Positions 1 to 64,000 of a DNA stretch of 64,000 nucleotides are shown here, one piece after another. The notes below the pieces were generated by a model that worked only from the letters and a program-made list of their open reading frames with translations, was not told where the DNA came from and ran no database searches. Made by a program: the position numbers and the translations under genes. Numbering within the stretch: position 1 is the stretch's first letter; each line of letters opens with the position of its first letter. Source of the DNA: Norana najaformis (Eukaryota; Annelida; Clitellata; Crassiclitellata; Hormogastridae); assembly GCA_964023275.1 (NCBI GenBank), contig OZ029918.1:31118225-31182224 (forward strand). Reading direction: 5' to 3'.

Positions 1-123
1 GATAAAAGAATAAAAATCAGGGCCCAGAAGGAAACTGAAGAGGTGGAAAAACAGCAAAAGAAGGAGGAACGAGAATTTCAGCTGGCTATGCTCAATTCAC
101 GGACTGAGGAGAGAAAGTTATAG
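1..123 (+). pseudogene. Lys/Glu/Gln-rich open segment cut by the window edge
   Basis: Frame 1 is open from the first base to a stop at 121-123 and encodes a very charged, helix-forming stretch rich in K, E, Q and R (for example VEKQQKKEEREFQ). A similar charged stretch recurs at 289-403, and LINE-like debris lies between them. The composition fits the coiled-coil N-part of a retroelement gag-like protein, or a cut exon of an ordinary coiled-coil gene. No domain is recognised, so the retroelement reading rests on the neighbourhood only. Confidence 0.3.
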
Positions 124-127
124 GCTG

Positions 128-290
128 AGGCAGATGATCCAAACAAGAAGTCTCCAGCTATTTGGACACATCGCGCGCTGCGACGGCGAACAGGATCATG
201 TCAGAGCTCTGCGATCTGTGTGTGGCATCCAGTCTTTCACGAAGTTAAAAGAGACCAGCCCAACGCCCTCGCCACACCTTGGGAACGAAT
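128..290 (+). mobile_element. LINE reverse-transcriptase C-terminal remnant, copy 1
   Basis: The + strand encodes SLQLFGHIARCDGE, matching the LxLFGHIARxxD signature found near the C-terminus of many non-LTR retrotransposon reverse transcriptases. The usual following segment (W-K-R-P-x-G-x-P-R) is corrupted and split between frames. A second copy of the same sequence lies at 1808-1965, so this is a dispersed repeat and not a host gene. It is far too short and too broken to be active. Confidence 0.6.
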
Positions 291-403
291 GGAACACGAA
301 AGAAAATTTAAAGCTGAAGCAGATGGCAGAAAGCTACAGCTAGAGGAGAGGAGAATACAGACTGAGATGGAAGAAAACTGCGACAGTATGAGTTGGAATT
401 GAG
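289..403 (+). pseudogene. Second charged coiled-coil segment, retroelement gag-like debris
   Basis: The + frame reads a Glu/Lys/Arg-rich helix (MEHERKFKAEADGRKLQLEE and onward) to a stop at 400-402. It directly follows the LINE remnant and resembles in composition the segment at 1-123. I see no catalytic motif. It may be the coiled-coil part of a degenerate gag-like protein; the assignment is by composition and context only. Confidence 0.3.
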
Positions 404-1800
404 ACGCCTCGATGGTGTTGAAATACAGGCAGATGCTGCTCGAGAAACTGACATCTATTGGGGTGGCGTCAACGGTCAAACTAATGCCAAAATGTGACGA
501 CTATGTCCGCCTCTTATATACATACAAGAATGATCGAGAAAATATTTTCATGAAGTAGTGCATTTTACCAGAAGAAATTTTGCAGACTCGCTGGAAACAC
601 ATTGTGACATGGGCCACATTGTCTTTCCAGTTTCCTTTTCACACGAGTCTCGTCGTGAAAATTCTCGAACATTCTGATATATGTAGGCGGCAGTGGGCTT
701 ATAGCAGAAACTTACCCAAATGTATAATAAGACACCAAAATCAAGCTGCGTTAGTTATTGATGGATTTTGATTTAGAAAAGCGAACTCTTTCAACAGCAA
801 TATGTATTAGACATTACAGAATATGGCAATGTGAAGTGTGAAGTGTTAGATGCCGTACAGAAGACGATGTTTTTGAATATGTCGCCCACAAGCGTAACCA
901 TGTTCCGAAAAAACCAACTCAGCAGAAGAATTTACTTAATTTTTTTTATTTTTTTATTTTTATTTTTTAAATTTTTATTTTATAGAATTGACCGTATTTC
1001 GTCAACTTCTTGGAAATTTATTGATGTACTGAAGACGGAACAGAATTTAACGAAATGGAAATGGAACAGTATGTCGATGGAAACAAAAACCTACAGAAGA
1101 TTAAAAGAATCGTTGCCGATTATGGAAGGCGTTCGAATTTTGACTATTTCAGAGCCTAACACACAATCTTGATTTACAAGCGCAAAATCTTCATTGAGCT
1201 ACAAATGTGAAAGATGTAATCAGAGATGTTTTGAAATCAGGATTTTGATGAGTTCATGTTCTTTATATTTACGCGTATTACTTCACGTTTTCGCTAGTTT
1301 AATTTTCCAGAAACACAATGCGCTTTTCTAGTTTTGCCCCTGTTATTTAAACCTCTGTTGTTGTGTGTTTTTGATTATCCGCCCTTTTTAATCTCGCCGT
1401 TTGAATGAGCCCTATTTATCTCTTCCTGTTCAGTTTCGCCCTTCAGATAGTAAACCTCGTAGACAATCGCGCCGACTGGCGACCACACGGGACCATTCTT
1501 TAGAGTTCGAGAAGGGAGAACCGAAACAGGTTAAGAGGCTAAACAGATGTCTTCTCGTTGAATTACCTTAGTCGTGTTCGCGTCTCGGTCGAATGAACCT
1601 TAGACATGAGGACAACGCCGCATTTGAGGTGTCAATATAGAGCCGTGCAAATAAGTGTCTTACCTTAATCTTTTGTGACAATAACCTTTTATAGCCCATA
1701 CATATACAGCAGGTACTGAAAGGTGAAGGTAGTACACATATATGTATACATACCTGTGGTTATATATGCATAAAATATATACTACCTGCATATAAAAGAG
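404..1800. other. Gene-free stretch, possibly decayed LTR-element sequence
   Basis: Several short frames continue the gag-like debris up to about 1170, interrupted by a T-rich tract at 935-985. From about 1430 to 1700 the sequence looks like a decayed terminal region of a retroelement, but I cannot find two matching LTRs or a primer-binding site. No gene is supported here. Confidence 0.3.
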
Positions 1801-1807
1801 TACATGT

Positions 1808-1965
1808 TAACGGGGATAATCCAAACAAGAAATCTCCAGCTATTTGGACACACCGCGATGCTTCGGCGAAGAGGGCCATGCCAGCGCTCTGCGACCTGTG
1901 GCCCCCTACGAAGTTGGAAGAGACCAGCTGGAAGCCCTCGCCACACCTTGGACACAAGTGGTAGT
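1808..1965 (+). mobile_element. LINE reverse-transcriptase C-terminal remnant, copy 2
   Basis: The + frame encodes RNLQLFGHTAMLRRR, then a WKRPAGSPRHTLDT segment, equivalent to the FGHIARxxD...WxRPRGRPRxTW end of non-LTR reverse transcriptases. It is clearly homologous in DNA to the copy at 128-290. Substitutions and lack of any upstream RT domain mark it as a dead fragment. Confidence 0.65.
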
Positions 1966-1977
1966 CTGACCTGCGCC

Positions 1978-2049
1978 CGTGTGTGCGTGTGCGTATGTGC
2001 GTGCGTGTGTGTAGGTGTTGTGTGCGTGTGTGTGTGTGTGTGTGTGTAG
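1978..2049. repeat. (GT)n microsatellite
   Basis: Interrupted GT/GC-rich dinucleotide run ending in a clean GTGTGTGT tract. It encodes no supported product. Confidence 0.85.
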
Positions 2050-2329
2050 GTCTCTGTTGTCGGTGTCGTGGGAACTGGTGCTATTCAATCAAACAGTCAA
2101 CGTTTCCTTTACGCGACCAACTTTGGAAGTCGATTTCATCTCGCCTGTTGTGGTTTATGGGTCCTTGGCTGATCCTAAACGTGGAAAGCGATTCGCACCA
2201 ACGACGTGGGATGGGCCAACAGCGGCAGCCCTGCGAACGATTTAACGATTTGCAGGAAAGGATGATGGAGTTGCAAGGAGGAAACGGAATGGAAAATGGT
2301 CGTAAAGGGACAAAGACAGACTTGGAGAA

Positions 2330-2559
2330 AGAATGACAAAGAGGTGAATAAAGATGGAAAAGAGTCCAGGCGGAGTGAAGTGGAGAACGATGGACAGAGA
2401 GAGACAGAGACAGACAGAAAGACAGACAGACATAAAGAAAATTATAGAGTAAGAGACACAGCGAGAGAGAGAGAGACGGAATGAAAACTGGCAAGTAAAA
2501 ACCAGACAGACATAAAGAATAAAACAGTGAGAGCGACAGAGCGAGAAAGAGAGAGAATG

Positions 2560-2599
<40 letters not shown>

Positions 2600-2640
2600 T
2601 AAAAAAGAGACAGAGAAAGAGAAAGAGAAAGATAGACGTA
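2330..2640. repeat. GA-rich low-complexity tract
   Basis: About 300 bases dominated by AGAG, GACAGA and GAAA runs, including a clean (AG)n near 2565-2592. The long frame on the opposite strand through this tract (Leu/Ser repeats) is a composition artefact. Confidence 0.85.
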
Positions 2641-2929
2641 ATAACTTTATGCACACATTTACAATGGTCGTACAATTCTGAGAGGTTTTGTGGTTCATGA
2701 CATTTTGAATTACTGAAGATGTAGTAACAATAGTGAATTTTACCCTTCGGCTAAATCTGTAATTTTTGTATATGCATTCTATATGTCACCCATATGCACC
2801 AATAGAAGCTAAATGGCAGGTTACTAATCCGGTTGCTTTTGTTCTGCTAGTCAAAATGTTCCGCTTTCTTTGAGTCCTTGAAATTGACATTTCGTTGTCA
2901 AGAAACCGAAAGGAAGTTCCAAAATGGTT

Positions 2930-3130
2930 GTTAGGTGCAGTAAATGTAAATGTAAATCTCCGAAATTTCTCAGCGCCATACAACAGCCGCATCCGTATCT
3001 TCAGCTTTTATACCAGCGCTATATAAAATCAAGTCCTCAAGTGCCAGGTTGTTTGGTCAGTTTCGGTTCCAGGTCAGAATCCGGGAGGGGGTCAAGCCGG
3101 GGAGACAAGATTGTGCTCACGGGTGGAAAC
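2930..3130 (+). repeat. SINE-like repeat, family D (GTAAAT tail, CAGCGCC module)
   Basis: Begins with (GTAAAT)n, then CTCCGAAATTTCTCAGCGCC and a body with TTCGGTTCCAGGTCAGAATC. Related copies lie near 6.5, 29.8, 33.6, 37.7, 54.4, 59.7 and 62.4 kb in either orientation. This is an interspersed non-autonomous repeat; the copy is diverged and incomplete. Confidence 0.7.
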
Positions 3131-4306
3131 TTTTGGTTATATTGATGCATATATTAGCAGGGAGCAAATAAGCGACGCCCCCTCTTTTGTCCTATCATTG
3201 AATGCACTTTGACACCTGAATAAAAACCATATCTCGATCGATAGATTGTATGCTAGTTTATCGGCTCTAAATACAGGTAAAAACACTCTGGTTTATATTA
3301 ACTGGATACGTAGATTGTAGATTTGAGAGATAATGAGAGAGAGGAAATGACGTCAGAGCCAAAGATTTGGATTGCATGAGAAAGTCTCTGTTTTCTTTAG
3401 AAAGTACAATAATGTCATTATGATTTAAGAGCTAACAGGTTGAATGAGGGAGCAGATAGGTCTACATGACTGGACTTCAAAGGCGCATTTGCAGGCCTAT
3501 TCGTCATTTCCGTTTTCTATTTTTAGACTGGCAACATGCTTGGAATTATATATTCATGAGTGGATTTCCCAAGACAATGATGGGCCTACAGCAGTATATA
3601 GAGACCTGAATCTAGGCTAAGCGCGTGTGCTCAGTCCATGCAGCTGCTCATGCACACAACAATCGCATATATGTATATATATACACGTATTATCGGTACT
3701 TTCGATAGGGGTGTTTGTGTGTGTATGTATAGTATATTCGTTCGTGGACGTTTGTGACTTATGAACCCGACGCCGCACACTGTGACCTGATTACGATAGC
3801 ATTTACACCTGAAGTGGCTCATGTCGTGGGCTGCGAGGTTCTCTGGGTCACCGCGATATCTGCGCCGGTGGCCCAGGGCAGCGTCAGCAGAGTATGACAT
3901 GCACATGCTTGTAATAAGACGTGTTCTTTCATTTTCCAGCTGACGCCAGCGGAAACTTCGCTATTTGCCCACCAGAGGCGGACCAGCTTTTGTTTACCGA
4001 CTGTCAAGGGCCTTTAAACGAAAGATATTCACGCAGATCATTCGAGTACGTCAGTCGGAGGTTACAGTTGCCTCTTGAATACGATTAGACCGTCATTGGG
4101 TATCGTGTTGAGACCGTAGTAGAGTCTGGAGTAACTAGAAAAGCTACACTAGTTCTCGGGTACGTTTAGACCATTTACTGTCACCGTACCGATACAGTAC
4201 TGTAGTCACGAAAAGCTACTCTACCTCTCGAGTAAGTCGGGATAGTCACTGGGTACTGTATTGAGACCGTACTAAAGCCGGGTACAGGAAGAAAGCAACG
4301 CTGTTT
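3131..4306. other. Upstream region of the calpain gene, no firm feature
   Basis: No clear gene. A possible splice acceptor (cattttccag at 3931-3940) is followed by a 70-base open stretch that might be a 5' exon of the calpain gene. From 4020 to 4290 there is a set of imperfect repeats of about 75-120 bases built around gagACCGTAnTA and AAAAGCTAC. I see no obvious TATA box at a useful distance. Confidence 0.3.
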
Positions 4307-4357
4307 ATGAGTACCTATAAACGTACCGCATTGGGTACCGTACCGCACCTAGAAGAG

Positions 4358-5300
4358 ATGGCGACGAAAAGTCGATACGAAGAGGTGAAGGCCAAGTGCC
4401 GAAGTACGGGACAACTGTTCGAAGACCCCGAGTTCCCTGCAGTTCAGAGATCCGTCTACTTCAGCAAAGTAGACTCGTCGATCCAATGGAGGAGACCAAC
4501 AGTAGGCCAACGACGAATATTATCACCGTATCATATTCACCATATATTATCACCACAATCATCATCATCATCATTATATATTATAACCACAATCATAGTC
4601 ATCATCATCATCAACATCATCATCATCATTATATATTATAACCACAATCATAGTCATCACCATCATCAACATCATCATCATCATCATTATATATTATAAC
4701 CACAATCATAGTCATCATCATCATCAACATCATCATCATCATCATTATATATTATAACCACAATCATAGTCATCATCATCATCAACATCATCATCATCAT
4801 CATTATATATTATAACCACAATCATAGTCATCATCATCATCAACATCATCATCATCATCATCATTATATATTATAACCACAATCATAGTCATCATCATCA
4901 TCAACATCATCATCATCATCATTATATATTATAACCACAATCATAGTCATCATCATCATCAACATCATCATCATCATCATCATTATATATTATAACCACA
5001 ATCATAGTCATCATCATCATCAACATCATCATCATCATCATCACCACAATCATCATCATCATCAACAACATCATCATTATATATTATAACCACAATCATA
5101 GTCATCATCATTAACAACATCATCATGTACTATAACCACAACCATCATCATCATCATCAACATCATCATCATCGTCGTCGTCGTCTTTGTGATCATGATC
5201 ATCATGATCATCATTATGATCATAATCTTCATCATTATCATAATCACCATCGTTGTTGTCGTTATCATGATCATCTGATCGATTCAAGCACAACCGTACA

Positions 5301-5398
<98 letters not shown>

Positions 5399-8300
5399 TC
5401 TCTATATATCAGCGAGTGGACTGATCGATTGACTGATCGATACATGAACTTCGTTTGCAGGAGCTTTGCGCCAAGCCGAAGTTCACAGTCGAAGATGCGT
5501 CGCGATTCGATCTCGACCAGGGAGAAATTGGTAAGGGCCAACAAGCTGCGCTTAAGCCACTTTACAGATGAGTTTACACTTTATCGGTGATAACACATGA
5601 CTAACTGTTTGGCGAATTATCTGATAAAGTCAGGATCGCTGATAAAAGCACTTGAAATGAACAGGACAATTAGATTGTCTACAAGTAGAGTCCCACCATT
5701 CGTAAACAAAACGTAATATCCTGCCAATCCCTTTTCGTTTCTGCGTTTGGGTAGCTGAAATGGGATGAAACGTGCTGTGTAAACTTCGCTCGTGGCCCAC
5801 ATGCGAAGAGCTTGATAGACAGAACGATGACGCGGCTCGAACAGAAAGATACACATCGTTGATAAACGGATCAGACGCGAATTAATCAAAAAATAACGTA
5901 TGCCATGCCGAGAAGAGCATGATTACTGTTAATGAGCTGTTCTTCCGAAACCCACGCTGTTTCAAATATACCCCCTCTGTATCCGTCACAGACTGTAGAC
6001 CTTTGTGTTTAAAAACCGATTACAAACAGAAATGCAATGCAAGGGTTACTTATGTAGCGCCATTTGACACTAGTCGGTCCAGAAGTTGACAAGGCGGGGA
6101 GGGGGCCAGTTTTATCATGGTCAGTAAATGTTACTATGGTTAATCGTAATCGTAAATTTGTAAAGCGCCGCTTCAAGGTAGCCTCATCAGAGGCGCTCCC
6201 GGCCCGTCCCAGAACTGGGGAATAATACGGTCTGGAGATTAATAATGGTTGAGGTGTTTTCAGGTGAAATATTTTTAAGAATCGATCTTTAGTCTTCGAT
6301 GGTCGTAAACCCAGGTTCCAAAGTTACAGAACCACTCGAGATGCAAATGACCTCTGAGACCGGAGTAGAGGCAACGAAGAATCCATCGAAGTTTAGTCGT
6401 TTACTGCCTTCGACCTACAGTTTTATTAACACCGTCGGCTGGTCTTTCACTCAAGACTGAAAACATTTCTTTTCCAAAAATCTTATCCTGATTCTTCCTC
6501 TTCCCCTTATTTCTCTTCCCGCTTCAATTTCAAACACCACCCACCGTAGCCGTCCGACTGTTTGACTGCCTGACTCCTGGATCTTGATTTGGAACCGGAA
6601 CCTTTTGCCTATCGATTTTGTTCTGACTGAGCTCCGGTGAATAAGCTCGTTCCCGCGACTTAGCTTTCGTTGGGCGCTGTAGAAATCTCGAGATTACAAT
6701 TACGATTACCTACCATGGTTTCTTACACATCTATGCCTTTTTGGAACTGCAGGCCTTACTGTATAACTTCTGTAAATTTTAAAGAGGCGTGTAACGATCA
6801 GACTACTAACCGCAGGCTTAATACCATGGAAGAAAATCTTCACATTGAAATTGTTATACAAAACTCACACTTTAATTGACCTCAAATGTCAGTTAGGAGT
6901 AATGTCCGAAGGATGAGGGGGTGAGTTGTCACATCTGTTGTATTACCTAAAGAAATTTAAAACGACTCTCAACAAAAGTCCATTCTCACGTATCAGAATA
7001 AATGCAAATGTACACGGTTTTCTACAGCGACCGTATGGCCTAAACCCTGCTCATTTTTCGATGAACTGATCGGTTGAGGTCCTTCACCAACGCTGCCCGT
7101 TTTAATTGGTGCAAAACCATTTAAGGTCCCTGTGTGCGTACCGTAGTGAGTTAGAACACTTCACACACACACACACCTACTCACACAAACACACACATGC
7201 AAACGCACGCACACTCACACAAACATAATGCCCAGTTATAATAGTTCAGAGATGCACATAAATATACACATAATAAAGAGTGTTCTTGAAACTTCATACA
7301 CAAAAGCCCATAAATTTTTTTATTTCATTCATTTATTGCATTTATTACGGTCAGTAAATCTTAATCTGTGAACAGCTTATCCAAAGTGACTGCAGACGCA
7401 GCGAACAACCGTATAGATCACCGCGTGACACATGTATAACGCGGTTATCTACACAAACACTGCTTTAATCAGTAAAATCAGTCTTTTCGTCTCTTTCCGG
7501 AAGTGAAATAACCACCGTTGTTTTATTCGATCAGGTGTTCGTTGCTTTGCATTGTCAACAATAGTAATTGTCTTACCTGTGCAGGTAACTGCTGGTACAT
7601 AGCTGCTGCTGCAACTCTTGCGACGAGACCAGAGCTGTTCAAGCGCGTCGTGCTGGAGAAACAGGACTTCGTCACAGACTACGTCGGCAAGTGCATTGAC
7701 AACTAATTACCCTAAGTCTAATTAGTTAATTAACAGATCAGAACAGTTCGCTTATTTTGGAATATTTTCACAAGTTACAAATAAAGTTAAACCACAGATC
7801 TGAGAGTACACAATGTATTACCCTCCCCGTATTCGTGTGTGTGAATATTCAACAAGGCAAAGCAACCGTGACGTAGCGGAATGTTGTATGAAGTTGTTGG
7901 GTAAATCCGGTCCGGGTCAAATAATACATTAAGCCCATAAATATTACTACTTCGTTTACTGTAAATAGGTATATAAGAGGTAGATAATAGGTAAATAGGC
8001 TAATACTAGGTAAATAATAGGTTGCTGTTCACGGTTTTTAACACGTCTAGAGATAGTATATATGAACGAGAATCATTGAATGTCATGACTTAGTGTACTC
8101 TAAGATCTTCGGTTATAATATCTCATCTTCATATATATCATATCTTCGGTATGAACAAGAATCATTGAATGTCATGACTTAGTGTACTCTAAGATCTTCG
8201 GTTATAATATCTCATCTTCATATATATCATATCTGCGGTATGAACGAGAATCATTGAATGTCATGACTTAATGTACTCTAAGATCTTCGGTTATAATATC

Positions 8301-11300
8301 TCATCTTCATATATATCATATCTTCGGTATGAACGAGAATCATTGAATATCATGACTTAATGTACTCTAAGATCTTCGGTTATAATACCTCATCTTCATA
8401 TATATCATAGCTTCGGTATGAACGAGAATCATTGAATATCATGACTTAATGTACTCTAAGATCTTCGGTTATAATATCTCATCTTCATATATATCATATC
8501 TGCGGTATGAACGAGAATCATTGAATGTCATGACTTAATGTACTCTAAGATCTTCGGTTATAATATCTCATCTTCATATATATCATATCTGCGGTATGAA
8601 CGAGAATCATTGAATGTCATGACTTAATATACTCTAAGATCTTCGGTTATAATACCTCATCTTCATATATATATATATATATCATATCTGCGGTATGAAC
8701 GAGAATCATTGAATGTCATGACTTAATGTACTCTAAGATCTTCGGTTATAATATCTCATCTTCATATATATCATATCTGCGGTATGAACGAGAATCATTG
8801 AATGTCATGACTTAATGTACTCTAAGATCTTCGGTTATAATACCTCATCTTCATATATATCGTATCTGCGGTATGAACGAGAATCATTGAATGTCATGAC
8901 TTAATGTACTCTAAGATCTTCGGTTATAATATCTCATCTTCATATATATCATATCTGCGGTATGAACGAGAATCATTGAATGTCATGACTTAATGTACTC
9001 TAAGATCTTCGGTTATAATATCTCATCTTCATATATATCATATCTTCGGTATGAACGAGAATCATTGAATATCATGACTTAATGTACTCTAAGATCTTCG
9101 GTTATAATATCTCATCTTCATATATATCATATCTTCGGTATGAACGAGAATCATTGAATATCATGACTTAATGTACTCTAAGATCTTCGGTTATAATATC
9201 TCATCTTCATATATATCATATCTGCGGTATGAACGAGAATCATTGAATGTCATGACTTAATGTACTCTAAGATCTTCGGTTATAATATCTCATCTTCATA
9301 TATATCATATCTGCGGTATGAACGAGAATCATTGAATGTCATGACTTAATATACTCTAAGATCTTCGGTTATAATATCTCATCTTCATATATATCATATC
9401 TGCGGTATGAACGAGAATCATTGAATGTCATGACTTAATGTACTCTAAGATCTTTAGCTCAACTGTAGGGTATGCTCCCACGAGGAGATTAAGCTCTTCT
9501 AGATAAGCGCTTATCTAGTCGTCATCGCCATGTGCTTATCAAGCAGATATTTACTTGACGACCATGAATAGAACAGGTTACAAGTGATAATAAAAAACAC
9601 TTATAGGTTCCCAATTTGTAAGTTTTGACTCTTCTGGTAAGCCATTCATAGGTCAGCATTTATACTGACAGCGAATACTGCTATAACTTAGTTCCATTCA
9701 CTTAATCGCTCTCCATCGCTCTTAATTATTAAGTCTTTTAATCACCGCTGTACAATTCGTGAGGTTTGACCGGAGAATATATAAGTGTTGGCACATTTCT
9801 TGAAGATTTCCCCAGATTTACATGTAAATTTTATTAAATTATTTTCTTGTTTATTTATTTTAATAGTTAAGTAATGCGCAGATAATTTTGTAGTCGATAA
9901 TTAGTTGTGAGGACTTTGTGACTTTGTTACAGTTAAAACATGATGACCGTCTCGATGTAGCCTACACGAACTGTACATTGGCATTGGAGAGGTTCTGAAA
10001 AGGTGCTATATGAATTAACAAGCACATGCATATACATACAAATCGACTGCTCGGTGCTAGTATTTATATAATATTTATTTATATATTTTTATATAGTATT
10101 TATATAATTAAAAAGATTTCTTCAAATGATTTTGCTTTTTGTGGTTGAATGTTGTAGGACTGTTTCGTTTCAACTTCTGGTGCTATGGAACATGGATCGA
10201 GGTCTTGGTTGACGACCGACTGCCGACTCGACGTGGCAAACTCGTCTTCTGCAGCAACCGAGAAAATACCGATGAATTCTGGTCCGCTCTGCTCGAAAAG
10301 GCCTACGCCAAGTATGCTCATATTGGAGGTGGAAAGAAGCCTATTTCTAGGTTTTGTTAAGGATTTATGAGTCTTAAATTCTAAAGTCAAGACTCGTTCG
10401 TTTCAGCTGGCTTATCCACTGTATATTGCCTGATTTCTGATTTCCCTGATCTTTCGGATTTACACCAACAGATTAGGATTTGACTACCATTTCACTTAAA
10501 GCGATCACCGCTTGATGCCACGGGCGTTGTGATACGGCGCTATAGAAGTCATTAGATTAGATTAGATCAGATCGGCTCAAATCAGATAAGATTAGATCAG
10601 ATTTTAATAGATTAGATGGGTTTCTTGGGGTTTGGGTTCGACCGTAAAATTGTAAGAACTCGTGTCTCGTTATTTTCAACTGAACTCATTATTCAGAGGG
10701 GATCGATTGTTTTCCTTAGCATAAAGTTCGATTGGTTTCGATTCAGTTCGATTCCCATCTCAGTTTTTATGCGGTACGGTGGTCTATCGGTAAGGCGTCT
10801 GGTCAATGATCACGCGGTTGCGGGTTCGACTCCGTGTTACGATCCTGGACAAGTCGTTTGCGCACACCATGCCTCTGTACCAAGCAGCATATTTTGGTAC
10901 CGGCGTAAGTAAATGGAAGACCCTGCGATGCATCGGTCTAGTGTTGAGGACTGGGATTCGTCAATTGCCGTCTCAATGGCCTGAGAAAAGGAAATGAAAG
11001 CTTCCCCTGCGTCTCACTTGTGGGATGTGGGATACTTTACTTTTACTTTACTTTTACTGTACTTTTACTGTACTTTTACTGTACTTTTACTTTACTTTTA
11101 CTTTACTTTTACTTTACTTTTACTTTACTTTTACTTTACTTTTACTTTACTTTTGCTTTACTTTTGCTTTACTTTTACTTTACTTTTGCTTTACTTTTGC
11201 TTTTACTGTTGCTTTACTGTTGCTTTTACTTTTACTTTACTTTTACTTTACTTTTACTTTACTTCTACTTTACTTCTACTTTACTTCTACTTTACTTCTA

Positions 11301-12878
11301 CTTTACTTCTACTTTACTTCTACTTTACTTCTACTTTACTTCTACTTTACTTCTACTTTACTTCTACTTTACTTCTACTTTACTTCTACTTTACTTCTAC
11401 TTTACTTCTACTTTACTTCTACTTTACTTCTACTTTACTTCTACTTTACTTCTACTTTACTTCTACTTTACTTCTACTTTACTTCTACTTTACTTCTACT
11501 TTACTTCTCATGCCATCACACGTAGCGTTGTTCCGTGTTTGTGAACCAAATACCAGCTAGATGCCTCAAAATATATCTGACTTTTCTGCTTCTCCATTTG
11601 TCATCGGGTGTTGCGCTTCTCGCTCTGGCAGGAATTTTGCTCAGTGATCGAATCAATGAGGGGTGAAACGACGAAAGGATTGACAGATTGCTTAATTAAG
11701 CGATTCGTTGATTGTTTATTGGTGAATGGATCGGTTAATAAACGTTTTGTAGGTTGATTGATTTGTTACTTAAAAGCCGAATGAACCATTCTTAAATCAT
11801 ATCGATTAATATGATTTAAGAATGGATTATTCGACTGATTGACAGATTAACAGATTGAATGATAGTGTGACTGACAGAATGACTGATGGATAGATGGAAA
11901 GATTGATCGATAGATTGAGTTATTGCTTGATTGATTTCCAGATTGGTTGGTTCGTATGAGGCGATGGAGGGTGGATGGACTGAAGACGCCTTGGTTGACT
12001 TCACAGGAGGGATTGGTCAAAGGATAGACTTGACGAAACCAAAGGGTCCAGAATTCTACCCTCTCCTCCAGCGCCAGTTCAAAATGAATACCCTGATGGG
12101 TTGTTCAATCAACGTAAGTCTCTTATTTCCCATCGATTACATTTCAGCAATATGGTAACTTGTAATTTATGTAGAGTCAACTATCCTGGATGATGAAACT
12201 TCATTGGTTGGCTCTACGTGTGTGAGAGAGCCCGCCAGCTCTGATCTTTTCATTTATTTATGCATTATTTGCTTTTAGACGAACTTTTTGTGCTTAATAA
12301 ACTTAAATATCGTTTAGGAACGACTTCGAGTGGTACATACAGGCGCTATAAAAATGTTCAGTTACATAGATATACACTACACGTATAGTCAAGTAATAAG
12401 GTTAATATTTAACCATGTGTTAATAATTATTAACCTTATTATTTGACCATGTGTTAATAAGTAATAGCCTTATTATGATATTATAATAGGTAAATAGGCA
12501 GGCCTAAATAGGTTATTAATAAGTAAATAATAGGTATATAATAGGTAAATAGGTATATAATAGGTAAATAAAAGGTAAATAATAGATTGCAGTTGACGGG
12601 CTTTTACACTTCTAGAAATAATACGCATGAACGAGATCAATATGTGCATAGGTATAATGTAGCTGACACGCATGCATACTTACCGTGCAGATGGAGGATT
12701 AGAGGTATGATGATTAAGCGATATGCATAGTTCATTTGCATAAGCCATTGGCTTTGGCTTTGGTTATGTTAGGCCACAAGAGAAACAATGGAAAACGAAC
12801 TGACGAATGGCCTCGTTGTTGGACATGCCTACAGCATCACCAGCGTCAAACAGGTGGGAGTTCCCATGACATTGCTGC

Positions 12879-12909
<31 letters not shown>

Positions 12910-15900
12910 ATCCATTTGGACCTACAAGAAGTGACTTGTAGTTTTTGGGTGGCTGGGGGTAAGGGTTCAGTTGGGAGTCTATAGCCCTGGCCTCCTATGT
13001 AGATGATGGTAAGATCTCAGTGGACTGACTTTCTGGTACTGCCCTGAATACGGCTTCGTTTTCGCTACAGTTTGATGCCGTGTTCATTAAACACCGGCGC
13101 TATAGAAGTTGCTATATATTTATTCATTTATTTGTTCATTTCTTATTACTTTTGCTATTGCTATTATTTTTATTATTACTACTACTACTTCTACTTCTAC
13201 TACCACTACTACTACTCCTACTATTACTATTATTATTATTATTATCATCATCATCCTCATCTTCATTATTATTATACGTCGAGCAGCCACTGCTTTGGAA
13301 TATTCTTCTTAACCTCAACCAACTACGCTTGGAGAAAACGCTTTTAAAACGACATTAATCTGACGGAATCTTTAAACCGGATGTTATCGTGAGTGCTGGA
13401 AAAATTTGCGTCCAGTGACAGTCGGTGCCTGACACTGGAGAGCCAAAAATTTAATTAAGGTCCGGAAGAAATTATGTACAATTTTTTGGTCGGTGCAAAG
13501 TCAAGTCTTTGTCGCTTGCAAGAGGCGGCATTAATCGGAAGAAACAGAGTGAGATGGTGATGGATGCGTTTTGTGTTCGGTCGCTTTCGCCACCGTCGTA
13601 AGTCAGACAGGAAGCGAAAAGCAACTAGAACTTCCTTCTGGCCATGCCATTTGCTGATCGAACTATATTCCTGTATATAGATATACTATAAATGAACATT
13701 ATATATATAGTGTGTGAATATATAAAAATAGTATATAACGTATAAGTATATATATGTATATATGGATATTTTATATATACATATATATATGTATATATGT
13801 ATATATTTTATATATACATATATATATGTATATATGTATATATTTTATATATACATATATATATGTATATATATATATATATAATATCCATATATATTAT
13901 AGTCGGTAGTTAAGCTTGCATGTATATGCAATATTGACCATGTTATGTTTTTTGAGGTCCAGAGACAGAAAAATGTCAATTAATAATAAAATATTGACTA
14001 GCAAGTACAATGAGAGCATTGTAGAATTCAAAATAATCGCATGCATTGATGAACGAATAAACGACTGATCGACTACGTGAATGAAGGAGCGACTGAACAG
14101 TGAGCGGAGGAATACCACATTGAATTAGGCCTAATTGTTGAGAAATTAAATGATTCCTGATGCCTGATGGTTGTGTTCGCTTTAGGTTCTTGTCAACAAC
14201 CGTCAGCATCAGTTGCTGCGACTGAGGAATCCCTGGGGAAAGAAAGAATGGAATGGTGCATGGAGTGACAGGTAGGCCTATGTCCGACCTCAACACAGAT
14301 GAAAGGGCGCCGCCAAGGTCATCGCAGATCAAAGGCGCCGAGTCCCCAAGGCATCTTTGATAGCAGAAAGTTCTGATCCTTATAAAAGCTTAAATATACG
14401 GGTCCAGCTGTTGCCGATTAAAATATGAAGGACCAGTACGTTGGTATTTAAAGCAAGAAACTGCAAAATTTTGAAGTTAAGTCAGCTTTTGTATGTATGG
14501 ATATTATTGGTATTGTGATAGTGCTTCCTAAAGATAACTTCGCGGGGTGCGGGTAACTCCATCCCAGTTCTACGTCCAGAGCCACTCACCTCATTGCCCC
14601 TTCTGCTCACAACGTAAAATGGCCGATGCGTACAAACTCTCCTCATAGTGTCTGATCTCTTCAAGGAGTGTTCGGTATTGGCCGCTTCCTTAACAGAAGA
14701 AATATTGTAAAGGTGTGTCTCGGTTCCGACTCTGATCTGCCTTTTCCGCTGTCGCCGGATGGGCAACGTCCTAAGGATGGTCTTTTCTCAGTAGTCGGTC
14801 CATTTTCGTGTGCTTTAAAACTACGGGCTTTCTCTTTACCACCACCATTCTACATCTCGTAACTCTGGAATTACCGCCATTAATGCGAGACACTAGTTGT
14901 TCTTTTAGTACGGGGCAGAGGCGTTTTAGGACTCGTTTCCATGTCTTTACGCCCTAGGCACATGGATATCGCATCTCTCCATTATTCCACGTCTGTGGCG
15001 ACCGCCATGGAGGCGAATCATAAACTGCTGATGCAAAATGGGTAAACGTATTATGGCTTATTTGAGTATCTGTCCTTTGCATCATATGTTGACTGCGTGA
15101 AGTTGTTTTTCAGATCGCGCGAATGGTTGGGTCTCGATCCAAAAACGAGACAGGAACTTGGAATCGTTACTCGAGAAGATGGAGAGTTCTGGTAGACATT
15201 AGATATTTTCACACACACACATACACCCACATACACACATTACACACACACGGGCACGCGCACGCGCGCACACACACACACTCGTGTATGTGCTGCACGG
15301 TGTTCTATTCAGTAATGCACTGGGTCTGCAATCTATCGGTTGCGGGTTTGAGTCTGCTGAAAGGACTCCGCGCAACGACCCTGGACAAGGTGTTCGCATG
15401 CACTTATCCCGCACCTCATTTTCAGATTTACTTACCTTGGACGCGTAATTTGGGCAGCAGAAATTAAATAAACAAAAAAAATTTCATATGATACAGTTCT
15501 TTAATATATGATATATTAGTCTTCAAATGACGCTGGCGTCCAATGACTATTCCTATGGTATCCAGTGTTTAACGACATCTGACGGTTGTCTGGGCAGCCG
15601 ACGTCGACCTTATCTTACCAATGAAAAATTTTACTGTATCTATACTGTAGAGACCTACTCTGTACAGGTCTATGTACTGCTGCAGTTTACCCTCATCTGG
15701 TGGGGGATACATTGCAAGGTTGCACAAACTTTTCAATTGGCCGGATCTCGCAAATGCCTGGAAACTGAGCAGCATAATCATGTGCAATTGAAACATTATG
15801 CTGTTTTAGAAAGCAAATACACAATGCAAACAATATAACATTGCATAATTTTATGAACACGGTGTAGCCTAAAACTTCCTACACAGAATTAGTTCCTAAA

Positions 15901-17230
15901 TTTTGTAGCATTTTATTTATAGTTTCAATCTATAAATACAGGAGTGTTTATAAACCATATGCATAAATTCCTGCAATCGGTTTCTTAAACAATCTATTTA
16001 TGCTGTGAGTTATGCACGCAAGGCTCCGCCACAGTCTCTTATCGGAATTAATTGCAAGCCAGGCTGATAAGCATGCGCTCCTTTACATGTAAATATACGT
16101 GTTTATCTATAGCGACCATATATTCATTTATCAATAGACTTTGCTCTTTTTGCAATGAATTTATCGGGTGAGCTCCTTCACAGCCGCTGCCCATTTGAAT
16201 GGATGCCACGTCATTTAAGGTCCACGTACACGGAACGTGCTAGCCCGAGATTAAAATCTCTAAAATATATCCACTATCGGTATGCGAACCGGCATCCTCA
16301 CGCACAGAGGCACCTTGATGTATGCTTTAACCATTGCAGTTAACCAGGACGATATTTTTTAAATCCATATTTCACGGGCTTAGTTTTTAAACCTGGAATT
16401 TAGTTGCACAAATATACATTTGTAGCTAGTCTAAGTCCGACGCATGTTTATGAATTAGATTACGTTCGGAATTAACTTTAAAAGACTTTGATCTGCTAAT
16501 TTAGGTGATAGGACTTAATGACCTAAATTCGTCGTTCATATCCGTCGTAAATGAGCCATGCCTTGATGTTTTTTTAAGAATTTAGCCTAGCTACAAATGT
16601 ATACTTGCGCAACTAAATTTCAGGTTTAAAAACTAAGCCCGTGAAATATGGATTTAAAAAATATCGTCTTGGTTAGCTGTAATGGTTAAAGCATACATCA
16701 AGGTGCCTCTGTTGCGTGAGGATGCCGGTTCGCATACCGATAGTGGCTATATTTTTGTATATATAGATGTCGTTAAACTTTGGATAGGACTACTATTCGA
16801 CTTAAATCTCTACCGTCATTTATGGTATCATGTTGAGTTACTATCCCTGAAGATTTCATAATAAGTTTTGAGAGGAAACTAAATCAGGTCTTTAATGATG
16901 AGTTCTGCATTTACTGCACGGGCGCCCATGTACTAATTTTTTCACCAATCTTAAGTAAAGCGTTAACAGGAAGAGTACGTTTATTGACTTTATGATTTTC
17001 TAAAAAGGCGCTATGTGCAGGGGCCGTTTTAAAGGTCGTCGTATGCCCTAGGCACTCTCGCCCCAACTGCCAACTCTGCATTAGAGCTAAACACATTCAC
17101 ATTATTTCTTGACGTCTGTCTTCCCTTGCACTACTTTCAATTGAAAACGACTTAATGCGGAAACTGATATTTGAGGACATTATATGTGATTTTGCTAATG
17201 CAAAGAGCCGCAAGTTAACATAATGTAGCA

Positions 17231-17273
<43 letters not shown>

Positions 17274-20200
17274 GTCCGTGGGCTCAGTGCCCGTTGGTGT
17301 CAATCGCATGTTTCACCATCCATCTCCACTTGTCTCTTTCCAGTGCCATTCTGCCTCAGCTCGTGTATGTCCATTTCGCACCAGTCTGTGATGTCATCTA
17401 GCCACTCCCTGCACAGTCTTCCTCTAACCCCTGTTCCGTCCATGATCCCGAAAATGGCCTGCTTGATGAGTCTGTCATCTCCCATGTAGCACAGCTTAAC
17501 TTAAAACTGTTTCAGTACAAACTTTAAGGTTATTAAATTTGTATTTCCTTTTTCTATTTTCGGGTCAATCAATAAATTAATTTTTTTTCATTATCTCATT
17601 TTTGACTTTCGTAGGCCCCTATAAAATTCGTAGGCCCCTAGGCACAGTGCCTACTGTGCTTAATGGATAAGACGGCCCTGTTTTTTAAAGAATTTTAAGG
17701 CATTGCTTTGGTAGCGGAGTGGACATTTTTTCATTGTAGGATGGCTTTTCCTGACTGGCTGGCCAACTTTCATGCACTTCAACTCTGCTACTTGCCACCA
17801 GGTGTCAGTTTGCGCGTAAGTAACCATGGAAACCACTTCTTTTAGTGTACGCAGATGAAAATTGTGCAATCCTGGCCGGTGAAAACCAGTCGTGTTCTTC
17901 TAATTTTATTCTTGTAGGTCTGTTTAGTAAGTGTATACACTGTCATACACAATGTCAAGGACTCAGACAACTGTGCATTTTTTCATACCCAACTCTTAAT
18001 TCTTTAAATCATGATGATGATGATGGTGGTGGTGGTGGTGGTGATGAAGCTATGATGATGGTGATATTATACTTTGTGATCGTTGCAGTTTAGTTACGAC
18101 TGTCCATGTGTGAGAATGCGATATGTGCTATTGAGCATGTCTTAGGGAGTGTGCCGTCACTGTAAATGTAAATGTAAACATTTTTCTATAGCGACCGTAT
18201 GGCCTCAAGTCTGCTCATGTTTCAATGAATTAATCGGGTGAGATCATGTATCATTTATTGCAAGCCAAGCTGATAAGCCTGTGCTCCATCAAATGTAAAT
18301 GTACACGTTTTTCTATAGCGACCATATGCTCATTTATCAATCGACTTTGCTCATTTTTCAATGAAGTTATCGGCCCATTTGAATGGGCGCCAAGCCAGTT
18401 AAGGTCCGCGTGTACGGACCGTGCTAACCGGAGATTCAAATCTCTCAAATATAGGCATTATCTGCATCTTCACGCACAGAGGCGCCAGGATGTACGTCTA
18501 AACCACTGTATGGGGAATCTGTGCAAGACTTTATCGCACACGTGCTTTGCCACGTCCGAGGGGTGCCTCTAACTATATAAACACAACGGACAGGGCTAAT
18601 AAAGGCGTTATGCAAATTCATCCTTTTGAAGATTTTTTGAACCGTGCAGGGTCACAAGGAGTGGAAAGAGATTCTCTACAACGGATCCTGGGTTAAAGGG
18701 GTGAACGCCGGAGGCAGCGAACATGGTTCAAGAAATGGTGAGTCTGTCTTCTTTGTGCGTGAATCTCTAGAAAATACGTTGTGTATTCTATTGTTTTGTA
18801 CTCTATTGTAAAATTTAAAAAGTACGTTCTGACCTGTACTGTAAAGTTCGAAAAACAACTGCTGTACTGTTTACTGTGAAGTCTTAAAAAGCACGTGATG
18901 TACTAAACTGTAAACTTCTAAAAAGTACGTACCTTAGCATAAAACCAGTATAGCCGGTCCTTATCTGAATTTTCGCTTGATTCGGCTCAAATCAAACTCT
19001 CTTTCCTAGTCCTAATTAGGGCGCTTAGAAGTTTCCTCTCACGCGTATGGGGCCTGTACACACGCACATTTACACGCAGACATACAGGCATAAAGGCACC
19101 CAGACACGGACATACATGCTCATGGACACAGATACACGGACACGTATAAGTACACACAGACATACAGACAGACACACATACACTTGCAGTTACACCCGAC
19201 TTTGGTGGGGCGTAATACTAAACGGTTGATTTCTGGATGGAATAGATCTGTACTGGACGAATTCCCAGTACAGTGTCATCCTAAGCGGAGAAGCCGATTC
19301 AGCAGAGAGTCTGTCTAAGGAGCCGAAGAGGAAGAACGCACTGATCGTCTCGCTGATGCAGAAGTACGCACGAAGAGCGAGAACAGTCAACAAGGTCGAT
19401 ATGGCCGAAGTACCCATTGCCTTTGACCTTTACAAGGTCAGTCGATTTGCTCTACGGGGTCATGGGGTATTCAGCTAACTATCTCTCTGGGGTAATCTTT
19501 AAAGGCTTACTCAAAGGCTATACAATTCCACGGAGACAGTTGGCTTACTTATCAAAGTATATTAGTCACAGCAGTTGTTAAGAGTCATTTTAATATTTTA
19601 TATTGGTAATATTTATAAGAAAGTAAAAACTAATTATTTATAGGACATTTTCGAATATGTCTTCGTCGTATAACTGATCACAGTTATTGGAAGTGAACTG
19701 ACTGGAAGTGCCCAGGTACGTTTGAATTGGAACATGGGTCACAGAAATTTCAAATTGTAATTTAAGTAGGCGCTACGTAAGTTCTCAATTACCTCTCTCT
19801 CTTGAAACAGATGTTATAGAAGTTCCTATCAATTACGTTTCAATCGAGACTGGCGCTATACAAATTCCCAATTACTTTTCAATTGAAACATGAGTTATAG
19901 AAGTTCCTAATTACCTATTTAGCTTAAACAGGCGCTATATAAGTTCGCAATTTCGTTTTATTTGATATAGGCCAAGTCGAATGAGGTGCCACCGACACTG
20001 ACAGCTAATCACTACGACAAGTACGCCCTTCAGATTGAGAAGAGAGGCGGACAGTACCAGTACTACCGCGAGATATCGGACTTTTTCCACCTGGAAGACG
20101 GTACCTACGTCATCATTCCATCGACCTACAAGCCAAACGTACCGGGAGAATACCTGCTACGAATCTACACCGACGGATGGGCGGACAGCACGTATGCAAC

Positions 20201-23200
20201 AATTCAGCTCTCAATGTCTCTCTGTGTACCTGTGTCTACATCTGCGTCTATAACTGTATCTGTATGTGTATCTGCACCTGTCTGTCTGTCTGTCTGTCTG
20301 TCTGTGTCTGTCTGTCTGTCTGTCTGATATTCCTGACGATGACCAAATCCAATTACTGGCTGACAAGCAAGCATAATCAGCCCGCAATCCCTTTCCGCGA
20401 TCTACATGTATAACTGGCTACTGGCGTTAATCGGGAGGTTTGATCTCTCATTCGCTTGCTGTGTGGTCTCCCTTGAACTTCAGTTTAAATTCAGATGCTC
20501 TAACTCCGGAAGCACGTTTCCGATCATGAGGAGGAATATCTATCGAAGCATGTAAACAGACGTGTTGCCTTTACTATTTTTTAACATTACTATTAAAACT
20601 GTTATCATCTTTCGGACTGTTGTTTTTTGCTAATAGATGTTGGACATTTAGGCGAGGTCACTTATTTCATACAATTTCCGTGTACTATATTTTTGCCGTT
20701 ATAAAACATTTTGAATATTGCAGTGCTTTTGCATAATAATGAGAATGTGCTGAATTAATGCATTGATACATATGTCTATTTTGAATAGGCTTAAGGTGTT
20801 TTAGTGTGATAAATTGATTTCTCTATTTACTAAATTGTTGTTGTTTACAGTGAGATGGATATTGCCACTGAACCCATTCAGGTGAGCACCGCTTTAATCT
20901 TTCCATCTAGAATTAATTGTCGACATTTGGTTGATAATTGGTTAAATGTTTCATTTAATAACGAATTTGATCCAAGCAAAAGAAGAGAAAATCACACATA
21001 ACCAAGACTTAGAAGTATGACATAACATCGTTTAACCAGAACCTATCAGAGAGGTCAGCAGGGTCATTTGGCACGGGCTTCACATCGTAAGGGGCCTCAT
21101 CTTTACATACTGTTTTTCGTCTACTTTCAGATGAGAAAGAAATGTTTTTATTTGAACCAAAGATTTTCTAATTATGATTCAGTGACTAGCAACAAATCTT
21201 TCAAATCCTTTAATTTATTTCATTAATACTTATTAATATTTATTTCTCCTTTTTTGTATTATAATTTCCAAATGGGGTTTAGTAGGCTTATGCTATGCAT
21301 TATTTGAGCTTGGGGCCTCGTACTGGCAGTGACCCGGGCCTCTCCGAATCTCTTAAAGGCCCTGCGTCTAACCTAAAATAATCTCATCTGTAGTGTAGTG
21401 CTGTTAGTTAGGCATACTCACGGTATGTGTGTAGGCCTATGTATGTGTCTGGGTATTTCTATAGCGCTTTCATAAACTTGCTCAAGACGTTTCTGGCTAG
21501 TCTAGATGATGTTAAAGTTGTTTAATAAACTAATTTGATCAAAAGTGCCATAATTAAACTTGTTGTACTTAAGCTAACCTCGAGAAGCAACCACTGGCAA
21601 GAAGTGTTAGCAACTTCATCTTCTCAGCCTCGGCATATGATGGCGGGTGGTCAGTCCTCTCCCTCACCGCATAATTTTCTCACCGACAGTGTATGGTCGG
21701 TGTACTCCTTTTAATAGCTGGGTCCGCTAGGGTCGCTAGTGGAGCAGAAATCCCGAAACATCATTCCTACCTGGCTAGGATTTGAACTCTCAACCTCTTG
21801 GTTAGACAGTCTAGCATGCTAACCACTCGACTGTCGCGCATTCCCCACTAGATCCAATTAACCCAGGTGGTGAGATCGTTCTGGGCGGTGAGACGATATT
21901 GTTCATGGTTGCCTTTATTCCAGAGAACCCGTGCAACCGCTGACACAGTGGAGGAGATGTTCAGACGTTACGCAGGCTCCAATGGCGTCATCGATGGAAG
22001 CGAACTTCAGATGCTCCTCAACGAAGCCTTTAAACAGGGTTCGTCGTCGAAACCTCAATCATTGCTGCAACAAGCACTTTGTATGGCACCTCTTGAAACT
22101 GAATGTTGAATGTCTGGTAGCCGTAGAAACAAATGCGGCGTTTGCTATGTTGTTTGGTAATTGGACACACAGTCATAGTGGTCTACAATCTGACACTACT
22201 GTAATCTGAAAGCTCTTAAGATGGAACATAAAATTTTCCAGTCGGTGAGTGACCACATAAAATTTCTGAATGTATGTCACATTGAGTGGCGTTTGCTACC
22301 ACATAATTTATGTATGGGTGTTTGTTTTTGCTATTCTTTAAAACGATTCCAAGAAGCGTTTTGCACAGACTTATGGAAGACAACTCGTCCAGTAAACGAT
22401 AAATCTCAAACTGTCCTTACTCTGACGAGTGAGAGAAAGTATTACTCTAGAGTAGCAACGCTAATCATGATCTTCGTTATATCAAAGTGTTGTTAAACAA
22501 TCTACCTATCTTGACATCTAGCTAGTTGACGCATAGAGCGCCTCTGATGAGTTCTTCTTGAAGTTGAGTTCGAAACATTTGCGATCACAATTACAATTAA
22601 ACGTACAATTAGATAAATTTATTCCAGGCAGAGAAGGTTATTCCAAGCAGAGAAGGTTATTTCGAGTAGAAATTGTTAGTGTATATACGTACGTATGTAT
22701 TTATGTATGTATGTATGTATGTGTCTGGGTTTTTCTATAGCGCTTGTATGTATGTATGTTTGTATGTATGTTTATATGTATACGAACATTTATTCAGCGT
22801 ATTTTAGGAACCTTTCAATACTGGTTGTTTTCGGTAGAGAAAGTTATTCCAAGCAGAGAAAGTTATTACAAGTAGAAAATGCTGTCCCATGATTCAAAGT
22901 AGGTAAAGTTGTTTTGGGTATAAAATGTTATTCTAGATAGCGGAAGTTAATTTCTCGCATAGAGAAAATTTTTCGGTTAGATGACTGAGAGGATAGAATG
23001 TAATTATTAAGCTGACATTTGTATAGTAAATTCATATAATGCCATTTGCTTCTGTTAAAAAATAGGCTTAACTATCGAATACGCAGTGAATGTAATTTGT
23101 GATTTCTTTGTGAATTTTGTTGCTCAGAAGTCGGCAAAAGTAACCAGTTCGACGTGGAAACCTGTCGAAGTCTAATTTCTATGCTTGACGTATCCTTGGC

Positions 23201-25222
23201 TTTGGTTCATTCATTTATTCATTCGTTCAATCATTTATTCATTCGCAATATTTATGTAGCACCCCTTGAGATTTCTACTAAGAGGCACTCCCAGGCCAGC
23301 CCCACTTCTCCAGCGTTAATAAAAGATGCATGTAGCATCCATTCTTTCTATAGATTTTATAGTTATTATACTTCCTTTACGATGTTTTTATCTTAAGGTT
23401 GTATGTAGACCATGGATATAAACATTTATATAGCGCCTTTTAAGAAATTGTAGGAGAGATAGAGCATCAAGTCCTATTAAAATTTTTGCACCTGCTGGAA
23501 TGGGGACCTAAACCGCAAGTCGCGCTCCATCCGTGTTTATAAGGGAATCATACCTTGTCTGGCCAGTACTATTCAATATAAAAGAAACGAGGTCTCGTCA
23601 AATTCCAAATTCCCATTAGGAGTAGGGTTTATGCAAAAGAGAATAATAACAGAAACTTCTAGATGAACATCCAATAAATTAACTCTCATCTTAAACGGTG
23701 CTAGACTTAACAGAATATTTTCTGTACTAGTTGTTTGCGCAGTTTTCTCTGTCATCAAGGAATAGGTCTATAATTCGGTATTTACATTAGCTGGGAAGTA
23801 AACAAGTCATGCAATGCGCTGGTCTCGTGTCATGGATCTTGGGGTTCGTCCATTGCCGGTTGAAGGGCCAAAAAGTGGAAAATGAGCGCTTCCTTATACG
23901 CCTATGTTCCACTAGGGAATCTTTAATCTTCTGTGCATTCAGGACTGGAAACTGGTGCAGTAGAGGTCACTAGTTTTCCTTGACAAGGTGATCGTAGAAA
24001 AATCAGTCTGGCCTGATGGAGCTGGATGAACTTCGTCGCATCTGGACTGAACTGACGACCTGGAGAGACGTCTTCCGTCAGTTTGACAAGGACTCATCCG
24101 ATTACATCGAATCCTCTGAACTCCAGAGTATCTTTAAGTCAATAGGTAAAGCAGAGCCAGAATAACCAGCATGCAATATAAGCAATTGACTCAAATCAAT
24201 AGTCATGTGTATACAAATCTGACTCGAGTCGAGTCAGAATTGTCACACTTGACTAGTTTTGCTAAACTATACTGCGGCCAGTTTTGGTTAACTATATTGC
24301 GCCTGCCAGCATCGTATAAACAAAATCAAGCAGACATATATGGCATTAGTATTTAAATGACATAGTACATAATAAAGTATTACATAACTTTAAATATGCT
24401 GTACTAAACTCACTACAAGCGGGAACTAATCTACTTGTCTCTTTTTTGTAGTGTTATAAAAATGTAATTCTTTGCTTTGGATGCTTTTCGTTTGTCCAAT
24501 TGTCGATATTTTCTTTTACACCACTACGCACTGCAGCACATTATTTCGCGTGCATTCTATTACATCATCGTCGTCGTCGTCCTCATCATCATTATTATCG
24601 GCTTCTGACGCCAGCCATTTCGTGGTGATGAGTGCGCATGAATGAACTCCGTTTGTTTCTGTCATTTGTCAAGTCTTGTGCTTTTCTCATGCCCAATCCA
24701 AGTTCTTCTTCTTCTTCCTTCTGGCTGGAATTAATCCCTCCTAGGAGAGGGGTCAGCCACACAAATCCTTCTTTTCCATTTGTTTCTGTCTTCAGTATCT
24801 TCTTTCTTCGATCTGAGGGGCTTCGGGTCTTGCAGAATCATGTCTTCCCATCTCTTCTTTTGTCGTTCTTCTTTTGTCTAGTCCAAGTCTTGTTATTGAT
24901 ATCTTTGTTTATATCATCAATCCAGTGTAGTTCACGTGATCTTCGTTTGTTTATCTTTCCTTCGAATCTTCATATGGTTCCATGTGTGGGATTCAGTCAG
25001 CTAGGATTCTATCACATCATACTTTGTAGAAAGCGAAGCAAAGCAATCAAATTGCAGTGCAATCAAACTGTAACCTTTTTTGCACTGGGTTTTATTTGCG
25101 TGTAGGCTACAATTTGAGTCGCAGTGTCTTGAAGGTGGTTGCTCGCAGGTACTGTGGAAAGGAGTGCAAATTATCTTTCAACGACTTCGTTCATGTCGTA
25201 ACAAAAGTGGTCTCCCTAATTG
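4358..25222 (+). CDS. Classical calpain, Ca-dependent cysteine protease (17 exons; last exon(s) unresolved)
   Basis: Cytosolic regulatory protease. Exons: 4358-4501, 5461-5530, 7585-7686, 10158-10311, 11942-12113, 12773-12853, 14186-14271, 15114-15191, 17740-17815, 18650-18737, 19246-19436, 19971-20191, 20851-20881, 21924-22038, 23128-23189, 23998-24145, 25106-25222. All joins keep phase over 645 codons. The start has LFEDPEFP. The protease core has QGEIGNCW (Cys74), GHAYSIT (His232) and LRNPWG (Asn256), with calpain-like spacing, so it should be active. A C2-like (CBSW) domain follows at about 325-490, then a penta-EF-hand domain at about 510-645 with loops such as [12 protein letters not shown]. 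Start chosen at 4358; an in-frame ATG at 4307 adds 17 residues. Intron 3 has a GC donor at 7687. The N-terminus before Cys is about 30 residues shorter than in human calpain-2, so an upstream exon is possible. Confidence 0.95.
4519..5115. repeat. ATC-rich minisatellite in calpain intron 1
   Basis: About nine copies of a 57-59 bp unit: TATATATTATAACCACAATC, then atagtc and runs of ATC/AAC. Copies differ mainly in the number of ATC triplets. The array begins within about 45 bases of the exon-1 donor. Histidine-rich frames through it are artefacts. Confidence 0.9.
5304..5395. repeat. (AT)n microsatellite
   Basis: About 45 uninterrupted AT dinucleotides, ending about 65 bases before the exon-2 acceptor of the calpain gene. 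Confidence 0.95.
6130..6240. repeat. Short interspersed repeat with AAGCGCC module
   Basis: CGTAATCGTAAATTTGTAAAGCGCC followed by a body (cAGAGGCGCTCCC...GGCC) that recurs near 23.25 kb and 47.2 kb. It is non-coding and lies in calpain intron 2. Confidence 0.55.
6475..6715 (-). repeat. SINE-like repeat, family D, minus orientation
   Basis: Ends with GGGCGCTGTAGAAATCTCGAG and an (ATTACG)n tail. The body (TGGATCTTGATTTGGAACCG, AATAAGCTCGTTCCC) matches copies at 33.56-33.81 and 54.3-54.55 kb closely. Located in calpain intron 2. Confidence 0.75.
7015..7140. repeat. SINE-like repeat, family A, fragment
   Basis: Matches the family A copies near 16.1, 18.2, 18.3, 31.8 and 44.7 kb (tctacagCGACCGTATGGCC, then GATGAACTGATCGG, CCATTTAAGGTCC). 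The tRNA-like end is missing. Confidence 0.65.
7160..7225. repeat. (CA)n microsatellite
   Basis: Interrupted CACACA run in calpain intron 2. Confidence 0.85.
7687..7692 (+). other. GC-AG intron donor in calpain
   Basis: The exon carrying the catalytic Cys ends GACTACGTCG and the intron opens GCAAGT, the standard non-canonical GC donor. Joining to 10158 gives [11 protein letters not shown], as expected for calpain; no GT donor nearby does so. Confidence 0.85.
8060..9452. repeat. 89-bp tandem satellite, about 15-16 copies, calpain intron 3
   Basis: Head-to-tail 89-bp units, each holding TATGAACGAGAATCATTGAA, then a GTCATGACTTAATG segment, AAGATCTTCGGTTATAATA and CATCTTCATATATATCATAT. Unit starts (TATGAAC) at 8150 and 8239 fix the period. 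Copies are nearly identical; differences are single bases (TTCGG/TGCGG, TGTCA/TATCA) and one AT expansion near 8666-8680. The array ends abruptly at AAGATCT, 47 bases before a 20-bp palindrome. Confidence 0.95.
9499..9518. repeat. 20-bp perfect palindrome
   Basis: CTAGATAAGCGCTTATCTAG is its own reverse complement. It sits just beyond the 89-bp satellite array. Confidence 0.85.
10525..10620 (-). repeat. Interspersed repeat end with (AGATT)n tail
   Basis: On the minus strand this reads an ATCTAATCTA repeat, then GACTTCTATAGCGCCGTATC. The same junction (family E) recurs near 31.19, 35.9, 45.4 and 53.6 kb. Confidence 0.65.
10770..11033 (+). mobile_element. tRNA-derived SINE, family B
   Basis: A pol III-type A box (TGGTCTATCGG) and B box (GGTTCGACTCC) lie about 45 bases apart, followed by a body with GATCCTGGACAAGTCGTTTG and a tail leading into a TTTTAC microsatellite. 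Other copies: about 15295-15430 (+), 28400-28620 (-) and 23810-23935 (3' half). It is not a tRNA gene, as no cloverleaf closes. Confidence 0.8.
11034..11508. repeat. (TTTTAC)n/(TTCTAC)n microsatellite
   Basis: About 475 bases of hexamer repeat in two blocks: TTTTAC, then more homogeneous TTCTAC from about 11265. It follows the SINE tail directly and probably grew from it. Leu/Tyr/Phe frames are artefacts. Confidence 0.95.
11779..11832. repeat. Near-perfect hairpin, about 24-bp arms
   Basis: CCATTCTTAAATCATAT (11786-11802) pairs perfectly with 11809-11825 across a 6-base loop. The arms extend outward with few mismatches (CGAATGA...TTATTCG). It lies in calpain intron 4, about 110 bases before an exon. 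Confidence 0.8.
12480..12600. repeat. AGGTAAATA-type imperfect repeat
   Basis: Repeated taGGTAAATA and taGGTATATA units in calpain intron 5. A shorter similar run is at 7965-8030 in intron 3. Read on the sense strand, the units look like AG|GTAAAT splice donors. Confidence 0.7.
12873..12910. repeat. (CTG)n microsatellite
   Basis: About 12 CTG triplets with one TTG interruption, starting 19 bases after the donor of the calpain exon carrying His232. Confidence 0.9.
13105..13275. repeat. TAT/TAC trinucleotide-rich tract
   Basis: Mixed ATT, TAC, CTACTA and ATC triplets. It follows a CGGCGCTATAGAAGTTG module like that of the interspersed repeats. Confidence 0.85.
13680..13905. repeat. Palindromic TA/TG-rich tract
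   Basis: Repeated ATATATGTATATATGTATA blocks alternate with their complements, so much of the tract can fold on itself. Located in calpain intron 6. Confidence 0.85.
15209..15288. repeat. (CA)n microsatellite
   Basis: CA/CG dinucleotide run starting 18 bases after a calpain donor (15192). Confidence 0.9.
15295..15430 (+). mobile_element. tRNA-derived SINE, family B, truncated
   Basis: Has the B box (GGTTGCGGGTTTGAGTC) and the GACCCTGGACAAGGTGTTCG body seen at 10.8 kb. The A-box half is poorly kept. Confidence 0.65.
16095..16350 (-). mobile_element. tRNA-derived SINE, family A
   Basis: On the minus strand the order is tRNA-like head (A-box-like TGGTTAAAGCAT, B-box-like GGTTCGCATACC), body (CCATTCAAATGGGCAGCGG) and a tail ending TATAGA. 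Its head also forms the left arm of the inverted repeat at 16260-16750. Confidence 0.75.
16260..16750. repeat. Large inverted repeat, arms about 165 bases
   Basis: Left arm about 16268-16434 and right arm about 16589-16752 are reverse complements with few mismatches (AACCGGCATCCTCACG vs CGTGAGGATGCCGGTT; TTCACGGGCTTAGTTTTTAAA vs TTTAAAAACTAAGCCCGTGAA). About 155 unrelated bases lie between. Both outer ends are the tRNA-like head of a family A SINE. Confidence 0.85.
17231..17272. repeat. (ATC)n microsatellite
   Basis: About 14 CAT/ATC triplets next to a LINE remnant. Confidence 0.95.
17285..17490 (-). mobile_element. LINE reverse-transcriptase C-terminal remnant (WLDDI type)
   Basis: The minus frame encodes [18 protein letters not shown] and then a degenerate segment. 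This matches the GRPRxxWLDDIxDWxG motif at the C-terminal end of many non-LTR retrotransposon polymerases. No other RT domain is near. Located in calpain intron 8. Confidence 0.7.
18140..18245 (-). repeat. SINE family A fragment
   Basis: (GTAAAT)n, then TTTCTATAGCGACCGTATGG and TCAATGAATTAATCGGGTGA, the tail and body end of family A. Confidence 0.7.
18290..18585 (-). mobile_element. tRNA-derived SINE, family A
   Basis: Nearly full family A copy: tail with (GTAAAT), TTTCTATAGCGACCATATG, body with CCATTTGAATGGGCGCCA and TAAGGTCCGCGTGTACGG, then the tRNA-like head near 18440-18500. Confidence 0.75.
18778..18935. repeat. Imperfect tandem repeat (TACTGTAAA...AAAAAGTACGT)
   Basis: Three to four diverged copies of an approximately 43-base unit (GTACTnTAAACTTCnAAAAAGTACGT), starting about 40 bases after a calpain donor at 18738. 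Confidence 0.7.
19727..19965. repeat. Imperfect tandem repeat carrying GGCGCTATA
   Basis: About six diverged units of roughly 40 bases with GGCGCTATAnAAGTTC and CAATTACnTTTCAATTGAAAC, ending at the polypyrimidine tract of the calpain exon at 19971. Confidence 0.7.
20216..20326. repeat. (CTGT)n microsatellite
   Basis: Degenerate CTGT/CTAT run becoming a clean TCTG repeat, beginning about 25 bases after a calpain donor (20192). Confidence 0.85.
21575..21848 (-). mobile_element. tRNA-derived SINE, family C
   Basis: On the minus strand a tRNA-like head (A-box-like TGGTTAGCATGC, B-box-like GAGTTCAAATCC) is followed by a body with CCACTAGCGACCC and GAGGCTGAGAAGATGAAGTTG. The copy at 49365-49640 has the same order and orientation. 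Fragments occur near 40.13, 44.07 and 45.3 kb. Confidence 0.8.
22688..22785. repeat. (GTAT)n microsatellite with TATAGCGC insert
   Basis: GTAT repeats interrupted by GTGTCTGGGTTTTTCTATAG CGCTT. The same phrase occurs at 21440-21480 after a shorter GTAT run. Confidence 0.8.
23205..23330. repeat. Interspersed repeat with TATGTAGCACC module
   Basis: (ATTC)n, then TATTTATGTAGCACCCCTTG and AGAGGCACTCCCAGGCC, the same order as at 47.17-47.28 kb. Confidence 0.6.
23810..23940 (+). mobile_element. SINE family B, 3' half
   Basis: TGCGCTGGTCTCGTGTCATG, then GGGGTTCGTCCATTGCCGGT and GAGCGCTTCC, collinear with the 3' half of the SINE at 10.77 kb. Located in calpain intron 15. Confidence 0.6.
24680..24965 (-). 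mobile_element. Probable LINE reverse-transcriptase remnant
   Basis: Minus-strand frames give [15 protein letters not shown] and then Arg/Lys-rich sequence with W-x-R. This is like the RRSRGRPxxRWxDDI end of non-LTR polymerases, with stops and frame shifts. The Phe/Leu/Ser-rich plus frame over it (24632-25105) is its shadow. Confidence 0.4.
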
Positions 25223-25510
25223 GTAAGCAAGATACAAGTAGAGGCAAAGTGCTTCTAAGAGGCGCAACGAGCCACGGGATTTCCGGGGTCTCGTCAGTAA
25301 CTACTATCAGCTGAGTTGAACATATCCAAAATTTCTTTTGGAGCGTGTATAAATGTATGAGGGCTATGCAAATATTTTATTAGTATATTTGCGTTGTTGC
25401 ATTTGATTTTTCAGCACGCATTTCAAGCTGGCTTAAAAAGCACCTGTTTACACCAGGTAGCCTATAAAAAGCACAGAAGGTCAGACAATGTACTCAAACC
25501 TTTCCTGTAG

Positions 25511-25711
25511 GATGTGAATAACAATGGAAGAAAGCTATCTGTTACGTTGCATGATGTGTTTTCGTTTACAGAGCTTTTCCCGAACATCAGCAATGGCGGT
25601 CTGAAAGGAAAAGCAGAGTTGTCGTTGAATGCGGTTGGTTTAACTAGAATCTTATTCTTTATATCGAAAGCAGTTGTTTATTCGTTGTTGTTTTGTACTT
25701 TTAAATTATAA
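25511..25711 (+). CDS. Candidate last calpain exon (fifth EF-hand)
   Basis: After acceptor tttcctgtag the frame reads DVNNNGRKLSVTLHD, a DxNxNG EF-hand loop where the fifth EF-hand of calpain should be, then runs to a stop at 25709-25711. It needs a phase-0 join, whereas the exon ending at 25222 leaves phase 1. A small exon between them is required, or an alternative donor within 25190-25222. A candidate at 25414-25455 after tttttcag is 42 bases long and does not restore phase. The end of the gene is therefore either misread here or broken. Confidence 0.45.
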   Translation, partial: DVNNNGRKLSVTLHDVFSFTELFPNISNGGLKGKAELSLNAVGLTRILFFISKAVVYSLLFCTFKL

Positions 25712-28134
25712 ATATGTGCGCATTTGTTTCACTATATGTATGTATGTTTGTATGTATGTATGATGTATGCTTGGATGTATGTATATATTTATGTATGTAC
25801 ATATGTATGTAGGTATGTATGTATAATGTATAACACGTTTTGCCTACTTGCCACGTGACTATGGCATTTGGATTCAACCGCTCCTGTGAAAAAATGAACG
25901 CCTTCCGTCCATCCAACTACGGAGTCTAAGCGATCTTACTTACTTCACATACAATTTACATACAATGTGCATACCATTGCATAAAATTTGCATATCTGCT
26001 GTAAAGCCTGGACAAGGTTCAGGATCGTTACACATACAGCTCTCTCCCACCCGAGACTGTGATTAGCTGACCTCGTATACCTAGTAAATAAATAATAAAT
26101 AAATAAATATGTTGTTTTGGTCAAACAGCTACTTGAGTTGGTTCTGAATTTCTGAGTCATCGACGAAGAAAGTTGAAGAGTCGAATGAACGTCATCCGTG
26201 GCTTTAATTTTCTTTGGTGCTATCGTTCTAAGTATTCGGAACACTTACATTACATTACATTACATTGTTAGAGACTCCTATTTCTTGTTTTGATTAAAAC
26301 GTCTATAATGTAAAAGGAACCGTAGTTCATTAGCCAGAAGCTGTGTACGTTTAATCAAAGAATCGCATATTAAGGCAGTATTGTCCAAAGTTACGACATC
26401 GAATCACAATCTCAGGTGACATTTCAGTGCAGTGGCACATTCAGAGGGGGGTGTGGGAAACGTACACCCATGGATCTGTGGGGCTATTTTGCTAGATCAG
26501 TTGCTGTCTTACTGGCTAGTTCCTACATGGCTCTTAGTGCAGTGCTATATAAATTTTATTACATTGATTAATTTCTGTCGCTGAATTTAAGCTGCAATAA
26601 GCACTAGAACCAGTCTTTAAACTGGTTCGTACCAGTCTTTAAACTGGTTCGTAGTAGGATTACGTTGGACTACATTATAACCAGTCATAGGTTGGCTCTA
26701 TCAGCCCCTATGGCTACCATCCTAAATGAATCTGGAAACATCTACAGCGCCGTTATGACATAGATGCACAAAGCTACAATCGATGGTCGTTTTTAGCAAA
26801 ACCGCATTCTGACATCACGATACTTTGGACAAAACCAGTTAATTCAGATAGGTAAAATTTGGATTATATTATCTGCCAATAGTAAAAGGTAGGTGGCACG
26901 TGAGAATGTATTGTTAGGATCTATAACGAAATGTTAGTTTGAATCTTACCATTGCCAACGGTGGTCGGACGTTTTGCTTCATTGATGTTTTCTTCTCTTC
27001 GTATACATGATGCCGTATACTTCTCTCAAGTTACATTAGACTAGATACTTTTCGTAACTTTGTTATCTACGTTTTCGTTAATTAAGCTTTTCTTTTGTTA
27101 TTTACGTTTTCGTTAAGTACATGTATGTTATCTACTTTTACATCTACTTTCAGTTACTTTTCCTTGATTATGTTATCAGAGAAAGCACAGAATAACTCAA
27201 AAAGTCTTCGTAAGAGCTTATAAAACTACGTGTAAATTGAAGCTGGTCCGCTGGACCTTCACTTCACCTGTGATCTTTCTGTTTCACTGTGACTTTGATG
27301 AACATGGCTTAGTCATATTATTATGATGAGTATTCTTGATTGTTGAGATCGTAGAAAGCGAATGTAGATGTTCGTGATATTGATTAAACTATGCATTTAT
27401 TCACGACAAAAATTGTTAACTAAGAACTAATAGCCGTTGTTATATTCATTGTTATATTAATCCCGTTCTTACAGATGCCTATGGCCTTAATCCAGTTCTT
27501 ATACACGCTTATGGCCTATGCTGGTAAATCAAATCCTGAAGGATCTGTGGTCAACAGTTATATTCACTTTTTAAGGCAGTTGCTAAACTTCGTCAATTAA
27601 GCTTAAACCGAAGCGCAAAGTCACCTATGCCGCTTAACAATAAAGCTAAACCCAGTCATCTGTATTCCATGCAATGCAATGCAAAACGATTTAATACAAT
27701 ATAATGCAACTGAAATTTGATAATGCCCCTGACAACAGAAGTGCACTCTGAAGCTGGGCAACATAAATTGTCAACCATAAACAGATTGGAAGAGGAAAGA
27801 TTTCAGTTTAGAGCGCAATTTGAATGTGCTTTATGCTTCATTTTTATCTTTGCTTAGAGTCCTGTTAACGTTTTTGTTGGCAATTATAGTAACAGCTGCC
27901 GGACTTCGATGGTTTTAATTTAGAGTCATCGGTGGATTCTTTTCTTCTTCTATTCCTCGTCGAATGGATATTCTTTTGAATGTCCCAGCAGCCTAGGAAC
28001 GAGCAACGAAGGTCACAAAAATTTATGCATTTTTTCGGTTTATAACGTAGAATAAATCAGACAAATTTTATTCTACGCCCAATTTTTAAAACGTATTCTA
28101 TTGCACTTATTACGAGCTCAAGTCAGTCTTACCT

Positions 28135-28375
28135 TTTCAAGAAATCCCACCCTGATCCATCGAATCCGCTGCCTTCCCATTTCTCCTGGCTTAAACACAA
28201 CTCACCATAACAATTCCTCTCCGCCTTCTCTCTCTGGTCTTCTGGCAACCGGACTTGGTTCTTGACATGGCATTTTTGAACAACCCCTTTGACTTGACGC
28301 AGCTCTCATGAATAAGCTGGTGCCCTGCGCTTATCTTTTAAGTAGCGCTTTCGAAATTTCGTGTAAGATTACAAA
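28135..28375 (-). repeat. SINE-like repeat, family D, diverged
   Basis: TTCTCCTGGC...CTTGGTTCTTGACATGGCAT, GAATAAGCTGGTGCCC and AGTAGCGCTTTCGAAATTTC keep the order of family D copies at 33.56 and 54.3 kb. Confidence 0.55.
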
Positions 28376-28394
28376 TATTAAATTTGAATGTGAG

Positions 28395-28620
28395 GCACGA
28401 AAAAAGTGTGTGCAAACAACTTGTCAAGGGTCACTACATGGAGTCTGCTCACCAAGCTCGAACCTGCAATCGTTGGATTTACAGAAGTATGGGCAACATC
28501 ATGATTCGTGTAGTCATAAGGATAGTGTTTAGGCCATGAATGCATAAGCCTTTGAACAGCAAACAAAAACTGGATCAACTAAGACACATGGCAACACAAG
28601 AGCAGACTGACGCCCAGATT
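28395..28620 (-). mobile_element. tRNA-derived SINE, family B, minus orientation
   Basis: The reverse complement has a B box (GATTGCAGGTTCGAGCTTG) and GACCCTTGACAAGTTGTTTG as in the copies at 10.8 and 15.3 kb. Confidence 0.65.
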
Positions 28621-29134
28621 GCGGCTTGGCTATCGTTTATACCTAACAGTCATTGATGCGTTATAAAGACGTTACTGAGATTAGATTATCCAGATTAGAT
28701 TAAGATTAGATTAGACAAGCAAGCATCAAAAATAGTAAATTAAAACTTTTACAAGTACCTCAAGGGATGTAAGCTTAATCGCTCATTCAACATACACCAT
28801 AAATTAATATCGGTTGTCCTGTCACTGGGTTTGCTGTGGTAGTGTTTGCGCCCCAGCCGAATAAACTTGGGAGTTTCTGTAGAGGCGCGAAGATAAGAGT
28901 GTTACCTTTACCTTTCCTCATAGCTTTAGAGGAAGCGTTGGGGTGGAAGTATCTCTGAGTTGAACAGCAAACAGAAAAACAAGGCAACGTACCTAGGCAA
29001 TTATGTAGCACCTTAATAGAACCAGTTGAAACACTGTATAAATGTACAGGTAAAAGGACGTGGTTTCCCTGTTCGTTGGGTAACCGTTATAAATGCATAA
29101 GCTTCAACAGTCAACTAAGTCTCCGTCTGAAGAC

Positions 29135-32100
29135 TTACTCTCGCAAATAGAGAACTCTGAAGTTACGAGAGCCGCAGTTTGCATGGATGGAATTCATTTC
29201 TTCTGCACTCAGTTGAAAATCAAAGACCTAACACAAAAAGTTTCTTTAATATAGACAAAGACATTAACGTAAGTATGAATAAAATGTAAATGTATATAAT
29301 ATTCTTAAATAAATCATAAGGATTAATTTTTGTAATATCAGGTCGTGTTTTCTAAAATGACCCTAAAATGACACATTATGCAACATAACATCAAGCAACA
29401 TCACATTTCTTCTCCACCTCACATCATTTCACAATGCAGAACATTCTAAACCAGCTTCTTCGCATTTCCATGCATCACATCAAATTACATCAAATTAGCT
29501 GGCACCACGTAGCATCACATTACAATCCAAGATAGTTTCTTACATCGATGTTCTCCTTGAGATGGTCGTAGGTGCTGCTCTTTGGAACAACCACAAGGCC
29601 TCTCTGCAGAAGGAATCGCAGAGCCACCTGTAAGAACAAGATCTCTGAAATACAGTCATCATCGGGAACCGACCCGATGACATCTCACACAGAAGCGTCA
29701 CGCGCTATCGACGCAATTATCAGCTGTGACCTAAATTTCAGCATAAGCCTATTGGGCTATAAGTAGGCCTAAAGTGACCTACATTTCTGCCTACAGTCAT
29801 GAGTTTCAAATCTGATTATCGTTTTCTCCAAATTTCTTCAGCGTCCAAAGATCTACCAAGCGAACCAGCTTATTCACAGGCACTCGGTCAAATCCAAAAT
29901 CAGTGAGGTAGATATGGTCAGGTTCGGTTGCAAGTGCAGATCGATGGATCAGCTAGGTATACAGACGGACGGCTATGAAGGAAGTTGTTTGGAATTGGAG
30001 TGGCTAGCGAGATAAAGAAAAGAGGACGAATCAGGATAGAATTTTTCAAAGTACTGTTATCAGTTTAGAATTAAAAGTTTGCGCAGATATTGCAAGGGGG
30101 CAGAGTTGGAGAGCTGTTTGCTCATGGATATTGGAAATGTCGACCTGTACTGGAGTTTTGTTGTGAGCTTTTCCAATGGCGTTCAACGTAGCATCGGTGC
30201 TCACAAAAGGATCGTCTTCCTTCTGCCTACAACAATTAACATACATGTGCTCTGCTTAGTCTAAGTAAGTAAGTAACTCCGCAAGCAAGCAAGTAAGTAA
30301 GTAAGCATCAGTGAACTAATCCTGCATTAATTACATAACACAACGTGCATGTTTCTCTTATTTACATTAGCAACTGTAGGATCTCTCAGTGGTTATTTTC
30401 TCTCTGTTGTGTGGTGTGTGCGCGTGTGTGTATATCCGTGCGTGCGTGTGCGTGTGTGTGCATCAGCCGTGTTGATCTAACGATGCTGTTATAAGCAGTC
30501 CACAGGCATGATAATTGGGTTGTAAGACCTTGAACCTGATCCATAGATAGGCAACAAAATCGGACAACGAAACAGCCTACAACAGTTTGTTACAATTTCC
30601 ATGCAATTTACTTACCTAACCTTGTCTTACCCTAACTTACTTTACCTTACCTTACCTTTCTTTACCTTGCCTTACCTAAGGTCACTTTACCTCACCTTAC
30701 TTTGTCATACCTTACCTGGCCTTATCTTGCCTTGTCTCACCTCAACTTCCTTCATCTTACCATACATTACCTTCTTATCTTGTCAAACTTTACCTTACCT
30801 TATCTTACCTTACCATACTTTACCTTGCCTTACCTTACCTTACCTTTCCTTGGAACATTGAAAAGCTCTTTAAAAAGTCAACAGTGGATTTGTATGAGGA
30901 CAAATTCGCAGACAGCCATACCAAGGTCGTCCTGGTTTTCCGAGTGGCGAGTAACACGAGACAACAATGTTGTGTTGCTTGCATAACTCGATGAGCTCTG
31001 TGTTCGGAAAGAAAGGATTGACTTCGACCTGAACAGTTACTTAAAATTTACTCATTTCCACTGTGTAATTAAACAGTTAATTAAAACACAGGTTTCCATT
31101 GTTGAATAGGTAATAAAACCGATTGCGGGGTAGGGTGCACTTTGAACATTGGAGGTAAAGTAAAGAACTCTAACTGAATCAAATCTAAGGACTTCTATAG
31201 CGCCGTTACCACAATGCACCAGGCAATCGATGGTTGCTTCAAGCGAAAACCGTAGTCAGAAATAGGAAGCTGTTGGAGACGCCTGGTCAAAACCCCCAGA
31301 GATTTAGAGAAACAAAAAGTAGTTATGGTGGGTAAGCAAACTGAAACACGTAAGTCTGAAGTTTAGACCTTAACTACATTAGAGTAGGGCTTAATCGTTT
31401 ACACGTCTATTTCAATGCAGGCCTAACACTCCGAATGCCTTTTGACATGCACAGGATGATCTCCTTTACATTACGTTACAAGTCACAGATGTCTGCATGA
31501 TAATAAAGACGCGTTTTATTGACATATTACGTTACGTGACATCGCATTCCTTATATATGACACGCGATTACATAAGTTGATGATTTAAGTATAGGGAACT
31601 GATGTAACCTGGAGATTGGCTGGTACTACGGACGTATGGTTGAGCAGTCTCTGGATCTGCTTTTGATTGAAGTTGGAAATGCCAATGGAACGGGCGAGGC
31701 CAAGTCGCTTGCATTCCACCATTCCCTAATGAGAGGCACACACCAAGAAGACATATTTAAGTGAATTAATAGGGTGAGATCTTTCTCCACCGCTCTCCTT
31801 TTGAATGGGCGCCACGCCATCTAAGGTCCCCGTATACGGACCGTGCTAGCCCAAGATTTAAATCTCTGAAATAAGCCACGACCGGGACGCGAACCGGCAT
31901 CCTCACGCTCAGAGGCGCCTTGACGTATGCGTGTAGCTAACCAGGCCATTACATTACATCTGATTACATTACTGGTCTTGAGTTGTCCTGACCCAACATT
32001 CCCACGTATCTTGCTGTTGGGTGCACGTTTTAGCAGATTATTAATCAACTAACCAATTCCGCGCGGGGTCTGCGCGCTAGTTCGGGAAAATGTCCCTTCT

Positions 32101-35100
32101 GGAGAAAATCCCTTGTTGCTCCCTGTTACCTGCAACCTTTTTTGTTCTCATATTATTCGTGAGATGACGCAGGCGTTATGTGCCGCCTTTCCTAAATGTA
32201 CTAAATGAATCACGTAAGGCAGTAATTAAATCGATAGCAAAGACGTCTATGTATGCTCGCTCCCTGTCCTTTTACCTGGCCAAGTTCAATGAAATAACTA
32301 TGGGTCGTATTATTCGCGAGATGGCACCGGCATTATTTACAGCCTGCTCTATATGTACTAAATGGACCATTACTTAAAGAGTCTAAGGCTTTTATTCGAT
32401 AGATCAATTATTCAAACCCATACCAAAATCTGAGTCTGCCTATGTTATACCCAATCTTACCTTCAGGAGGTGTTTCTTACTTTGCCTTACCGATAACAGT
32501 CATTAAAGTTACATTACAGATGATTACATCACACACCAATACCTGCGGCTAGCCCCTCGGTAAGAACGTTACGTCACGGCGCCTCTGTGCAAGAGGAAGC
32601 CGGTTCACATATCGATCGTGGTTTAATTTAACAGATTTCTATCTCGGTGTAGAACGATCCATCACACATGTTGCAAGGTAATGTAAGGGAAGACAAGGTA
32701 AGACAAGGTAAGGTAAAGCAAGGTAAAATATGACACAGGGCAATGAAAAAGTTGGAGTTTTGATCCCTGTTGAAATCCGCTTGGTACCCTAGAGATGAAC
32801 TTAGGCCTAGTCAACGACTTGGAAAGCCTTTCACCTCCCACGTCTCTGTGAAGTCCGCCTCCTCGTCCAGGATAACTTGTCCCTTATCGTCCTTCGGCAT
32901 CAGTTCATTTCCTGGCTGAAAATGAAAGCGGAAGTAAACTGAAAACGGTAAACAGAACATCGTGACCTTTAAAAGGTTACCTAGCTATGTTCTTGCAATC
33001 CAGTGGTTATACATACATACATACATACATACATACATACATACATACATACATACATACATACATACATAAGTATGTATGTATGTATGTATGTACGTAC
33101 ATATATATATACCGGTAGGGCTTAAATTCATGATTATACGTGTACATATATCAGTCGGTGGTTGTCAACATACCTTGATTGCAACTGGCCAGTGGATGAG
33201 GTACATGTCAACGTATTCTAAGCCGAGGTTTTGAAGGCTCTGACGCAGAGCTGGAACGACATTCTCCTTCCGATGGCTGTTGCACCACAGCTGGAAACCA
33301 GAAGCAAACATAACGGACAAAGGTATGAAATAAATGGGGTAAGGGCTTGGCATAACCTGGTTAATGAAAGTGGACAAGGCTGCTAGAAGCCTTGTTCACA
33401 GCGCTTTAATTTAGGACTGTCTAATGGCGCTACATCATTGTTCAGATACAAACAAAGACGGATCCAGACGGACCAGTCCAGCCACCATACAAGACTTCAA
33501 CCACGATAAAACTAATCCCTCGATCTCACCTCCTGCATCCGCCACACCCGGCAGGTAAGGTCACTTTCACAAGTCCTATCCTGACACCCCTTCTTCCTCT
33601 TATCTCTCTCTCTCCTCTCCAACCCTAACATCACCTCCCCGTAGCTGCCACGCTGTTTCTCCGTCTGACTTTTGGATCTTGACCTGGAACCGAACCCTTT
33701 TCTCTGTCGATTTTTTTTTGACTCAGCGCCTGTGAATAAGCTGGTCCCCGCGACGTGGCTTTCGTTCGGCGCTGTAGAAATCTCCAAACTACGATTACGA
33801 TTACGACTAGAACTGTATGTGTGGGCCGAGCAGGGGCTACTCAAAGTTAACCTTGTGTTCTTGGGCCTTACAACTCACTTCCCATCTTACTGAATCAGCA
33901 CATGAGTTCACCTGTGCCTACTTAAATGGATGGTCAACTCTGGCTTCTTTGAAAAGTGACCATACCTCTACCTTATTTTATCTTTCCTTATCATACCTTA
34001 TCTTACCTGATGTTGCTTAACGTTATACCTAACCTTACTAATCTTACCTTACATTGCTGTATCTTACATTACCTTACCTAACATTACCTAACTTTACATT
34101 ACATTACCTAACATTACCTTACTTTACTTCACCTTGCCTTTACTTTACCTTACCTTAGGCCTATACCTTACCTTACGTTACCTACTTCGATGCTGATGAG
34201 GGTGACTGACCTTGGTGATGATGTAGAGATCCTCCCTCTTGACCACTCCCTGTTGGATTTTCTCTCGAAATGCCTCCCCAATCGGTTGTTCAGTGTCGTA
34301 TAAGAAGGCCGTATCAAAGAGACGATAACCAAGGTCTATGGCCGTCTTCACCGCCGACACAACCATGTCGTGGATGCTCTATGCACCACAGATATAACTG
34401 GTTATGGCTACTGAGGCACTGTAACTATTGACGGTTTATGACTATTGATGGATTCTGACTATAGCTATTGATTGATTCCGTTGGCTGCCTCTCTGTCTTT
34501 TGAACTGACCTTCTGGAAATTGACCCGGTTGCGGCATGGCTTTGATGCCCATCAAGAATGGACCAGAGAAGTAGGCCTAGCATAAGCCACCTGCGCTCTG
34601 GTCCGTGGGCAAGATTGCACATCTATTAAATTAAGTATAAACTATAAAATCGGGTTGAATAAAAAAGCCTAAGGACAAGTGAAACTTCTATCAGTCTCTC
34701 GTTTGTCAGTATGAAAATTCCAAACAGCGTTCACATGACCTAGGTTGATACTTTGACCAGGATTTTAAAAGTCTTAATTCTTGTCAGATGGTCAGCCCAA
34801 ATGGTCAACCTGAAGACAATCACTCATTCTACCTTCGTTACATTCGAAAGGCTGAAGCCGTGCTGATAATTAATCCGCGCTATATACTTGGATGGTGCAC
34901 ACACATCTACATTCGGGTTGTCCACGCGTATACATGGTAAAAAATAAAGTTTTCAATTTTTAATACTGGAGAGTGCCAAATGAGTCCATTACACAGAATA
35001 ATAAATTGAGCGCGATTGGATGAAAACTGAAGAATATTTAGAGGTTGGACGATGCATTGGGAAGATTCATCTGTTATGTCGTTTTGACAACCTTCAGCCA

Positions 35101-35524
35101 TCAATACTTATTTCTTCTTGGTGAATGTCTAATGTTATAAGCGTGGCTCATTTACTAATAACTGCTGAATTTCTATTACCCTAGGTTAATTTTTCAATAA
35201 TTATGCCACTTTCCTAAGGCGGGCTATTTCAACCGCTATTGGCGTGCGCTCTTAACATGTCTGTCAAGTTGAACCAACGTAGCTATCCAGGTCAGCAGAC
35301 CACATGGTGTATATTTGTCTATTTTTACAAGCGCCAACAACGTAATTTCCCATGCGCAGTCTGAATCCTAACTGGGACAGGTAAACATGCGATGGGTTGC
35401 GACCTGACCTATGGCCTAATTAAATGCCTACCTTGTAATCGTAGTTACCCTGGAACGTCCCCAGTCCGATGACTGGCATGGTATTACCATCGTTCAGCTT
35501 TATCTCCTTCTCCAGAGTCGACAT
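29135..35524 (-). CDS. Aldo-keto reductase (AKR1-like), complete, 9 exons, 313 aa
   Basis: Cytosolic NADPH-dependent carbonyl reductase. Exons in transcript order: 35524-35432, 34378-34211, 33290-33174, 32915-32835, 31725-31609, 31028-30922, 30226-30145, 29627-29544, 29227-29135. All are GT-AG; the phased sum is 942 bases including [14 protein letters not shown] opens the barrel. The catalytic tetrad is complete: Asp53 and Tyr58 ([10 protein letters not shown]), Lys87 (LYIITK) and His120 (DMYLIHWPV). Further family blocks are [22 protein letters not shown] and the cofactor loop VVVPKSS (Lys271). The C-terminus ([11 protein letters not shown] then YLRE) has the usual position; 313 aa is a normal length. 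Exact substrate cannot be read. A TATA box lies upstream. Two introns carry arrays of donor-like pentamers. I saw no AATAAA close to the stop. Confidence 0.95.
29815..30015 (+). repeat. SINE-like repeat, family D
   Basis: TCAGCGTCCAAAGATCTACC, ACCAGCTTATTCACAGGCAC and TCAAATCCAAAATC follow the family D order. Located in an aldo-keto reductase intron. Confidence 0.6.
30605..30852. repeat. CCTTA pentanucleotide array in an AKR intron
   Basis: Degenerate CTTAC/CTTTA/CCTTA pentamers. In the sense direction of the AKR gene the array reads AAGGTAAGGTAAGG, a string of near-consensus 5' splice sites. It starts about 70 bases past the real donor at 30921. Confidence 0.9.
31165..31340 (+). repeat. Interspersed repeat, family E
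   Basis: ATCTAAGGACTTCTATAGCG CCGTTACC, then CAATCGATGGTTGCTTCAAG. The same module begins repeats near 26.75, 35.9 and 53.6 kb. Confidence 0.65.
31765..31950 (-). mobile_element. tRNA-derived SINE, family A
   Basis: Good match to the copies at 16.1 and 18.3 kb: GAATTAATAGGGTGAGATC, TTTTGAATGGGCGCCACGCC, CTAAGGTCCCCGTATACGG, then the tRNA-like head (GAACCGGCATCCTCACGC in plus orientation). Confidence 0.75.
32640..32740. repeat. AAGGTAAGAC repeat, complement of the CCTTA arrays
   Basis: Repeated AAGGTAAGACAAGGTAAGGT on the plus strand, i.e. inverted relative to the arrays at 30.6 and 34.0 kb in neighbouring AKR introns. Confidence 0.75.
33008..33110. repeat. (ATAC)n followed by (GTAT)n, foldable
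   Basis: About 15 ATAC units, then inverted GTAT units, so the tract can form a cruciform. It lies about 70 bases past an AKR donor whose own sequence is gtatgt. Confidence 0.9.
33560..33812 (-). repeat. SINE-like repeat, family D
   Basis: Closest relative of the copy at 54.3 kb: CGTAGCTGCCACGCTGTTTC, GGATCTTGACCTGGAACCG, GAATAAGCTGGTCCCCG, GGCGCTGTAGAAATCTC, then the (ATTACG)n tail. Confidence 0.8.
33960..34190. repeat. CCTTA pentanucleotide array in AKR intron 2
   Basis: Degenerate CTTAC/CATTAC pentamers. In AKR sense they read GGTAAG or GTAATG strings. The array begins about 20 bases past the AKR exon-2 donor (34210). Confidence 0.9.
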
Positions 35525-35680
35525 TTTCCGGTTGCAAGTTTGCAGACTGTTTGTTGACTGCGTCGTAGGTTGGTTGGTTTTGCATGCAGGTGACCTGGTG
35601 GTATTTACACCACTCGTCAGTTTAATTTAAGCTGGCAGAGTAGAGCCGTGTGCTTGTCCTAAGATAATGTTAATCCGTGG

Positions 35681-35690
35681 CTTATATAGT
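35681..35690 (-). promoter_or_regulatory. TATA box of the aldo-keto reductase gene
   Basis: On the minus strand this reads ACTATATAAG. It sits about 157 bases before the ATG, which would place transcription start near 35655 and leave a 5' leader of about 130 bases. Assignment is by position and match only. Confidence 0.55.
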
Positions 35691-35884
35691 ATTGAATAAC
35701 CCTACGGATTGCTACTGTTAAAACGCAGGCTTGCTTATGCTGCAGACAGTCTCAAGCCCTCCTACTCGACCTAGTAGCCCAGAGGCCTATGCGTGGAGAG
35801 ATTGAGTAGATATGCATTGAGTATGGACAGCCGTCCGTTTCATTACTAAACCTAAAGAGACTTAGCCACTAATCTATTATGCAG

Positions 35885-36190
35885 AGCTGATGAAAGACCT
35901 GATCTAATCTAATCTTAGAACTTTTGTAGCGCTGTTTGTCATCAATCGATGGCCCTTCGAAAAAATCCGCAATCAGGTAAATTCCAATGGTACTGTAAGT
36001 TCTGTGAGACAGAAAGGCAGTCTAAAGAGGATATGCTAACACAAAAGCGTCTTGAGTCGAGAACGAAATGACATCAAGGACTCAACAGTGGGAACAGACC
36101 ACAGAACTGTATTCTAGAACTTTGGTCCCGCAACAGAAAAAGCCCTGTTGCCAAGCGCAGCACTAACTCGACGCACGACATAGTTATGTC
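35885..36190 (+). repeat. Interspersed repeat, family E, near full length
   Basis: ATCTAATCTTAGAACTTTTG, TAGCGCTGTTTGTCATCAATCG, then a body related to 53.59-53.88 kb (AGAACGAAATGACATCAAGG; CAACAGAAAAAGCCCTGTTG). Confidence 0.6.
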
Positions 36191-37626
36191 TAGCATATGG
36201 GTTTCGTCAAAACACTTGTGTTCATCTATATTTCAACATGAACGGTAACTGTTGCTGTTACTGCTGACGTTGCTAACTACGAGGAAAATGACGACTATAT
36301 TCGTTGTGATGATCGTAACCGTAATCGTAATCTCAGGATCTCTTCAGCGCCTAAAAAACCTAAGTTGTGGGTGGCAGCTTATTGCTAGGATGTAAATTAT
36401 GTAATGTAACTTATGTAAAATTGTAATTTTAATTTTAATGCAAATTTGATGTAAGTTATGCAATGTAAAGCTATACGCAGTTGCTGAGCGCCTTGCCAAA
36501 CCCGTGTCGCGGAAGGCAAGGTACAGTACATACGTAAAGTAATCGGACATTCAATACACGTTTCATTCTTTAAACAATAGTCCTCAGGGCCAGTGCCGTA
36601 TGCAGGAACAATTCCGGAGCAGCTTCTATGGATTTTACCTTGCTGGGTTTCAAGGGCTTCAGCAGGTTCTCAGAGTGGTGAGTGTGGTATCCAAGAGGTT
36701 TGAAGGGGCACGTAAAGTATGGCGTAGGCCTAATTTCTTTCGCCGACAATTAATGACTACCTGTTTAGCTCTTTTCTTGGCAATTGTGACCCAAAAATTG
36801 TGGCCTCTGACCCTAGGCCAAATCGAGAAGGCCACGAAATTCGCTGTCGTAACTATTTTTATGTAGTGTACTGTGTTATGATGTGATATAATGTAAATCT
36901 TCGAAATTTCTCAGCTCCACATTAATGCTACGTCATAATCAGTGGCAGATTTAGTTATAGGCGTGGGTCGGTTCGCCTCCCCGCCCCTATTGGTTAAATG
37001 GCGGCGCCCCTCAGACCAGACCCATGCATGGTGGACTGCCAGAATGTGGTGCCCATCTGGAAATGCTCTTGCCCCCACGCAAGCAATCCTGGAGCCGCCA
37101 CTGATCAGGATGACCAGCTATATCAACTCAAGTACATAAGGGCCAGATTTTGGGTCATTTTCAATGCCAGGTCAGAATCTGGAATCAAGCAGACGTAGCA
37201 GTATGTCTCATATCGTAGTGCAAAAGGCTAGCTTTAGACCACGCGCAGAAGCCACTAAGCTACGGTTTTATCTTTAGAATAAAATGCAGGCAAACGATGC
37301 TTTAGAAGCAAAATCGGTTTTCCATAGAAGGGGGCGTTTGTTTCAGTGGCAACTCGATGAGTTTGTTTTTTAAGTTTCTCTTGCGCTCAGGTCAAATTTC
37401 ACCGGATGTCTCTTCCTTTCTAGACTCGTTACCTTGAACTTAGAAATGATGCTAGCTTCTGTGAATGATGCAAGACTGAGTTGAAACCGAGTAATAGGTA
37501 ATGCCACGTAATGCAATGACGAAATTAGATAGGTAGATAGGAATTAAAGTTGGTGGGTTGGTGGATGAAAATCTACGACCATTAACGAAGGAAGAAACGA
37601 AAAAAGAAATGGAAGAAAGACGGAAG

Positions 37627-37870
37627 TCGTAATCGTAATCCCGAGATTTCTACAGTGCCCAACGAAAGCCACGTCACGGGGACCAGCTTATTCACACGCG
37701 CTCAATCAAATCAAAATTGATAGGCAAAAAGGGTTCGGTTCCGGGTCAAGGTCCAAAGTCAGGCAGAGAGACAGCGTGGCAGCTACGGTGGGTGATGTAT
37801 GGGACTGGAGCGGAAAAAGACGAGGAAGCAAAGGAGTCAGGATAGGAACTGATGGAGGGAAGAGGGGTGG
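37627..37870 (+). repeat. SINE-like repeat, family D
   Basis: CGTAATCGTAATCCCGAGAT, TTCTACAGTGCCCAACGAAAG, ACCAGCTTATTCACACGCGC, then GGTTCGGTTCCGGGTCAAGG and GTGGCAGCTACGGTGGGTGA. Plus orientation. Confidence 0.8.
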
Positions 37871-38030
37871 AAGGTCGGAATAACATGGAGACGTAGGGAA
37901 GGAGGAAGGAAGGGGAGTAGGGAGAAGGCTCGAAGGAAGGCCTTCTATGAAGGAAGGTTTGGAAGGAAGGAAGGTCTAGAGGAAAAGTCTGGAAGGAAAG
38001 ACTTAAGGAAGAAATGAATGAATGAATGAA
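37865..38030. repeat. GGAAG-rich low-complexity tract
   Basis: Purine-rich GGAAGG and GAATGAATGA repeats. Confidence 0.8.
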
Positions 38031-38444
38031 ATAATATTATTATAAAACAATACAATACAACTATAATTTAATAATGCCCTACTTACAAAGTTCAGAAGTG
38101 CAGATTGAAACCGGGATTATCAACGCTCGATCCTGAAGCAAATTTTGTAGAGCATAGAGTCGGCTTATAAGCAGCGTGAGCTGCTACAGAGTTTATACCG
38201 TATTAATTTTACGCCAGGTGTAGTCTCGCAGAACCGTCCACTCTGCTGATTAATATTCAACAGCGCAATTTAAGCGGTACCTAAAAGCTCATTATTATTC
38301 AACGATTGCTTCAAGGGGTAACAATGAGACGCGTTTTAATGCTCGTGAACTCGTGCTTTGAGTTCTGCTCATTGTGATGTGGTTTCCAGTACTTTTGCAA
38401 AGTTGGACAGATAGTTCTGTATTTTAGCTAGAATCGCAAACACT

Positions 38445-41400
38445 ATGAAAGCGTGTTTAAGATTTTTGTTAACACCTATCTTAAATGCTGGCAAAAGTTC
38501 ACTGATGTATGTCAAGCAATGTCGAGCCCAGTACTGCAGTACCGTAACAAGCGTTGAATGTGGAAATGCCCTTGAGAAACCCGATGATTCTCAAAATGAA
38601 GATGACAGAATTATGCTAAAAGAATCCGGGACAGAGCCTTGCCGTGACACCGCCGGAAGCCAAATTAACCGTGCTGCGTCTTTAAATACAGTTTGGCCGT
38701 CAGATTCACATAATGGTGGCTCAGTTCAAATCTCCGATCATGCGAATGAATCGGATCGAAAATGTAAAGTTGAGTCAGTCATCAGCGCCGCTTATTCACA
38801 GACAAGGCTTCTTTGCTTTAGGCCTGATAGTGACTTTTACAAAAACAGCGAAAAAACAAGATATGAAGCCTCGGCTGTTCAATCTCCATTAGATCTTGAC
38901 TTTAGCAAGGCATTCTCAAATGATGTCAATTTTGTGATGAGGCAACAGAAGAACAGATTTCAATTAAATGAATTAGTCATTTTAAGAGTTTGTAAACCAA
39001 ATGGGAAGCAATTAGATTTCTTGCTGCGACTTACTGTTGACAAAAAATTGGCCATTGGTCCTGAAGTCAGTATTTCATCAGAGTCCCTACTGGAACGATC
39101 TGTGAGTGAAGGTGATTGGGAGTTGTCAGGTTACAAGTTGTCGCTTAGAAGACCAACACTATCAGAGTACCTTGAACTCCTACGACGAAATACAGCAACT
39201 TCATCTCCTAAGGTATGCAGCAGGGTGAGACTTGTAGGGAAAGAAAGGGGGAATTACCCCTCCACTAGTTTTAGACGTTAGAGCTCCCGATGAAGGTACC
39301 TTATTCTCATACGTTTAACTGGCGCGTAGAGGTAGTCTACTGATTGTGTGTATAGTGCGTTTCTGCAGAGTAATCAGGCATTTTAAGCGAATGGTGTAAA
39401 TTAATTATACATGTATATGCATATGCATGCATTATCTGAACATTTTTGTAGGGCCTTTTATACCTCTCAGAAATGCTCAAACATGTCTGGCTATCTGTCA
39501 GTTCTTAAAGCTGTGTCTGTTGTTTTTTTGTGTGTTATCTGTTGTAACGATGTTGACTTTTGTATATTTTAGGTGTTGTACAGTATGTTTCATTCACTTG
39601 GCATTGGCAGAGGTCTCGACATTTTGGAGACTGGCTCTGGTACCGGGATTGCAACTTTAATCCTCTCATCTTTAGGTGAATAGCAACCTTAATCCTCTCA
39701 TCTTTAGGCGAGTAGCAACCTTAATCCTCTCATCTTTAGGTGAATAGCAGCCTTAATCCTCTCATCTTTAGGCGAGTAGCAACCTTAATCCTCTCATCTT
39801 TAGGTGAATAGCAGCCTTAATCCTCTCATCTTTAGGCGAGTAGCAACCTTAATCCTCTCATCTTTAGGTGAATAGCAGCCTTAATCCTCTCATCTTTAGG
39901 CGAGTAGCAACCTTAATCCTCTCATCTTTAGGCGAATAGCAAACTTAATCCTCTCATTCCTAGATGTACATTTCTGTTTGATTTTTGGTTGATTTTAGAA
40001 TGTGTGATAGTTTAGTGTTAGTCCTGAAGTCAGGGGTTCAGGTGGCAGAAAGATGTTCAAGATGTTTCAGTTCCAGCTATAAAATGATTACACTGACCAT
40101 TTACTAGTGAGTAGATCCGACGACAAGAAAGAGGTCTGGTAACTCACCCTCATATGCTGAGGCTCAGGAAATGACGTCGTGAACACTTCTTACCGGTGAC
40201 TGCTTCGCTGGGGTTAAATTAAGAAACTGCCCGTCTTTTAATTCTTGAGACGCCATTGTTATAGTTCAGAATTCACCAGTAGTGAGGTTATTTGTCATTT
40301 TTTTGTTAAGTAGTGTTTTCTGTTTTTGATGTTGGTGTTTTGCTTAGAATTGTTGTATATAAGACAGTACAGTAGCAATTTTGGTGTTTTTGAATTTCAT
40401 TAGGAAATTATGAAGTAAGGTGCCATTGTTATACTGGGGACTGTTTGGTTGTTTTTATTAGTTGGAGCAACAGGTCATGTGACATCGTTGGACCGATCAA
40501 AGAAAAACCACACTTCAGCTAGGCGTCATTTTGATCGTTGGGTGAACTCCTACAGTTTATCTTATGGGGCCCAGTGGCCTTATAATGTCAAATTTTTTCA
40601 CGATGATATATGCAGTTATGATATGGAAAAGAAATTTGATCTGGTAATAAATTATGAGGACTTCTTACATGCTTTATAAACCTAGACTAAAATCGTGACT
40701 TCTGTTTTTGGACTGTGTGTCAGATTTTAAGTAGAGTTGCAGTTTTCTTATTTTAAATGTGTTGTTTAGATTTTAAACATATCACATTTTTCCTTGCTGC
40801 TGAGGCTTTGCCATTCTCACCATTTAAAATGGACTTTTCCTTAACTCTCATCTGTTGGACCCGAACAGTGCTGGGCTTTTCAACTGATCTGAAGTTTGGG
40901 ATTATATTTCTGTTTTCTGTGCACTCTTTCGGTTGTTTAATGTCATTCAGGTCTCAAGCTTCATCTGTTTCAATTTGTTTACCCACCATACCCTGCTTTC
41001 TGGACTTACTGGATTTCGACTGGACTTCTGTTAATCTTTTTTACTTTGGCTTTGCTTGCAGTTACCATAAAGTAATGCCTTTTGCATTCTGGTAACAGCA
41101 TTGTAAAAGTCATTAGATAAGATTAGAATAGATTCAGTTAGCTGTGCTTAGTTTGAAAATTACCTGTCACAGCTTCTATTTTGTTTATCAGCAAGCTCTA
41201 ATACTATTAATTCTGAGAGCTTTATATTAGAGTGCCACATGATGGCTTTGATATATTTATAGATCGAATTACATTATCTAATGATTCTAACTTGGCTTAG
41301 GTTTTTCTAGACATTTCTGACCTAAGCAGGGTGTTGGAGGTTTCGTCTCGTTTATTAAAGAATGGAGGAATTCTTGCTATCTATGCACCTAGGTAATACC

Positions 41401-44400
41401 TTTTCTGTGCCTTTAAGTGCAATTTTTATCATATCTATCGATAAGTTTTCTGACATAATCTGGTTTACTGTTAGAGATTGCCGCTAGAAGGTGCTTGACA
41501 TAAATCCCAAAAAGTAGAATTACAAGAAGGGTCCAATGTTCTGCTGCAGCTACAATACATGTACATTAAACTCTACACTTTAGAAGTAATGTTTGAAAAC
41601 TAGAGAGGCTGTTGTGTCTAGAACATTTATATAGCATCTTTGGGAGGTTGTTGAAAGACCCTGTCAAGTGTGCTCTGACAAAATGAGTCCTAAGTTGCAT
41701 CACTCAATTTTCCAGAAAAACAGGTCAGAAAGGCCTTTTATGATGAAATCACACATATATGATTTTTCATACATTTTTGTCAAGCATATCCTAGTCTATA
41801 CGTTTTCATTTTATTCTAACAGTGTTTATGCTTATAACTGCTCAAATTTAATGATTTTAATGATTGATTTTGATCAGCAGGGATGGAAAATCCTATTTTG
41901 GGTCAACCTTTGGCAATCTTCTGCCGAGTAACGCAGACGTGTTATACATCATTTGAAAGGTCACTGTCTGCCCATTTTAAACATCATCTAACACAGTTAT
42001 TCTTCCAGGTGTTAGATTCAGATTTACTGACCTTATGTGTGTGATAAGTAGACAATAATGAAGAAAATTGAAATAAAATATGTTGAACTTTTCAGCGTTT
42101 CAAGGCTTGTGACGGTGGACCAGGCTGTTCGAGAAACAGGTTTGCCTCTGACGCTCGAAGGCATTTTTGAGGAAACGGACACAAGATGGCATCTTATTTC
42201 AAAAGGTCTAGGCTCCTAGAGAAATTTGAAAATCGATGAATGTGTGTGTGTGTATGTATGTGTGTATGTATTCATGTATGTCTGTGTGTGGATGTATGCA
42301 TGCATGAATGTATGTATTTACGTACGTCTGTATGTATGTATTATTATTATTATTACTGCACATATTTTTGTCTCGTGCAAAATTGCACAGAAATGCAAAT
42401 CTGAGCCACAGTCAGTCGCCAGGTGAAATGCAGTTAGATACTGCTTACGATGCTATGTTATTACGGTTACAATACATTTATCTTTTATATGATGTGTTTT
42501 GTCATTGTGAGTTAGGGCCATTGGTTAGTAATTTACAATGTGTTCATTTTCCGTCAGATGCTGCTTTGAATCTTGGTTGGCCCGAGAAATGCGAAGATTC
42601 AACAGGTGAGTGTGTGAACCTTTAACGTTTGCTAAGACTAAATAGCTGTGGTGCTCCGCAGTTTTGATGAAAGCTTTTATGTTTAAATTACATTTGAAAG
42701 TTTAGTACCAAATTTTAGTTGAGTTGTTCAAGGTGAACTGTTCAAAGAGTTGAGGCAAAAAGTTCTACAGTATTCCAGTTTTCTGTTGCATAATTAGCAA
42801 AGATTAATTTTTAACAGCAGTTTAGTGTGGAAATGTTCAGATCTGTTGTTGGAATTTCCCACCGTTAGAGAGGTAAACACTGACTATATTCAGAACGTGA
42901 ATGTGGATATAGAATAAAACTGCGTAAACAGTTATAAGTTTTCAACAAATTATCCAAGCCTTTGATGCATTTTTAAATTCAGAAATTTCATGTGTATACA
43001 CTGAGTATATTTACCATTAAACATTTAATTTACCTTTGAACTATTTGCTGATCCTGTTGACCTTGGAAAGAGTGTTAATTGGTGAAATAGTGACAGGTGT
43101 GTTTTGTTTTTGAAACTTCCTTTTTCTAATTTCAGCTTTTCTTGCAAAATTTCGCAAAGTAACAGTTTCCCAAGATTTACCAACTACTGGATTGACTACT
43201 GATGACAAGACAGCGATAGTCTCAGATGTTTTTGCTATGAATGAGTCAGCCATCATTCGCTACACCGATGCAAGGAAGACTGGCCGCCTTCACGAGAAAC
43301 TTATCAAGCTGAAACCTGGCTACAGATTTAATAATGACTTTGGGGGTGTAGCAGCAGAAGATATTATTGGGAAGCCAGTAGCTTCCTTCCTTCAGTCGTC
43401 AGCGGGTTTTACGTTTTACTGTACGAGACCTTCTATCTTGGATTGGCTGCAGTTGGCTCAGAAGACTGCAGTAACCGCTTGGAACAAGGTTTGTGAACAA
43501 CTATTATGTATTGATGAGTCATTGGTTACATTAGATTGCACATAATTTCTAATTATTGTGTGTTATTTATGGCATTTATTATGTGCTTGAGGTGAGTAAA
43601 TCTGAATCTGAGTAGCAAGACTTGTCCAGAGTTGTTACACTGAGTTCACTTATCATTGGATTACAGACCCAGTGCACTCCTGAATGGACCATCCTACCGG
43701 AGGGGTATCAGGTTATAAACATAATTTTGTTAATTACATTCTTGTATAGAGACAACCTGTAGAACTCTGGTCTCATAGAGATTGTGGAGTTTTTATGGAG
43801 ATTTCACTGATTGTAGCCACAGAAGCACATGAATAGACTCCAGTTATCATTCTCATAAACCTTCATGACCCCCAGGGCACAACGATTTAGGAAAGACCAC
43901 AACATACTTAGTTTAATTGGTGCCGAATAGGTAGGTTAGGGTCACTAAGTATATTTGACTTTGAAAATAATTACTTATACTCTATTTAAAGACTGAATTT
44001 ATTGAAAATTTAATTTCTGTTAATGTAGATTTTACTTTCATTGCCTATTTTGATGAAGGGTAAGCGTAACGCTACTGAGGCTAAGAAAAATGAAGTCACT
44101 GACACTTCATGCCCATGGCTGCCTCTTGGGTTAGCTTTGGGCACTGTTCTTCTTGTATAGATTCGGTCATGAATTAGCTGCCTTTGTTAGGGATTTGAGC
44201 TGCAAATGCAGAACTGAATGGCTAATTCTCTGTATCTTTTTCTGATTGACAGTGTATTACGTATGTTCTGTTGGTCACTACTGATGTAAATGGTGCACTT
44301 GAAGTATTACATCTTGTACCTGCGTTTTTATTCTGCTGGTTGATTGGTGAAGTGTTTCTTCTGTGAGTAGCACGTTGCTTTATCGCTTCGGTTGATTGGT

Positions 44401-47400
44401 CTCCAAGAAGGACACAGCATTCTCATGATTGATGATAACAACAATCTGCTGATGGCAATGCTTATGATGCTTCTGCAGACAGGCAAGCAATAAGTATTTC
44501 CTTATTGGCTTGTTCTTCTCTGTTTATTAGTTCGTTTGTTCGTTTGTTTGTTCATTCATTTATAAAACAAGTTCAGGAAGCCTCAGCATCTTTGAGAGGT
44601 TCTTCAAAGGCGCTATATGGTCCATGCATGGGGACCTAAAGTGGCGTGGCACCCATTCAAATGGGTGATGGTGGAGTAGTAACTCACCTGATTAATTCAT
44701 TGAATTCAATCAAAAAATGAGCAAGGTTGAGGCCATATGGTAGTTATAGAGAAATGTATACATTTACATTTATATAGATGTTCACGTACATACATACACC
44801 AGTTTTTGAAGTGTTCCATGGCAAAAGAGGACAGTTCTTGAATGTACCTAGAATTGCATTTTACTTGCTTATTAAATTATTAGTTTGCATTTACATAAAT
44901 TAACATTTAACACTAACAGAAAGCTGATATTAGACTGGCATCCATTTAACTTGAATTTTAACTTGCTTGTATATGGCACGTCTTCCTTTACTGCAGTATC
45001 GTGTCTTTCTTTATAGACATGTGATGTTATTTTGAGAAGTGTTGTGGTATCCTTATTTATGTAGTTCATCCGTCTGGACAGATCTTCATATCTCGACCAG
45101 AAACCGTTGAACAATCTAACAGTTTTGAATGTGAGAAATTCCACAGTGAATTAATGACCTATCTTGGAGAGGATCTTTGCCACTTCTGTCCATCGCTTGA
45201 AAATGTTAAGTTTGTATTGGCATCAGAAGAAGTCAAAGAACTGTGTGATTGTGTAAGTACTTGCATTAAGAAGTGCACATTTAGGTGCTTATTCTAACCC
45301 GAAGAGACGGCATTGGGCAATGAGTTTGAGCATCTGTGTTTTCTTAGCCTTGGCATGGGAGCCTCTAATCTAATCTGCTGTAACCTAATCTAATGACTTC
45401 TACAGCATGGTTAGAGACAGCATTGGGCATGAAGTTTGAGCATCTGTGTTTTCTTAGCCTTGGCAAGGGAATATTTAATGTAATCTAATCTTACCTATCT
45501 AAAGACTTTGGTGGCACCGTTTTCATAATGAACAGGCATCAATCAATGGTAGCTTAAAGTAAATCCATAGAAGGCTAGTATACACTCCAAAGGCACATTG
45601 GATGCTTCAAGTTGGTTACTCTATATTACGTTACACTATATTCAGAATGCTAACCACTAGAGTCCTTCCTTCTTTCCTTCCGTAAGTTCATGGGTACGCT
45701 GCTCGATGGTATGCACCACTAGTTTGACCATCTAGTGTTATCGATCATACACTGGTCTATTATGTTCATATAATGGAAAATGGACATGGGTTCTGTGATA
45801 TTTTGCTTTCTTAGCAAAATTTAGTTTAAATTATTCTACTGACTCTTGACACTGTATATTTAAATGAAACTGGAGATTCTCTAGGTTCCATTATCATCTT
45901 TTTTCTAGAAGAGTGTTTGCAAATGGCTGGATATCTAAGGATATTACCCAGCTTTTAACTCTTCTTAGAGAAAATGGAGATTTCTGGGAGATGTTCTGAG
46001 CCGTGAATATCTCTTCGTTCCTCTCCAGACATTTGTCAACTTGGTCTCATAGTCCTTTCTTTTCCACTGGTCTGCCTGACTGAGGACTTAGCTCAAGGTT
46101 AAATTCCCATGTAGCAAATTTGTATGCTTAGGTAAATCCTTACTTAGCTTCATATTTACTTCCATACATAGGTTCCTTACTTACTTATTTGTCTGCTTAC
46201 TTGCTGGTACTTACATATGTGCTAAATTACTTCCTTACTTAGGTATGTATGTATATGTTGTTCTTTAATTACAATTTATAAGATGCATTTTTAAGACTGA
46301 GCTGCTAGGATTTATCTGACGAAGTAACATTTGGTTTGTTGTAAATACTTGTAGCCAAATAATTGCATTAAAAACTCTGATTGAAGAGCACATAGCAAAT
46401 AACACCTGAAAGTAAATTAATCTTTATTGTGAGTAGAGTTGTAATCTTTTGTTAATTCATTGACGTACTGTTTGTTATTGCTAGGCATACATTAGATGCA
46501 AAGATTCTGAGAAGTATCTCTTCACTGCTGCTCAATCACTGAGGAAAAATGGGCTTTTGGCTGTGCTTTGCAAGAGGTAGATACTGCAGTTTACATAAGA
46601 CACAGCTTTGTTTTGTAGATTGTTCAAGCAAAAGAAAACAATTCAAAGGAGTGAAAAGTTTGTGAAGTTTCTTTAAGTGCGTTTTCTGCGTCAAAGTTTG
46701 GGTCTGGTAGATATTTTGTTTGACTGAAGATTTGCGGAGAACAAAGTATTTTTATTTTATTCCGTTTTCATTATCTGTTATTGTACGTGTGTTTGTCTTT
46801 GTCTTTCATGTTTCTGGTTATCTCTGTGTGTCTGTCACTCTGTCTGTGTGTCTCTATTACTGTCTGTTGTGTGTTGAGCCAAATACATGTAATCCATTCA
46901 AATTTGGAATCACTGTTAATAGAGACTTGCAGGAAATGAGCAACTGTCTCGCTGTACCTTGTCATTTTTAATTGATGTACACGGTGTGAAATGCTGAATG
47001 ACTGTTTTTGTTTTAGTGTAACCGAGGTCAGTTGTGTCCTTGCCCTTGTCCCCGGATTGTCCCTCGAAGTGGCTAATTTCTACGAACATGTTGACAGACC
47101 TTGGGTGGTTCAGCCGATTGGTATCCGCAGAAAGATGCGACAGCCTGGTAAGCGTTGAACCATTTGGCCTTTCACCGTTTATTTATTTATTTAATTTATT
47201 TATACAGAACACTTATATAGTGCCCCTTCAAGAAAACTACTCAGAAGCGCTCCCAAACCAACCTCGGCGAAAGAGAACCGTTGCATCAAGTCATTTGCCG
47301 TAGTAAAAGAGTCATAACAAAGTGGAGAGGATTGAAATGTTTGCATGCTTACTTTTTTCAGAAGTCATTGATGGAAGCTACATCTGTCGTCCTAAACAGC

Positions 47401-47721
47401 GACTAGTACAGAAAACTGGTAAGCAGTTGCTTTTTAACAATTTGCTTATGTGGAACACACACAGTTTAACATATAACTTATCTCCAATAGGTATGTTAGC
47501 GATGCTATTTCCAATCGTGCATTGCAAGTGGAAGTGACAGGTATGCTTATGTCTTCATTTTATTAATTTTTATTACAGATAATTTTATGTCTCAAAGTTC
47601 TGAAATTCTTATGTCTTATGGAAGAAAATGTGTACAAGATTTAGTGGTGGAATTTCATCTGACTGATCGTAAAACTGGTTTGTTTTTTCCAGGGTACATC
47701 ATGATCTTGCGTAAGCTATGA
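38445..47721 (+). CDS. Tandem Trm61-type protein: TRMT61B-like tRNA m1A58 methyltransferase domain plus a degenerate second Trm61 domain, complete, 13 exons, 754 aa
   Basis: Exons: 38445-39212, 39573-39675, 40462-40643, 41301-41392, 42096-42205, 42558-42605, 43136-43488, 44371-44482, 45065-45252, 46485-46576, 47017-47147, 47362-47418, 47693-47721. Phase holds throughout and sums to 2265 bases including TGA. The N-terminus (MKACLRFLLTPILNAGKSS) is basic and amphipathic, fitting import into mitochondria. Domain 1 (about 170-445) has the Trm61 N-lobe (YKLSLRRPTLSEYLELL), SAM motif I (LETGSGTG, 274-281), NVKFFHDDI and FDLVFLDISD, and ends AFLAKFRKV. Domain 2 (about 500-754) repeats the fold (DIIGKP, TRPSILDWLQL), but motif I reads LMIDDNNNLL and the acidic SAM contacts are gone; it ends GYIMILRKL. 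Exon 7 carries the end of domain 1 and the start of domain 2, so the fusion is not an annotation join. The orthologous human TRMT61B has one domain. Confidence 0.9.
39654..39960 (+). repeat. 32-bp minisatellite built from an exon end and its splice donor
   Basis: Nine 32-bp units: CTTAATCCTCTCATCTTTAG then GTGAATAGCAAC or GCGAGTAGCAAC. The first unit is the true end of exon 2 (to 39675) with its donor. Donor-like sites recur every 32 bases at 39708, 39740, 39772 and on to 39932, mostly alternating GTGAAT and GCGAGT. Using a downstream site would put TAG in frame straight after the exon. Confidence 0.95.
40120..40225 (+). repeat. SINE family C, 3' fragment
   Basis: CTCATATGCTGAGGCTCAGG and TGAACACTTCTTACCGGTGA are the reverse complement of the end of the family C copy at 21.6 kb. 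Trm61 gene intron 2. Confidence 0.55.
42239..42350. repeat. (GTAT/GTGT)n microsatellite
   Basis: GTGTGTATGTATGTGTGTAT and similar, beginning 33 bases past the donor of the Trm61-gene exon 5; ends in (ATT)n. Confidence 0.9.
44483..44488 (+). other. GC-AG intron donor in the tandem Trm61 gene
   Basis: Exon 8 ends CTGCAGACAG and the intron opens GCAAGC. Joining to 45065 keeps the frame (LLQT then VHPSGQ) in register with Trm61 family order. Confidence 0.8.
44565..44780 (+). repeat. SINE family A, tail half
   Basis: AGGCGCTATATGGTCCATGC, GGGGACCTAAAGTGGCGTGG, CCATTCAAATGGGTGATGG, TGATTAATTCATTGAATTC and a terminal ACATTTACATTT; reverse orientation to the copy at 18.3 kb. Confidence 0.65.
45300..45490. 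repeat. Tandem duplication of a SINE family C fragment
   Basis: Two copies (about 45305-45370 and 45414-45480) of GCATTGGGCAATGAGTTTG...TTTCTTAGCCTTGGCA, each followed by an ATCTAATCT run. In Trm61 gene intron 9. Confidence 0.75.
47165..47290. repeat. Interspersed repeat with TATATAGTGCC module
   Basis: (TTTA)n, then CACTTATATAGTGCCCCTTC and CTCAGAAGCGCTCCCAAACC; same order as near 23.25 kb. Trm61 gene intron 11. Confidence 0.65.
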
Positions 47722-47803
47722 GAATTGTTGCATTTGAGAAGAACTGGTTTTGATGACTATTGGAAGCACAGAATGTTACATGATAACTGAAATGAAAAAA
47801 GAT

Positions 47804-47809
47804 AATAAA
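47804..47809 (+). terminator. Poly(A) signal of the tandem Trm61 gene
   Basis: AATAAA 83 bases past the TGA at 47721. A reverse-strand AATAAA lies at 47840-47835, so two convergent 3' ends may overlap here. Confidence 0.7.
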
Positions 47810-47834
47810 ACAGTTAATAATGTCAAAGAGTCGC

Positions 47835-47840
47835 TTTATT
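47835..47840 (-). terminator. Minus-strand poly(A) signal, possible 3' end of the mucin-like gene
   Basis: TTTATT on plus is AATAAA on minus, about 210 bases past the stop of the candidate exon 48265-48049. Confidence 0.4.
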
Positions 47841-47914
47841 TTTTGAGTTTTCTTTAAAAGAAATACAAACCCAACTCTAGAAGAGGGTAAAAAATGCTAT
47901 GGCTGTCTGCTAGG

Positions 47915-48012
47915 GGCCGTCCATAAACGACGTCTACTATCCATAAAAGACCTACTTTGGACCCTCCTTTCCCTTGTGTGCATTTGGCGATACCCTTCCT
48001 CACCCCTTTGCG
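47915..48012. repeat. GGGGCCGTCCATAAA-type interspersed repeat fragment
   Basis: AGGGGCCGTCCATAAACGAC, then CCCTCCTTTCCCTTGTGTGC and a CCCTTCCTCACCCCTTTGCGG segment. From family knowledge, repeats opening GGGGCCGTCCATAAA with C-rich bodies are widespread in invertebrates; the autonomous partner is not visible here. Confidence 0.5.
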
Positions 48013-48048
48013 GACGTTGCATAGTACTAAGGCCTAGATTAGGCTACC

Positions 48049-48265
48049 CTATTGATTTTGCAGGGCTAATTGTACTATGGGGTGGGGTACTTTGATACTT
48101 CCGCATCCAGCTAAGGGACTATTAGATCGACGTAGTACAGACTGCTGTCTGATTGCAGTTAGTGGTTGAGGCACAGGCTGTGCTGAAAATAACTCTTCCA
48201 AATTTAGATGCGGACGGCTGCAGTGGGCATAACCCTCCCTTTGTTCGCATCTTGGTGAATCTTCC
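48049..48265 (-). CDS. Candidate last exon (cytoplasmic tail) of the mucin-like membrane protein
   Basis: After a gcaaag acceptor the frame starts with one base that completes the AG left by the membrane exon (AGG, Arg). It then reads EDSPRCEQREGYAHC and onward about 70 residues to TAG. The phase match, a stop followed by AATAAA at 47840-47835, and non-repetitive Ser/Pro/Gln-rich composition support it. The acceptor has a weak pyrimidine tract and the intron would be 3.1 kb, so chance is possible. Confidence 0.4.
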
Positions 48266-49364
48266 CTTTGCAAACGTCCTTAATGGACAACCTTAAATGA
48301 ATGATCTTGGCTATAATGGGAACGAGAAGCATAGGACAGTCTTTGAGTAAGGAGGTTGGGATTGGGTCAAGTTTGCCCTATTTTGAGAGGACTGAGATTT
48401 TGGCTTCAGAAGTAGGCTAAAAATGAAGAGACGCGTTAGGCGATGAAGTTGTGTAAGCGTGATCAGCTGAGAGTAAAGAGGCATAGCTTAATGATGGTTC
48501 AGTCAATCAGCAGGTTGCATTTGAACACCATTGGTGCGTGACGATTCGAACACTTACACGAATAATGTTCAGCTTTAAAGTGATTTGGCACAATAGGCCT
48601 ATCCGTATCAAATTATGGCAGTAAAATGTTCTCAAATTCTAGATTTTCTTTATTGCATAAGGTAACGAGAAGCTGTATAACTATTGGTGTAATTTCTGTA
48701 AAGCAACTACTCAAAAACACCAACAATACAGCTGGCCAATATTATTTTAATCTGATAACGAAGTGTGGGATCTTTGATTTCAGAAAAGTTATTGTCACCC
48801 AAGTAAAACCACTTAACTTCAGAGAGAAGGAGTAAGGAAACTAGTTACATGTATTAAGTCTAACTGGGCCCCAATAAATGGGGTAAGTCGGTGTCAGTTT
48901 TGATAATTGTGATGAAGAAGAAAAGCAGAGCCGTCTCTTAAGCTAAGCCCGATAGGCAGCCTTGAACGTGACTTCAGTTTTCTTATACTCGGCTTATGAG
49001 GGTGGCCAGTCTTCGTGTGTTGAAAACAGCAATATTGAGTGCGGTGTGAAGTCGGCCAACTTGTGATGCCGACACACGTTCTTGCCTTGAAGTGACTTCG
49101 AGTGCTGAGCAATAAATAACAGACTCGGTCAAACTGTGTGCATTGATTGTCAGTCATTGAGGAGTGTTACTGTGTCTCCAGATAATCAGTTATTGTAGCA
49201 TAAAATCCCGGACGAATTCATACAGTTACTTGGTGTAGGCTTCAGAATACGTTCAGTAACTATCTCGTGACATCATATCGAAGTGTTCATACTGGCCACT
49301 TTGTCTGAAACAAACGACACAGCTGGGATGAGATTTAATAATAAAAACAAGAGGAGCATTTCCT
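48266..49364. other. Intron or spacer without recognised genes
   Basis: Unique-looking DNA with a short family C-like fragment (CGGCTTATGAGGGTGGCCAG) at about 48985. I see nothing else firm. Confidence 0.4.
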
Positions 49365-49642
49365 TGAGCTAACCCTCGCAAACAGCCATAGTTATGAAGT
49401 GCTGACGACTTCATGTTTCTTAGCCTCGGGATGTGAGGGCGGGTGGCCAGCCCTTTCTCTCGCCGCCTCATCTTTCTACCGACATTGTACGGTCAGGGTA
49501 CTTGTTTCATAGCCGAGTTCGTTAGAGGGGGCAATAAGTGGAGCAGAAATTTCGAAGCATCTTTCAACCCTGGCGAGGATTTTTAACCCCAACGTCTCAG
49601 TTTCCAGTCGCGCACACTAACCATTAGACTATCGCGCACCAC
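49365..49642 (-). mobile_element. tRNA-derived SINE, family C
   Basis: Collinear with the copy at 21.6 kb: TTCTTAGCCTCGGGATGTGA, GCGGGTGGCCAGCCC, CGACATTGTACGGTC, GTGGAGCAGAAATTTCG, CTGGCGAGGATTT, ending in the tRNA-like head at the right. Confidence 0.8.
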
Positions 49643-50214
49643 AGGACGAGATGAAACGAGTTATTTTTATAGAGCACAGAGCATTTAGCTCAGAGCACTA
49701 GGGTCGAGTGTGAAATCACTTAAATTAAACACCTAGTCGTGGTTAAATAAACAAAGTGTTCAGTGAAAAGTGCCTGACATCTGTACTCTGTTCTGTAGGT
49801 ACATTGTTCAGGCATACAGGCCTATCTTTTTACACTAAGCCTTGAAGTTGAAGTAGTGGTTTGTGTTGCCGTGTTTGGCCTACACGCACATCACACTAAG
49901 TGCAGCAATGATTGCCTTGAATGGCATGTTTTATCAGCTGTCATAATTATGTTGTCCTATTTGGTCCAATTAGGCCTACAGTTGTAGCTCTAAATCCTGA
50001 CCCTTCCGCAAGAGTGCACCTACCTCCCATTTTAAGCACTTAGAGCTGTCTAATGTCACTCGGTTCTAAACTCGAAACTTACTAAAGGTTAACTGCACGT
50101 TTCTGTCTGCTTGACCAAGCTAACAAGTAGCCTGCCTTTCAGTTGCCCTGATAGGCTATTCTGGAATATCCTTATCGACTTCTGCAAGGAATTTTTATGC
50201 ATATATATATGTAT

Positions 50215-50530
50215 ATATGTCTGTATCACTAAACTTGTATAGAGCCTTTTAAGTAACTTACAAAAGGCGCTGCAGAACGGCTACCTATTGTAGACTGTAG
50301 CTTCACTTCGAAGGGGCCATCGATTGACGTCTTGTGCATTATGATAACGGAGCAGTAGGAGTCTAGAGTTACAGTACTTTACAACTGAAATCTGATAATG
50401 CCCCTAATAAAGTTTAGACGTGCACATTGAAGCAGGGCATCAGAAAACATAAACAGACTGGAAGAGGCAGCAAAAGATAGTCTCTCTAAAAGAGTCGGGA
50501 ACACGAGAAGGTCAAGAGTTATAGTTCGTT
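50215..50530. repeat. Composite interspersed repeat (TATAGAGCC module, GATAATGCCCCT body)
   Basis: ACTTGTATAGAGCCTTTTAAG, GGCGCTGCAG, CATCGATTGACGTCTTGTGC, TCTGATAATGCCCC, then AACAGACTGGAAGAGGCAGC. The last part repeats the unit at 27.70-27.83 kb. Confidence 0.65.
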
Positions 50531-50559
50531 AGAAATCAGTTGCCCTGATAGTCACATTT

Positions 50560-50650
50560 GTTGGGTCTACACTGGGCCCATAGCTGGCCACCTTTTTCCG
50601 CCAGCTGCACAACGTAGACCCCCAATGGGCCCAATGAACGTAGCTGTCTG
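50560..50650. repeat. GTAGACCC/GGGCCCA imperfect inverted repeat
   Basis: TTGGGTCTACACTGGGCCCA faces CGTAGACCCCCAATGGGCCC within 60 bases. Non-coding; it looks like a transposon-derived or structured repeat. Confidence 0.5.
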
Positions 50651-50723
50651 GGCAGTTAATTAGTTACTAGACATTTGCTATAGCGCCTTTTAAGTACCTA
50701 ACAAAACTCCAGTCTATACTGAC

Positions 50724-50950
50724 CTAAATGGTGTTAAAGTTCATTTGGAAGAAATAAATTAAATCCGCAAGTCCTCTGATTTTTATCTGTGATATAATAG
50801 ATAGGCCTAATCCAAGAACTTGGAGTTTTGTGATGGCTCCGGCCAAGGTGTTTTGGACCCTTTGAAGCTTCTTCGAGTTGGCTTTAGAAAATGCCAGTAA
50901 ACGCAATCTACGGCCTACTGCAGTCGAGACAGGTAGAGGCCAGAACATTT
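50724..50950 (-). mobile_element. LINE reverse-transcriptase remnant (LQRVQNTLA)
   Basis: The minus frame encodes SKKLQRVQNTLAGAITKLQ, matching the KLQRVQNxxAR segment after the catalytic core of non-LTR reverse transcriptases. Downstream residues (ISQIKIRGLADLIY) are recognisable but decayed. It lies inside the presumed intron of the mucin-like gene. Confidence 0.65.
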
Positions 50951-51358
50951 GTTACACAAACCAAGGCAGAATAAGGAATATGGCGCCTAACACAAGAATG
51001 TTGCGCCTGAAACAGGAGTGTTGCGCTATAAAAGGAACGTGGCGGTTATGATATACGGGATTTTGGAATTTTACTTTTAATTTCCAACGTTTAAAATAAC
51101 CAGGAGACCTATATAACAATAATTTCACGAGGGCTTCAATTGGTCCGGGAATCCTGGTCTTAGCCTTTGAAGAGGTCTGCAAAGTAATGTAATGTAAATC
51201 TCGGAAATATTTCAGGGCCACTCAAAGTTGCTTCAGGGAGACCAGCTTAAACACCCCCGCTGTATCCAATCGAGTCCGCAAGACCTAGATGGTGGGATTA
51301 CTGGCCTTGCACGCGTAATAAAAGCGATAGGCCTAAACAAAATAGACACAGCACATAC

Positions 51359-54300
51359 CTTCTGTATTTTACGATCAGGAATACTGAAGTGGCGATTACG
51401 ATTACTGCGATGACTGAGCAGATGACGATTGCGGCGATTTCTCCTCCGCTTAGAGAGGACGAAGAATCCTTTTCTTCATCTGAAACAGCAAAGTGACATC
51501 AGTTATACGTACGGGGGTTACATGTATTAATCTGTTTCATCTTTGTAAAAGGATCGCCGGTTGAGACAGTAGGCAGGAATTCAGTGACTACGTTTGCCGA
51601 CTACATGTTTGTTGGCATGGCGACTACATTTTGGGGGCTATTTTGGCATGGCGACTACATTTCGGGAATTATGTTGGCATGGCGACTACATTTTGGGATT
51701 ATGTTGCCATGGTGACTATATTTGTGCGATTATATGTTGGTATGGCAACTACAGTTTTAGGTTATGTTGACATGGCGACAACAGTTTTAGGTTATGCTGG
51801 CCTTTATATGGGGCTTTTTGGACGAGAGACATAACCATCTGGTAAGGTTGTTCAGCTGCCTTTTTTGGTAATGATAGCGGTTTGGCTAGAGATTCGTCAA
51901 TCAGGCCTTGGCGTCCATGGCCGACGCGTACACGGCATTCCATCTGCCTCACTGTCTTCCATTCTCTCTCTCTCTTTCTCTCTCTCCCTCTTTCTCTCTA
52001 ACATTCTCTGTCTGTCCGTCTGTCTGTCTGTCTGTCGTCTGTCTGTCTAATCTCTTCCTCCGAAGTACCAAACCATCTATGTATGTATGTATGTATGTAT
52101 GTATGTATGTATGTATGTATGTATGTATGTATGTATGTATGTATGTATGTATGTATGTATGTATGTATGTATGTATGTATGTATGTATGTATGTATGTAT
52201 GTATGTATGTATGTATGTATGTATGTATGTATGTATGTATGTATGTATGTATGTATGTATGTATGTATGTATGTATGTATGTATGTATGTATGTATGTAT
52301 GTATGTATGTATGTATGTATGTATGTATGTATGTATGTATGTATGTATGTATGTATGTATGTATGTATGTATGTATGTATGTATGTATGTATGTATGTAT
52401 GTATGTATGTATGTATGTATGTATGTATGTATGTATGTATGTATGTATGTATGTATGTATGTATGTATGTATGTATGTATGTATGTATGTATGTATGTAT
52501 GTATGTATGTATGTATGTATGTATGTATGTATGTATGTATGTATGTATGTATGTATGTATGTATGTATGTATGTATGTATGTATGTATGTATGTATGTAT
52601 GTATGTATGTATGTATGTATGTATGTATGTATGTATGTATGTATGTATGTATGTATGTATGTATGTATGTATGTATGTATGTCCGACATAATCATGACCG
52701 AACTGGGGATTTGCTCACGTACCCTTTTGAGCCATCGGTGTAATGGTCTTTTCTGTTCGTCGCATGATTTATGGCCTGCAGCCAGTTCTGTAGATGGCAC
52801 GCTAATCTCTTAATATTCATTCATTCACCCATCCATCCATCCATCCATCCATTCATTCATTCATGGAAAACCCATTTTAGTTGGTGTATTCTTGCCCAGG
52901 AGGTCAAGTTTATGCGTTAGCGTTATTCTTGTTGTCGACGATGATAGGTTTTTAACACAAAGAAAGGGCTTCGAAGAGTGCATACTGTTTTATCCATCTG
53001 ATCAAAGGTATGCTACCGAAACGTTTGCCTAGCCATGCACTTGCAATTAGGCGGCCTCTACGAGCTAGATAAGATAAGGCCTAAAGGCCTAACCGCCTCA
53101 GAACGAAGTCCAATGCGGCGATGTGTATTTATGACTTGCAATCTATTACATTAGTCTGTATTATCAACTTTAGGCAATAATAATTAATTAGGCCTATAAT
53201 TATCTGTCAAGCGAATGCATGACCTATGGGCTTATGCGGTCCACAATAGGTAGACCGAATAGGCCAAAGCGTGCATTCTGTTAGAACATTTAAGCATAAT
53301 TTAGTTCACCGTAGGCCACCGAAGCCTACAATATGTCCAGAAATGAAAACCCTGTTTCCTTATTTATTTACTGTTAATATTGTTGTAGATTAGGAAGTTA
53401 CCTTTAAAGTGACGTCATATTATTACGCAATTATTTTCCTTTCAATAAAGAAGATAGAATTACAATTATAATTGTGTCGTATATAATTATATAATTATTT
53501 TTGTGATGTAAGATGTAATAATAATAATTATTATTAAATTTTTACATCACACTGAGAATTATGGTGCAAATAGTTTGCTTAATAGTAACTTCTATAGCGC
53601 CACAGTAACAATGCTCAATGGATGGTCGCTACTAAGCAAAATCGTTGTGCAAGCCAAATTCCAGGATTCGTCCCGTCGAAAAACCAAGAAAGGAATGCGA
53701 GAAGACACAGAAACAACCTACGGAGGAAATGAATCCAGGAAGAGATGGGTGTTTAGTCGAGATATTAAGGTCAACACAGACTTAGCAGAGCGAACGTTTG
53801 CCGTGAGAGAGTTCCAGAATCTAGGGCAAGCGTCGGAAAAGGCGCTCCTGCTGACAGCTGTCCTTGAGCACGGAATAGTCAAGTAGAGACAAGTCTTGGG
53901 TGTCAGTAGAGTGAATATTATGAGGTTGGATGAAATATAGAGTCTCGTATACGATTAACAGAGTATTCTCTTTATATGGGCAGTCAATGATCAGAGATGT
54001 ATTATGTGAATGAAACTGTGAAAATAGCAGAAGTCGCTATTCATTAAGAACGAAGAATTTTCTCAAAAAAGTAACAAAATTCAAAAACATTTCCTGTCGG
54101 CTGTTTATGAGGCGATATTTTAAAAGTATTTTCGGATTAAAGATGAACACCAGAGTTTTTTTAACACACTCACGCAAAAGAGTAACATAATGTTTGAAAT
54201 GTATAAAAAACTAAAATTTACTTTAGTTATTGTAATTTCTCTTGGGCTTCCTCTTCCGGATATATAAATTTATATTAATACATACACCCCAGATACATTC

Positions 54301-55616
54301 CCCTTTCACAGATCCTATCTTGACTCCCTTCTTCCTCTTATCCCTCTTTCCGCTCCAATCCCAAACATCACCCACCGTAGCTGCCACGCTGTTTCTCTGC
54401 CTGACTTTTGGATCTTGACCTGGAACCGAAAACGTTTGCCACTCGATTTTGTTTTGACTAAGCGCGTGTGAATAAGCTGGTCCCGGTGACGTAGCTTTCG
54501 TTGGGCGTTGTAGAAATCTCAGGATTACGATTACGATTATGATTACGATTACGATGTATTAACATGGTTAAAATATACTTCATTTATAATAATTTATCTT
54601 TGGCTTCATATATTTTGGACACCGTGTGTTTATGTTAGTCAGTGTAGGCATACCGTAATTAATTCCGACATTTCTACAGCGCCCAACGCAAGTATGCAGC
54701 AAAGGCCTTGTCAAAATAAGCGGCGCATCTTCTGTATACTTTAGTACAAAACTGAACATTTTGGAATATTTTACCATTGCGTCCTCTAACAAATTTTTAT
54801 AGAAGAACATGTTATTGGTCGGTGGCCTCTGAACTTCTCGAACACGTTTCTATCAAGAAATGAGATAACACTGTGGGCAATTCGAGAAGTGTACAGTAGG
54901 CCTACATGTTAGAAATTCAGGTAAAACCCAATAGTCTAATATACTGTAGGACTTACTTAAATAGAATTATCAACCAGGTGTTCACACGAAACCCGATTGG
55001 GTTATAAAAATTTAGATTAAACCCGATAGGCCTAAAAATTTCCATAGAACTACACGCCGTGTGTCTTAACGAAAATTTTAAAATGCCAGTTTAATAATTA
55101 ATTAAATAGAAACAGGAGGCACTTTGTAATGCAACAAAATCGAGCACTTATATAGCGCCTTTTTCTACCCAGCGGACGGAAATTCATTAATGGTGAATTT
55201 AGAGGCTTGCGCCACATCAAATATATATTCGAGTGGTTGATCGCTTGCCTTGTAGTACGCAGCATGAGGTTTCGAACCTTCCCGAACTTTCACGGGGTGG
55301 TTTTTGTGTAAGGACAATGAGCTGACCCTTGACCTCCAGTTGTCCGGCAGCTCTCATTGTTTCGATAGCTTACTGAGACGCTATTTAGGCCCTTACTGTA
55401 CTACAATGTAATATATTTTTAGAAGATTGCATGTATGCAGGCTTATGCATGTATGCATGCATGCATCCATATATATATATATATACGTATATATATATAT
55501 ATATATATACGTATATATGTATATATATATGCATGTTTATATGTATGTATGTCTGTCTCCTGTATGTATGTATGTATGTGTGTATGAATGTGTGTATTTA
55601 TGTACGTACGTACATG

Positions 55617-55652
<36 letters not shown>

Positions 55653-55944
55653 TGTATGTATGTGTGTCTGTCTGTATGTATGTATGTATGTGTGTGCGTA
55701 TGTATGTATGTATGTATGTATGTCTGTACATCCATGTATGTATGTATGTAGGCCTATGCATGTATGCATGCAAGCTTGCATATATATATGCATACGCTAT
55801 TTGTATAGCGCCTTTTAAGAGTCATAATAAGATGCTAAAACATGGCTATCTAACACATCTAAAAAAGTGTGACTGAAGATAAGTTGCAACTGACGATGCA
55901 ATCTAATATATTAGATATACTAAGTAAATACTTATATCATAGGC

Positions 55945-55991
<47 letters not shown>

Positions 55992-56502
55992 TAACTTGTG
56001 ATTAATCGGGCGAGTAGAATTTACTTTTTGTTGTTGCCTCAACAGTTGTCGACGAAGAAAGAATAACGGAACCGTTACTCGTTGTCACTGTTGCACCAGT
56101 ACCAAGCGTCATTGTTGTATCTGGTAGGCTAGTGGTATCGTTTTCTGGCACTACAGTGGATTCAGCAGTGCTATTGTCGTTTGCTTCTGGCGTCCACGTT
56201 GTGTTCTCAGGTGGTACTTCGGTAGTTGGAGCGACAGTACTCGATGATGCGTGTCCAGTTGGTACTTCTGTACTTGAAAAGACGGTACTCGATGCTGTGC
56301 TCGCAGCAGAGTTCTGTGTAGTTGTAATAGAGAAAGTTGTGTCCGTGCTGACTGGTCTTGTGCTCGAGGTGACATTCTCCTCCGTCGTAAGATTCAAGGT
56401 CGAAGCTTCTTCGGTCGTAATCCACTCTCCGGAAGCTGTACTGACAGTTTCGGGTGAATACGTTGCTGAAAGACTAAAAAAGGCGACAAGCAGATTGTTC
56501 AT
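51359..56502 (-). CDS. Mucin-like Ser/Thr-rich single-pass membrane protein (two exons seen, partial)
   Basis: Exon 56025-56465 (or from an ATG at 56502) encodes about 147 residues dominated by Ser and Thr, with Pro, Glu, Val and several N-x-S/T sites, a typical O-glycosylated mucin stalk. Its gtaaat donor leaves phase 1 and fits exon 51359-51479, which reads EEKDSSSSLSGGE, then a 20-plus residue hydrophobic span (IAAIVICSVIAVIVIATSVF) and basic KYRR, i.e. a type I membrane anchor with a stop-transfer. Starting at 56502 gives MNNLLVAFFSLSA, a passable short signal peptide. But tttttagtctttcag just before 56465 is a good acceptor and makes a symmetric 1-1 exon, so the true signal exon may lie further upstream. 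The cytoplasmic end is perhaps at 48265-48049. No ligand or enzyme role can be read. Confidence 0.7.
51595..51795. repeat. 36-bp imperfect tandem repeat (GGCATGGCGACTACATTTTG)
   Basis: About seven units of TTGGCATGGCGACTACATTT plus GGGATTATG, diverging toward TTTTAGGTTATG at the right. Located beside the acceptor side of the membrane exon of the mucin-like gene. Confidence 0.85.
51955..52045. repeat. (TCTC)n and (CTGT)n microsatellites
   Basis: Clean CTCT run, then TCTG run, leading toward the large GTAT array. Confidence 0.9.
52078..52682. repeat. Perfect (GTAT)n microsatellite, 605 bp
   Basis: About 151 uninterrupted GTAT units without one substitution. Both strands are open through it (Met-Tyr-Val-Cys and Ile-His-Thr-Tyr repeats), which is an artefact of the period, not a gene. 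In the presumed intron of the mucin-like gene. Confidence 0.97.
52683..53570. other. Intronic DNA without recognised features
   Basis: Apart from (CATC/CATT)n at 52820-52865, only AT-rich unique-looking sequence is seen. Confidence 0.45.
53575..53890 (+). repeat. Interspersed repeat, family E
   Basis: AACTTCTATAGCGCCACAGT, AATGCTCAATGGATGGTCGC, CAGGAAGAGATGGGTGTTTAG and GGAAAAGGCGCTCCTGCTG. The open frame over it (103 codons) is repeat-derived: related sequence without an open frame occurs near 35.9 kb. Confidence 0.65.
54300..54555 (-). repeat. SINE-like repeat, family D
   Basis: Near-identical order to 33.56-33.81 kb, ending GGGCGTTGTAGAAATCTCAG and (ATTACG)n. A second fragment (ACATTTCTACAGCGCCCAAC) at 54665 is in the opposite orientation. 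Confidence 0.8.
55140..55300. repeat. TATATAGCGCC module with tRNA-like flank
   Basis: CGAGCACTTATATAGCGCCT, then GAGTGGTTGATCGCTTGCCT and GAGGTTTCGAACCTTCCCG, resembling A and B boxes of a decayed tRNA-derived SINE. Confidence 0.5.
55425..55825. repeat. (GTAT/GCAT/AT)n microsatellite cluster
   Basis: Mixed GTAT, GTGT and AT repeats, ending with TTGTATAGCGCCTTTTAAGA. Frames through it on both strands are artefacts. Confidence 0.9.
55947..55994. repeat. (AAT)n microsatellite
   Basis: About 15 AAT triplets, 30 bases past the donor of the mucin-like exon on the minus strand. Confidence 0.95.
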
Positions 56503-57954
56503 TTCTTAGACAAATCATGCTGATTAAGTAATGTATAAGCTATTCAAAGTTTGTGTCTAATTTGAGTGATATAGGTTAGCCTAGGCCGCGCTTTTTGACG
56601 TGTGTTTAAAAGGCGCTATATCTAGTTTCTAGATAACTAACTGACTAACGACGGCTCATGAATAACTGATCCTTGAATACCTTTATCAAATGGCCGATGA
56701 CCAAACCAAATTTGCACATATCACTAAAAAAGATATTCAGAAATGTTGACAACACAGAATGGTCATTAATGGTCGCTATGATTTTAAAACGACGGTCAAA
56801 AATTAAACCAAGGTCGAGGGGCTGTATTATTGGCTTTGGCGGAGATGGACATCCACAGAACTAGTGAGGGAGAAGTTTTACTTAGGGCCTACCGTCAACA
56901 AATTACGCCCTGGATAGGCCTAATCTACGTACTTACACGCACAATATGAAGAAGAACCAAAATGTTACGAGTTTAGGCCCATGTCCCACGATATGAAGCG
57001 AGAAGACAAGATGTACGGACGCCATGACAGGATCTGTAATATCCACAGAATTTGACACGTATTGAACCTTTAACAGTTCTAACGGTTCTCGTACAATGTC
57101 TTTTATAGTCTACGCAAGTAACTAGAAGACGAAGAGATCTGCACTATTACAGGCCTTAGACTAATACTAAATGATACATGTCCGACATAGGCCACGGCCT
57201 GTAAGTTAGGCTACTGGAGAACCATATGGACGAAAACAATAAGTTTGCCTATACTCAACATGCAGCTCGGTACCTGATTAACTATGCTCAATGAATCTAT
57301 GGGCTAATGCTTATTAAAAGCTTTCAAGTAGGGACAAACCCATCCATACACACTTACTGTATTTAGTATTAGGCCTATACTTAATATGCCATATTTCTGA
57401 CATATGCTCATTAATATCAGTTGATGCACATTAATATCAGTTGCTACGTATAGATATATAAGTATATGTGTATATGTATATGCATATATATATATGTTTC
57501 AATATTCATGAATTTGACAGAGGTATACTAATATAATTAGCCATATATGCACGTGTGTGTATATATATATATATATGTATATAGTGGGCATAGTGTGCAT
57601 AATGAGAAGTGTTATCGTGTGAATGTTAGTGGCTGTAGCCAGACACAACGTTGCTTGTTTGCCTTGACTCATGGAGTCTTTTGTTTAGACGGTTTCTTCT
57701 CGTGAAATGTTGTCGATCGTAGACAGCACTGAGTGTTTTCATGAATTAGGGTCGATGGGTGGTTTCGATGGGTGGGTTGGTCGAGTGTCTCACTATCTGT
57801 CGGAGGTGTACAGCCGTCCAGAGCCGTACAGAAACAATACGCTGCAGGGTCTGCTGACTTAACTCATTAAGTAGTCACTGGCGTGTTTAGATGTTTTAAT
57901 GCGTCCCTCGGGACAACGCAAATTTAGGCCCAGATAGTCGAGAGGCGTAACTTG

Positions 57955-58335
57955 ATGATAATGATGAGGAGAAGGAGGAGGAGGAAGAGGAGGAGGAGCA
58001 GGAGGAGCAGGAGTAGGAGGAGGTAAGGAGGAAGAGCAGGAGCAGGAAGAGGAGCAGGAGGAGGAGGTAAGGAGGAGGACGAGGAGAAGGACGAGGAGGA
58101 GGACGAGGAGGAGGACGAGGAAAGGGACAACAATGAAGATGATGATGATAAAGCTGACGACGAAAATAAAAACGCTATGATTATGATGATGATTACTTTG
58201 ATGACTTTAATGATGATGAAGACGACGAAGAAGATGTTGACGACGACGACGATGATGTTGACAAAGCCAAAGAAGACGAAAAAGCTTTCTGCTGCTGCTC
58301 CTGATGCTGCTGATGCTGATGATGATAATGATAAT
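57955..58335. repeat. GAG/GAC/GAT triplet-rich tract
   Basis: About 380 bases of GAGGAG, GAGCAG, GACGAC and GATGAT triplets; strongly purine-biased on plus up to about 58140. Glu- or Ser-rich frames are artefacts. Confidence 0.9.
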
Positions 58336-58709
58336 TAAGACAGGAAAATTATAAGCCTACTGTTGAAATAAACTGAGCAGGTGATGATCTAAACTAAAGC
58401 ATCGCCATCATTATTGCAGGTGGCTGCTTGATGCTCTGGATACTACGCTGGCGAGCACATGGTGCATGTGACGCTTAGCTTTCGTCAGACCCTCTACCCC
58501 TTAGCGCTTCTAAAACAAATTTGGCTGGGTGATGACCCTGAGTTCACATCATCTCAGGACAACCCCATGCCTTGAAGCAGCGCTGGTGAATAAAGTTGTG
58601 CCAACGACTAGTGTAGCGACATCTGGCGAATAGACCTGAAGTAAGGCGTTCGGGTGTTTCACCTCCGTTAATGTGTGTAGCCTAGTTGTAGGTCTACTCA
58701 AGAACAGTC

Positions 58710-58975
58710 GTATGGATGGATGGTTGGTTGGTTGGTTGGATGTATGGACGGATGGACGGACGGACGGACGGATGGATGGATGGATTGATGGATGGACGGA
58801 CGGACGGATGAATGGATGGACGGATGGATGTAAGGCTGGCTGGCTGACTGCATGGATGGATGGATGGATGGATGGACGGACGGACGGACGGACGGACGGA
58901 AGGACGGACGGATGGATGGATGGATGGATGTACGACTGGCTGGCTGGCTGGATGGATGGATGGACGGTACAACCT
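58710..58975. repeat. (GGAT/GGAC/GGCT)n minisatellite
   Basis: Tetramer array with mixed units GGAT, GGAC, GGTT and GGCT, open in several frames (Trp-Met-Asp-Gly type repeats). No coding evidence. Confidence 0.9.
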
Positions 58976-59599
58976 CAGAAGCACACCTCTACGGACTGTT
59001 ATTGAAAGAGGCGTGCCAAAAAGAACGATTCCTTTACCTATACTTGTCAGATAATAGCAACTATGCCAAATATTTCTCTGATTTGGCTTCAGCTTAAGAT
59101 ACCACACTATATGGCGTGTATTTTGGATATCGATTTGGCCCAGTGGCTGACTTCTAAACTTAAGCTGAATGTATAGGCCTAGGGTCTAAGGATATAATGT
59201 TCCTGGTAGGCCTGTTTAATACCAGGCCCGTTGTACCTAAGGGCCGATACAACGGCCTTAAAGCAAATGTCGGAAACCTAGGATAAAAGATTGTCTAAAA
59301 ATTAAGACGTTAAATGTTAGCAGACTTAAATGCCCGAGAGTCGTAAGAAACTGGGAAACTCAATATTATGCCAACATTTCAAATATTCATAAAATACAAG
59401 TTTAATATTTAGACGCACTAAACGTGTTTGCTGTTCCGACATAGATATTCCAAGTGTCAAGTAATGTAATGAAGATTAATGATTCGTCTTAAAAGATGAA
59501 GCCTTTAGTAGGTCTCAATTACACTGTTTTACAAGCCGACTAGTCCAATTTTGGTTAATACCATTAGCATTGCCTCTATATAGTGTTATAAACCGCACA

Positions 59600-59835
59600 G
59601 TACATTGCAGTAAATCTAACGTATATCTCCGAAATTTCTCAGCGGCATACAAAAGCCGTGTCGAGAAGATCAGATAATTCACCGGCGCTATATCAAAGCA
59701 AGTCCGCAAAACCAGGTTTTTAGGTCAGTTTCAGTTCCAGGTCAGAATCCGAGGGGCAGTCAAGCCGGGGAGACAGTAGGCCCCCTACATTGCGACGGTG
59801 GAAATCTTTGGTGATAACGGTCATGAGATGGCGCA
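59600..59835 (+). repeat. SINE-like repeat, family D (2.9-kb subtype)
   Basis: GTATATCTCCGAAATTTCTC, then ACCGGCGCTATATCAAAGC, AAGTCCGCAAAACCAGG and TTCCAGGTCAGAATCCGAGG, closest to the copy at 2930-3130. Confidence 0.75.
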
Positions 59836-60804
59836 GAAGCAGAAGCAGAAGCAGGATAGAATAGCTTGAAGAGCCTGTACTGATAACACTTTTATCGAAT
59901 AACAGACCATGCCAATCATTTACAAGATATTCATAAATAGCTGACGATCACAGAGAAGACGTTACACAAATGTTACATATACACAAATAGATAAATGCAC
60001 TGTTTCACAACATTAAAACGGATTTTAAAATAGAAACTGGAAAGAAGCAGGTCCGAACTGTTCTTTTTGCTTGATGTTATGAGCTCAAAACGTTTAAGAA
60101 ACAGTACACAAAAATTATCATTATTATTTAATTAAATAATTTTACACTTAATTAAATAAACGATTTCAGTTTATCGTGTAGAGCAAATTTTTTCATAAAA
60201 GACAACGAAACTAAGGCGGGGTAATGTTTATTGATTTTAAATTAACTCTGGATTCACAGTGGACCAGAATTTTGAAATCGAAGTCAGAATCTTGGTGACG
60301 AGCTCCCTTTTGCCCCTCCTTCGTTCCATTCCCTTGATTCCGTTTCATCCACTGGGGAGTCGTAAATACATGTCTCGCCCTTGAACCACGTTCCATTGAA
60401 GACCATGTGATTTGTAAATTTGACAGCCGTGATTTTTCCTAGTTCTTTCATAACTGCGAGCACTCAAATCGGCCTGCTTCAATCGAAATCTTAACAGATG
60501 TTACCCGAAGCCTTTCCTAGAGAGTCATCACATTCATGCAGCATCTATAAATGGTGTGCAGGTGGTGGTTGACATACTTGATTGTTAACATGACCTTGGT
60601 TTATACACAAACTATATGAAAACCAAAAAAGAGATTAGGCCATAGTGTGCTTTTTGCTGAGAAATTGTAACGGAACACCAGGTTCGTGGCTTCAAAAGAC
60701 AATCTACCAGAACTTATTAGTAGTAATAATAATTAGCATAATTACAAAAATGTCTGCTAGGTTGAAATAGCGCATCAAAATCCTAGCCGTCAGCGTCACG
60801 TGAC

Positions 60805-60810
60805 TTTATT
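60805..60810 (-). terminator. Poly(A) signal of the peptide gene
   Basis: TTTATT on plus is AATAAA on minus, 100 bases downstream of the TAA at 60912-60910. A CACGTG palindrome (gTCACGTGAc) lies beside it. Confidence 0.55.
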
Positions 60811-60909
60811 ATATCATTAAGAGGTGCACGCCTATTTGCTGACAGCGATCACGCGATATTTTGAATGTGTCGATCGAAGTGATTGGCCATTTTGTGCGCT
60901 GCGTAACGA

Positions 60910-61263
60910 TTACGTCAGCAAACGGGTGCAGAAGTCGACGATCTCCGTAGCTCTCTCGCAACACCGGCGATAGATCAGGTATTCTTCGGCGACTTTACCG
61001 CACAAGAAGCAGTCGGTGAAAATGCTATCTTCTATGCACGCCTCCGGGCGTTCTATGGGACGGGCCACACGGCGCGGTTGCCTCGGCTGCTGGGGCAACG
61101 AGGAGCCCGAACGCGTTGACAGGGACCCGTACGATCGGCGTGGCACCGATCCGAGGATACCCGCTGGGTGGCTAGAAGTTTCGCGAACGATCAGGGCGAT
61201 TGCGAGCGCCAGAAGCACGGCGCAGTGTGTCCACCCACGTCGACAACTGAATAGACTCTTCAT
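60910..61263 (-). CDS. Secreted cysteine-rich peptide precursor, 117 aa, family not recognised
   Basis: ATG at 61263-61261 gives MKSLFSCRRGWTHC, then a hydrophobic core (AVLLALAIALIV) and SSHP, a clear signal peptide. A basic middle follows (VPRRSYG; QPRQPRRVARP) with possible dibasic cleavage sites. The C-terminal part has six cysteines, C-x8-C-x2-C-x12-C-C-x9-C, ending CTRLLT. This layout fits a processed hormone or neuropeptide-like secreted peptide, but I cannot name the family. A frame-open ATG lies at 61320; 61263 is preferred because gttcagtttcag just before it looks like the acceptor of a 5'UTR intron. AATAAA on minus at 60810-60805, 100 bases past the stop, supports a real transcript end. 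Confidence 0.65.
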   Translation of the reverse strand: MKSLFSCRRGWTHCAVLLALAIALIVRETSSHPAGILGSVPRRSYGSLSTRSGSSLPQQPRQPRRVARPIERPEACIEDSIFTDCFLCGKVAEEYLIYRRCCERATEIVDFCTRLLT

Positions 61264-62344
61264 CTGAAACTGAACACAGTACGGATCGTCAAGCAAAATT
61301 GCTAGGTCACGGCTTAACATGGTACACTGCTACTGCTAAGTGTCGGGTAAATTCTGCTGCGTATGTACAAAGCCTACACTAGTGTCGGACAAATTACAAG
61401 CATGGAAGCTGCTTATCAGCTTGCATCGACTATCTTTCCCTGATCTGGAAGCCTTCTTTCCACACATCATTACTAAAATAAGAATTAAGACAATCAGATT
61501 TCATTAAGTGTAGCCCTATATGGAACAGCTTTCGGTAGACAGGACTAAAGAGCCTATAGCTACCGCTATAAATTATGCTGTTTCATAGCTTATAAGTTAT
61601 AACCGTTACCAGCTCGCGTAGACTACTTTTGCCTATTCCTCTACGGAAATCACAACCATCCGAATAAGAACATCATTCGGATTTGATTAAGGATTTTTGA
61701 AGGCTGTTAGGAACAATGAATGCAGTATAAGCCGCTATAGACTTCGATAGATTTACATGACAGTATAACCTGTAGAATACGAATATTCAACTTACAAAGT
61801 TCAAAGATCTTTCACAGAAAAAACCTATTTAATTCGGGGCATAATCCAGTAACTTATAAAGCGCCAGTGTGAAGGTCGAAGTATAGGGCAATATTTATGT
61901 TAATACACGGTTTATCTAGGCTATACAGTATACTCATAAAATATGCTGTTCTGTACGCTTAGGCCCTACTCCAGATTCTCTTTTGACTGATCTACAACAC
62001 ACGATGTCCCGTCATCCTGCGACAGTGTGATTTCTGAAAAGGTCGCCTATAGTACGGCGCATTAACCCAGTTGTAGACCCAATCCCTCGCATGGCATGCA
62101 TGTCCTGCTCTTTGCTACGCCATATGCTACCGTATGACCCCGAGTTGAAAGTCCACTGGGACTGTCCAAATGCCAAGACTAGTGATATGTCATTGACCTC
62201 GCATCTGATTATCATTAGATATAGGCTATCTTATCTATACAGACATATAATTACGAGACTTTATCCTAGAGAGATACATCCTAGACATTCCGTTCTATTT
62301 ACTTCTGCAGATCGTGGTTTTCGTACAAAGACAGGATGATAGTA

Positions 62345-62530
62345 GTTCGAATCGTAATCGTAAACTCGACGTTTCTAAAGCGCTACTTAAAAGCTAAGTG
62401 CAGGAAACCAGCTTATTCACGAGCGCTGCATCAATCAAGCCAGTGAGGTTGTCCAAATTAGCCATATAAAGAACCAAGTCCGGTTGCCTGAAGACCAGGG
62501 AGAGAAGGGGAAAGGTTCTGACGCACAACG
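62345..62530 (+). repeat. SINE-like repeat, family D
   Basis: AATCGTAATCGTAAACTCGA, CGTTTCTAAAGCGCTACTT, ACCAGCTTATTCACGAGCGC, ending with AGGGAGAGAAGGGGAAAGG. Confidence 0.7.
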
Positions 62531-63310
62531 ATATCGCATGTCGCAGATGCGACCAATCGCATGATTGTCACCAAGTCCTTGACCTTCTGCCTTGCAATGT
62601 TTAAAGCAGGTCACATACAGACTTTCATTCAACTGCTAAATTTAACATAGACCAGTAGTTAGTATAATCCTCACCAGAAACCATATACTGTACTCTCAAA
62701 GGAAACGTCCGAAAGGAAACAGCCAGCGTCAAAGTATCCAGAACGACCACAGACACGTAGACCTACAGATCTAACTATTAGGCCTATATACATACAGACA
62801 CAACCAGTGTGCTATAAACCAGAAGTATCTCTGCTTTTGTCTGACATTCAGACAGTGTCGGCCTTCATACAGACATTGCTTTCAGAGTATATACGTAATT
62901 AAATAGCGCATTTGTTATCATACAATGTGTCCATTGTCTGAACAAGAAATCGTATAGACACATAGGCTACTGGGCCTGGGCCTATCTTTCACTGATTAAA
63001 AAGACCAGTTGCGAAATCGCATCAATTCAATTACTAGCAAGTCCTAAAAGCAGCATTCGAATCTTATCAATGCATCCACTGCTTGAACCTTTACTCGCAG
63101 ACGACCAAAACACTTGTCTTCTCTTGTCTTTAGCCATCTTTAGCCGAAACACTAACGAGGCGTAAATACAGCACATACAGTATGCAAGACACTATATGCA
63201 GTGTGCGGATATGAGGCTTCCCGCGACAGCCAAGTACCGTGTAATAATAATAATAATAATAAGATTTATATAGCGCCATAGCACGGTCGAGGCGGGAAAA
63301 GGTAACTAAC

Positions 63311-63345
63311 ACCACACTCATGTACTAACTGTACATGAGTGTGGT
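63311..63345. repeat. Perfect hairpin, 15-bp arms, 5-base loop
   Basis: ACCACACTCATGTAC and GTACATGAGTGTGGT are exact reverse complements around TAACT. Confidence 0.9.
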
Positions 63346-63660
63346 AGTAGTCTCCAGTGCTTAACAACGACATCATATGGCGCCAGGACCGTTGACGTCG
63401 ACCTCACCTTTATGCTCCGTGCAAAGATGTTGAGCAATTTATATGCCAACTTTGTGAAGGTCTTTAAGACATGCGGTTGCTAGTAGCGTCATCATCATTA
63501 GAAATTGGCGCTATTTAAATGAATAACTGAATTAACGTGAACAAAACTGATACAGGCTTGCATAGATAGGCTCAAACTACATATGTGTACATAAGGCTGT
63601 GGTGGTCGGATATATATATATATATTAAATATATATATAATTTATATATACATACATATA

Positions 63661-63695
63661 TAAGGTTTTATAACAGACAGAGCTATAAAACCTTA
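63661..63695. repeat. Perfect hairpin, 12-bp arms, 11-base loop
   Basis: TAAGGTTTTATA and TATAAAACCTTA are exact reverse complements. Confidence 0.9.
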
Positions 63696-64000
63696 AAATT
63701 GTCCAATAACACAACAACAGACCTATAAAAACTTACCTATTAATCTATATGCTGGTGTTTATTGGAGTATTTTAAGCCCATGTTTATAAATAGGTCTTTA
63801 GGCTGTTTGTTAAGTTCATGCTGTCCGCGATATCTTTTGGAGCTCGCTATAATTATAGAGTTGAGGTTCATTGACACACACTTGGAAATCCGACCAACAA
63901 TGCTTTTCGACTTTTTAAGAGCATCACACACACAAGCTAAGACATCAACTCGAAGTAGATAAGAGTGACAGCCGCTGCCCATCTATATGCATAAGCACAC

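Follow-up and report, generated by a model that had tools for sequence, protein, structure and literature searches.

A 13-exon gene on contig OZ029918.1 of Norana najaformis is predicted to encode one protein in which two TRMT61B/TrmI-type methyltransferase domains follow each other in one frame. With a probability of about two in three, we interpret this protein as a one-chain counterpart of Trm61/Trm6, derived from a TRMT61B-like gene, that probably makes m1A in mitochondrial RNA. The sequence itself shows that the two halves are fused and of common origin, that half 2 no longer has its SAM site and that the lobes are unevenly retained; assembly, target, activity and location we infer. All coordinates are positions within the window, that is, the whole 64,000-nt stretch of DNA that was analysed. 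Rebuilt with their splice sites, the exons at 38445-47721 (+) join in phase into 2265 nt, or 754 codons plus the stop, which bears out the gene structure given in the initial annotation, and the motifs quoted there are present in the translation. Eleven of the 12 introns are GT-AG and intron 8 is GC-AG; exons 4 and 10 are equal in length (92 nt), and position 47804 carries AATAAA as a poly(A) signal. Half 1 (domain 1) comprises residues ~165-443 and half 2 (domain 2) residues ~468-754.

Table 1. Exons of the two-domain gene (positions within the window)
Feature	Position	Strand	Content	Remarks
Exon 1	38445..39212	+	Presequence-like N-terminal extension and domain 1 N-lobe	Open frame, donor GTATGC
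Exon 2	39573..39675	+	Domain 1 SAM motif I	AG/GT sites, phases 0 to 1
Exon 3	40462..40643	+	Domain 1 beta2-beta4 (D301, D339)	
Exon 4	41301..41392	+	Domain 1 catalytic Asp355	Aligned with LD of 2b25
Exon 5	42096..42205	+	Domain 1	
Exon 6	42558..42605	+	Domain 1	
Exon 7	43136..43488	+	Domain 1 last strand, linker and domain 2 N-lobe	Single exon
Exon 8	44371..44482	+	Domain 2 decayed motif I (IDDNNNLL)	GC donor
Exon 9	45065..45252	+	Domain 2	
Exon 10	46485..46576	+	Domain 2; Arg656 replaces catalytic Asp	
Exon 11	47017..47147	+	Domain 2 (E706, R710)	
Exon 12	47362..47418	+	Domain 2, R736-P737 loop	
Exon 13	47693..47721	+	Last strand and stop	

The presence of two Trm61-type domains in one gene, already claimed in the initial annotation, was confirmed by a family profile, by shuffling and by hhalign. 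Against a profile built from 27 relatives, neither half included, domain 1 scored 115 bits and domain 2 64 bits; three pieces were shuffled 500 times each, and the shuffles giving any match scored at most 7.4 bits. The Rossmann part of domain 2 taken alone reached 35.3 bits against the C-lobe profile of the family, the best of its own 500 shuffles (358 of which gave any match) reaching 6.7 bits. When the two domains were compared with each other the score was 106, against 60 for the best of 1000 shuffles, and hhalign gave 98% for domain 2 and 91% for its Rossmann part alone. The closest PDB match of half 1 is 2b25 (E 4e-28), which we take to be a human TRMT61B chain; P0005, named as a fish mitochondrial enzyme, matches the same entry at 8e-89. 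Half 2 scored 20.5 bits against PF21985, the FKBP-like N-lobe of TRMT61B (cut-off 27), for which no match of half 1 was listed, and the relatives P0006-P0009 scored 18.0-20.4 bits against the TRMT61B N-lobe model, with the same cut-off. These sub-threshold N-lobe scores count against our reading, as does the score of half 1 just under the cut-off of Pfam GCD14 (25.9 bits against 26); among NCBIfam models, only general methyltransferase models matched, none above its cut-off.

Half 2 is, by its predicted residues, a pseudoenzyme devoid of a SAM site, while half 1 keeps both the SAM motif and the catalytic residue. Motif I (GxGxG) is retained in half 1 as G277, G279 and G281, as had been noticed previously, and is replaced by D, N and N in half 2. 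The catalytic Asp, which is D335 in human TRMT61B (PMC5025228), corresponds to D355 in half 1 and to R656 in half 2. Half 1 carries acids at three SAM-contact positions (D301, in place of Glu, D339 and D355). The earlier statement that domain 2 has lost its SAM contacts holds for motif I, the beta-3 Asp and the catalytic Asp, all clearly gone, but is less certain for the beta-2 acid, which is Arg600 if the alignment is colinear and Glu611 in the MAFFT alignment, with an 11-residue insertion. The 27-member family set has 16 columns that were printed as showing no variation at all; of these, 11 are kept in half 1, 7 in half 2 and 13 in the two combined, the N-lobe Gly504 and Arg710 being retained by half 2 only. 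Three residues invariant in the set are absent from both halves: the base-pocket Gln (R385 in half 1, E686 in half 2), the His of GHT (S433, K744) and the Asp of PKD (V257, H553), and the RNA target may therefore have changed. We regard it as unlikely, though, that the fusion protein has ceased to be an m1A58 enzyme and serves another RNA site or acts as a SAM-binding RNA chaperone. Half 1 has kept motif I and its acids without these three residues, and human TRMT61B already modifies a second site, A947 of the 16S rRNA (PMC5025228); against this, Asp355 and motif I are intact, and the genome offers no other TRMT61B copy for the usual job (none at E<=0.001 in searches with each half, the 5/5 and 6/6 matches being this gene's own exons).

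The initial annotation described decay in half 2 only; its account of the SAM site largely stands, but it missed the decay of the N-lobe in half 1. Against family profiles, the N-lobe and C-lobe of half 1 scored 9.7 and 91.8 bits, and those of half 2 33.9 and 35.3 bits. The same division runs through the relatives: N-lobes of the half-1 type (our own and four relatives) scored 4.9-14.1 bits and those of the half-2 type (our own and four relatives) 28.4-34.9 bits, the two types never occurring together in one relative's record. In addition, Arg736-Pro737 of half 2 keeps the family spacing to the last strand, whereas half 1 has Trp426-Pro427, with one residue fewer. A reciprocal decay, with the N-lobe recognisable in half 2 and nearly gone in half 1, is what the profile scores and a small number of key residues indicate. 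Plain counts of majority residues do not show it, being equal in the N-lobe (9/19 columns in each half) and 8/14 for half 1 and 6/14 for half 2 in the C-terminal tail.

Slightly less probable than a changed target is that half 2 is a relic, half 1 alone being the enzyme and exons 8-13 decaying or usually skipped. Half 2 is very divergent (its branch length in the tree is 2.98), it contains the GC donor, and no relative's record was found covering exons 8-13, so that the dead Rossmann part could be compared within this genome alone. Yet it remains open over 202 codons, for which the chance at the intron stop rate is ~1e-6, its codon score lies above those of all 2000 intron samples, though itself slightly negative (-7.3 bits), its splice sites and phases are intact, and its stop falls at the usual end of the family. 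Moreover, the last strand of half 1 lies in exon 7, the searches, which would have passed over a short exon, turned up no alternative last one, and exon 7, which bridges both halves, is 72-74% identical in the four relatives P0006-P0009, the match in two of them starting at the same acceptor and extending across the linker. Upstream, exon 1 is 57-60% identical to P0002-P0004, and P0001 reads through exons 1-2-3 with no break. Finally, a wrong joining of two adjacent genes, half 2 being a separate protein, is very improbable: Met469, the sole Met of exon 7, directly ahead of the second N-lobe, is a possible separate start and is Met also in P0006 and P0009, but P0007 has Val and P0008 Leu at this place, and exon 7 runs from the half 1 strand onwards without a stop, likewise in P0006 and P0007.

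Introns argue for a common origin of the halves. Their phases are 0, 1, 0, 2, 1, 1 in both, in the same order, and 5/6 share the same column when the halves are aligned with no reference to the introns, whereas at most 2/6 coincided in 200,000 random draws; ordered, same-phase introns common to both halves therefore indicate an old tandem duplication followed by fusion. We consider the duplication old because no DNA-level repeats of at least 40 bases were listed between the halves. The repeats listed at the locus were minisatellites and one duplicated intron stretch only. In the tree, both halves lie with bacterial TrmI and TRMT61B, away from TRMT61A, and the TRMT61A exon of this genome is devoid of introns at two of the places common to both halves. 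Against our reading, the tree, run with both halves included, did not settle whether they pair with each other (support 70/0), since long branches meet there. An origin of half 2 from Trm6 was dropped for lack of Pfam support, half 2 giving no match to the Gcd10p/Trm6 model PF04189 at E<=1. TRMT61A-like and TRMT6-like genes were matched separately elsewhere in the genome. The shared introns, the missing PF04189 match, the position in the tree and these separate genes together uphold the proposal of an origin apart from Trm6. Among the 7994 candidate proteins listed and scored (~415-1319 aa), no full-length two-domain homologue reached E<=0.001.

In the one-chain reading, a TRMT61B-like gene would have undergone tandem duplication, and the two copies would then have been joined in a single frame. 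In the resulting protein, half 1 would hold SAM and perform the methyl transfer, and half 2, a putative pseudoenzyme, would do the job of Trm6; by its residues it has lost the chemistry and kept the part that probably grips RNA. The two halves may fold together like one two-protomer unit of the TrmI tetramer, so that two chains would form a tetramer with two active sites. In it, the T-arm would be gripped by the N-lobe of half 2, whose C-terminal Arg-Pro loop would help to close the base pocket of half 1. Such an enzyme would probably make N1-methyladenosine in mitochondrial RNA, either at position 58 of tRNA or in rRNA. The first 37 residues, with 5 K/R, 0 D/E and a pI of 9.65, are presequence-like in composition only. 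In a search for COX1, only decayed copies with in-frame TGA were recovered; near them, one Rfam tRNA match scored 27.2 bits, below its cut-off of 29, and there was no Rfam rRNA match at E<=0.1 and no tRNA by ARAGORN. We further propose, tentatively and short of calling it probable, that the halves depend on each other, each retaining what the other lost, so that an N-lobe-poor half and a SAM-less half make one working RNA methyltransferase. The Trm61/Trm6 design would then have arisen twice, the second time independently, within a single chain and in mitochondria, and the base pocket would have been adapted to unusual mitochondrial RNAs. A second active-plus-dead pairing of this kind, in which the introns match and the losses largely mirror each other, hints at the parts that are indispensable in each half; if true, it would also be an uncommon type of RNA-modification enzyme for animal mitochondria.

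Among known systems, TRMT61B (mitochondrial m1A58 and 16S m1A947) is alike in being the best PDB match of half 1, in the type of N-lobe that half 2 shows below the PF21985 cut-off and in its side of the tree, but has one domain per chain instead of two unequal ones; it forms a tetramer presumed to be TrmI-like, although the conclusion of the same paper says homodimer (PMC5372732). Bacterial and archaeal TrmI resemble the protein in fold by profile, in motifs and in the tetramer concept, their subunits being identical and single-domain, unlike the fused halves. In favour of our reading, a TrmI tetramer of T. thermophilus can bind at most two tRNAs, which is taken as identical subunits in unlike roles; against it, the yeast tetramer does not depend on the Glu-Arg pair that lies between subunits of TrmI (PMC3281791). 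Trm6-Trm61, the cytosolic m1A58 enzyme, likewise joins an active subunit to a SAM-less paralogue, in two genes instead of a fused one and with a dead partner whose model, PF04189, half 2 does not match. In the dead subunit, the retained N-barrel helps to enclose the tRNA, and His430 and Met433 line the A58 pocket (PMC5007650); half 2 keeps its N-lobe and an Arg-Pro loop where yeast and human TRM6 keep His-Pro. The two-protein partnership of a related enzyme has apparently been re-invented in one chain. PRMT7 is likewise a pseudo-dimer within one chain, its N-terminal methyltransferase domain being active and its C-terminal one inactive (PMC7224190); it is a protein arginine methyltransferase, and the resemblance is one of design, not of descent.

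We rebuilt the gene in its genome of 608 Mb and 17 contigs. The initial annotation had described 13 exons joining in phase, and the rebuilt exons, spanning 38445-47721, do give 754 codons followed by a stop. Splice sites are GT-AG in 11 introns, with a GC donor in intron 8, and an AATAAA lies at 47804, 3' of the stop codon. The N-terminal 37 residues include five basic and zero acidic ones, a charge make-up that appears as in mitochondrial presequences. A minisatellite occupies 39651-39957 (32-bp unit, 9.6 copies); since its unit extends across the 3' boundary of exon 2, splice donor included, donor-like sites recur in the later copies and, judged by eye, use of one of these would lead to an in-frame stop. 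Intron 9 contains a 110-bp unit in 1.9 copies (45303-45508).

Exons of the rebuilt gene model
Feature	Coordinates	Strand
Exon 1	38445-39212	+
Exon 2	39573-39675	+
Exon 3	40462-40643	+
Exon 4	41301-41392	+
Exon 5	42096-42205	+
Exon 6	42558-42605	+
Exon 7	43136-43488	+
Exon 8	44371-44482	+
Exon 9	45065-45252	+
Exon 10	46485-46576	+
Exon 11	47017-47147	+
Exon 12	47362-47418	+
Exon 13	47693-47721	+

Elsewhere in the window are a calpain large-subunit domain III exon (19971-20324, plus strand; PF01067, E 5e-11), an aldo/keto reductase exon (33168-33395, minus strand; PF00248, E 6e-8) and a long TGTA-type microsatellite, several reading frames of which are open (51952-52810). An open frame of 139 residues (60913-61329, minus strand), in which inspection by eye suggested a signal-like segment followed by residues up to a Cys-rich end, possibly encodes a secreted peptide; it gave no Pfam match at E<=0.01. 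Contig C15 of the same genome carries two decayed nuclear copies of the mitochondrial COX1 gene with in-frame TGA and TAA (412069-412726 and 570464-571281).

Both halves of the protein belong to one methyltransferase family. Half 1 (about residues 165-443) matched PDB entry 2b25, presumably human TRMT61B, with E 4e-28; a fish protein named as the mitochondrial enzyme (P0005) matched the same entry with E 8e-89. Half 2 (about 468-754) by itself matched M. tuberculosis TrmI (E 1e-4), 2b25 (7e-4) and other TrmI chains. We built a family profile from 27 proteins, none from the gene under study: 24 of 34 prokaryotic loci (ten additional Thermaceae loci were omitted), 2b25, the fish enzyme and part of M. 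tuberculosis TrmI. Half 1 scored 115 bits and half 2 64 bits against the full profile; the corresponding scores were 9.7 and 33.9 bits with an N-lobe profile and 91.8 and 35.3 bits with a C-lobe profile, each made of rows filling at least half of the lobe. Three pieces were shuffled 500 times each; 233-403 of the shuffles per piece gave a match, at no more than 7.4 bits. Against nine family members, hhalign gave half 1 a probability of 99.6%, half 2 one of 98.1% and the Rossmann part of half 2 by itself one of 91.2%. The two halves share 21% identity over 199 residues with a score of 106, while 1000 shuffles reached at most 60. The proposal of two Trm61-type domains in tandem is thus borne out, since both halves match the TrmI/TRMT61B profile above shuffles.

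The halves have kept partly different family features. Half 1 shares 11, and half 2 shares 7, of the 16 columns printed as fully invariant in the family-set alignment table; three columns are lost from both halves, and the other 13 survive in at least one. Only half 1 retains the three motif I glycines, the catalytic Asp355, Tyr379 and Phe436, whereas Arg710 and, in the N-lobe, Gly504 are found in half 2 only. Neither half has the PKD Asp (V257/H553), the pocket Gln (R385/E686) or the GHT His (S433/K744). SAM is contacted by E120, D148 and D165 in A. aeolicus TrmI, as described in PMC4125815, and by E139, D168 and D203 in yeast Trm61, mutation of which is reported to remove most or all SAM binding (PMC5007650). 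Half 2 had been said to have lost these acids; this holds for the beta-3 Asp (S643) and for the catalytic Asp, replaced by Arg656 in a comparison that needs no gaps, exons 4 and 10 being of equal length (92 nt), while the beta-2 position depends on the alignment, being Arg600 if colinear and Glu611 by MAFFT. Family-majority residues number 9/19 in each half for the N-lobe and linker helix, 38/75 in half 1 and 23/75 in half 2 for the C-lobe, and 8/14 and 6/14 for the C-terminal tail; the equal N-lobe counts and the tail counts speak against a clean mirror-image loss. With the N-lobe profile, half-1 types (our protein and four relatives) scored 4.9-14.1 bits, half-2 types (likewise) 28.4-34.9 bits, and fish TRMT61B, itself in the profile, 68.2 bits; no single record among the relatives found contains both lobes. 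The Pfam TRMT61B N-lobe model gave 20.5 bits for half 2, below its cut-off of 27, and 18.0-20.4 for P0006-P0009, the relatives of exon 7. Half 1 appears to have an intact chemistry site but has a base pocket unlike that of the family, so its RNA target may be shifted; human TRMT61B targets mt-tRNA A58 and 16S A947, according to PMC5025228.

The intron phases are 0,1,0,2,1,1 in half 1 and identical in half 2, a chance of 0.001-0.003 for the phase strings alone. Five of the six intron pairs fall at the same column of a protein alignment built without knowledge of introns; the sixth (introns 5 and 11), of equal phase, lies in a gapped loop preceding the last strand. Random placement of six against six introns never gave more than 2 coincidences in 200,000 draws. 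Exon 7 spans the last strand of copy 1 and the N-lobe of copy 2. In a tree, each half fell on the side of bacterial TrmI and TRMT61B, with archaeal TrmI and TRMT61A on the other side of the branch (support 99/97); the two halves were not resolved as a group (70/0), with a warning that long branches meet. No DNA similarity of at least 40 bases between the halves occurs among the matches listed. Together, the shared introns, the tree and the lack of listed DNA-level similarity indicate an ancient duplication of a TRMT61B-like gene and the fusion of its copies. A TRMT61A-like gene on contig C4 encodes motif I to the catalytic LDLP within one exon and so lacks introns at the second and third intron places of both halves; the TRMT61A match and a TRMT6 match (with motif) lie on contigs other than that of the fusion gene. 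With the side taken in the tree, these observations uphold the suggested origin of its own, and indicate a duplication separate from the older one behind Trm6/Trm61.

Relatives of exon 1 and domain 1 comprised five matches in 1960 protein candidates (P0001-P0004 and the fish enzyme), P0001 being continuous without break across exons 1, 2 and 3. Exon 7 had four matches in 80 candidates, with 72-74% identity to it and 76-85% among themselves, implying that P0006-P0009 are distinct from one another. P0006 and P0007 share both the intron end and the donor of exon 7 and read between them through the last strand of half 1, the linker and the second N-lobe, and this continuity across the linker points to a fusion that predates at least those two lineages; P0008 includes part of the linker and P0009 begins at the N-lobe. 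The sole Met of exon 7, Met469, is shared by P0006 and P0009 but replaced by Val in P0007 and by Leu in P0008. No record among the relatives found covers exons 8-13. These exons form 202 stop-free codons (probability about 1e-6 given how often stops occur in the introns), and their codon make-up is nearer to half 1 than that of all 2000 intron samples, with slightly negative log-odds (-7.3 bits).

According to PMC5007650, both N-barrels of Trm6-Trm61 take part in enclosing the tRNA, and the dead subunit contributes His430 and Met433 to the lining of the live subunit's A58 pocket. At the pocket-lining site, yeast and human TRM6 chains have His-Pro (the yeast placement assumes an inferred ten-residue numbering offset), and in the same column the rows of TrmI and TRMT61B read Arg-Pro or His-Pro. 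Half 2 has Arg736-Pro737 there, with the family spacing to the last strand kept, and half 1 has Trp426-Pro427, one residue shorter to that strand. The TrmI tetramer is described in PMC3281791 as a dimer of tight dimers, that of T. thermophilus binding up to two tRNAs; the same source reports a Glu226-Arg230 pair that joins subunits, is absent in P. abyssi and can be removed in yeast with the tetramer retained. Mapped by spacing, Glu226-Arg230 corresponds to E407/T411 of half 1 and E706/R710 of half 2; as half 1 lacks the Arg, the pair could form only where half 2 meets half 1 or another half 2. These features and the mapped residues suggest a model in which the halves would pair like Trm61 with Trm6, two chains forming a tetramer, and in which half 1 would methylate while half 2 would hold the RNA and close the pocket.

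PRMT7 already provides an example of active and dead methyltransferase domains in one chain (reported in PMC7224190), and no title or abstract opening in the open-access literature, among the matches listed, describes a two-domain TRMT61B.
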